A stretch of 32,306 nt of DNA, taken from contig JAFQMS010000034.1 of assembly GCA_017396145.1 (NCBI GenBank), forward strand, positions 1 through 32,306. The letters run 5' to 3'. The notes below the pieces were generated by a model that saw nothing but the letters and a program-made list of their open reading frames with translations, did not search any database and was not told the origin of the DNA. The stretch comes from Lachnospiraceae bacterium. Its GTDB lineage: Bacteria; Bacillota; Clostridia; Lachnospirales; Lachnospiraceae. Below, piece by piece: positions 1 through 32,306 of this stretch (position 1 is the stretch's first letter; every line of letters begins with the position of its first letter). The position numbers were made by a program, and so were the translations under genes.

Positions 1-118
1 GCCTTCGAATTCAAAGGCAGTTAACTATAAAGTAGTTGCAACCTTATACTCAGACAATGGAGCAATTAAGGAATCGGAAGATATAGTAATATTTAATATT
101 TCTGATATTGATGTTTAA
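1..118 (+). CDS. C-terminal end of an unrecognised protein (partial)
   Basis: A reading frame is open from the left edge (frame starting at base 2) and ends with TAA at 116-118, giving 38 residues. The tail ends in an acidic, hydrophobic stretch (NISDIDV) and contains alternating beta-strand-like segments (YKVVATLY, DIVIFNI), so it could be the last strands of an extracellular beta-sandwich domain. A strong terminator hairpin starts two bases after the stop, which supports a genuine gene end. I do not recognise the family, and the rest lies outside the window. Confidence 0.6.
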   Translation, partial: PSNSKAVNYKVVATLYSDNGAIKESEDIVIFNISDIDV

Positions 119-119
119 T

Positions 120-153
120 AAAAAATGTGGACATTTTAGTGTCCACATTTTTT
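120..153. terminator. Bidirectional rho-independent terminator
   Basis: A 13-bp perfect stem (120-132 pairs with 141-153) with an 8-base loop has an A-run on the left and a T-run on the right. It therefore works in both directions. It sits between the partial plus-strand gene and the convergent GGDEF-EAL gene and probably ends both transcripts. Confidence 0.9.
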
Positions 154-168
154 ATTAAAGTAATAGGT

Positions 169-1686
169 TTATGGGAGTAAATTGCCTTCGTCATCACTAA
201 ATGTAGGATAAACCATGGAAGGTGTATAATTAGAACCAAGTATTTTAGCTCTCATTTCATCAAATTCTCTTAAAGGAATAGGCTTTGCAAAGAAGAAACC
301 CTGAGCAAAGTCACAACCAATTTGTAAGAGGTTATTAGCTTGTTCAATTGTTTCAACACCTTCTGCGATAACATTCTTATCCAATTCTTTAGCCATAGCA
401 TTAATATATCTTACAATTGTCAGACCATTTTCTGTAGTTAGACATGAGTTAAGGAATTTTCGGTCAAGTTTTATTTCGTCAACAGGAAAGTCCTTGATTA
501 TGTTAATTGGAGAGTTAAAACTTCCGTAGTTATCTACACATATCATAAATCCGGCTTCAGCCAACTGCTCAAGATTCTTCTTTATGTCAGGATTATTGTC
601 AGAAAATGCAATCTCAGCAAATTCAAGTTTAAGATACTTTGGAGATATTTTAAACTGTTCAGTTAATGAGATTAATTTATTAACAAATCCCGGGTGAGAA
701 AAATGAATAGGAGATATGTTAATGGAAACAGGTATTGGTTCTATATTGTTATCTATCCAATGTCGTATGGTTTTACAAGAATCTCTCCAAACATAGTGGT
801 CAAGTTTTATAATGAAATTATTGCGTTCAAACAGTGGAATAAACTGGAACGGAGAGAGAACACCTTTCTCAGGATGTTTCCAACGAACCAGACTCTCTGC
901 TGCCACAATCTGATGATTTCTAAGGTTTACAATTGGCTGCAAATATGTTAAGAACTGATTATGCTCAAGAGCATAATTCATATCTTTACCCATCTGTTTG
1001 TCGTTGATTAATTTTTGATGAAGTTCTTCAGTGTAAAATGCATAATTAGTTTCGCTGTCTTTAGTGATTGTACGTTTTGGAAGTTCAGCACATGCAATCA
1101 TCTGAGCAACATCTATTGTCTTATCAACAATTTTATATATACCAAATGCAAGATTGATTACAATATTTGATGAATAGTTCTTTAATATATCAGATAATAA
1201 GTCTGCAAGTGAAGTAGGCTCGTCGTCTTCATCACAACTTGAAACAATGGCGTACATATTATCTTTTAATTTTGCATAGTGGTATGAGTCACCTAATTTG
1301 TCAATGAGTGTGTCAGCAACATAAGTTATTATTTTGTCTCCTTCTTCAGGACCATACATAATATTAATTTGACGTAAATTGGATATTTCAAAAACAAGTA
1401 GTGCATAATTAGAGTCAGGATTATCTTGCAATAATTTTTTTAACTCTATATTAAACTTTGTTAAATTCTCTAGACCAGTAAGTTCATCATAGTAAGCAAT
1501 ACTCTTTAGTTGCTCAAATTCATCTTCAACCTGTTTTTTCGCATCAACAACTTCCGATATCTTTTGTTGAAAGTCTTCTGATTGAGCCTTAAGAAGTCGA
1601 ACTCTTTTTTTTGATGTATATAGAGTGGTTAATCCACTGGCCAAAATGGCGCAAGAAGCCGCCGTTATTGCATAAGTTAAAGCCAT
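169..1686 (-). CDS. Membrane-anchored GGDEF-EAL protein with degenerate GGDEF motif
   Basis: About 505 residues: one N-terminal transmembrane segment (about 3-25), a short charged coiled-coil linker, a GGDEF-fold domain (about 60-215) and an EAL domain (about 235-485). The signature GGDEF is replaced by KDNMY at 141-145, so diguanylate cyclase activity is unlikely. In the EAL domain the signature reads ESL (E264), and LExxE, the lysine after it and EGVE are kept. The usual DDFG is DNYG (D385, N386), losing one metal-binding aspartate. By family knowledge, EAL domains hydrolyse or bind cyclic di-GMP; this one may be a weak phosphodiesterase or a c-di-GMP receptor. The start is placed at 1686 because GGAG lies six bases upstream of that ATG. 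An in-frame ATG at 1698 overlaps that ribosome-binding site and has none of its own. Family certain, activity uncertain. Confidence 0.9.
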   Translation of the reverse strand: MALTYAITAASCAILASGLTTLYTSKKRVRLLKAQSEDFQQKISEVVDAKKQVEDEFEQLKSIAYYDELTGLENLTKFNIELKKLLQDNPDSNYALLVFEISNLRQINIMYGPEEGDKIITYVADTLIDKLGDSYHYAKLKDNMYAIVSSCDEDDEPTSLADLLSDILKNYSSNIVINLAFGIYKIVDKTIDVAQMIACAELPKRTITKDSETNYAFYTEELHQKLINDKQMGKDMNYALEHNQFLTYLQPIVNLRNHQIVAAESLVRWKHPEKGVLSPFQFIPLFERNNFIIKLDHYVWRDSCKTIRHWIDNNIEPIPVSINISPIHFSHPGFVNKLISLTEQFKISPKYLKLEFAEIAFSDNNPDIKKNLEQLAEAGFMICVDNYGSFNSPINIIKDFPVDEIKLDRKFLNSCLTTENGLTIVRYINAMAKELDKNVIAEGVETIEQANNLLQIGCDFAQGFFFAKPIPLREFDEMRAKILGSNYTPSMVYPTFSDDEGNLLP

Positions 1687-1829
1687 AGTAATCTCCATTC
1701 ATATGTATGTATAATTTCAGTGTTTCAGTGTAAATACATATAGTACTATTTTACCACATTATGCGTACTAAGAAAAGAAGAAACTATAAAAGTTTATTAT
1801 TTTTATTAAGTTGTATAAATCTGTAAGGA

Positions 1830-1858
1830 TTGAAATGTATAGTAAGGAATGATAGAAT
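1830..1858 (+). promoter_or_regulatory. Sigma-A-type promoter for the DUF2752 gene
   Basis: TTGAAA (1830-1835) and TAGAAT (1853-1858) are separated by exactly 17 bases, about 60 bases upstream of the DUF2752 start. Match to the housekeeping consensus is 5/6 and 5/6. Confidence 0.65.
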
Positions 1859-1920
1859 AAACTAAATTTATCATATCTTTTTACATTTACATAGAATTAT
1901 TGATAAAAAAGAGGATTAAT

Positions 1921-2331
1921 ATGAAGATACATGTTGACAGAAAAAAAAGAATAAATAAGTTGTTGAAGGGCTTTGGAATTGTTTTATGTATAGGGGTTAT
2001 TTATTATTTATTTGTTATGATAACAGATATAAAGGTTCCATGTTTTTTTAACTTAATAACAGGCTTATACTGTCCTGGATGTGGCATTAGTAGAATGTGT
2101 ATTTCCATAATTAATCTTGATTTTAAAGCGGCATTTTCCTATAATCCATTGGTTTTTTGCCTATTACCTTTTTTTGCTTTCGAGGGTATTTATTCTGGTA
2201 TTGAATATGTAAAAACAGGTAGTTCGTATCCGGGCAAAATCAGAAAAGTAATTTGGATGATAGTGGCTATTGTTGTAGTTGTTTTTGGAATACTTAGAAA
2301 TATTAATAGTTTTTCTATTCTTAGTCCATAG
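1921..2331 (+). CDS. DUF2752 family small membrane protein
   Basis: 136 residues with three predicted transmembrane segments (about 17-35, 78-98 and 113-130). The family signature CPGCG lies at 51-55, followed by a Ser-Arg and the LDFKAAFSYNP segment typical of DUF2752. No biochemical function is established for the family; the paired cysteines might bind a metal or form a disulfide, but this is inference. The ATG at 1921 is chosen because GAGG at 1911-1914 sits six bases before it; an upstream in-frame TTG at 1900 has no ribosome-binding site. It is a single-gene unit with its own promoter, and a hairpin follows between it and the convergent copper ATPase gene. Confidence 0.88.
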   Translation: MKIHVDRKKRINKLLKGFGIVLCIGVIYYLFVMITDIKVPCFFNLITGLYCPGCGISRMCISIINLDFKAAFSYNPLVFCLLPFFAFEGIYSGIEYVKTGSSYPGKIRKVIWMIVAIVVVVFGILRNINSFSILSP

Positions 2332-2368
2332 AGTTTTAAAAGAAACACAGTTTAATATAATAGTAAAC

Positions 2369-2395
2369 AAGCAACGGCTTGAACAACCGTTGCTT
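2369..2395. terminator. Hairpin terminator between convergent genes
   Basis: A 9-bp perfect stem (2369-2377 with 2387-2395) and 9-base loop lie between the DUF2752 stop and the copA stop. The T-rich tract after it on the plus strand is interrupted, so termination is probable rather than certain. It could serve both genes. Confidence 0.7.
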
Positions 2396-2403
2396 GCATT
2401 TTA

Positions 2404-2607
2404 TTATTGGATAACTTTATATCCTTGTTCTTCAATTGTTTTAATTATAAGTTCTGTAGAAACCTCGTTATCTGAGATTATAGTAGCAGTACCCGTTTCA
2501 TGACTTACAATTGCTTCTTTAACACCTTCTAAATCTTCTAAGCATTTCTTTACACGTCCTTCACAGTGCATACACATCATACCTTCAACTTTAAGTGTTT
2601 TCTCCAT
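2404..2607 (-). CDS. copZ: Possible internally initiated CopZ-like copper chaperone (nested in copA frame)
   Basis: Inside the copA frame the codon for residue 767 is an ATG preceded, nine bases upstream, by GGAG (within AAGGAG). Initiation there would yield a free 67-residue HMA protein (MEKTLKVEGMMCMHC...), the normal size and sequence layout of CopZ. The preceding linker looks like read-through of a former intergenic region. What is seen is the site and frame; that the short product is made is inference. The alternative is that the domain exists only as the C-terminal part of CopA. Confidence 0.5.
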   Translation of the reverse strand: MEKTLKVEGMMCMHCEGRVKKCLEDLEGVKEAIVSHETGTATIISDNEVSTELIIKTIEEQGYKVIQ

Positions 2608-4905
2608 AGTTTTATTCTCCTTTTTATTAAAATTATTATTTTTGATTCTTTTATCTTTGGCACTACTTTTTATATTAATAAGATTTAATCGTAGTGCATT
2701 AGTTACTACACAAAAACTTGATAAACTCATAGCAGCAGCACCAAACATTGGATTAAGTTGCAGATTAAATATTGGTATCCATATTCCGGCTGCAAGTGGA
2801 ATACCAATGGTATTATATATAAATGCCCAGAAAAGATTTTCATGAATATTTTTTAATACAGCGCGGCTAAGGCGAATTGCGCAAGGCACATCACTTAGTG
2901 AACTTTTCATTAATACCACATCAGCAGCATCAATGGCAATATCAGTGCCAGCACCAATAGCGATTCCTATATCGGCACTTGTTAGTGCAGGAGCATCATT
3001 TATACCATCGCCAACCATTGCAGTTTTTCCTTTTTTCTTTAAATCTCTAATTACTTTTTCCTTGCCTGCAGGTAATACTCCGGCAATTACTTCGTCAACT
3101 CCTGTAAGTTCTTTAATAGCATTAGCAGTTTGTATGTTATCCCCAGTTAACATTACAACATAAAGCCCCATATTCTTTAATTCACTAATGGCTTCCCGGC
3201 TGTCTTCTTTAACAGTATCAGCTACTGCAATAATACCTTGCAATTCGTTATCCTTGGCAAAGAATAATACAGTTTTCCCCTTTTTAGCATAATTTTCTGC
3301 AATTTCTTTAATGTTATCAGACACTTTAATTTTGTTTTCTATAAATTTTAAATTGCCACCAATAATAGTTGAATTGTTAATTGTTGCCTGTAGACCATTA
3401 CCTGGAATTGCATTGTAATCTGTGCTGTCCAAAAGCAATAAGTTCTTTTCTTTAGCTTTATTAACAATTGCTTTTGCAAGGGGATGTTCGCTTTTTATTT
3501 CTAGAGAGTATGCAATAGATAAAAGTTCTTCTTCAGTAATATGGTCACATGGTGTAATATCAGTTACTTTTGGTTCACCGCATGTAATGGTTCCTGTTTT
3601 ATCTAAAGCAATAATCTGTGTTTTACCAGTGGCTTCTAAAGAAGAAGCTGTTTTAAAAAGAATACCATTCTTTGCACCAACACCACTGCCAACCATTATT
3701 GCAACAGGAGTAGCAAGTCCTAATGCACAAGGACAACTAATTACCAGAACTGAGATTGCTCTAGCAAGAGCAAAACCAAGGGATTGTCCACAAATCATCC
3801 ATATGGTAGCAGTGATTATTGCTATACAGATTACAATCGGTACAAATACTCCGGATACTTTATCAGCAGCTTTTGCTATTGGAGCTTTTGTTGCAGAGGC
3901 ATCACTTACCATCTTAATTATCTGAGAAAGAATAGTATCTTCGCTTGTTTTTGTTGCCTGACATTTTACATAACCATAACTATTAATTGTTGCAGCATAT
4001 ACATGATCACCTTTTTTCTTATCTACAGGAATACTTTCTCCTGTAAGAGCAGATTCATTAGCAGCACAATTGCCTTCGATAATAATTGCATCAGTGGCAA
4101 AACTTTCTCCCTGTTTTACAACAAAGATATCATCTTTTTTGATTTCGTCGGCAGGAATAATTATTTCTTCATTATTTCTTATAATAGTAGCAGTTTTAGG
4201 CTTCATTGCTATAAGACCTTTTAAAGCACTTGTTGTTTTACCTTTAGAACGGGCTTCTAGCATCTTGCCTACAGTGATTAACGCAAGAATCATTGCAGCT
4301 GATTCAAAATAGAATTCGTGAGCATAGTTTGCCACATCAGATAGGTTACCTTTAGTAACAGCAACTGTCATTGCAAATAGAATATATACACTGTATATAA
4401 ATGATGCACCGCTTCCCATAGCTACCAGTGTATCCATATTAGGTGCTTTGTTAATTACTGCTTTTACTCCACTAATAAAAAACTGCTGGTTAATAACCAT
4501 AACAATAATAGCAAGGAGCATCTGTGTAATTCCAAGTGCAATATAATTGTTGACAAACACTGCAGGGAGGGGAAGATTAAGCATAGAATGTCCCATAGAA
4601 AAATACATAAGGACAACTAAAAAGATTAAAGAAGACAATAAGCGTTTCTTTAATCTTGGAGTTTCGGTATCTGTAAAGGAGTCATCTTTTTTTGTGGTAG
4701 AGGTGTCAGATTGTAAACTGGCGTTGTAACCAGCATTTTCAACAGCTTCAATTATATCTTTTGATGACGCTGTTCCTTCAACAGCCATAGAATTAGTGAG
4801 AAGGTTAACAGAGCATGCATTTACACCTTCTAATTTTGATACTGCCTTTTCAACACGGGTAGAGCAGGCAGCACAACTCATACCAGTTACATTATAATGT
4901 TCCAT
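2404..4905 (-). CDS. copA: Cu(I)-translocating P1B-type ATPase with C-terminal chaperone-like HMA domain
   Basis: 833 residues. An N-terminal heavy-metal-associated domain carries GMSCAAC (Cys11, Cys14). Eight transmembrane helices are expected. Motifs in order: TGES actuator loop, CPC metal site (391-393), phosphorylation site DKTGT (D435), SEHPLA nucleotide-binding motif and GDGINDAP hinge. YN in helix 7 and MxxSS in helix 8 are the Cu(I)-specific P1B-1 signature, so the role is ATP-driven copper(I) export. Unusually, after a Lys/Asn-rich linker (about 738-766) there is a second full HMA domain with MCMHC (Cys778, Cys781), like a free CopZ chaperone. The ribosome-binding site at the 4905 ATG is weak and no better in-frame start exists before a TAG stop. 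The gene lies 64 bases downstream of the DtxR-type regulator on the same strand, so the two may be co-transcribed. Confidence 0.95.
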   Translation of the reverse strand: MEHYNVTGMSCAACSTRVEKAVSKLEGVNACSVNLLTNSMAVEGTASSKDIIEAVENAGYNASLQSDTSTTKKDDSFTDTETPRLKKRLLSSLIFLVVLMYFSMGHSMLNLPLPAVFVNNYIALGITQMLLAIIVMVINQQFFISGVKAVINKAPNMDTLVAMGSGASFIYSVYILFAMTVAVTKGNLSDVANYAHEFYFESAAMILALITVGKMLEARSKGKTTSALKGLIAMKPKTATIIRNNEEIIIPADEIKKDDIFVVKQGESFATDAIIIEGNCAANESALTGESIPVDKKKGDHVYAATINSYGYVKCQATKTSEDTILSQIIKMVSDASATKAPIAKAADKVSGVFVPIVICIAIITATIWMICGQSLGFALARAISVLVISCPCALGLATPVAIMVGSGVGAKNGILFKTASSLEATGKTQIIALDKTGTITCGEPKVTDITPCDHITEEELLSIAYSLEIKSEHPLAKAIVNKAKEKNLLLLDSTDYNAIPGNGLQATINNSTIIGGNLKFIENKIKVSDNIKEIAENYAKKGKTVLFFAKDNELQGIIAVADTVKEDSREAISELKNMGLYVVMLTGDNIQTANAIKELTGVDEVIAGVLPAGKEKVIRDLKKKGKTAMVGDGINDAPALTSADIGIAIGAGTDIAIDAADVVLMKSSLSDVPCAIRLSRAVLKNIHENLFWAFIYNTIGIPLAAGIWIPIFNLQLNPMFGAAAMSLSSFCVVTNALRLNLINIKSSAKDKRIKNNNFNKKENKTMEKTLKVEGMMCMHCEGRVKKCLEDLEGVKEAIVSHETGTATIISDNEVSTELIIKTIEEQGYKVIQ

Positions 4906-4969
4906 AATAATGATATCATTACAGCACTAGGTGCGTGAGTATCCTTTCTATTAATAAAATATTGGAGGT

Positions 4970-5359
4970 TTAGTTATGGGAAACACTTGAGAAGTATTTC
5001 TTTATTGCTTCATATGTTTCCTCGCTTAAATCATGTTCGATTTTACATGCATCTTCATAAGCAACTTCTTCGCTTACGCCGATACTTATTAGCCAACCAG
5101 ATAAAAGAGTGTGGCGTTCTAATGTTTTATCAGCTAATTCTTTACCTGACTCTGTTAGATGGATATATCCGTTATCGTTAACAGTAATGTAGTTTTTGCT
5201 GCGAAGATTCTTCATGGCTATACTTACACTTGGTTTTGAATAATGTAGTTCATTGGCAATATCAATAGAACGAACCTGACCTAGTTTGTTAGTAAGTTTA
5301 AGAATAGTTTCAAGATAATCTTCTATAGATTCAGTTGAACGATGTTTGCTATTAGTCAT
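4970..5359 (-). CDS. DtxR/MntR-family metal-dependent transcriptional regulator
   Basis: 129 residues. An N-terminal winged helix-turn-helix (about 10-70; the recognition helix region contains HYSKPSVSIAMKNL) is followed by a metal-binding and dimerisation helix region with HTLLSGWL and CKIEHDLSEE, as in MntR/IdeR. It lacks the SH3-like third domain of full DtxR, so it is of the short MntR type. Divergent placement from feoA, and two DtxR-like inverted repeats at the feo genes, point to Fe(II)-responsive repression of feo; a manganese sensor is the alternative. The start is supported by GGAG seven bases upstream. Confidence 0.9.
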   Translation of the reverse strand: MTNSKHRSTESIEDYLETILKLTNKLGQVRSIDIANELHYSKPSVSIAMKNLRSKNYITVNDNGYIHLTESGKELADKTLERHTLLSGWLISIGVSEEVAYEDACKIEHDLSEETYEAIKKYFSSVSHN

Positions 5360-5399
5360 TATAAGTCTCCATAAAATAATTCATAAATTCCTATGTAAA

Positions 5400-5428
5400 A
5401 TCATAACATTTAATTGGGTGAATAGCAA
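5400..5428 (-). promoter_or_regulatory. Promoter for the DtxR-family regulator
   Basis: Read on the minus strand, TTGCTA (5423-5428) and TATGAT (5400-5405) are spaced by 17 bases, about 40 bases upstream of the regulator start. It is divergent from the feoA promoter. Confidence 0.6.
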
Positions 5429-5474
5429 TATTTTACGTGGTAAAAAGAAATTAAAAAAAAATGGTAAAAAAAAC

Positions 5475-5503
5475 TTGACAAAAAAATAACAGTGTAGTAA
5501 ACT
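5475..5503 (+). promoter_or_regulatory. feoAB promoter
   Basis: A perfect -35 TTGACA (5475-5480), a 17-base spacer and -10 TAAACT (5498-5503). The DtxR-like operator starts ten bases after the -10, so it covers the expected transcription start. That is the classic arrangement for repression by an iron-loaded regulator. Confidence 0.85.
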
Positions 5504-5513
5504 TCATATGGAG

Positions 5514-5532
5514 TTAGGGGTGACTAACCTAT
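5514..5532 (+). promoter_or_regulatory. DtxR/IdeR-type iron box at the feoA promoter
   Basis: The imperfect inverted repeat TTAGGggtgaCTAACCTat agrees with the published 19-bp DtxR/IdeR consensus at 14 of 19 positions by my count. Its core is TTAG-N6-CTAA. It overlaps the transcription start region of feoA and is the likely binding site of the divergent regulator. Confidence 0.75.
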
Positions 5533-5584
5533 GAAAAGTTCTTATAAGCTGACTCTTTGCAGCATATAGAAAGGAGAGATACGG

Positions 5585-5797
5585 ATGAATTTGCTTGATG
5601 CTATTGATGGTGAAGAATACATTATTAAAGATATTTTAACTGATGATGAAGAACTTAATTCATTTTTATTTTCTCTTGGCTGTTATAGTGGAGAGCCAAT
5701 TACTGTAGTAACTCATAAGAAAAATGGTTGTGTTGTTTCTATAAAAGATGCCAGATATAATATTGATAACGAATTGGCAAGAGCAATTGGTATCTAG
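5585..5797 (+). CDS. feoA: FeoA, ferrous iron transport accessory protein
   Basis: 70 residues forming a single small SH3-like beta-barrel of the FeoA type. The segment LFSLGCYSGEPITVV matches the usual LxxLGxxxGxxIxVV core, and NIDNELARAIGI the C-terminal strand. FeoA is a cytosolic accessory of FeoB needed for Fe(II) uptake. AAGGAG at 5571-5576 sets the start. First gene of the feo operon under an iron-box promoter; 141 bases separate it from the chosen feoB start, with a second iron-box-like repeat in between. Confidence 0.92.
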   Translation: MNLLDAIDGEEYIIKDILTDDEELNSFLFSLGCYSGEPITVVTHKKNGCVVSIKDARYNIDNELARAIGI

Positions 5798-5843
5798 TGT
5801 ATTCTGGATTCATAAATTCTAATTTTAAAATATGTATAAAATA

Positions 5844-5876
5844 AAGGTTCTATAATTAGAACTTTCTATTTTATTA
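5844..5876 (+). terminator. AT-rich hairpin between feoA and feoB (possible attenuator)
   Basis: A 9-bp stem (5844-5852 with 5857-5865, one G-U) with a TAAT loop is followed by an interrupted T-rich tract. It is weak as a terminator. It could reduce feoB transcription relative to feoA, or simply process the message. The loop also creates a TATAAT (5851-5856), but no matching -35 is present. Confidence 0.35.
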
Positions 5877-5880
5877 AGCG

Positions 5881-5896
5881 GTTAGCGTACACTAAC
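5881..5896 (+). promoter_or_regulatory. Second DtxR-like inverted repeat upstream of feoB
   Basis: GTTAG-N6-CTAAC is a perfect 5-bp inverted repeat with the same TTAG-N6-CTAA core and spacing as the operator before feoA. It lies about 40 bases before the feoB start. It could be a second binding site acting as an internal roadblock or serving a cryptic promoter. Confidence 0.55.
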
Positions 5897-5938
5897 TGAA
5901 TCGAATTTTTAATTGTTCGATTAAGAATGGAGGAAAAA

Positions 5939-7930
5939 ATGAGAATTGCATTAACAGGTAATCCTAACAGCGGAAAGACATCTATGTATAACGCATTGAC
6001 AGGAAAAAATGAGAAAGTTGGTAATTGGGCGGGTGTAACTGTTGAAAGAAAGGAAAGTCCTATTAAAAAGAACTATTCTTTAGGCAAAGAGTTAATTGCC
6101 GTTGATTTGCCTGGTGCGTATTCTATGTCACCATTTACATCAGAAGAAAGTATTACAAGTGGCTATGTTAAGAATGAAAATCCTGATGTTATCATTAATA
6201 TTGTAGATGCTACTAATCTTAGTAGAAGTTTATTCTTTACAACCCAGTTGTTAGAACTTGGAATTCCTGTTGTTGTTGCCCTTAACAAGAGTGACATTAA
6301 TGAGAAAAAAGATACTAAGATTAATGTGGATGAACTCTCTAAGAAACTTTTATGTCCTGTAATTGAAACAGTATCTACAGTTACTAATGAAAGTGGTCTT
6401 GAGGAGTTGATGGCTAAGGCGGTATCATTAGTTGGGGAAGGGCAAAGTGCTCCTTACAATCAGGAGAATGTTGATTTGACTGATAAAAATGCGGTGGTTG
6501 AAGCTGACAAGAAACGTTTTAAGTTTGTTAATGATATTGTAAAGAGTGTTGAAAAGAGAAAAGTTGCAACGAAAGATAAGAACATAAATGATAAAATCGA
6601 TAATATTCTTACTAATCCGTTTGCAGGTATATTTATTTTTGCAGTTGTTATGTGGTTTGTATTCTGGGTATCTCAAGCATGGCTTGGACCTGTTATTGCA
6701 GACTGGCTTTGTGGATACATTGATCAGTTTGGTGGCTTTATCGAAGGTAAAGTGGCAGATGTGGCTCCTATCTTACAGACTATATTAATCGATGGTATTA
6801 TTGGTGGTGTTGGAGCTGTAGTTGGTTTCCTTCCACTTGTAATGATAATGTATTTCTTACTTGCACTATTAGAAGATTGCGGATATATGGCTCGTGTAAG
6901 TGTAGTGTTAGACCCTATATTTAAAAGAGTAGGTCTTTCAGGAAAGTCTATAATTCCACTTGTTATAGGTACAGGTTGTTCAATTCCTGGTATTATGGCT
7001 TGTCGTACGATTCGTGATGAGAGAGAGCGCAGAGCAACAGCAATGCTTACACCATTTATTCCATGTGGTGCTAAGATTCCAGTTATTGCACTTTTTGCAG
7101 GAGCATTTTTCCCTGAATCAAATTGGGTATCACCAGTTGTATATTTTGTAGGAATACTTTTAGTATTGTTAGGTGGAATTCTTGTAAAGACCATTACAAG
7201 ATATAAATATAGAAAATCATTCTTTATTATTGAACTTCCTGATTATAAAGCACCAAGTTTGCTTGGTGCAATAGGTACAATGTTGCAAAGAGGTAAATCA
7301 TACATAATTAAGGCGGGTACAATTATCCTTGTATGTAATGCCATTGTTAGTATTATGGCTTCATATACTTGGACTTTTAAGGAAGCAGCAAATCCAAGCG
7401 ATTCTATTCTTGCACAAATAGCGTCACCATTTGCAGTATTATTAGTTCCACTTGGATTTGGTATGTGGCAACTTGCCGCAGCAGCAATTACAGGATTCAT
7501 TGCCAAGGAAGAAGTTGTTGGTACATTAGGTGCGGTATTTGCCCTTAGCACCATTAACGAAGACTTTGAACTTCTTGAAGCCGGTATGGGTGCCGGTGAA
7601 GCAATGTTTGGTATTACAGCAGTAGCAGCATTGGCATATCTTATGTTTAACCTTTATACACCACCTTGTTTTGCAGCAATAGGTGCAATGAACTCAGAAA
7701 TTAAATCAAAGAAATGGTTATTTGCAGGTGTTGGTCTTCAGTTTGCAGTTGGATATATTGTAGCTTTCCTTGTATATCAGATTGGTACACCAATTGTATA
7801 TGGTAAGGTTGGAGAAGGATTGATTCCAGGACTTATAGGAGTTTTTGTTGTAATAGCAATTATTATTACACTTGCCATACGTTCTAATGTTAAAGTTGCA
7901 AAGGAATACGATAATAAATTAGTTAAATAA
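5939..7930 (+). CDS. feoB: FeoB, GTP-dependent ferrous iron transporter
   Basis: 663 residues. The N-terminal G domain has the P-loop GNPNSGKT (7-14), the G2 region WAGVTVE, G3 DLPGAYS and G4 NKSD. A helical spacer domain follows, then a membrane domain with the paired Gate regions and the conserved GTGCSIPG and PFIPCGAKIP segments carrying the Cys thought to act in the iron pore. It takes up Fe(II) across the cytoplasmic membrane. It is shorter than E. coli FeoB (773 residues), as in many Firmicutes. The start is placed at 5939: GGAGG (5929-5933) lies five bases before this ATG, whereas the upstream ATG at 5927 overlaps the Shine-Dalgarno itself. The sequence MRIALTGN is the usual FeoB beginning. 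Confidence 0.96.
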   Translation: MRIALTGNPNSGKTSMYNALTGKNEKVGNWAGVTVERKESPIKKNYSLGKELIAVDLPGAYSMSPFTSEESITSGYVKNENPDVIINIVDATNLSRSLFFTTQLLELGIPVVVALNKSDINEKKDTKINVDELSKKLLCPVIETVSTVTNESGLEELMAKAVSLVGEGQSAPYNQENVDLTDKNAVVEADKKRFKFVNDIVKSVEKRKVATKDKNINDKIDNILTNPFAGIFIFAVVMWFVFWVSQAWLGPVIADWLCGYIDQFGGFIEGKVADVAPILQTILIDGIIGGVGAVVGFLPLVMIMYFLLALLEDCGYMARVSVVLDPIFKRVGLSGKSIIPLVIGTGCSIPGIMACRTIRDERERRATAMLTPFIPCGAKIPVIALFAGAFFPESNWVSPVVYFVGILLVLLGGILVKTITRYKYRKSFFIIELPDYKAPSLLGAIGTMLQRGKSYIIKAGTIILVCNAIVSIMASYTWTFKEAANPSDSILAQIASPFAVLLVPLGFGMWQLAAAAITGFIAKEEVVGTLGAVFALSTINEDFELLEAGMGAGEAMFGITAVAALAYLMFNLYTPPCFAAIGAMNSEIKSKKWLFAGVGLQFAVGYIVAFLVYQIGTPIVYGKVGEGLIPGLIGVFVVIAIIITLAIRSNVKVAKEYDNKLVK

Positions 7931-7962
7931 TAGATAGTTATAACAGTGATTGGAGGTGCACC

Positions 7963-8139
7963 ATGGAAAATCTTATTGTAAGTATTATACTTATTGTGAT
8001 TTTGGGTACTGCTATAGGATATATCATTAAAGAAAAGAAAAAAGGTACCAGATGTATTGGATGCCCTGCTGCCGGGAATTGTAAAAATGCCAGACAGTGC
8101 AAATGTCACCAATTGTCAAATGACAATGATTGTATATAA
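7963..8139 (+). CDS. FeoB-associated Cys-rich membrane protein
   Basis: 58 residues: one N-terminal transmembrane helix (about 4-22), a lysine-rich turn, and a cytosolic tail with six cysteines (31, 34, 40, 46, 48, 57) in CxxC and CxC patterns. GGAGG precedes the ATG by six bases, and it starts 32 bases after feoB. Size, topology and position match the small Cys-rich proteins often encoded after feoB in Firmicutes, a functional counterpart of FeoC. The cysteines may bind iron or an Fe-S cluster; that is inference. Confidence 0.85.
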   Translation: MENLIVSIILIVILGTAIGYIIKEKKKGTRCIGCPAAGNCKNARQCKCHQLSNDNDCI

Positions 8140-8153
8140 TAATATTGGTTTAT

Positions 8154-8191
8154 GAAAGGATGATGTGTATACGTCATCCTTTCTCTTGTCT
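8154..8191 (+). terminator. Terminator of the feo operon
   Basis: A 10-bp perfect stem (8154-8163 with 8174-8183) has a 10-base loop, and a pyrimidine-rich tail follows. It lies 15 bases after the stop of the Cys-rich protein and separates feo from the next promoter. Confidence 0.75.
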
Positions 8192-8266
8192 TAAGAACAA
8201 CCACTCACCGTTTTGATGATGGTAAACTTTAAGGCGGAAGGTGTGTATAAGTTTATCTAATTAAAA

Positions 8267-8295
8267 TTGACCAAAAGAAAAGATAATGATAAAAT
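8267..8295 (+). promoter_or_regulatory. Promoter for the CDF transporter gene
   Basis: TTGACC (8267-8272) and TAAAAT (8290-8295), 17-base spacer, 37 bases before the CDF start codon. No iron-box-like repeat is visible here, so this gene is probably not under the same control as feo. Confidence 0.75.
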
Positions 8296-8331
8296 GGTGT
8301 TTATGTTACTAAAATCAATAAGGAATAAACT

Positions 8332-9489
8332 ATGATAACATTACTAAGTAAGGTTTTTATTAAAACGGAAGATGAAAAACGAAAGAGAAAACTATATGGC
8401 ACTTTATGCAGTATAGTAGGAATTGTTTTGAATGTTTTATTGTTTGCAGGGAAAATGGTTGCAGGATTTATTACAGGTTCCGTGGCTATTACTGCCGATG
8501 CATTTAATAACTTATCAGATGCAGGTTCTTCATTCATAACCTTGATTGGCTTTGTATTTGCAGGAAAAAAAGCAGATACGGATCATCCTTTTGGACATGG
8601 TAGGTTTGAATATCTTTCGGGTCTATTTGTATCCATGATTATTCTGATGATGGGATTTGAATTGCTGAAAAGTTCAATTAATAAGATTATTAGGCCTGTT
8701 AACGTGTCTCAAAACTTGGTTACAATAATTATTCTTATTGTTTGTGTTGGAATAAAACTATATATGGCATATTATAATAAAAAGATAGGAAAGAGAATAT
8801 CCTCAAAAGCTATGATGGCTACAGGAACGGATTCCTTATCTGATGCCGTGGCAACAACTGTAGTTTTATTATCTATGCTATTTATGGAGTTAACAGGAAT
8901 AAATATTGATGGTTACTGTGGTGTATTTGTTGCCGGTTTTATTCTTTATGCAGGAATCAATGCTGCAAAAGATACAATAGATCCACTACTTGGTGTGGCT
9001 CCAGATAAGGAATTTGTAAAACAGGTAGAGGAAATAGTTATGAGTTACGACATGGTAGGTGGAATACATGATATGGTAGTTCATGATTATGGTCCAGGAA
9101 GAAGAATGGTTTCATTACATGCAGAGGTACCAGGGAACAAAAACATATATGAGATTCATGATACAATTGATATTATCGAAGAAAGAATAAGAGAAAGTCT
9201 TGATTGCGAGGCGGTCATACATATGGATCCTGTTGATACAGATAATGAAGAGATTAAGCGAATGAAAAAGATTGTATCTAATAGCGTGAAAGAAATTGAC
9301 GAAAGATTGTCCATACATGACTTTAGGATGGTTAGTGGACCTACACATACCAATCTTATATTTGATGTTGTAGTGCCATTTGAGATTAAACTAACAAAGA
9401 ATGAAGTTAAAGAAAAAGTTGAAGAGATTGTATCTAGTTTTGAAGGTAACTATTTTGCAGTAATAAAAGTTGAACAAAGCTATGTTTAA
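8332..9489 (+). CDS. Cation diffusion facilitator, probably Mn(II) efflux (MntE-like)
   Basis: 385 residues. Six transmembrane helices (about 25-205) carry the two metal-site motifs of the CDF family: helix 2 NxxxD (N59, D63) and helix 5 DxxxD (D167, D171). In family classification, N-D in helix 2 marks manganese CDFs, while zinc transporters have H-D. The DHPFGHGRFE loop is present. The C-terminal cytosolic part is long, with a ferredoxin-like metal-sensing domain (about 210-300) and a further 85 residues resembling a second, degenerate copy. Likely a proton-coupled Mn(II) exporter in the cytoplasmic membrane. AGGA precedes the ATG by seven bases. It follows the feo operon but has its own promoter. 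Confidence 0.9.
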   Translation: MITLLSKVFIKTEDEKRKRKLYGTLCSIVGIVLNVLLFAGKMVAGFITGSVAITADAFNNLSDAGSSFITLIGFVFAGKKADTDHPFGHGRFEYLSGLFVSMIILMMGFELLKSSINKIIRPVNVSQNLVTIIILIVCVGIKLYMAYYNKKIGKRISSKAMMATGTDSLSDAVATTVVLLSMLFMELTGINIDGYCGVFVAGFILYAGINAAKDTIDPLLGVAPDKEFVKQVEEIVMSYDMVGGIHDMVVHDYGPGRRMVSLHAEVPGNKNIYEIHDTIDIIEERIRESLDCEAVIHMDPVDTDNEEIKRMKKIVSNSVKEIDERLSIHDFRMVSGPTHTNLIFDVVVPFEIKLTKNEVKEKVEEIVSSFEGNYFAVIKVEQSYV

Positions 9490-9491
9490 TG

Positions 9492-9521
9492 TTGTACATA
9501 TAGAGATTTTTGTGATATACT
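9492..9521 (+). promoter_or_regulatory. Possible promoter of the cysteine synthase-like gene
   Basis: TTGTAC (9492-9497) and TATACT (9516-9521), 18-base spacer, directly after the CDF stop. No terminator was seen between the two genes, so read-through from the CDF promoter is also possible. Confidence 0.5.
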
Positions 9522-9557
9522 ATCAAAGCCTAAGAAGTGAAAGGAGTCATTTTTAAA

Positions 9558-10487
9558 ATGATATGTAATAATGTATTAGAAGCTATGGGTAACACACCAC
9601 TTATTCGTCTTAATAATATTACAGACGAGAATAGCGCGGAGATTTTAGTTAAATTTGAAGGTGTTAATATAGGAGGTTCAATTAAGACAAGAACTGCCTA
9701 TAATATGATATTAGATGCAGAGAAAAAAGGACTTATTAATAAAAATACAATCATTGTTGAACCAACAAGTGGTAATCAAGGTATTGGTCTTTCGTTAGTA
9801 GGAGCAGTAAGAGGTTACAAAACTATAATTATAATGCCCGATTCAGTAAGTGCTGAAAGACGTAAATTGGTTACGCATTATGGAGCAGAAGTTATACTTG
9901 TTCATGATGATGGAGATATAGGTAAATGTATTCAAGAGTGTATAGATTTGGCTCTTAAGATGAAAGCAGATGATAGTAATGTTTTTGTACCACAACAGTT
10001 CGAAAACCCTGCTAATGTAGCTGTGCATGAAATAACAACAGGTAAGGAGATTTTAGAACAGGCTGATAAGCCAATTCACGGTTTTTGCTCAGGAATTGGA
10101 ACTGGTGGAACAATTACAGGCGTTGGAGGAGTGTTAAAAGAAGCCAATCCTGATATGGAAATTTGGGCTGTAGAGCCTGAGGATGCAGCCATACTTTCAG
10201 GTGGAAGTATTGGAAGTCATATTCAAATGGGAATAGGAGATGGACTTATTCCACCAATTCTTAATCAGGAAATATATACGGATATTGCTATTGTTTCGGA
10301 TGAAGAAGCGCTTAATACAACAAGAATGTTGGCATGTAAGGAAGGTCTTATGTGCGGAATCTCTAGTGGTACTAATGTTGCTGCGGCTATTAGACTTGCT
10401 AAGAAGTTGGGTAAGGGTAAGACTGTTGTTACAGTACTTCCTGATACAGCAGAAAGATATTTTTCAACTGAATTGTTTTTGGTATAG
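9558..10487 (+). CDS. cysK: PLP-dependent cysteine synthase family protein
   Basis: 309 residues, fold type II PLP enzyme of the O-acetylserine sulfhydrylase group. GNTPLIRL starts at 11, the PLP lysine is K43 in GGSIKTR, the substrate-binding loop is TSGNQG (70-75), and the phosphate-binding GTGGT and C-terminal GISSG loops are present. The expected reaction is O-acetylserine plus sulfide to cysteine. Two family positions differ from typical CysK: TSGNQG for TSGNTG, and KTR where many members have KDR. A relative with another nucleophile or substrate is therefore possible. The start is taken as the ATG at 9558, eleven bases after GGAG; a GTG at 9537 is upstream of that site. Symbol given as the closest family name. 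Confidence 0.8.
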   Translation: MICNNVLEAMGNTPLIRLNNITDENSAEILVKFEGVNIGGSIKTRTAYNMILDAEKKGLINKNTIIVEPTSGNQGIGLSLVGAVRGYKTIIIMPDSVSAERRKLVTHYGAEVILVHDDGDIGKCIQECIDLALKMKADDSNVFVPQQFENPANVAVHEITTGKEILEQADKPIHGFCSGIGTGGTITGVGGVLKEANPDMEIWAVEPEDAAILSGGSIGSHIQMGIGDGLIPPILNQEIYTDIAIVSDEEALNTTRMLACKEGLMCGISSGTNVAAAIRLAKKLGKGKTVVTVLPDTAERYFSTELFLV

Positions 10488-10569
10488 ATAAGTCAAATGC
10501 TTTTTGTTCTTGTATATTGATGGTAAAGTACTAGTAGAATTTTTAATGATGATTATTGGAGAAAGTAAA

Positions 10570-11052
10570 ATGGCTATAGATAAAGTAAAAGCATTTTTTA
10601 AAGAATATGGAATGGAAGAGAGAATTAGAGAATTTGATGTATCAAGTGCTACTGTTGAATTAGCAGCTAAAGCACTTGGTTGCGAAAATGAAAGAATAGC
10701 AAAAACTCTATCCTTTACCTTTGATGATGAAGTTATTCTTATTGTTGCTGCAGGAGATGTTAAGGTTGATAACAGAAAATTTAAGGATACTTTTGGTAAA
10801 AAGGCAAAAATGGTGGCTTTTGAAGATGCAGAAAAGTTAATTGGTCATGCTGTTGGAGGCGTGTGTCCATTTGCTGTAAATGAAGGAGTTAAGGTATACC
10901 TTGATGAGTCGTTAAAGAGATTTGAGACAGTATTTCCTGCCTGTGGAAGCAGTAACAGTGCCATAGAATTAACTATTGAAGAACTCGAAAAGTATTCCGG
11001 TTACATATCATGGATTGATGTAGCAAAGGACAATATAACAGAGGCTAAGTAG
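10570..11052 (+). CDS. YbaK/ProX-type aminoacyl-tRNA deacylase
   Basis: 160 residues, the full length of the YbaK/EbsC family. The conserved lysine lies in IAKTLSF, followed by IVAAGDVKVDNRKF and the GHAVGGVCPF loop typical of the editing site. Such proteins hydrolyse misacylated tRNAs (for example Cys-tRNA-Pro or Ala-tRNA-Pro) in trans. The exact substrate cannot be read from sequence. The ATG at 10570 follows GGAG by eight bases; a longer frame from 10504 lacks a ribosome-binding site. It follows the cysteine synthase-like gene on the same strand with an 82-base gap. Confidence 0.9.
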   Translation: MAIDKVKAFFKEYGMEERIREFDVSSATVELAAKALGCENERIAKTLSFTFDDEVILIVAAGDVKVDNRKFKDTFGKKAKMVAFEDAEKLIGHAVGGVCPFAVNEGVKVYLDESLKRFETVFPACGSSNSAIELTIEELEKYSGYISWIDVAKDNITEAK

Positions 11053-11111
11053 TGTTTAAAGAGTAGTGTTATATTTGATAGATGATTTTTATATGAAAAT
11101 GGAGAGAGATT

Positions 11112-12980
11112 ATGAACATAATTTCCGTTGATAATATAATAAAGGCATATTCAGAAATCCCATTATTTAATGGGACTTCTTTATTTGTGCAAAAAGGTGA
11201 GAAGGTAGGCGTTATTGGTATTAATGGATGCGGTAAGTCTACGCTATTAAAGATTATTGCAGGCATTGAAGAACCGGATGAAGGTCAGGTGACAATTGCC
11301 AATAACATGGTAATAAGTTATTTACCACAAAACCCTGAGTTTGAAGATGGGGATAATATTATTGAAAGCATTATCAAACTTGGAAAGGCCAATATGAATG
11401 AATGGGAAGTAGAAACTATTGGTAAATCAATGCTTATGCAACTAGGAATAGTAGATTTTGAACAGATGACTAACACTTTGTCCGGAGGGCAGAAAAAGAA
11501 AGTTGCCCTTGTTGCAGCCCTTGTGTCCAATGCAGATATAATTATCCTAGATGAGCCAACGAACCATCTAGATAGTGATATGTCTGACTGGCTAGAGGAA
11601 CAGTTAAAGGCTAGTAAAGCTACAATTATTATGGTTACACATGACAGATATTTTCTTGATAGTGTTACAGATAGAATTGTAGAAGTTGATAAAGGACAGA
11701 TATACAGTTATAGTACTAACTATTCAGGGTTTCTTGAGTTAAAGGCTCAGAGAGAAGATATGGAAATTGCATCCCAACGAAAGAGAAAGTCTATACTTAG
11801 AACTGAGTTAAAATGGATTATGAGAGGGGCGCTTGCCCGTTCTACCAAACAAAAAGCAAGAATAGACAGATACTATGAGATGAAAAGCATAGAAGATTTT
11901 AAAATTGATGAAAAGGTGGAGATTAGTTCCCTAAGTTCAAGACTTGGAAAGACTACTATTGAACTTAATGAGGTCTGTAAAAGTTATGGAAACAAACAAC
12001 TTATTAAAGATTTTTCATACATTTTCTTAAAAGATGACAGAATCGGATTTATTGGTAAAAATGGTTGTGGTAAAACTACATTAATGAAGATGATTGCGGG
12101 TTTAATTCAACCGGATAGTGGAAATATAACCATAGGTCAAACAGTTAAGATAGGCTATTACACTCAGGAAATTAATACTTCAAATAAAAGCATTAATGGG
12201 AAATATGATATAACATATATGAATCCGGACAAGAAGATAATAGAGTATATTACCGATACAGCCCAGTATGTTAAGACTAAAGATGGAACGGTGTCAGCAA
12301 GTGCAATGTTAGAAAGATTTTTATTTCCACCATCATTGCAGTATAGTTATATTGGAAAACTTTCAGGAGGACAAAAGAGAAGGCTTAATCTTTTAAGAGT
12401 TCTTATGGAAGCACCTAATGTGCTTATATTTGATGAACCTACTAATGATTTGGATATTACCACTTTAGCAATATTAGAAGATTATCTTGATAGTTTTGAG
12501 GGCATTGTTATAACAGTATCTCATGACAGGTATTTCTTAGATAGGGTAGTAAGAAGAATATTTGCCTTTGAAGAGGATGGAATTCATCAGTATGAAGGTG
12601 GATATACGGATTACAGTATAAAGAAAATTATAGAAGAGAATAAGAAAATGGTAGAAAGTGATTCTACCAGAGTAGTAAAAAGTAAAACAGATGACAGTGT
12701 GGGAAATTCTAAAACTGGGAAGGATGGAAGGACTAAGAGACTTAAGTTTTCTTACAATGAGCAAAGGGAGTATGAGACTATTGCAGATGAAATAGCAGTT
12801 CTTGAAGATAAAGTAAATAAGTTAGATGAAGAGTACATTAAGTATTCTAAGGATTTTGTTAAACTAAACGAGATTATGAAAGAAAAAGAAGTAATCTTGG
12901 CAAAACTCGATGAAAAAATGGACAGATGGATGTATTTAGAAGATTTAGCGCAGAGAATAGAAAGAGAAAAGAATGACTAG
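11112..12980 (+). CDS. uup: ABC-F family ATPase, Uup type
   Basis: 622 residues with two ABC ATPase domains in tandem and no transmembrane segments. The first Walker A is GINGCGKST (36-44), the second GKNGCGKTT (315-323). Both have LSGGQKxx signatures and Walker B DEPTNHLD and DEPTNDLD. The interdomain linker is rich in Lys/Arg (KRKSILRTELKW, STKQKARI), as expected for ribosome-binding ABC-F proteins. After a low-complexity Ser/Lys stretch, the C-terminus (about 550-622) is a coiled coil like the Uup C-terminal domain. Proteins of this class act on ribosomes, or in Uup's case also on DNA junctions. No feature marks it as an antibiotic-resistance type. Confidence 0.9.
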   Translation: MNIISVDNIIKAYSEIPLFNGTSLFVQKGEKVGVIGINGCGKSTLLKIIAGIEEPDEGQVTIANNMVISYLPQNPEFEDGDNIIESIIKLGKANMNEWEVETIGKSMLMQLGIVDFEQMTNTLSGGQKKKVALVAALVSNADIIILDEPTNHLDSDMSDWLEEQLKASKATIIMVTHDRYFLDSVTDRIVEVDKGQIYSYSTNYSGFLELKAQREDMEIASQRKRKSILRTELKWIMRGALARSTKQKARIDRYYEMKSIEDFKIDEKVEISSLSSRLGKTTIELNEVCKSYGNKQLIKDFSYIFLKDDRIGFIGKNGCGKTTLMKMIAGLIQPDSGNITIGQTVKIGYYTQEINTSNKSINGKYDITYMNPDKKIIEYITDTAQYVKTKDGTVSASAMLERFLFPPSLQYSYIGKLSGGQKRRLNLLRVLMEAPNVLIFDEPTNDLDITTLAILEDYLDSFEGIVITVSHDRYFLDRVVRRIFAFEEDGIHQYEGGYTDYSIKKIIEENKKMVESDSTRVVKSKTDDSVGNSKTGKDGRTKRLKFSYNEQREYETIADEIAVLEDKVNKLDEEYIKYSKDFVKLNEIMKEKEVILAKLDEKMDRWMYLEDLAQRIEREKND

Positions 12981-13013
12981 AATAACTGAATAAAACACAC
13001 CATTCAAGCTAAT

Positions 13014-13036
13014 TATATAATAAAAGTTATTATATA
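13014..13036 (+). promoter_or_regulatory. AT-only hairpin immediately before the enolase ribosome-binding site
   Basis: A perfect 10-bp inverted repeat (13014-13023 with 13027-13036) with a 3-base loop ends one base before the GGAGG of enolase. In RNA it would be a stable-for-its-composition 5' hairpin abutting the Shine-Dalgarno. It might affect mRNA stability or translation. Confidence 0.4.
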
Positions 13037-13047
13037 TGGAGGTATGT

Positions 13048-14421
13048 ATGAAGATTAGCAGAGTAAAAGGGTTAGAGGTATTAGATTCAAGGGGTAATCC
13101 TACGGTTGAAGCTGTGGTTACACTTGAAGATGGAAGTTGTGGCAGGGCTATTGTACCAAGTGGTGCATCTACAGGTAAATTTGAGGCATTAGAACTTAGA
13201 GATAACAATAAGTTAAGATACAATGGTAAAGGGGTAATAGGGGCAGTTAATAATGTCAATACAATTATTAATGAACTATTATCAGGATATGAGTTTCAGT
13301 CAATAGAAACTGTGGATGAAGCAATGATATTTGCCGATAAGACAAAAGATAAGTCAAAACTTGGAGCAAATGCAATTTTATCTGTTTCACTGGCATGTGC
13401 CAAAGCAGCGTCCGATTCAAAAAGAATACCACTGTATGAGTATTTAGGCAGTAGTACAAGTAATCATCTTCCAGTGCCAATGATGAATATATTAAATGGT
13501 GGTGTACATGCTAAAAATACTGTGGATTTTCAAGAATTTATGATAATGCCGGTGGGAGCAACCAGTTTTAAAGAAGGACTACGAATGGGTACAGAGGTTT
13601 ATCATGCGCTTAAAACTATTCTTGAAGAAAATGATAAATCCTCAGCAGTAGGGGATGAAGGAGGATTCGCTCCGGATTTAGCGGATGCTTATGAAGTATT
13701 TGATTATCTGACTATGGCTGTAGACAGGGCAGGATATGAGTGTGGTAAAGATATTGTTTTTGCCATGGATGCCGCAGCATCCGAATTATATGATGCTAAC
13801 AGTGGAATGTATTACTTCCCGGGTGAGACCAAGATTTTACTAGAGGATATAAAAAGGTGTGAGGAGCGTAGTGAAGGTAATGTAACAGTTAGTTCTCCGG
13901 ATACCAATAAAACAAGTGTTATACGAACCACTGAGGAGATGATATCTCTTTATGAAAACTTGTGTGATAAATATCCTATCTATTCTATAGAAGATGGTTT
14001 GAATGAAGAAGATTGGGAAGGATGGAAGGAACTGACCAATAGGCTGGGGAATAGAGTTCAGTTAGTTGGTGACGACTTATTTGTAACAAATACAGAAAGG
14101 CTTAAGAAAGGAATTGATGAAAAATGTGCCAATTCTATTTTAATAAAGTTAAATCAGATTGGTACACTTTCAGAAACAATACAAGCCATTAAAATGGCAC
14201 ATATGGCAGGATATACAGCAGTTGTATCTCATAGGTCGGGAGAGACAGAAGATACTACTATTGCTGATTTGGCAGTTGCGCTGGGATGTGGACAAATAAA
14301 GACCGGTGCTCCTTGTAGGGGTGAGAGAGTTGCAAAATATAATAGATTACTTAGGATAGAAGATTATTTGGGTGAAGATGGTATATATTCCGGAATAAAA
14401 TGTTTTCATCAAAGTAGATAG
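13048..14421 (+). CDS. eno: Enolase (phosphopyruvate hydratase)
   Basis: 457 residues. It catalyses 2-phosphoglycerate to phosphoenolpyruvate in glycolysis. Catalytic E204 lies in GDEGGF, K367 in ILIKLNQIG and H395 in [10 protein letters not shown]; metal-binding segments FAMDAA, SIEDGL and GDDLFVTN are present. It is about 25 residues longer than usual because of an insertion at about 258-288 (an acidic/basic helix plus a Ser/Thr-rich stretch), between the strand after the first metal aspartate and the RTTEEM helix. The ATG at 13048 is chosen because GGAGG (13038-13042) lies five bases upstream; an upstream in-frame ATG at 13036 overlaps that site. A strong terminator follows within five bases of the stop. 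Confidence 0.95.
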
Positions 14422-14425
14422 AATC

Positions 14426-14469
14426 AAGACTAACAGATACAATTACAATGTATTTGTTAGTCTTTTTAT
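14426..14469 (+). terminator. Rho-independent terminator of enolase
   Basis: A 16-bp stem (14426-14441 with 14449-14464, one G-U pair) with a 7-base loop is followed by a T-rich tail. It starts five bases after the enolase stop codon. Confidence 0.93.
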
Positions 14470-14556
14470 TACGTAATCAGGAATATAATTAAATAATTAT
14501 GAATAATTTATTTTTTGTTTCATAAAATAGGTATTGGTGAGTAATTTATTGTATTA

Positions 14557-14576
14557 CAGATATGGAATAATATCTG
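14557..14576. promoter_or_regulatory. Inverted repeat upstream of degV (possible operator)
   Basis: CAGATAT-N6-ATATCTG is a perfect 7-bp inverted repeat about 37 bases before the DegV start. It overlaps an AT-rich TAATAT that could be a -10 element. It may be a regulator site; no known consensus was recognised. Confidence 0.35.
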
Positions 14577-14613
14577 GTATGTAGTTGGATAGAAAAATAA
14601 GGGAGAGTGGGTT

Positions 14614-15444
14614 ATGATAAGAAGAATAGTAGTTGATTCATCATCCAATATAAAAAGTATAAGATATAAAGAGTTAAAAATAGTTCCACTTAAGATAATA
14701 ACAGATAAAAAGGAGTATATAGATGAATTAGGATTAGATGTGGAAAAAATGATAAATGAACTGGCTCAATATAATGGAAAAACAACAACCTCCTGTCCTA
14801 GTGCCGGTGATTGGCTAGAAGCATTTGCAGGAGCAGATGAGATATTTGTTATAACTATTACAAGTGCTTTATCAGGAAGTTATAATGCAGCAATGATTGC
14901 AAAGGACGAATATATGTCTCTTAATGAGAATGCTAAAGTATATGTGCTTGATTCATTATCTACAGGACCACAGATGAGGTTGGTTGCAGAAATGATACAG
15001 GATATGATATGTAATAATTCAAGTTTTGATGAAATAGTGACCAAAGTAGAAGAATATAATAAAAAGATAAAACTCATTTTTTCCTTGGAATCATTACATA
15101 ATCTTGCGTGTAATGGTAGAATTGGTTTTACTTTAGCAACTTTGGCGGGAGTATTAGGAATAAGAACAATAGGAAAAGCAAGTGATAGTGGAACTCTTCA
15201 ACCTATTACAAAAGCACATGGTAAAAGGAAGACTATAATCACCATATATAATGAGATGATAAAACTTGGATTTAAAGGGGGCAAGGTAAGAATAGCCCAT
15301 TGTTTAAATGAATTCGATGCAAGTGAATTAATAAATAGAATACGAAAAGAATACCCCATGGCAGACATTGTACTGGAAAAGTGTATGGGTCTTTGCAGTT
15401 TTTATGCAGAGAAGGGTGGAATGATAATTGGATTTGAAGTCTAG
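14614..15444 (+). CDS. DegV family fatty-acid-binding protein
   Basis: 276 residues, the usual DegV length. Seen: N-terminal VDSSSN, the TSCPSAGDW segment, the ITSALSGSYNAA loop, which matches the fatty-acid carboxylate-binding motif of FakB/DegV proteins, and a C-terminal GLCSFYAEKGGMIIGF tail. Such proteins bind fatty acids and, with the FakA kinase, present them for phosphorylation; no fakA is in the window. The start follows a GGGAGAG ribosome-binding site. It is a single-gene unit bounded by terminators. Confidence 0.9.
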   Translation: MIRRIVVDSSSNIKSIRYKELKIVPLKIITDKKEYIDELGLDVEKMINELAQYNGKTTTSCPSAGDWLEAFAGADEIFVITITSALSGSYNAAMIAKDEYMSLNENAKVYVLDSLSTGPQMRLVAEMIQDMICNNSSFDEIVTKVEEYNKKIKLIFSLESLHNLACNGRIGFTLATLAGVLGIRTIGKASDSGTLQPITKAHGKRKTIITIYNEMIKLGFKGGKVRIAHCLNEFDASELINRIRKEYPMADIVLEKCMGLCSFYAEKGGMIIGFEV

Positions 15445-15512
15445 AAATATGTATAAATATAATCAATTTATTATAAAAATATAGAGAAATAATTTGAAAT
15501 ATGTGGTAGAAT

Positions 15513-15551
15513 AGTCTTGATATTGTTTTTTGTAGATATCGAGACTTTTTT
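15513..15551 (+). terminator. Rho-independent terminator after degV
   Basis: An 11-bp stem (15513-15523 with 15536-15546, one G-U) is followed by six T. It lies 69 bases after degV and 66 before the giant gene. It could also be a leader attenuator for the giant gene if a promoter lies upstream. A second, tiny GCGG/CCGC hairpin sits just before that gene's ribosome-binding site. Confidence 0.8.
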
Positions 15552-15617
15552 ATATATATAAAAACTACTAAAAAAGATAATTTTGCGGGTTTTCCGCTTT
15601 AATTTGGGAGGGTACAC

Positions 15618-18600
15618 ATGGATAGAAATTTGATAGTTGAGTTGGAATTTAATAAAACAATTAATTATGCTATGTGGCAAAACTATGTGCCATTTGTAAG
15701 AAATATTGTATTCAAGAATAATGGAACAACACCTTTAAACAATGTGGTGTTAAAGATTAGTTTTGAACCAGAGATTGCAAGTACATACGAACATACAGTG
15801 GATGTTATTAATTCTAACACTCCTGTGAGTGTTTCGCCGGTGAGTATTATGCTTTCACCAAACTATCTGGCCGGATTAAATGAGCGTACACCTGCAGTTA
15901 TGCATATTGATGCATATATAGGCGAAGATAACATATATCATAAAGATGAACAGATAGATGTGTTATCATATGATCAGTGGACTGGCTACAGCATAATGCC
16001 AGAGATATTATGTTCATTTGTAACACCAAATTATCAGGGACTTTCTGCCATTTTATCCACTGCTGGCAATTATCTTGCAAAGTGGAGTGGTTCAAGTGAT
16101 TTCACAGGTTATCTTACTAATAATCCTAATAACGTAAGATTACAGATGGCTGCAATTTTTACTGCTCTTAAAGAGTGGGGAATATCCTATTCTTTGCATG
16201 CAGCTAATTTTGAAGAGGTTGGTCAGAAAATTAGAATGGCAGATATAGTTTTAGAACAGCGCAGGGGAAATTGTCTGGACTTTTCTGTAACATATGCATC
16301 GGCCTTAGAGTCTGTAGGTCTAAATCCAATAATAATTATTACTAAAGGACACGCTTTTGTAGGATGTTGGCTTGACAATTTAACTTTTCCTGAGTGTGTA
16401 GAATATGATGCAAGTGCAATTACTAAGAGAATAGCTCAAGGAATCAACGAAATAGAACTTTGTGAATGTACAATGTTTAGAGCAGGTGTAGATTCTACAT
16501 TTGATGATGCTGCTTATGCAGGAGCGGGCAAATTAGCGGGTAATGATGAATTTGTTATGGCTATTGATGTTAAAAGATGTAGAACAAGCAAGGTATATCC
16601 TTTACCACAAAGAACAATTAAGGATGGAACCTATGTAATAGAAGCGCCTAGGGACACCACATATTCAACAGCCGCTCCATCTACTAATATCAATCAGTTA
16701 GTAATAGGTGTTGACGAGAATTCAACTAAACTTACTAAAGAGCAGTTATGGGAGCGAAAACTTCTTGATTTAGGCCTTAGGAATCCATTAGTTAATTTTA
16801 GACCTAACAAATCATCAGTTCAACTTATGGCGGCAAACCTTCCTGTATTAGAAGATGAGATTGCTAAAGGACATGATTTCAAGATTATGCCAATTCCTCA
16901 GGATTTTGATGCAACATTAAAGGATAGTAAGATTTATGATATAGAGAATAACACAAACTATATTAATGATATTGCTAAAAGTGAATTTGAAAACAAAAGG
17001 ATTAGAACTTTTGTTTCTGAAAAAGAACTAAATAATTCTATGAAACATTTGCAAAGACAGGCAAAACTAAGTTTAGAAGAGAATGGTAGCAATACATTGT
17101 ACCTTGCGCTAGGTTTTCTAAGATGGTATGAAAGTGATATAAGTGAAAAACCAAGATATGCTCCATTGGTACTTATTCCTGTGGATATTGTTAAAAAGAT
17201 TGTATCTAACACGTATTCTATTAGAATTCGTGATGATGAAGCACAGATGAATATTACTTTATTGGAACTTTTGAAACAGGATTTTGGAATAAGTCTTTCG
17301 GGTCTTGACCCACTTCCTACAGATGATAGTGGAATAGATATTTTACTGGTGTTTAATACCATTAGAAAAGCAGTAATGGCTAAGAATCGTTGGGATGTTG
17401 AAGAACTTGCTTTTGTAGGTATTTTCTCATTTAGTCAGTTCATTATGTGGAATGATATTCGTAACCGTAAGGAAGAGATTGCTGCCAATAAAGTTGTTAA
17501 GAGTTTGATTTCCGGTAAGATGGAATGGGAATCTGAGTTTAATGAAATTGCAGGAGATAATTTTGATATAAGCATAAAACCTAGTGATGTGGCTATTCCA
17601 ACAAGTGTGGATTCATCTCAAATGGCGGCTATATCTGCTGCGGCTCAAGGTGAAAGTTTTGTACTTTTTGGACCACCGGGAACAGGTAAATCACAAACTA
17701 TTACCAATATGATTGCAAATGCTTTGTATCAGGGTAAATCAGTTTTATTTGTTGCAGAAAAGATGGCAGCCCTTACGGTTGTTCAAAAACGTCTTGAAAA
17801 GATTGGTCTTGGGCCATTTTGCCTTGAATTGCATTCTAACAAGGCGCAGAAGAGAGTTGTACTAGGCCAACTTGCTAAGACATTAGAGGTTGGAAGAATT
17901 AAAGAACCTGAAAGTTACAGTGAAACAGCTCAAAAACTATATGAGACAAGAAACAAACTTAATGATATTATGCTTGCGATTCATAAGAATGGAAGATGTG
18001 ATAAGTCGCTTTATCAGATGATTTCAGATTATGAAGCTAATGTAGATAATAAAGATAAGATTCTCTTTGATGTTGAATTTGTTAAAAACCTTTCAGCAGG
18101 AGATTATAATAAACTAATAGAGGAAAGTGAACATTTAATTACAACATACAAGTCTTGTGAACATGTGACAGATATATTTAAAGCCGTAAAACTTAAAGAG
18201 TACACAATGTCTTTAAGAGATGAGATAAATAAGGCTGGAACTGCATTTGCAGGTAATGTTACTATGTTTATCAATGAGATTGATGCATTGTATAACAAAC
18301 TTGGAATAGACGGATACGCAACTGCTAGAATTCTTGAAAGTCTTTTGCTATTATGTAAGATTTGCAATGAATATGAGTTTATTCTTGATAGTATTGTTAG
18401 TGATGGTGGTTTTACAACTAAGAAAGACCAATTAAATCTATTTATACAAAAAGGTTTAGAATACTCAAGAATTAAATCCGAAATTGAGTCAGTATTTGTG
18501 CCGGGAGTGGAATCAGTAAATCCTTTCGAACTTAAAGCAAAGTGGAATGAGGCCAAAGGAAAATGGTTCTTAATGAAGATGTTTGCAACTAAGGATGTTG

Positions 18601-21410
18601 TAAATATGTTAGCTGCTTATGCTAAAAATGCTGGAACTATAACCAAAGACAATATGGATAAGTATATTGAACTTTTGGTTAGTTTAAAGAATACGCAACA
18701 GGAATTATCATGCACGGATGCATCTATTACAGGTATGTGTGGAGAAGTTTACGCAGGATTAAATACAGATTTCATTAAACTTAGTAAGATAGTGTATGGA
18801 AGTACAAAGGCATGGGAGCAAGTAGAGTATTTAAAGAAGAATATAGAAGGCTTTAACTTCAATTATAACGGATTTAAGGGTAATCAGGGATATATTAATG
18901 CATATGATAATTTTGTAAATGAGAAGAATGAATTAAAGAATAAGTATTCTCTCGATTTTGATGTATATAATCTTAATACCCAGATGCCACAGGCTATTCT
19001 ATCTGCTATCATAAAATGGCCAGAAAACATTGATTCCTTGAGAGAATACATTGGATATAGCAATGCTAAGTCAACGTTAGAACAGTTAGGTGGAAAAGCT
19101 ATAACAGATGCGCTTATTAATAAAGATGTTACTAAAGAGAACTTGATTAGTTCATTGGTATGTACAATAAACTATAATCTTGCAATTATTACTATTGAAG
19201 AAAGTGACATTTTAAGAGGTTTTACAGGTACCAACATAGAAGAATCTATAGCAAAATATAAAGATATTATTGAAGAGTTTGAAAAACTCACAATTAATGA
19301 ACTAGTAGCTAAACTTTCTGCTAACATACCATCAGGTAATATGGCGGTAGCCGGTAGTTCTGAACTTGGTATTTTACAAAAAGCCATTAAGAGTAATGGT
19401 AGAAATATGTCCATTAGAAAACTTTTTGACAATATCCCTGCGCTTCTTAGAAAAATGTGCCCATGTATGCTGATGAGTCCTATATCTGTAGCACAGTACA
19501 TAGATCCTTCTTTTGAAAAGTTTGACTTAGTAATATTTGATGAGGCGTCACAACTTCCAACAAGCGAGGCAGTGGGTGCTATTGCCAGAGGTAATAATGT
19601 AATTGTAGTAGGTGACCCAAATCAGCTTCCACCAACTAGTTTCTTCTCATCTTCTAAGGTGGATGATGACAATATGGATATAGAAGATATGGATAGTGTT
19701 CTTGATGATTGCCTTGCAATATCAATGCCTTCAAGACACCTGTTGTGGCATTATCGTTCAAGACATGAAAGTCTTATTGCATACAGTAATGCAAAATATT
19801 ATGACAATAAATTACATACATTCCCATCACCTAACGATATGGATTGTCAGGTGAAATGGGTTAATGTGGAAGGACATTATGATAAAGGTGCAAGCAGATG
19901 CAATAAATTTGAAGCACAGGCAATAGTTGATGAGATAGTAAAAAGGCTTAGTGATCCTGTTGAGAAAAATAATAGTATAGGTGTAGTAACCTTTAGTGTT
20001 GTTCAACAGCATTTAATTGAGGATATGTTAGAGGAAAAACTTAGTAAAGAACCACAACTTGCAGCAATTGCTTATGAAAGCGAAGAACCAATCTTTATTA
20101 AGAATCTTGAAAATGTACAGGGTGATGAAAGAGATGTAATATTATTCTCTATTGGTTATGGTCCTGATAAGGAAGGTAAGGTTTCAATGAACTTCGGACC
20201 ACTTAACAATGAGGGTGGTTGGAGAAGACTTAATGTTGCAATCTCAAGATCTCGTAAAGAGATGGTTGTATTTTCATGTATTAAACCAGAGCAAATAGAC
20301 CTTTCAAGAACAAGGTCAGAGGGTGTTGTTGGTCTTAAAGGGTTCCTTGAATTTGCTAAAAATGGTAAGAATTCGCTTATATACAGAGAAGATTTAGTTG
20401 ATAATAAGTGTGATGATGTGGTAGAAAACATTGCTGCAGAACTTAGAAAAGATGGCTATAAGGTTAATACATCTATAGGTAGTTCAAAATTTAAGGTGGA
20501 TTTAGGTATTGTAGACCCCGAAGATGATAACAAATATATACTGGGTATTATGTGTGATGGTATAAACTATGCAGGCTCTAAGACCGCAAGAGACAGAAAT
20601 GTTTTACAACCTTCTGTTTTAAAGGGACTTGGATGGGAGATTATGAATGTTTGGGTAATGGATTGGTTTGATAGCAATAGAAAGGTTAAAGAAAGCATTG
20701 TAACAAGAATCAATTCAATACTTGAAGAAAGAAAGAATCCAACGCCAGTTGAATCTGAAAAAGTGACAGAACCAGTGAAAGCACAGCAGACATCAATTCT
20801 TGATTCCTATGAAAGGGTAGAAATAGAAATTCCAAAAGACGAGAATCTTTTAGAATATAAGATATATACACCTAAAAGGTATTTGATGACTGAGAATTTC
20901 TATGAACAGGCTTCGAGTAATAATTCCAAGGAACTTGAACAAACCCTTGGGGATATTATAGAATTGGAAGCTCCTGTATGTACAGATATTATTAAAGCAA
21001 GATTTGCTCAAAAATATCGTATAACTAAAAGGACAGCCAAGTTTGAAGAAATGGCAGAAAAATTTATTTCTTCTCAAAAACAGTATCCATTCACTATTAA
21101 TGATGATACTAAGTTTTTATGGAATGTGGGACAAAAGGCTAATGAACTTAAGTATTACAGAGTATGTGAGCATGAAGAGATAAGAACGGCTAAACAAATC
21201 TGTATACAAGAACGTCTGGCAGGTTTGGTTGGGGTACTAAAAGTACAACTTGGTATGTCAAGAGAAGACCTTGCAAGACAGTCAGCTAATGTGTTTGGAT
21301 TTACAAGGCTTACTGCTACAGTTAACAGTGCATTTACAGATGCTATAGATTATGGAATTGCATTAGGTGTATTAGTAGAAAAGGATGGAAAGATTACTTT
21401 ATGCGAATAA
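15618..21410 (+). CDS. Giant multidomain protein: transglutaminase-like, DUF4011, SF1 helicase, Vsr-like nuclease fold, DUF3320-like (Hhe-like)
   Basis: 1930 residues. About 1-150 is beta-rich (Ig-like). About 170-270 is a transglutaminase-like cysteine-peptidase fold with C219 (GNCLDF) and H245 (GHAFVGCW). DUF4011 begins near 375 (KLLDLGLRNPLVNF). The SF1/Upf1-like helicase has Walker A GPPGTGKS (685-692), about 600 residues of helical insertion, Walker B DEASQ (1308-1312), GDPNQLPP (1332-1339), QGDERDV (1501-1507) and AISRSRK (1541-1547). About 1605-1690 matches the MTES_1575/Vsr-like nuclease fold (D1628, CDG 1646-1648, ARDR 1657-1660, LGW, DWF). A DUF3320-like C-terminus ends the protein. 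DUF4011-helicase-Vsr proteins are known as the Hhe anti-phage system, so a defence role is inferred; the protease-like N-terminus is extra. GGGAGGG lies five bases before the ATG. The stop overlaps the next gene by ten bases. Composition matches its neighbours. Confidence 0.9.
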   Translation: MDRNLIVELEFNKTINYAMWQNYVPFVRNIVFKNNGTTPLNNVVLKISFEPEIASTYEHTVDVINSNTPVSVSPVSIMLSPNYLAGLNERTPAVMHIDAYIGEDNIYHKDEQIDVLSYDQWTGYSIMPEILCSFVTPNYQGLSAILSTAGNYLAKWSGSSDFTGYLTNNPNNVRLQMAAIFTALKEWGISYSLHAANFEEVGQKIRMADIVLEQRRGNCLDFSVTYASALESVGLNPIIIITKGHAFVGCWLDNLTFPECVEYDASAITKRIAQGINEIELCECTMFRAGVDSTFDDAAYAGAGKLAGNDEFVMAIDVKRCRTSKVYPLPQRTIKDGTYVIEAPRDTTYSTAAPSTNINQLVIGVDENSTKLTKEQLWERKLLDLGLRNPLVNFRPNKSSVQLMAANLPVLEDEIAKGHDFKIMPIPQDFDATLKDSKIYDIENNTNYINDIAKSEFENKRIRTFVSEKELNNSMKHLQRQAKLSLEENGSNTLYLALGFLRWYESDISEKPRYAPLVLIPVDIVKKIVSNTYSIRIRDDEAQMNITLLELLKQDFGISLSGLDPLPTDDSGIDILLVFNTIRKAVMAKNRWDVEELAFVGIFSFSQFIMWNDIRNRKEEIAANKVVKSLISGKMEWESEFNEIAGDNFDISIKPSDVAIPTSVDSSQMAAISAAAQGESFVLFGPPGTGKSQTITNMIANALYQGKSVLFVAEKMAALTVVQKRLEKIGLGPFCLELHSNKAQKRVVLGQLAKTLEVGRIKEPESYSETAQKLYETRNKLNDIMLAIHKNGRCDKSLYQMISDYEANVDNKDKILFDVEFVKNLSAGDYNKLIEESEHLITTYKSCEHVTDIFKAVKLKEYTMSLRDEINKAGTAFAGNVTMFINEIDALYNKLGIDGYATARILESLLLLCKICNEYEFILDSIVSDGGFTTKKDQLNLFIQKGLEYSRIKSEIESVFVPGVESVNPFELKAKWNEAKGKWFLMKMFATKDVVNMLAAYAKNAGTITKDNMDKYIELLVSLKNTQQELSCTDASITGMCGEVYAGLNTDFIKLSKIVYGSTKAWEQVEYLKKNIEGFNFNYNGFKGNQGYINAYDNFVNEKNELKNKYSLDFDVYNLNTQMPQAILSAIIKWPENIDSLREYIGYSNAKSTLEQLGGKAITDALINKDVTKENLISSLVCTINYNLAIITIEESDILRGFTGTNIEESIAKYKDIIEEFEKLTINELVAKLSANIPSGNMAVAGSSELGILQKAIKSNGRNMSIRKLFDNIPALLRKMCPCMLMSPISVAQYIDPSFEKFDLVIFDEASQLPTSEAVGAIARGNNVIVVGDPNQLPPTSFFSSSKVDDDNMDIEDMDSVLDDCLAISMPSRHLLWHYRSRHESLIAYSNAKYYDNKLHTFPSPNDMDCQVKWVNVEGHYDKGASRCNKFEAQAIVDEIVKRLSDPVEKNNSIGVVTFSVVQQHLIEDMLEEKLSKEPQLAAIAYESEEPIFIKNLENVQGDERDVILFSIGYGPDKEGKVSMNFGPLNNEGGWRRLNVAISRSRKEMVVFSCIKPEQIDLSRTRSEGVVGLKGFLEFAKNGKNSLIYREDLVDNKCDDVVENIAAELRKDGYKVNTSIGSSKFKVDLGIVDPEDDNKYILGIMCDGINYAGSKTARDRNVLQPSVLKGLGWEIMNVWVMDWFDSNRKVKESIVTRINSILEERKNPTPVESEKVTEPVKAQQTSILDSYERVEIEIPKDENLLEYKIYTPKRYLMTENFYEQASSNNSKELEQTLGDIIELEAPVCTDIIKARFAQKYRITKRTAKFEEMAEKFISSQKQYPFTINDDTKFLWNVGQKANELKYYRVCEHEEIRTAKQICIQERLAGLVGVLKVQLGMSREDLARQSANVFGFTRLTATVNSAFTDAIDYGIALGVLVEKDGKITLCE

Positions 21411-22513
21411 TGACTGTATGTACAACATCATTTGGGTTTAATGGTATAACAGGGGTCATTATGAATTATTTTGAGAACATGGATGATAGCAACATTGCCA
21501 TGGATTTTGTTGTAATAAATGATGTTGATAAGGGGCTTAAGGATAGAATTAATAAAAAAAGTGAAACTCTTTTTAAACCTTCAAAAATATTTAAGATTCA
21601 GGGAAGAAATAAGAATCCCTTTGGCTATATCAAAAACCTTACAAGAATCTTGAAAGAAGGAGATTATGACATTATACATATTCATGGAAACAGTGCTACA
21701 ATGCTTACAGAGTTAATTGCAGCAAAGAAGGCAAAGGTTAAGGTTAGAATAGTACATTCTCACAATACCACATGCACTCATAAGATAATTCATAATTTGG
21801 CAAAGAGAAGTTTTCATAAATCCTATACTCATAGATTTGCTTGTGGAGAACTTGCGGGAAAATGGCTTTATGGAGATAGAGATTTTATTGTTATTAATAA
21901 TGGTGTTGATACCTTAAAATTTGAGTATAAAAAAGAAATCAGAGAGGCGGCTAGGGAAGAACTTGGGTTAAATAACAAAAAAGTAATAGGTCATATAGGT
22001 CATTTTTCTTATCAAAAGAATCATGAGTATGTATTAAAACTTTTTAGTAATATTTATAAAAGAGATTCTGATTACGAGCTGATACTGATAGGTGATGGAA
22101 AACTTAAAGAAGAAATGATAGATTATGCTAAGGAACTTGAGATTTCTTCCAATGTTAGATTTGTTGGGAGAACCCATGAGGTAGTGAAATATATGCATGC
22201 TTTTGATATGCTTATTTTACCTTCAAGATTTGAAGGACTTCCTTTGACAATTATCGAAGCCGTAAGTAATGCATTACCGTGTATTATTTCCGACAAGGTA
22301 TCTAAAGAAGCGATTATAGATGGTTTTGTTACAAGTATATCACTGGATAATATGGAAGAATGGGTGGAAAATATACTGGCATTACCAATTAATAAAAGAG
22401 AAGAGAATAAGGGGAAAAGCATTGCTCTTGTGGAAGAAAAAGGTTATGATATACATAAAAATGCAAAAGAATTGATTAACATGTATAAAAACTTCTTGGA
22501 AGAGATGGGATAG
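21401..22513 (+). CDS. GT4-family glycosyltransferase (EpsF-like)
   Basis: 370 residues with two Rossmann-like halves. The N-terminal half has a glycine-containing loop (FGFNGITGV) and IIHIHGN. The C-terminal half has GHFSYQKNHEYVLKLF, LILIGDGKLKEE and the EGLPLTIIEA Ex7E-type motif of retaining GT4 enzymes. It probably adds a sugar to a lipid-linked polysaccharide repeat unit at the inner face of the membrane; donor and acceptor cannot be read. Its ATG lies inside the last codons of the giant helicase gene (ten-base overlap), with GGAAAG eight bases upstream, implying translational coupling. A second in-frame ATG lies nine bases later. Confidence 0.88.
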   Translation: MRIMTVCTTSFGFNGITGVIMNYFENMDDSNIAMDFVVINDVDKGLKDRINKKSETLFKPSKIFKIQGRNKNPFGYIKNLTRILKEGDYDIIHIHGNSATMLTELIAAKKAKVKVRIVHSHNTTCTHKIIHNLAKRSFHKSYTHRFACGELAGKWLYGDRDFIVINNGVDTLKFEYKKEIREAAREELGLNNKKVIGHIGHFSYQKNHEYVLKLFSNIYKRDSDYELILIGDGKLKEEMIDYAKELEISSNVRFVGRTHEVVKYMHAFDMLILPSRFEGLPLTIIEAVSNALPCIISDKVSKEAIIDGFVTSISLDNMEEWVENILALPINKREENKGKSIALVEEKGYDIHKNAKELINMYKNFLEEMG

Positions 22514-22515
22514 TA

Positions 22516-23619
22516 GTGAATGATATGAATGAAAAGATTAGTGTTGTTTTTGTAACATATGGAATGAAGTTTGGTGGTGCTGAAAAGGTTATAGCAACAG
22601 TTGCTAATTCCTTAGCAGATAGAGGAAATTACTGTAATATAATCACTCTTATTAATGATGAGTGTGTGTATAAATTACATAAAGACATCAAAGTCATTCC
22701 TATGTTAAATAAAGGTGGAAAGCCCGCCGGGTTTGATAAGTTTACAGCCTATCGAAGTCTTAGAACAAAAGTTCAGGCTTTAAACCCAGATGTAGTGATA
22801 ATCATGCCAGAAGAGATTTCTGCGAAAGCAGTACCCGCTTTACTGGGCATTAAATCGAAGATAGTCGTATCCGAGCGAAATAATCCATGGATTATGCCTG
22901 AAAACAAGTTAAACAGAGCATTACGAAAAGTATTTTATCCTTTTGTAGACGGAATAATCTTTCAAACACAAATGGCTAGCGAGTTTTTTTCAAGAAATTT
23001 GAGAAAGAAGGGAGAGATTATCTTAAATCCCCTTGATACATCACGAATTCCTAATAGGGAATTACCTAAGACAAGATGTAAAACCGTTGTAAGTGTTGGT
23101 AGACTTGCGCCTCAAAAGAATCATAAACTGTTAATCGATTCATTTAGAGATTTTTCAAGGATTTATGATGAGTATAAGTTATTAATTTACGGTGATGGTC
23201 CTATGAAGGATGAATTATTGCAATATGCAAAAGCCAATCTTTATCCACAGACATATGAGTTTTGTGGAACTACTAACAATGTACTTGAAGAAATATATGA
23301 AGCAGGTATGTTTGTTATGACTTCAGATTTTGAAGGATTGCCTAATGCATTAATGGAGGCTATGGCTTGTGGATTGCCATGTATTTCTACTGATTGTCCA
23401 AGTGGTGGTCCTCAAAGTCTTATTGAAAATGGATTGAATGGGTATCTGTGCCAAGTAGGAAGTAAGACACAATTAGTAAAAGCAATGTGCAGTATAGCTG
23501 ATGATCCTGATAGTGCAAATCAGTTGGGGTATATGGCTATGGATATAAAAAGAGTTGCAGAACCTGAAAGAATTACCCTAGAATGGGAAAACTATATAAG
23601 AAAGGTTATTGACAGATAG
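22516..23619 (+). CDS. GT4-family glycosyltransferase
   Basis: 367 residues. The N-terminal FGGAEKVIATVANSL is the acceptor-side loop of GT4 enzymes; SVGRLAPQKNHKLLIDSF, LLIYGDGPMKDEL and DFEGLPNALMEAMACGLP (with the donor-binding glutamates) mark the C-terminal half. It is similar in class to GalNAc/galactosyl transferases of polysaccharide clusters, but the sugar is not determinable. It starts with GTG two bases after the previous stop; an ATG at 22525 is an alternative start. The stop TAG shares its last base with the GTG of the next gene. Part of the compact polysaccharide operon. Confidence 0.88.
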   Translation: MNDMNEKISVVFVTYGMKFGGAEKVIATVANSLADRGNYCNIITLINDECVYKLHKDIKVIPMLNKGGKPAGFDKFTAYRSLRTKVQALNPDVVIIMPEEISAKAVPALLGIKSKIVVSERNNPWIMPENKLNRALRKVFYPFVDGIIFQTQMASEFFSRNLRKKGEIILNPLDTSRIPNRELPKTRCKTVVSVGRLAPQKNHKLLIDSFRDFSRIYDEYKLLIYGDGPMKDELLQYAKANLYPQTYEFCGTTNNVLEEIYEAGMFVMTSDFEGLPNALMEAMACGLPCISTDCPSGGPQSLIENGLNGYLCQVGSKTQLVKAMCSIADDPDSANQLGYMAMDIKRVAEPERITLEWENYIRKVIDR

Positions 23620-24077
23620 TGAAAAAGGTACTTTTTACGGCATCAAGCGGGGGACATTTTGAGCAGCTTATGATGCTTAAAGAACTTATGAATGAATATG
23701 ATAGTGTTGTTTTAACTGAAAAAACAAAGTATAAAGTTAAAGTAGATAATGTAAAACTTTACACAGTGTGTCAAATTAATAGAAAAGAACTACTTTTCAT
23801 TTTTAAATTTATATATATTTTCTTTAAAAGTTTATCAATTATTATAAAAGAAAAGCCAGACGTTGTTATATCCTTAGGAGCACTTTCAACAGTACCGGCG
23901 TGTTTTATTATGAAGTTGATGAGGAAAAAAGTGGTGTTCATTGAATCCTTTGCAAAAATAGATTCCCCAACATTAACAGGAAGACTTGTATATAAGTTTG
24001 CTGATTTGTTTTTAGTTCAGTGGGAAAGTATGAAAAAGTTTTATCCTAATGCTGAGTATAAGGGGGGATTGTATTGA
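23619..24077 (+). CDS. Alg14/PssD-like glycosyltransferase subunit
   Basis: 152 residues. N-terminal TASSGGHFEQLMMLKEL is the signature of the PssD/Cps14F/Alg14 family. A hydrophobic stretch (about 59-75) would anchor it to the membrane, and ISLGALSTVPACF and FIESFAKIDSPTLTGRL follow. In known pairs this subunit anchors the catalytic Alg13-like partner to the membrane and binds the lipid acceptor. The gene starts with GTG overlapping the previous stop by one base and ends in a four-base overlap with the partner gene. Confidence 0.88.
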   Translation: MKKVLFTASSGGHFEQLMMLKELMNEYDSVVLTEKTKYKVKVDNVKLYTVCQINRKELLFIFKFIYIFFKSLSIIIKEKPDVVISLGALSTVPACFIMKLMRKKVVFIESFAKIDSPTLTGRLVYKFADLFLVQWESMKKFYPNAEYKGGLY

Positions 24078-24553
24078 TTTTTGTTGTTTTAGGTTCACAA
24101 AAATTCCAATTTAACCGTTTATTAAAAAGTCTTGATGAATCTATAGAAAAAGGATTGATTGAGGATAAGGTATTTGCTCAGATTGGGAGCAGTGATTATA
24201 AACCAAAAAACTATGAGTATTGTGATTTTCTAGATAGGGATGCATATAAGAATAAACTTGTTCAGTGTGATGTTGTCATTTGTCATGGCGGAACGGGAGT
24301 GATTGTAGGGGCAGTGAAAAATGATAAAAAAGTAATTGCCATTGCACGATTATCAAGATATAATGAGCATGTAGATGATCACCAACTTCAGATTATTAAT
24401 CAGTTTGCACAGGCAAATATGATAAGTTATGTTAATGAGCCAGATGAAATTGTACAAAAACTGAAAGAGATTAAAAACCTTAGTTTTGAAAAGTATGTTT
24501 CAAATCAGAAGACAATTAATAAATATATAAAAGAATTTATAGACAGTATATAA
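24074..24553 (+). CDS. Alg13/PssE-like glycosyltransferase subunit (GT28 C-terminal type)
   Basis: 159 residues matching the Alg13/PssE/Cps14G group. VVLGSQKFQFNRLL is at the N-terminus; DVVICHGGTGVIVGAVKNDKKVIAIARLSRYNEHVDDHQLQI is the nucleotide-sugar-binding region with the family HGGxG and HxxDHQ motifs. With the preceding Alg14-like protein it should form a two-subunit enzyme adding a sugar to an undecaprenyl-linked intermediate. It starts with TTG in a TTGA overlap with the preceding stop, preceded by a GGGGGGA ribosome-binding site. Confidence 0.9.
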   Translation: MIFVVLGSQKFQFNRLLKSLDESIEKGLIEDKVFAQIGSSDYKPKNYEYCDFLDRDAYKNKLVQCDVVICHGGTGVIVGAVKNDKKVIAIARLSRYNEHVDDHQLQIINQFAQANMISYVNEPDEIVQKLKEIKNLSFEKYVSNQKTINKYIKEFIDSI

Positions 24554-24587
24554 CTGTTTTATACCTATGATAACGAGGAGTAAACTA

Positions 24588-25250
24588 ATGTATCATGTTG
24601 TAATTGACCTTGAGATGAATGAAATCTTAAAGGAATTTGAGGAGCAAAGAAAAATTAGTAGTTATGAAACTATTGAAATAGGAGCTATTATCTTAGACGA
24701 TAATTACGAAGAAATAGCAGAATATAAGACATATGTTAAGCCTGAAATCAATGAAATATTACCTCCCTATGTGGATATTACCGGGATAACCAATGAAACA
24801 GTGTCAGATAGTAGAAGTTTTAATGAAGTTATGCCAGAGTTTATTGACTGGATATATAATGTATGTGGAACAGAGTATAAGATATATTCATGGTCTATGT
24901 CTGATTATCATCAGATAAAGTATGAGTCAAAACTTAAAAAGTATGAAGATAATAGAGTGGCAGAAATGCTTTCGAAGTGGGTAGATTTTCAGGAAGTGTT
25001 CGGAAAGATAATAGGAGCAAGAAAAAGAGTTTCGTTAAAAGATGCAGTGTTTTATGTAGGAAATGATTTTCAGGGGCAGATGCATGATGCTTTATGCGAT
25101 GCCAGAAATACAGGTCTGTTATTGAAACTTTCCAGAAACAGAGAAGAGATGCTTCGTATTCTGGCACCACTTATTAAAGCATATAAGCCAAAAGAGAATA
25201 TGACATTTTCAATGGGAGATTTATTTTCTAATATAAAAATAGATGAATAA
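24588..25250 (+). CDS. DEDDh 3'-5' exonuclease family protein (DnaQ-like)
   Basis: 220 residues. The ExoI motif VIDLEMN supplies D7 and E9, the ExoII region SWSMSDYHQIK supplies an aspartate, and HDALCDARNT supplies the His and Asp of ExoIII, so all four acidic residues and the histidine are present. The layout resembles KapD/Eri1-type stand-alone exonucleases more than the polymerase proofreading subunit. The substrate (RNA or DNA) is unknown. The ATG at 24588 follows GAGGAG by seven bases; a longer frame from 24567 lacks support. It starts 34 bases after the polysaccharide genes and may share their transcript. Confidence 0.88.
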   Translation: MYHVVIDLEMNEILKEFEEQRKISSYETIEIGAIILDDNYEEIAEYKTYVKPEINEILPPYVDITGITNETVSDSRSFNEVMPEFIDWIYNVCGTEYKIYSWSMSDYHQIKYESKLKKYEDNRVAEMLSKWVDFQEVFGKIIGARKRVSLKDAVFYVGNDFQGQMHDALCDARNTGLLLKLSRNREEMLRILAPLIKAYKPKENMTFSMGDLFSNIKIDE

Positions 25251-25253
25251 GCA

Positions 25254-26525
25254 TTAATCTAAGAGGTCTTGTATTTCCTTAAAAGGAGCAAGACTTCTTT
25301 TTAGTATACCGTTCATTAATGCTAGTGCAGTTCCGTAATTTGTAATTGGTACTCCTAACTTAACTGCTTGGGAAATTCTGTGCTTTACCTCAGTGTCATT
25401 TAACATACAACCACCGCAGTGAATTATTAAATCAAAGTGTGTTAAATCATTATAGAATTCTGTGCCACTAGTGAAGTGAAAACTTAATTTGGCACCAGTG
25501 TATTTTTTTAGCATATTAGGAAGTTTAACAGTTCCTATGTCGTTACACTGTCTATGATGAGTGCAGCCTTCGCTAATTAGAATATTGGAACCATTTTTTA
25601 GTTTATTTATGTAAGAAGCACCTTCAACTAATGTTTTAAGATCACCTTTATGTCTTGCAAACAGTATAGAAAAAGAGGTGAGTGGTATATCATTTGGTAC
25701 AATTTTAGAAACCGTACCAAATACCTGACTGTCTGTAATAACTAATTTTGGTTTTACATTTAAAGTGTTTAGAGCACTGCTTAATGTTGTGTCCTTAGTT
25801 ACAAAAGCATAAGCATTTTTGTCTATTATGTCTCTGATGGTTTGCTGTTGAGGTAATATAAGTCTGCCTTTTGGTGCAGCTTCATCTACAGGAACAACAC
25901 AGATTACAGTGTCATTTTCATTAATTAAATCAGAAACTATAGGTTTTTTATTTAGTTTTTCGGGTAAAAGTGATGCAATTCTTTCCTTAAGTTTATTAAC
26001 AGAATCTATATTAGTACTAAAAGTGAAAATAATATCATTTATGGAACTAACTGAATTTGATGTTAGTACATTAGAGGATATCTGTTTTACGACAGAGGAA
26101 TAAAAACTTTCTTTTGTAGTTTCTTCATCAAATAAATCAGCTTTGTTACCTACTATGACAAAAGGTATTTTTTTACCTAAGATTTTAATAAGTATTTCAA
26201 GGTTTGTTTTCGAAAAGCCTACACAAATATCGCAAACAATTACAGCTATATCAGTTTTGTTAAGAATCTGTATAGTTTTTTCTGTACGTAGTTTACCTAG
26301 GATTGAATCATCATCTAATCCTGGAGTATCAATAATCGTTACCGGACCTAAAGGCAAAAGTTCCATGGATTTCAAAACAGGATCAGTAGTAGTACCTGAT
26401 ATATCAGATACTATTGCCAGATTCTGTCCGGTAATGGCATTGATAAGACTTGATTTACCTGCATTAGTATCACCAAAAATGGATATATGTATTCTATCTG
26501 CACTTGGAGTTGAATTAAGACTCAT
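25254..26525 (-). CDS. hydF: HydF, [FeFe]-hydrogenase H-cluster maturation GTPase/scaffold
   Basis: 423 residues. The N-terminal GTPase has the P-loop GDTNAGKS (18-25), DTPG and NKAD. A dimerisation domain follows, then the [4Fe-4S]-binding domain with GCTHH (C321, H323) and HCGGC (H369, C370, C373). HydF is the scaffold that receives the 2Fe subcluster precursor and passes it to the hydrogenase HydA. The ATG at 26525 is preferred because GGAG lies seven bases upstream; a TTG at 26531 is only a longer frame. It is the third gene of hydE-hydG-hydF (38-base gap from hydG). Its 3' end is three bases from the convergent exonuclease gene. Confidence 0.96.
   Translation of the reverse strand: MSLNSTPSADRIHISIFGDTNAGKSSLINAITGQNLAIVSDISGTTTDPVLKSMELLPLGPVTIIDTPGLDDDSILGKLRTEKTIQILNKTDIAVIVCDICVGFSKTNLEILIKILGKKIPFVIVGNKADLFDEETTKESFYSSVVKQISSNVLTSNSVSSINDIIFTFSTNIDSVNKLKERIASLLPEKLNKKPIVSDLINENDTVICVVPVDEAAPKGRLILPQQQTIRDIIDKNAYAFVTKDTTLSSALNTLNVKPKLVITDSQVFGTVSKIVPNDIPLTSFSILFARHKGDLKTLVEGASYINKLKNGSNILISEGCTHHRQCNDIGTVKLPNMLKKYTGAKLSFHFTSGTEFYNDLTHFDLIIHCGGCMLNDTEVKHRISQAVKLGVPITNYGTALALMNGILKRSLAPFKEIQDLLD
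25261..25303 (+). terminator. Plus-strand terminator inside the 3' coding end of hydF
   Basis: An 11-bp stem (25261-25271 with 25289-25299, one G-U) has a 17-base loop that can itself pair, and a T-run follows. It lies 10 bases after the exonuclease stop and within the last 17 codons of the convergent hydF, so the same DNA codes protein and terminates the opposite transcript. Confidence 0.8.
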
Positions 26526-26563
26526 ATACAAACTCCTTTCTTAAATTTTAATAAAACTTCATA

Positions 26564-27982
26564 TTAAAAACGGAAATCTCTTTCCCCATTCTCAATCTTT
26601 TCAAGATTCTTAACAACAATCTCTCTTATTTTTTCTCTTGGAATATTTTTTAATTCATCAATAATAATCTTATTACCTATATCCTTAGTTTCTTGTGTTG
26701 CATAGTCTTCCAGATATTCTTTTAATGTAATAAGTGCGTTAGGATGACAACAGTTTTGTATCTGACCACTTTTGCAAAGAGCCATAAATCTGTCACCGGT
26801 TCTTCCTTCACGATAGCATGCAGTACAAAAACTTGGAATATGACCAAGTTTCATAAGCCAGTTAACAACCTGATCAAGAGTTCTTCTGTCTTCGACTTCG
26901 AATTGTGAAGAATCTTCTTCGTCCTCTTCATCTTCAGCATAACCGCCAACACTTGTCTTTGAACCACCACTTATCTGAGAAACACCAAGGTTTAATACTT
27001 TTTCACGACATTCTTTGGTTTCTCTTGTGGAAATAATCATTCCTGTGTATGGTACAGCAATTCTTATTACGGCAACTATTTTTGCAAATATATCATCATC
27101 AATGCTATTATCAAATGCTTCTGGGTCGATATCGTTAGCTTTACGAATTCTTGGAACGGAGATGGTATGAGGTCCAACACCATGTACTGCTTCTAGGTGT
27201 TCGGCATGCATAAGGAGTCCGGCAAGTTCATAACGGTACATTTCAAGACCAAACAGTACACCACAACCTACATCATCAATACCGCCTTCCATAGCTCTAT
27301 CCATTGCTTCTGTGTGATATGCATAGTTATGTTTTGGTCCGGTTGGATGAAGTTTTTCATAACTTTCCTTATGATATGTTTCTTGGAAGAGGATATATGT
27401 GCCAATGCCAGCTTCCTTAAGTTTTCTGTAGTTTTCGACGGTAGTAGCAGCAATATTAACATTAACACGACGGATTGCTCCATTTTTATGTTTGATACTA
27501 TATATTGTCTTAATACTTTCTAATACATATTCAATTGGGTTATTGATTGGGTCCTCGCCTGTTTCTAGCGCAAGACGTTTGTGTCCCATGTCCTGAAGGG
27601 CGATAACTTCTTTTCTGATTTCTTCCTGAGTAAGTTTTTTTCTTGCAATATTCTTATTACCAATATGATAAGGGCAGTACACACAACCATTTACACAGTA
27701 ATTTGAAAGATATAAAGGGGCAAACATAACAATTCTATTGCCATAGAAGTCTTTTTTTATTTGTTTTGCAAGAGCATAGATTTCTTCATTTTTTTCTTCA
27801 ATATCACAGTCGAGTAAAACCAAAGCTTCTCTGTGTGTAAGTCCTTTTCTAAGTTTTGCTTTTTCTAATATAGAATCGATTAATTCTATATTGTTTTTAT
27901 TTGCTTGTGCATATGCTAAAGTATCTTTAATTTCTTCATCACTAATAAATTCTTCAGCTTTCATTGATTTTGGATTGTACAT
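26564..27982 (-). CDS. hydG: HydG, radical SAM tyrosine lyase of H-cluster assembly
   Basis: 472 residues. The radical-SAM cluster CX3CX2C is at C96, C100, C103 in NYCVNGCVYCPY. The C-terminal auxiliary-cluster motif CTAC...C near 390-420 is intact. An acidic stretch (EDEEDEED) precedes it. HydG cleaves tyrosine to p-cresol, making the CO and cyanide ligands and delivering them as an Fe(CO)2CN synthon. The start follows AAAGGAG with eight bases of spacing. Its neighbours hydE and hydF confirm the pathway. Confidence 0.97.
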   Translation of the reverse strand: MYNPKSMKAEEFISDEEIKDTLAYAQANKNNIELIDSILEKAKLRKGLTHREALVLLDCDIEEKNEEIYALAKQIKKDFYGNRIVMFAPLYLSNYCVNGCVYCPYHIGNKNIARKKLTQEEIRKEVIALQDMGHKRLALETGEDPINNPIEYVLESIKTIYSIKHKNGAIRRVNVNIAATTVENYRKLKEAGIGTYILFQETYHKESYEKLHPTGPKHNYAYHTEAMDRAMEGGIDDVGCGVLFGLEMYRYELAGLLMHAEHLEAVHGVGPHTISVPRIRKANDIDPEAFDNSIDDDIFAKIVAVIRIAVPYTGMIISTRETKECREKVLNLGVSQISGGSKTSVGGYAEDEEDEEDSSQFEVEDRRTLDQVVNWLMKLGHIPSFCTACYREGRTGDRFMALCKSGQIQNCCHPNALITLKEYLEDYATQETKDIGNKIIIDELKNIPREKIREIVVKNLEKIENGERDFRF

Positions 27983-28009
27983 TGTTATTTCTCCTTTAGA
28001 ATAAATAGT

Positions 28010-29053
28010 TTAATTATAGTTAAATGCGTCACCTCTGTGGGCGACTATTTTGTATCCAATGGATTGTATTTCTTTTTTTAATTCTTCTAAATGTATTGCA
28101 GCCTCATTGCCACTATAGACCTTGTTATCATATAATGTATAGTTTTTCTTGGCATCATCCGGAGATAAGTTAGGCATAATAACATTAGCACCGGCAGATA
28201 TACCCAGTAAATGACCTTCTTTTGACAATGTCCTTAGAGCAGTAGTTGATGGTATAAGTGCGCTAGGATGCATTATTCTTATAAGAGATATTAAGAATAA
28301 GGTAAGTCTTAAATCACCATTAGGGAATTTGGCAAAAGGGGTATCCTTATGGGAAATAAATGGACCAATTCCTATCATATGAGGTTTTAATCTTGCAAGA
28401 TATAATAAATCATTGGCAAGATTTTCAGTGGTCTGATATGGAGAACCCACCATAAAGCCGCTTCCGGTCTGATATCCAATATCTTTTAACATATCTAGAC
28501 ATTTCATTCTGTTTTCCAGAGAAAGATTATTGGGATGTAACTTTTCATAGTGTTTTAAAGTTGCAGTTTCATGTCTAAGAAGATAACGATTTGCTCCTGC
28601 TTCGTAATATGATAAATACTGTTCATAACTTTTTTCGCCCAGTGAAAGGGTAATTGCACAGTCTGGATAATTATAGCGAATAGATTTAACAACATCAATT
28701 ATATAATTATCACAGATAGGATCCTCCCCCCCTTGAAGTACAAAAGTTTTGAAACCTAATTTGTACCCGATTTCACAACTTTTTAGTATTTCAGCCTCAC
28801 TTAGACGATATCTGTTCACATTCTTATTACCACATCTGATTCCACAGTAATAGCAATTATTCTTGCAGTAATTAGATATCTCAATTAAGCCTCTGATGTA
28901 GACTTTGTTGTCATAATACTGTTTTCGTATATTGACAGCTTTAGCAGTTATATATTCACAAATCTGTGGATTATCATAACTGTCAATTAAGGCTATAAGT
29001 TCATCTTTTGAAGGAATATAAGAGTCTGCAATCTTGTTGATTAAGTCAATCAT
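28010..29053 (-). CDS. hydE: HydE, radical SAM protein of H-cluster assembly
   Basis: 347 residues, a radical-SAM TIM-barrel protein with CX3CX2C at C63, C67, C70 (NYCKNNCYYCG), GGEDP after the second strand, and a C-terminal segment ending GYKIVAHRGDAF typical of HydE. It acts on the HydG-derived iron synthon to help build the azadithiolate-bridged subcluster. The start is set by AAAGGA five bases before the ATG. It is the first gene of the operon, read away from the tRNA-Arg. No -10/-35 pair was convincing upstream. Confidence 0.95.
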   Translation of the reverse strand: MIDLINKIADSYIPSKDELIALIDSYDNPQICEYITAKAVNIRKQYYDNKVYIRGLIEISNYCKNNCYYCGIRCGNKNVNRYRLSEAEILKSCEIGYKLGFKTFVLQGGEDPICDNYIIDVVKSIRYNYPDCAITLSLGEKSYEQYLSYYEAGANRYLLRHETATLKHYEKLHPNNLSLENRMKCLDMLKDIGYQTGSGFMVGSPYQTTENLANDLLYLARLKPHMIGIGPFISHKDTPFAKFPNGDLRLTLFLISLIRIMHPSALIPSTTALRTLSKEGHLLGISAGANVIMPNLSPDDAKKNYTLYDNKVYSGNEAAIHLEELKKEIQSIGYKIVAHRGDAFNYN

Positions 29054-29135
29054 ATAAATCCTTTCAATTATTATTTTGTAATAGTTTAAGTGGGAAATAA
29101 TATAAGATTAGTTTGAAATGATGATATAGTCTTCC

Positions 29136-29160
29136 TAGTCAGATCAATCTTATAGTCAGA
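29136..29160. repeat. Short direct repeat in the hydE upstream region
   Basis: TAGTCAGA occurs at 29136-29143 and 29153-29160, 17 bases apart, about 85-105 bases upstream of hydE. It may be a paired regulator site. Otherwise the 206-base stretch between hydE and the tRNA (29054-29259) shows nothing I recognise. Confidence 0.3.
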
Positions 29161-29259
29161 ACCACTTACCTTTAGATTGTATCACTGAGTAATAAAAATG
29201 ACAAGAAATTAAGTGTTTATTTTTTAAAACATATTTGATATACTTGATAGGTGATATTG

Positions 29260-29332
29260 GCATCTATAGCTCAGTGGATAGAGCAGAAGTTTCCGGAACT
29301 TCGTGTCGGGGGTTCGAATCCCTTTAGATGCA
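29260..29332 (+). tRNA. tRNA-Arg (anticodon CCG)
   Basis: A 73-base cloverleaf with a 7-bp acceptor stem (29260-29266 with 29325-29331), D stem GCTC/GAGC, and a 5-bp anticodon stem with loop TTCCGGA placing CCG at 29293-29295. The T arm has GTTCGAATC. The discriminator is A at 29332, and CCA is not encoded. Two G-U pairs lie in the T stem. A TATACT at 29239-29244 may be the promoter -10. It reads CGG arginine codons, which look rarer in the AT-rich genes here than in the GC-richer gene just downstream. Confidence 0.95.
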
Positions 29333-29362
29333 GTGAAAGTAGAGACCTATTTTGATACGAAA

Positions 29363-29423
29363 TGCACACCCCTCGGATAAATCGTTAAAAAGTATGAGGA
29401 ATCGTTAAATTGTGCACACCCCT
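29363..29423. repeat. Nested direct repeats upstream of the lipoprotein promoter
   Basis: Two elements are arranged A-B-B-A, all in the same orientation: A = TGCACACCCCT at 29363-29373 and 29413-29423 (50 bases apart), and B = AATCGTTAAA at 29380-29389 and 29400-29409 (20 bases apart). The spacings are whole helical turns. They end four bases before the -35 of the lipoprotein gene, so activator or repressor binding is plausible. Confidence 0.55.
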
Positions 29424-29426
29424 TGC

Positions 29427-29455
29427 TTGATTTCGGGAGTGCTGCTGAGTATAAT
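29427..29455 (+). promoter_or_regulatory. Promoter for the lipoprotein gene
   Basis: TTGATT (29427-29432) and a perfect TATAAT (29450-29455), 17-base spacer. The leader to the start codon is about 75 bases and contains a small AAGAAAA/TTTTCTT palindrome. Confidence 0.75.
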
Positions 29456-29534
29456 CATATTAAGAAAATTTTTCTTTTAGAAAATCGCAATTAGCAGTTA
29501 CAAGAAGATACTTTTCGCACAGGAGGCTTTCGAC

Positions 29535-31280
29535 ATGAAATCAAAAAAAACGATTTGTCTGATACTATCTGCTATGATGGTATTAAGTGTTTTAGCCGGT
29601 TGTCAAGACGAACCGCAGGTCAGTACTGACCCACCCGAGAGCAGTACGCCCATTCAAACACAGGAACCAAATTCTCAAGACACTGCAGCATCGCATACTC
29701 CCGAACTCAATACTGAAGAACATTCTGAAACCTACGAGAAGATCCACAGTATTCTGAAAAATTCGGAAATTTACTATTTGGACGATACGGAAGCACTAGC
29801 TCCATACTATGAAATGGCAGCACAGCGTAAGGAAGCCATTCTGGATTCTCCCACGGAAATTGTAAAGTCTGACGAATTCATTCCCGGTCAGACCTATACG
29901 GGCACGGCGTACTATGTTTCTCCCAATGGCAACGATGCTAATGATGGTCTTTCGCCCGAAACAGCATGGCAGAACATTTACAAGGTCAATGATGCAGACC
30001 TGCTGGTAGGGGATGCGGTGTTTTTTGAGCGCGGCGGCGTGTACCGGCTGTTGGGCGACCGCTTGAATCTGGCGGATGGCGTGACCTACTCTGCTTATGG
30101 AGAAGGCGCAAAGCCGGTCATTACCCTTTCGCAGGAAAACTCCGCCCGGGCGGAGTGCTGGGAACTGTCTCACGAGGGTGCGAACGGCGAGAAGATCTGG
30201 AAATTCTATCAGGATCTTGGCGAAGTAGGCGGCGTCATTTTTGATGATGAAACCTATGCGGCAAGGGTTTATGAATTGCCGACCGCAGAGGGCTGGATGG
30301 CGCTGGATGTTCTGCCCCTCGATCCTGCAAACGGAATATGTAATGAAATAGACCCCATGAAAATTGAGGAAGTTGTCACGACGGGAACGTATCCCACCGT
30401 GGAAGAAGCTCTGACAGAAGATATGACCTTTGTCAGCCGGGTAGATCTGACAGAGGTTCGCTTTCCATCTAATTTTGGAGAATGGAGAGTCTATGGGGGC
30501 TTATATCTGCGCTGTGACAGTGGTAATCCCGGAGAACTTTATTCCAGTATAGAGATTATCTCCCGCCGGGAAACACCCGATTATGGTATGGACGTTATTT
30601 TGATTGATGCCACAGCGAAGGGATTTGTTCTTGATAATCTCTCGATGAAATACTTTGGGTCACCTGTTGTTGGATCGTTCACAGGATGCGGTGGTGAAAT
30701 GATACAGAATTGTACTTTTGAGTGGGGTGGTCCCTGCCTGCTTGATGTACAGACCCCCGATGCCTTTAATGGAGACTACTTTGTAGCAAGCGACGGCCTC
30801 TATAATATTGCCAACAACACCACGATCCGAAACAATTATTTTAGAGAAGTGGGAAACAGCGCCACATTTGAAAGCTCGGAGTCTGTCCCCGACAGTATGG
30901 GCACCTACACCGTTGAGGGAAATCTGATTGAAAATTGTGCACAGGGTATTCGTACATATCTTTTTGAGGAAGAAGGTGTCTTTGATGCGATCATACTCAG
31001 GGATAACATTATTCTGAACTCGGGGAGCAGCATGAATAATGGTTGCTATGAAGAACCGGTTGCCATTGACCTTGGCGGTATAGCTTATCAGTTTTATAAG
31101 GAAATCGAGATCTCAGAAAACATCTTGATTGGAAGCACTGCCGCAATGATTCGTCTTTCTCGTTCAGATCGCTTCCAGTATAACTTCCACGACAATGTAA
31201 TTGCGCAAGACAAGGACGGTCTTATCTTGACAGTATGCAATGACGAAGTTGAATGGTACTGGATGAAGGATGCAAAGTGA
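29535..31280 (+). CDS. Secreted lipoprotein with predicted right-handed beta-helix
   Basis: 581 residues. A signal peptide with lipobox LAGC (lipidated Cys23) is followed by a Ser/Thr/Pro/Glu-rich linker (about 25-65) and a region YYVSPNGNDANDGLSPETAW, the usual opening of parallel beta-helix proteins of the pectate-lyase/DUF1565 type. The C-terminal part has repeated turns such as IQNCTFEWGG, IRNNYFREVG, VEGNLIENC and LRDNIILNSG, one per helix coil. It is probably attached to the outer membrane face and acts on or binds a polysaccharide; catalytic residues are not identifiable. AGGAGG lies eight bases before the ATG. The gene is clearly GC-richer than its neighbours, with CTG, CGC and GCC codons rare elsewhere here, which suggests horizontal acquisition next to tRNA-Arg. 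Confidence 0.88.
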   Translation: MKSKKTICLILSAMMVLSVLAGCQDEPQVSTDPPESSTPIQTQEPNSQDTAASHTPELNTEEHSETYEKIHSILKNSEIYYLDDTEALAPYYEMAAQRKEAILDSPTEIVKSDEFIPGQTYTGTAYYVSPNGNDANDGLSPETAWQNIYKVNDADLLVGDAVFFERGGVYRLLGDRLNLADGVTYSAYGEGAKPVITLSQENSARAECWELSHEGANGEKIWKFYQDLGEVGGVIFDDETYAARVYELPTAEGWMALDVLPLDPANGICNEIDPMKIEEVVTTGTYPTVEEALTEDMTFVSRVDLTEVRFPSNFGEWRVYGGLYLRCDSGNPGELYSSIEIISRRETPDYGMDVILIDATAKGFVLDNLSMKYFGSPVVGSFTGCGGEMIQNCTFEWGGPCLLDVQTPDAFNGDYFVASDGLYNIANNTTIRNNYFREVGNSATFESSESVPDSMGTYTVEGNLIENCAQGIRTYLFEEEGVFDAIILRDNIILNSGSSMNNGCYEEPVAIDLGGIAYQFYKEIEISENILIGSTAAMIRLSRSDRFQYNFHDNVIAQDKDGLILTVCNDEVEWYWMKDAK

Positions 31281-31382
31281 GAATGTGCTTGATAAGAGCA
31301 TCTTATTGGACAAATTATTCCGCTGAACCTAATGCGCATCCCCTGGATCTATAATTAAAAAGTTCATAGGCAAAAATGCAAA

Positions 31383-31423
31383 CAGGCTCTACGGTGACCG
31401 TTCTTTGGTTACCATAGAGCCTG
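31383..31423. repeat. 17-bp inverted repeat (hairpin 1)
   Basis: Arms 31383-31399 and 31407-31423 with a 7-base loop; 15 Watson-Crick pairs, one G-T and one mismatch. There is no T-run after it, so it is not a standard terminator. Confidence 0.75.
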
Positions 31424-31442
31424 CTATCGTTAAAAGATATGG

Positions 31443-31465
31443 AAAAAACCTTGCAATGGTTTTTT
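31443..31465 (+). terminator. A/T-tract hairpin terminator (hairpin 2)
   Basis: An 8-bp stem AAAAAACC/GGTTTTTT with a 7-base loop. The right arm itself supplies the U-tract, and the stem is weak. It may terminate the lipoprotein transcript about 160 bases after its stop. Confidence 0.5.
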
Positions 31466-31474
31466 ATAAAAAGA

Positions 31475-31523
31475 AACCGGACACCGGCTTTGATACGCAT
31501 TGTATCAAAACCGGTGTCCGGTT
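31475..31523. repeat. 22-bp near-perfect inverted repeat (hairpin 3)
   Basis: Arms 31475-31496 and 31502-31523 with a 5-base loop and a single mismatch. The outer half is GC-rich (CCGGACACCGG), the inner half AT-rich. It is the strongest hairpin in the window and lacks an immediate T-run. It could be an mRNA 3'-end stabiliser, a mobile-element end or a protein-binding site. Confidence 0.8.
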
Positions 31524-31544
31524 ATGAAGAATAGTCTTTTATAA

Positions 31545-31573
31545 AAAAGTCCTGCAATGACTGCAGGACTTTT
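31545..31573 (-). terminator. Bidirectional terminator after the DUF6465-like gene (hairpin 4)
   Basis: A 12-bp perfect stem (31545-31556 with 31562-31573), 5-base loop, A-run on the left and T-run on the right. It lies 33 bases after the stop of the minus-strand small gene, and can also stop plus-strand read-through from the lipoprotein gene. Confidence 0.88.
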
Positions 31574-31605
31574 ATGTATTATACTAATTATGATAGGGTA
31601 TTTGA

Positions 31606-31803
31606 TTAAAAATCAAAAGAACCTGTGAAATCGCCGTTGATAACAAAGTATACTTTATTCTCCTCAGGCTTTGCATATATATCAAGTGTAAGAATATCCT
31701 TAATCTTGTTACCAGCTTCTACCCAAATAGCTTTTGCAGTGTCTTGCATAGTCTTGTCATCAATCTGTCTACCATACTGTTCTACATATAAAGTTGATTT
31801 CAT
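31606..31803 (-). CDS. Small DUF6465-like protein
   Basis: 65 residues, soluble and mixed-charge. It begins MKSTLYVEQYG and ends with a beta-strand pair (LTLDIYAKPEENKVYFVING). The second half resembles the conserved core of DUF6465 proteins of Lachnospiraceae, for which no function is known. The ATG at 31803 is preceded by AAGGAGG at good spacing; a longer frame from 31830 begins upstream of that site. A bidirectional terminator follows. Confidence 0.8.
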   Translation of the reverse strand: MKSTLYVEQYGRQIDDKTMQDTAKAIWVEAGNKIKDILTLDIYAKPEENKVYFVINGDFTGSFDF

Positions 31804-31933
31804 TTTGAATCCTCCTTGTTTTTTTCTCACTTGCTTAAAGTAGTTTACAAGTTTTTACGCTAAATAATAATATAGTATAAAGTTTTATAAAAAGCAAGGG
31901 TTTTATTTAAATAGATATTTGTTTGTTTTAATA

Positions 31934-31962
31934 TTGTTATGAGTAAGTGTTTATGCTAAAAT
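31934..31962 (+). promoter_or_regulatory. Promoter for the zinc-ribbon gene
   Basis: TTGTTA (31934-31939) and TAAAAT (31957-31962) with a 17-base spacer, about 50 bases before the zinc-ribbon start codon. Confidence 0.65.
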
Positions 31963-32010
31963 TATAAAGATAAAGTAAACTATTATTACCTTGTAGAGAA
32001 GGATACAGAT

Positions 32011-32306
32011 ATGGCACAGTGTAAAAAATGTAGCGCAATTATTCCTGATAATCGAGAATATTGTAATAAATGTATGAAAGAACTATATAATCCGGGTAGT
32101 GAAGACTATCTTGACAATCTTTTGAATCAAAGTTCTAATTTAGAAGATATTTTTTCAGATCGTCCAAGCGAACCTGATAAAAGTGCTGTTACGGATGAAC
32201 ACTTAGATTCAATGCTAGCAGCAAATCTTACACTAATGGATGAAACTGAGATTGAAGAAGATTTAGATAATGCCTTTGATTTTCTTATTTCAGATTCTGA
32301 TGAGAA
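32011..32306 (+). CDS. Zinc-ribbon protein, N-terminal part (cut by window edge)
   Basis: 98 codons are visible and the frame is still open at the right edge. The N-terminus has four cysteines in CxxC-N10-CxxC (4, 7, 18, 21), a zinc ribbon. It is followed by a very acidic segment rich in Asp/Glu/Ser/Leu (DYLDNLLNQ, LEDIFSD, DETEIEEDLDNAFDFL) of no recognised fold. Similar zinc-ribbon proteins in this bacterial group have unknown roles. GAGAAGGA precedes the ATG. The rest of the gene, which would show its class, is missing. Confidence 0.8.
   Translation, partial: MAQCKKCSAIIPDNREYCNKCMKELYNPGSEDYLDNLLNQSSNLEDIFSDRPSEPDKSAVTDEHLDSMLAANLTLMDETEIEEDLDNAFDFLISDSDE

What the first reader, a model, noticed from the sequence alone, without database searches (positions are those of the whole stretch)
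15618..21410. 1930-residue transglutaminase/DUF4011/SF1-helicase/Vsr-like fusion
One polypeptide carries a Cys-His protease-like domain (C219, H245) ahead of the DUF4011-helicase-nuclease-DUF3320 core known from Hhe-type anti-phage proteins. A papain/transglutaminase-like module fused to a Upf1-type helicase suggests a sensor-effector protein with two possible activities, one on protein and one on nucleic acid. The core domains are established families; the combined role is inference.
Basis: partly seen in the sequence, partly recalled or inferred. Interest (0 to 1): 0.7.

Follow-up and report, generated by a model that had tools for sequence, protein, structure and literature searches.

The report
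ProA-type anti-phage protein, optional transglutaminase domain
A giant bacterial protein predicted to defend against viruses turns out to belong to an already named family, and comparing its relatives shows that its protease-like front part is an optional add-on that has been lost or disabled several times while the helicase and DNA-cutting parts stay intact.

Summary
The ORF is real (15618-21410 +, 1930 aa): beta-type N-domain, transglutaminase-like domain (C219/H245/D264), DUF4011, split SF1 helicase, Vsr-like nuclease, DUF3320-type tail. It is not a new kind: it passes NCBIfam NF058533 'anti-phage protein ProA' over the full profile (1987.8 bits, cut-off 1500), fails the curated Hhe model (806 against 2000), and giant transglutaminase/SF1-helicase/Vsr/wHTH proteins were described in 2013, with a HEPN domain not seen here. 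It is patchy (over cut-off in 5 of 61 relatives and 11 of 391 class genomes), so not housekeeping. New here: helicase motifs and a nuclease Asp are kept in 48 of 48 aligned proteins, but the transglutaminase is optional: absent from 14 core proteins, catalytically dead in 4 (one clade), at least 5 changes on the tree; two same-genus cores 73% identical differ in having it. A rare form keeps N-domain, transglutaminase and DUF3320 without helicase or nuclease.

The parts
15606..15612 (+). ribosome-binding-site-like GGGAGGG, 5 bases before the ATG
   Evidence: read directly; function inferred
15618..21410 (+). proA-type gene, 1930 aa
   Evidence: NCBIfam NF058533 1987.8 bits over cut-off 1500; PADLOC PDC-S37 1204.5 bits
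15618..16067 (+). N-terminal domain Nt1 (residues 1-150), probably a beta-sandwich
   Evidence: its profile hits 33 of 33 transglutaminase-bearing core relatives; only weak Ig/CBM/arrestin-like matches; no HEPN among Pfam matches at E up to 1
16068..16727 (+). transglutaminase-like domain (residues 151-370)
   Evidence: hhalign Prob 75.8, E 2.3e-5 against 22 genuine Transglut_core domains, reversed control 0.2; Pfam sub-threshold
16272..16274 (+). codon of C219, putative nucleophile
   Evidence: full C-H-D in 30 of 34 transglutaminase-bearing core proteins incl. the window
16350..16352 (+). codon of H245
   Evidence: in the same 30 of 34; L046, without the Cys, also has a His in this column
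16407..16409 (+). codon of D264
   Evidence: D in 39 of 39 aligned rows, one of them an ordinary transglutaminase-type neighbour
16758..17273 (+). DUF4011 (residues 381-552)
   Evidence: Pfam PF13195 E 3.3e-49
17535..17897 (+). helicase, first part; Walker A GPPGTGKS at residues 685-692 (17670-17693)
   Evidence: AAA_19/AAA_30; Walker A invariant in 48 of 48
17898..19304 (+). variable insert between helicase parts (residues 761-1229)
   Evidence: least conserved module, about 20% identity
19305..20297 (+). helicase, second part; DEAS 1308-1311, GD..Q.PP, QGDERD, motif VI Arg
   Evidence: AAA_11, AAA_12; D1308-S1311, G1332/D1333, Q1501-D1506, R1537, R1544 each in 48 of 48
20424..20711 (+). MTES_1575 Vsr-like nuclease domain (residues 1603-1698), D1628
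   Evidence: Pfam PF18741 E 2e-24; D1628 in 48 of 48. D1647 is not invariant (49 of 55 in the wider, unclean set)
20865..21407 (+). C-terminal region, DUF3320-type (residues 1750-1930)
   Evidence: family profile E 6e-53 (with one wrong seed row; rebuilt without printing this row); Pfam DUF3320 E 0.21 here, above cut-off in relatives
21401..22513 (+). neighbouring GT4 glycosyltransferase overlapping the proA stop by 10 bases (or starting at 21410): one transcript likely, functional link not shown

Best explanation
This is a ProA-family, single-gene anti-phage protein. Shown: domain content, family membership, patchy distribution, invariant helicase motifs and nuclease Asp, and an optional transglutaminase. 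Inferred: the DUF4011/SF1 motor engages foreign or abnormal nucleic acid, the C-terminal winged-helix-type region helps bind it, and the Vsr-like nuclease cuts it. The N-terminal beta domain plus Cys-His-Asp transglutaminase-like domain is an add-on that tunes when the core fires, by sensing or processing a protein partner or trigger, rather than being the main effector. That explains why it can be dropped or catalytically killed while motor and nuclease are kept.
For: NF058533 over cut-off and PDC-S37. Patchy presence, 5 of 61 and 11 of 391 (window included in both), 0 of 14 well-known control genomes over cut-off. Invariant Walker A, DEAS, motif V/VI and nuclease D1628, 48 of 48. Transglutaminase states among 56 core proteins: 30 active (window included), 4 dead, 14 absent, 8 undetermined; at least 5 changes forced by starred branches, one-clade tree of 13 module-free rows rejected p 1.5e-5. 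L041 against L039, same genus, 73.4% identity over 1540 residues of core, residues 1-378 missing in L041; L017 (both), L015 (N-domain only), L014 (neither) within one supported clade. No transglutaminase coding found in the 14 loci without it (best E 0.24; positive controls 1.6e-99 or better). Some relatives sit beside defence-type genes.
Against: No phage-protection experiment was seen; the paper behind the ProA name was not found (none; some searches showed capped lists). The window's neighbours are enolase, DegV and capsule-type glycosyltransferases. The neighbour comparison does not establish enrichment for defence genes. Where present, the transglutaminase is as conserved as the nuclease (41.9 against 37.7% mean identity within the active set) and its triad is kept in 30 of 34, so it is not a mere relic. 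Loss or gain is not settled for every event.
Confidence: 0.6

Rival explanations
1. Two-effector weapon: the nuclease attacks DNA and the transglutaminase-like domain is an independent protein-cleaving or crosslinking effector, a further line of defence (the 2013 proposal and the first reader's view).
For: Triad kept in 30 of 34 transglutaminase-bearing core proteins, also in 6 of 6 Bacteroides-type and alphaproteobacterial relatives checked, two of them near-copies; the module is under constraint; a form exists with N-domain, transglutaminase and DUF3320 but no helicase or nuclease (L062, L063); PMC3710099 passages.
Against: Absent in 14 core proteins and dead in a clade of 4 that keeps motor and nuclease; at least 5 changes on the tree.
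Confidence: 0.22
2. The transglutaminase fold serves mainly as a binding or sensing domain, with catalysis secondary or absent.
For: Four members of one family, f91, keep the module (dead against active profiles Prob 100) but have P/P/S/S in the Cys column and K/G/H/T in the His column.
Against: Most members, including this one, keep the whole triad; the dead four alone no longer match genuine transglutaminase domains (Prob 0.3).
Confidence: 0.12
3. A DNA or RNA repair or maintenance factor, not defence.
For: The window context is housekeeping and polysaccharide genes; no partner gene is shared by more than 8 of 28 neighbourhoods compared.
Against: Patchy across close relatives; curated anti-phage family; defence-type neighbours in some relatives.
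Confidence: 0.06

Closest known systems
NCBIfam NF058533 'anti-phage protein ProA'
   Same: Full-length match, profile 1-1903 of 1903, 1987.8 bits over the 1500 cut-off; includes the N-terminal and transglutaminase region.
   Different: Nothing that separates this protein from the family was found. The experiments behind the name were not located.
PADLOC PDC-S37 (candidate defence protein)
   Same: Residues 377-1924 match profile 12-1542 of 1550, 1204.5 bits.
   Different: The match begins at residue 377, so the profile does not cover the N-terminal and transglutaminase region.
Hhe (NF042953; PADLOC Hhe)
   Same: Helicase second part and nuclease are homologous (806 bits NCBIfam; 578.6 bits PADLOC).
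   Different: Far below the curated cut-off of 2000.
HEPN-transglutaminase-SF1 helicase-Vsr-wHTH giant proteins of PMC3710099 (MTES_1575, Brachybacterium)
   Same: Transglutaminase-like peptidase, SF1 helicase, MTES_1575 Vsr nuclease, DUF3320/wHTH (passages).
   Different: No HEPN among Pfam matches at E up to 1 in the window protein or in the 37 N-terminal regions scanned.
Transglut_core PF01841 / DUF553 PF04473
   Same: Cys-His-Asp arrangement; profile match.
   Different: Divergent; sub-threshold for the single sequence.

Membership tests
ProA, NF058533 | score at or above the curated cut-off over the full profile | tested here: met
   1987.8 against 1500 bits, profile 1-1903 of 1903
ProA, NF058533 | protects cells from phage | not testable with these tools
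   no experiment available; source paper not found (the last three gave capped lists)
PDC-S37 | match to the DUF4011-helicase-nuclease-C-terminal profile | tested here: met
   1204.5 bits, profile 12-1542 of 1550
Hhe, NF042953 | score at or above the curated cut-off | tested here: not met
   806.2 against 2000 bits
HEPN giant proteins (2013) | N-terminal HEPN domain | tested here: not met
   no HEPN match at E up to 1; a very diverged HEPN could be missed by sequence
Transglutaminase-like superfamily | Cys-His-Asp triad in order, in a homologous profile | tested here: met
   hhalign E 2.3e-5 and reversed control; C219, H245, D264
Transglutaminase-like superfamily | fold by structure | not testable with these tools
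   structure prediction switched off
SF1 (Upf1-like) helicase | Walker A, DExx, QGDE..D, motif VI Arg | tested here: met
   48 of 48 aligned proteins; PDB sequence hits SMUBP-2, Sen1, Upf1/Nam7
MTES_1575 Vsr-like nuclease | Pfam PF18741 over cut-off, conserved Asp | tested here: met
   85.9 against 38.2 bits; D1628 48 of 48; catalytic activity not tested
DUF3320 | Pfam cut-off | tested here: inconclusive
   12 against 25 bits here; 5 of 5 relatives scanned above cut-off

The most novel reading that the evidence does not exclude
The N-domain plus transglutaminase is a swappable trigger cassette that works together with the C-terminal DUF3320 region. It has been dropped or converted to a pseudo-enzyme several times within ProA, and in one family (L062, L063) it runs on its own, with a zinc-ribbon-like DUF4428 front and DUF3320 tail but no helicase or nuclease. 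That would make it a separate, undescribed signalling or defence protein.
Probability: 0.3. Interest if true: 0.55.

Novelty: new member of a known kind. Interest (0 to 1): 0.35.

Why it matters
The gene itself is a further member of a named family. What is useful is a set of natural experiments that make a 2013 guess testable: similar cores with and without the transglutaminase (L039 and L041 at 73% identity; L017, L015 and L014), a catalytically dead clade (L044, L045, L046, L049), and a nuclease-free form (L062, L063). Comparing them in one laboratory host would show directly whether the peptidase-like domain is effector, trigger or non-catalytic sensor.

Tried and rejected

At E 1e-10 the neighbours matched 159 PADLOC models and the controls 16. 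But only the first 25 of the 159 were shown, 16 of those are GajB (UvrD-helicase) models, no model matched more than 3 neighbours, and a single UvrD-type neighbour hit 10 GajB models even at E 1e-20. Controls also include MzaA (3 members) and RT-model hits. The controls do not match the genome-contig loci by genome. I do not claim enrichment. Of 10 large neighbours looked at one by one, 3 hit at E 1e-20: UvrD-type (L067), DinG-type (L012), type I restriction subunit (L070); among neighbours scanned with Pfam, DNA polymerase III alpha (L068) and GGDEF/EAL (L079) are ordinary.

No conserved partner gene: of 28 neighbourhoods (27 loci and the window), the most widely shared family, in 8, holds the window's ABC ATPase; further families in 2 to 5 were not all annotated, and many lie within one genus.

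Empty-site test: DegV, GT4 and enolase neighbours were sought in 21 genomes; the same-genus genome has no match at the thresholds used, so insertion at this site could not be tested.

The match MT836269 'Bacteriophage sp.' is an unverified scaffold; beside the proA-type gene it has an RT matching the same PADLOC model as the RT in Bacteroides NZ_OY725931, and an ORF of about the size of that record's next gene. That 'plasmid' itself carries rpsA and ftsK. So neither is taken as mobile-element evidence.

A bug of mine: a 2046-codon antisense ORF of L016 entered the first module profiles. It was found by direct check and the profiles were rebuilt. One search's column counts also include unrelated ORFs and are not used except for D1647.

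Tree: quick method, SH-aLRT only. A second build left out L031, L030, L061 and L042 (long or distant rows) and gave the same count of changes. Rows dropped before the count: loci that repeat another locus, L127 (judged a near-copy of L126 from the transglutaminase segment, one difference shown), and proteins without the helicase second part and nuclease.

Literature: 10 searches; one was swamped by an unrelated abbreviation; some searches listed 30 of 39, 5 of 741 and 12 of 178 papers.

Full report
Observation. The ORF 15618-21410 (+) encodes 1930 residues without a stop behind a GGGAGGG motif. Pfam finds DUF4011, the two parts of an SF1 helicase and the MTES_1575 Vsr-like nuclease with strong scores; Transglut_core (E 0.05) and DUF3320 (E 0.21) are below their cut-offs. 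A PDB sequence search gives 12 sequences, all SF1 helicases of the SMUBP-2, Sen1, Upf1/Nam7 type or labelled 5'-3' RNA helicase-like.

Transglutaminase domain. The weak single-sequence hit was tested with relatives. Of 37 aligned N-terminal regions, 16 hit Transglut_core and 16 hit DUF553 at E up to 1 (best 1e-4 and 4e-4). A profile of 37 family domains against 22 genuine PF01841 domains from related genomes (3 of 25 fetched were left out as cut by contig ends) gave probability 75.8, E 2.3e-5, with C219 and H245 over the known Cys and His. The reversed control gave probability 0.2, and two other modules of the protein gave 0.2 and 0.7. The catalytically dead four taken alone gave 0.3 against the genuine domains, but 100 against the active members. 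D264 is Asp in 39 of 39 rows. The best PDB sequence match of the N-terminal profile is a chain named transglutaminase-like domain-containing protein, E 0.031, too weak to count alone. The first 150 residues show only weak beta-sandwich-type matches.

Family. NCBIfam NF058533 'anti-phage protein ProA' is met over its whole length (1987.8 against 1500 bits); Hhe is not (806.2 against 2000). PADLOC PDC-S37 matches residues 377-1924. PMC3710099 (passages seen) already describes giant proteins with HEPN, transglutaminase-like peptidase, SF1 helicase, Vsr nuclease and wHTH overlapping DUF3320, and proposes that the transglutaminase is a further line of defence by protein cleavage. No HEPN is seen here. 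No paper of the library holds ProA, DUF4011 and anti-phage together; the source of the name was not among the papers listed, which are capped lists. PMC13092281 was only searched for ProA, helicase, Hhe and Vsr, with no occurrence. In P. aeruginosa a large DUF4011 gene is a core flank of a defence hotspot, present in every isolate (PMC10250203 passages), so DUF4011 alone does not mean accessory defence.

Distribution. Over the cut-off in 5 of 61 relatives and 11 of 391 genomes of the class, the window genome counted in both, and in 0 of 14 well-known control genomes. One copy over the cut-off in the window genome, which is 58.5% complete. A pattern scan of genome contigs with this protein, which finds close relatives only, gave 22 relatives from 26 candidate stretches; 19 of the 22 titles say MAG, and all name Bacillota, mostly Oscillospiraceae, Ruminococcus or Clostridia. 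Residues 1-375 match 78 plasmid records, 62 over at least 80% of the query, mainly Proteobacteria by genus name.

Core against module. In 48 aligned proteins (window included) the Walker A, DEAS, GD..Q.PP, QGDERD and motif VI residues and nuclease D1628 are invariant. Among 56 core proteins (a few of them distant), 30 carry the transglutaminase with C-H-D (window included), 4 carry it with the Cys lost (and the His in 3 of 4), 14 lack it with the 5' end seen, and 8 are undetermined. tblastn with 10 transglutaminase queries finds nothing in the 14 loci without it (best E 0.24), against 1.6e-99 or better in four positive controls. On a helicase-nuclease tree presence or absence needs at least 5 changes, all forced by starred branches, and a tree with 13 module-free proteins as one clade is rejected (p 1.5e-5). 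The dead four are one clade (support 100), all from one family, f91.

Natural variants. L041 and L039 come from one genus and share 73.4% identity over 1540 residues, but L041 begins just before DUF4011. L017 has N-domain and transglutaminase, L015 has only the N-domain, L014 neither; the three lie in one supported clade. L062 and L063 (881 and 902 aa) have DUF4428, then N-domain, transglutaminase with intact triad, and DUF3320, and no helicase or nuclease. This form was found in 2 of 391 class genomes; its neighbours are ordinary metabolic genes and an AAA ATPase (L062), and an AAA/DUF4143 gene and an N6-type DNA methylase (L063).

Context. Window neighbours are enolase and DegV upstream and two GT4 glycosyltransferases, PssD, PssE and an RNase_T-type exonuclease downstream. 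The stop of proA overlaps the next start by 10 bases, or abuts it if the second ATG is used, so co-transcription is likely, function unclear. GC content of the gene is like that of the window. In relatives, defence-type neighbours occur in some loci: a retron-type RT (RT_III-A model, E 1.8e-104) in a Bacteroides record; in Rhizobium phaseoli a ThiF-type gene that matches BilD (E 2.3e-174) beside a Mov34/MPN gene; a multiubiquitin and a ThiF gene in R. beringeri, the latter only weakly matching E1-E2 models; and a type I restriction subunit in L070. Two other plasmid loci, Thioclava and Paracoccus, show none that I recognise. The counted neighbour comparison was not decisive.

Mechanism. Shown: conserved motor motifs and nuclease Asp, and the optional peptidase-like module. 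Inferred: motor and nuclease act on invading nucleic acid; the N-terminal module tunes activation through a protein. Where present the module is conserved (41.9% mean identity within the active set, against 37.7% for the nuclease and 62.9% for the helicase second part), so it does something useful to its owners. A protein-directed second effector is not excluded.

Verdict. Observation confirmed; a new member of a known family; interest lies in the optional transglutaminase and its natural variants.

Noticed in passing
L062:5081-7726 (-) and L063:4040-6748 (+): 881 and 902 aa proteins with DUF4428, Nt1, transglutaminase with intact triad and DUF3320 but no helicase or nuclease; 2 of 391 class genomes. 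By eye the stretch before Nt1 resembles a second Nt1; not tested.
   Followed up: partly
L044, L045, L046, L049: ProA-type proteins of one family with the transglutaminase Cys (and in 3 of 4 the His) lost, motor and nuclease Asp intact.
   Followed up: yes
L016:739-6879 (-): A 2046-codon open frame antisense to the proA-type gene; no blastp match better than E 1.1 to the sense protein or the window protein; probably a composition effect. Long antisense frames also occur in L011 (1636) and L046 (1361).
   Followed up: partly
L023:10004-10282 (+): A 92-aa fragment matching the N-domain about 1.6 kb upstream of the full proA-type gene, perhaps a remnant of a second copy.
   Followed up: no
L126:20861-21991 (-), L127:6134-7270 (-): Retron-type reverse transcriptase convergent with the proA-type gene in two Bacteroides-type records.
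   Followed up: partly
window 29260-29332 and 29535-31280: tRNA-Arg followed by a 581-aa gene in a stretch of higher GC (0.465 in 30001-31500 against about 0.33 elsewhere); its only PDB sequence hits are 4, three of them lacto-N-biosidases (best E 8e-8).
   Followed up: partly
window 2404-4905 (-): Copper-exporting P-type ATPase type (PDB 3j09, E 3e-152), ordinary.
   Followed up: yes
NZ_OY725931.1 and MT836269.1: Records labelled plasmid and bacteriophage that look like Bacteroides chromosome pieces.
   Followed up: partly
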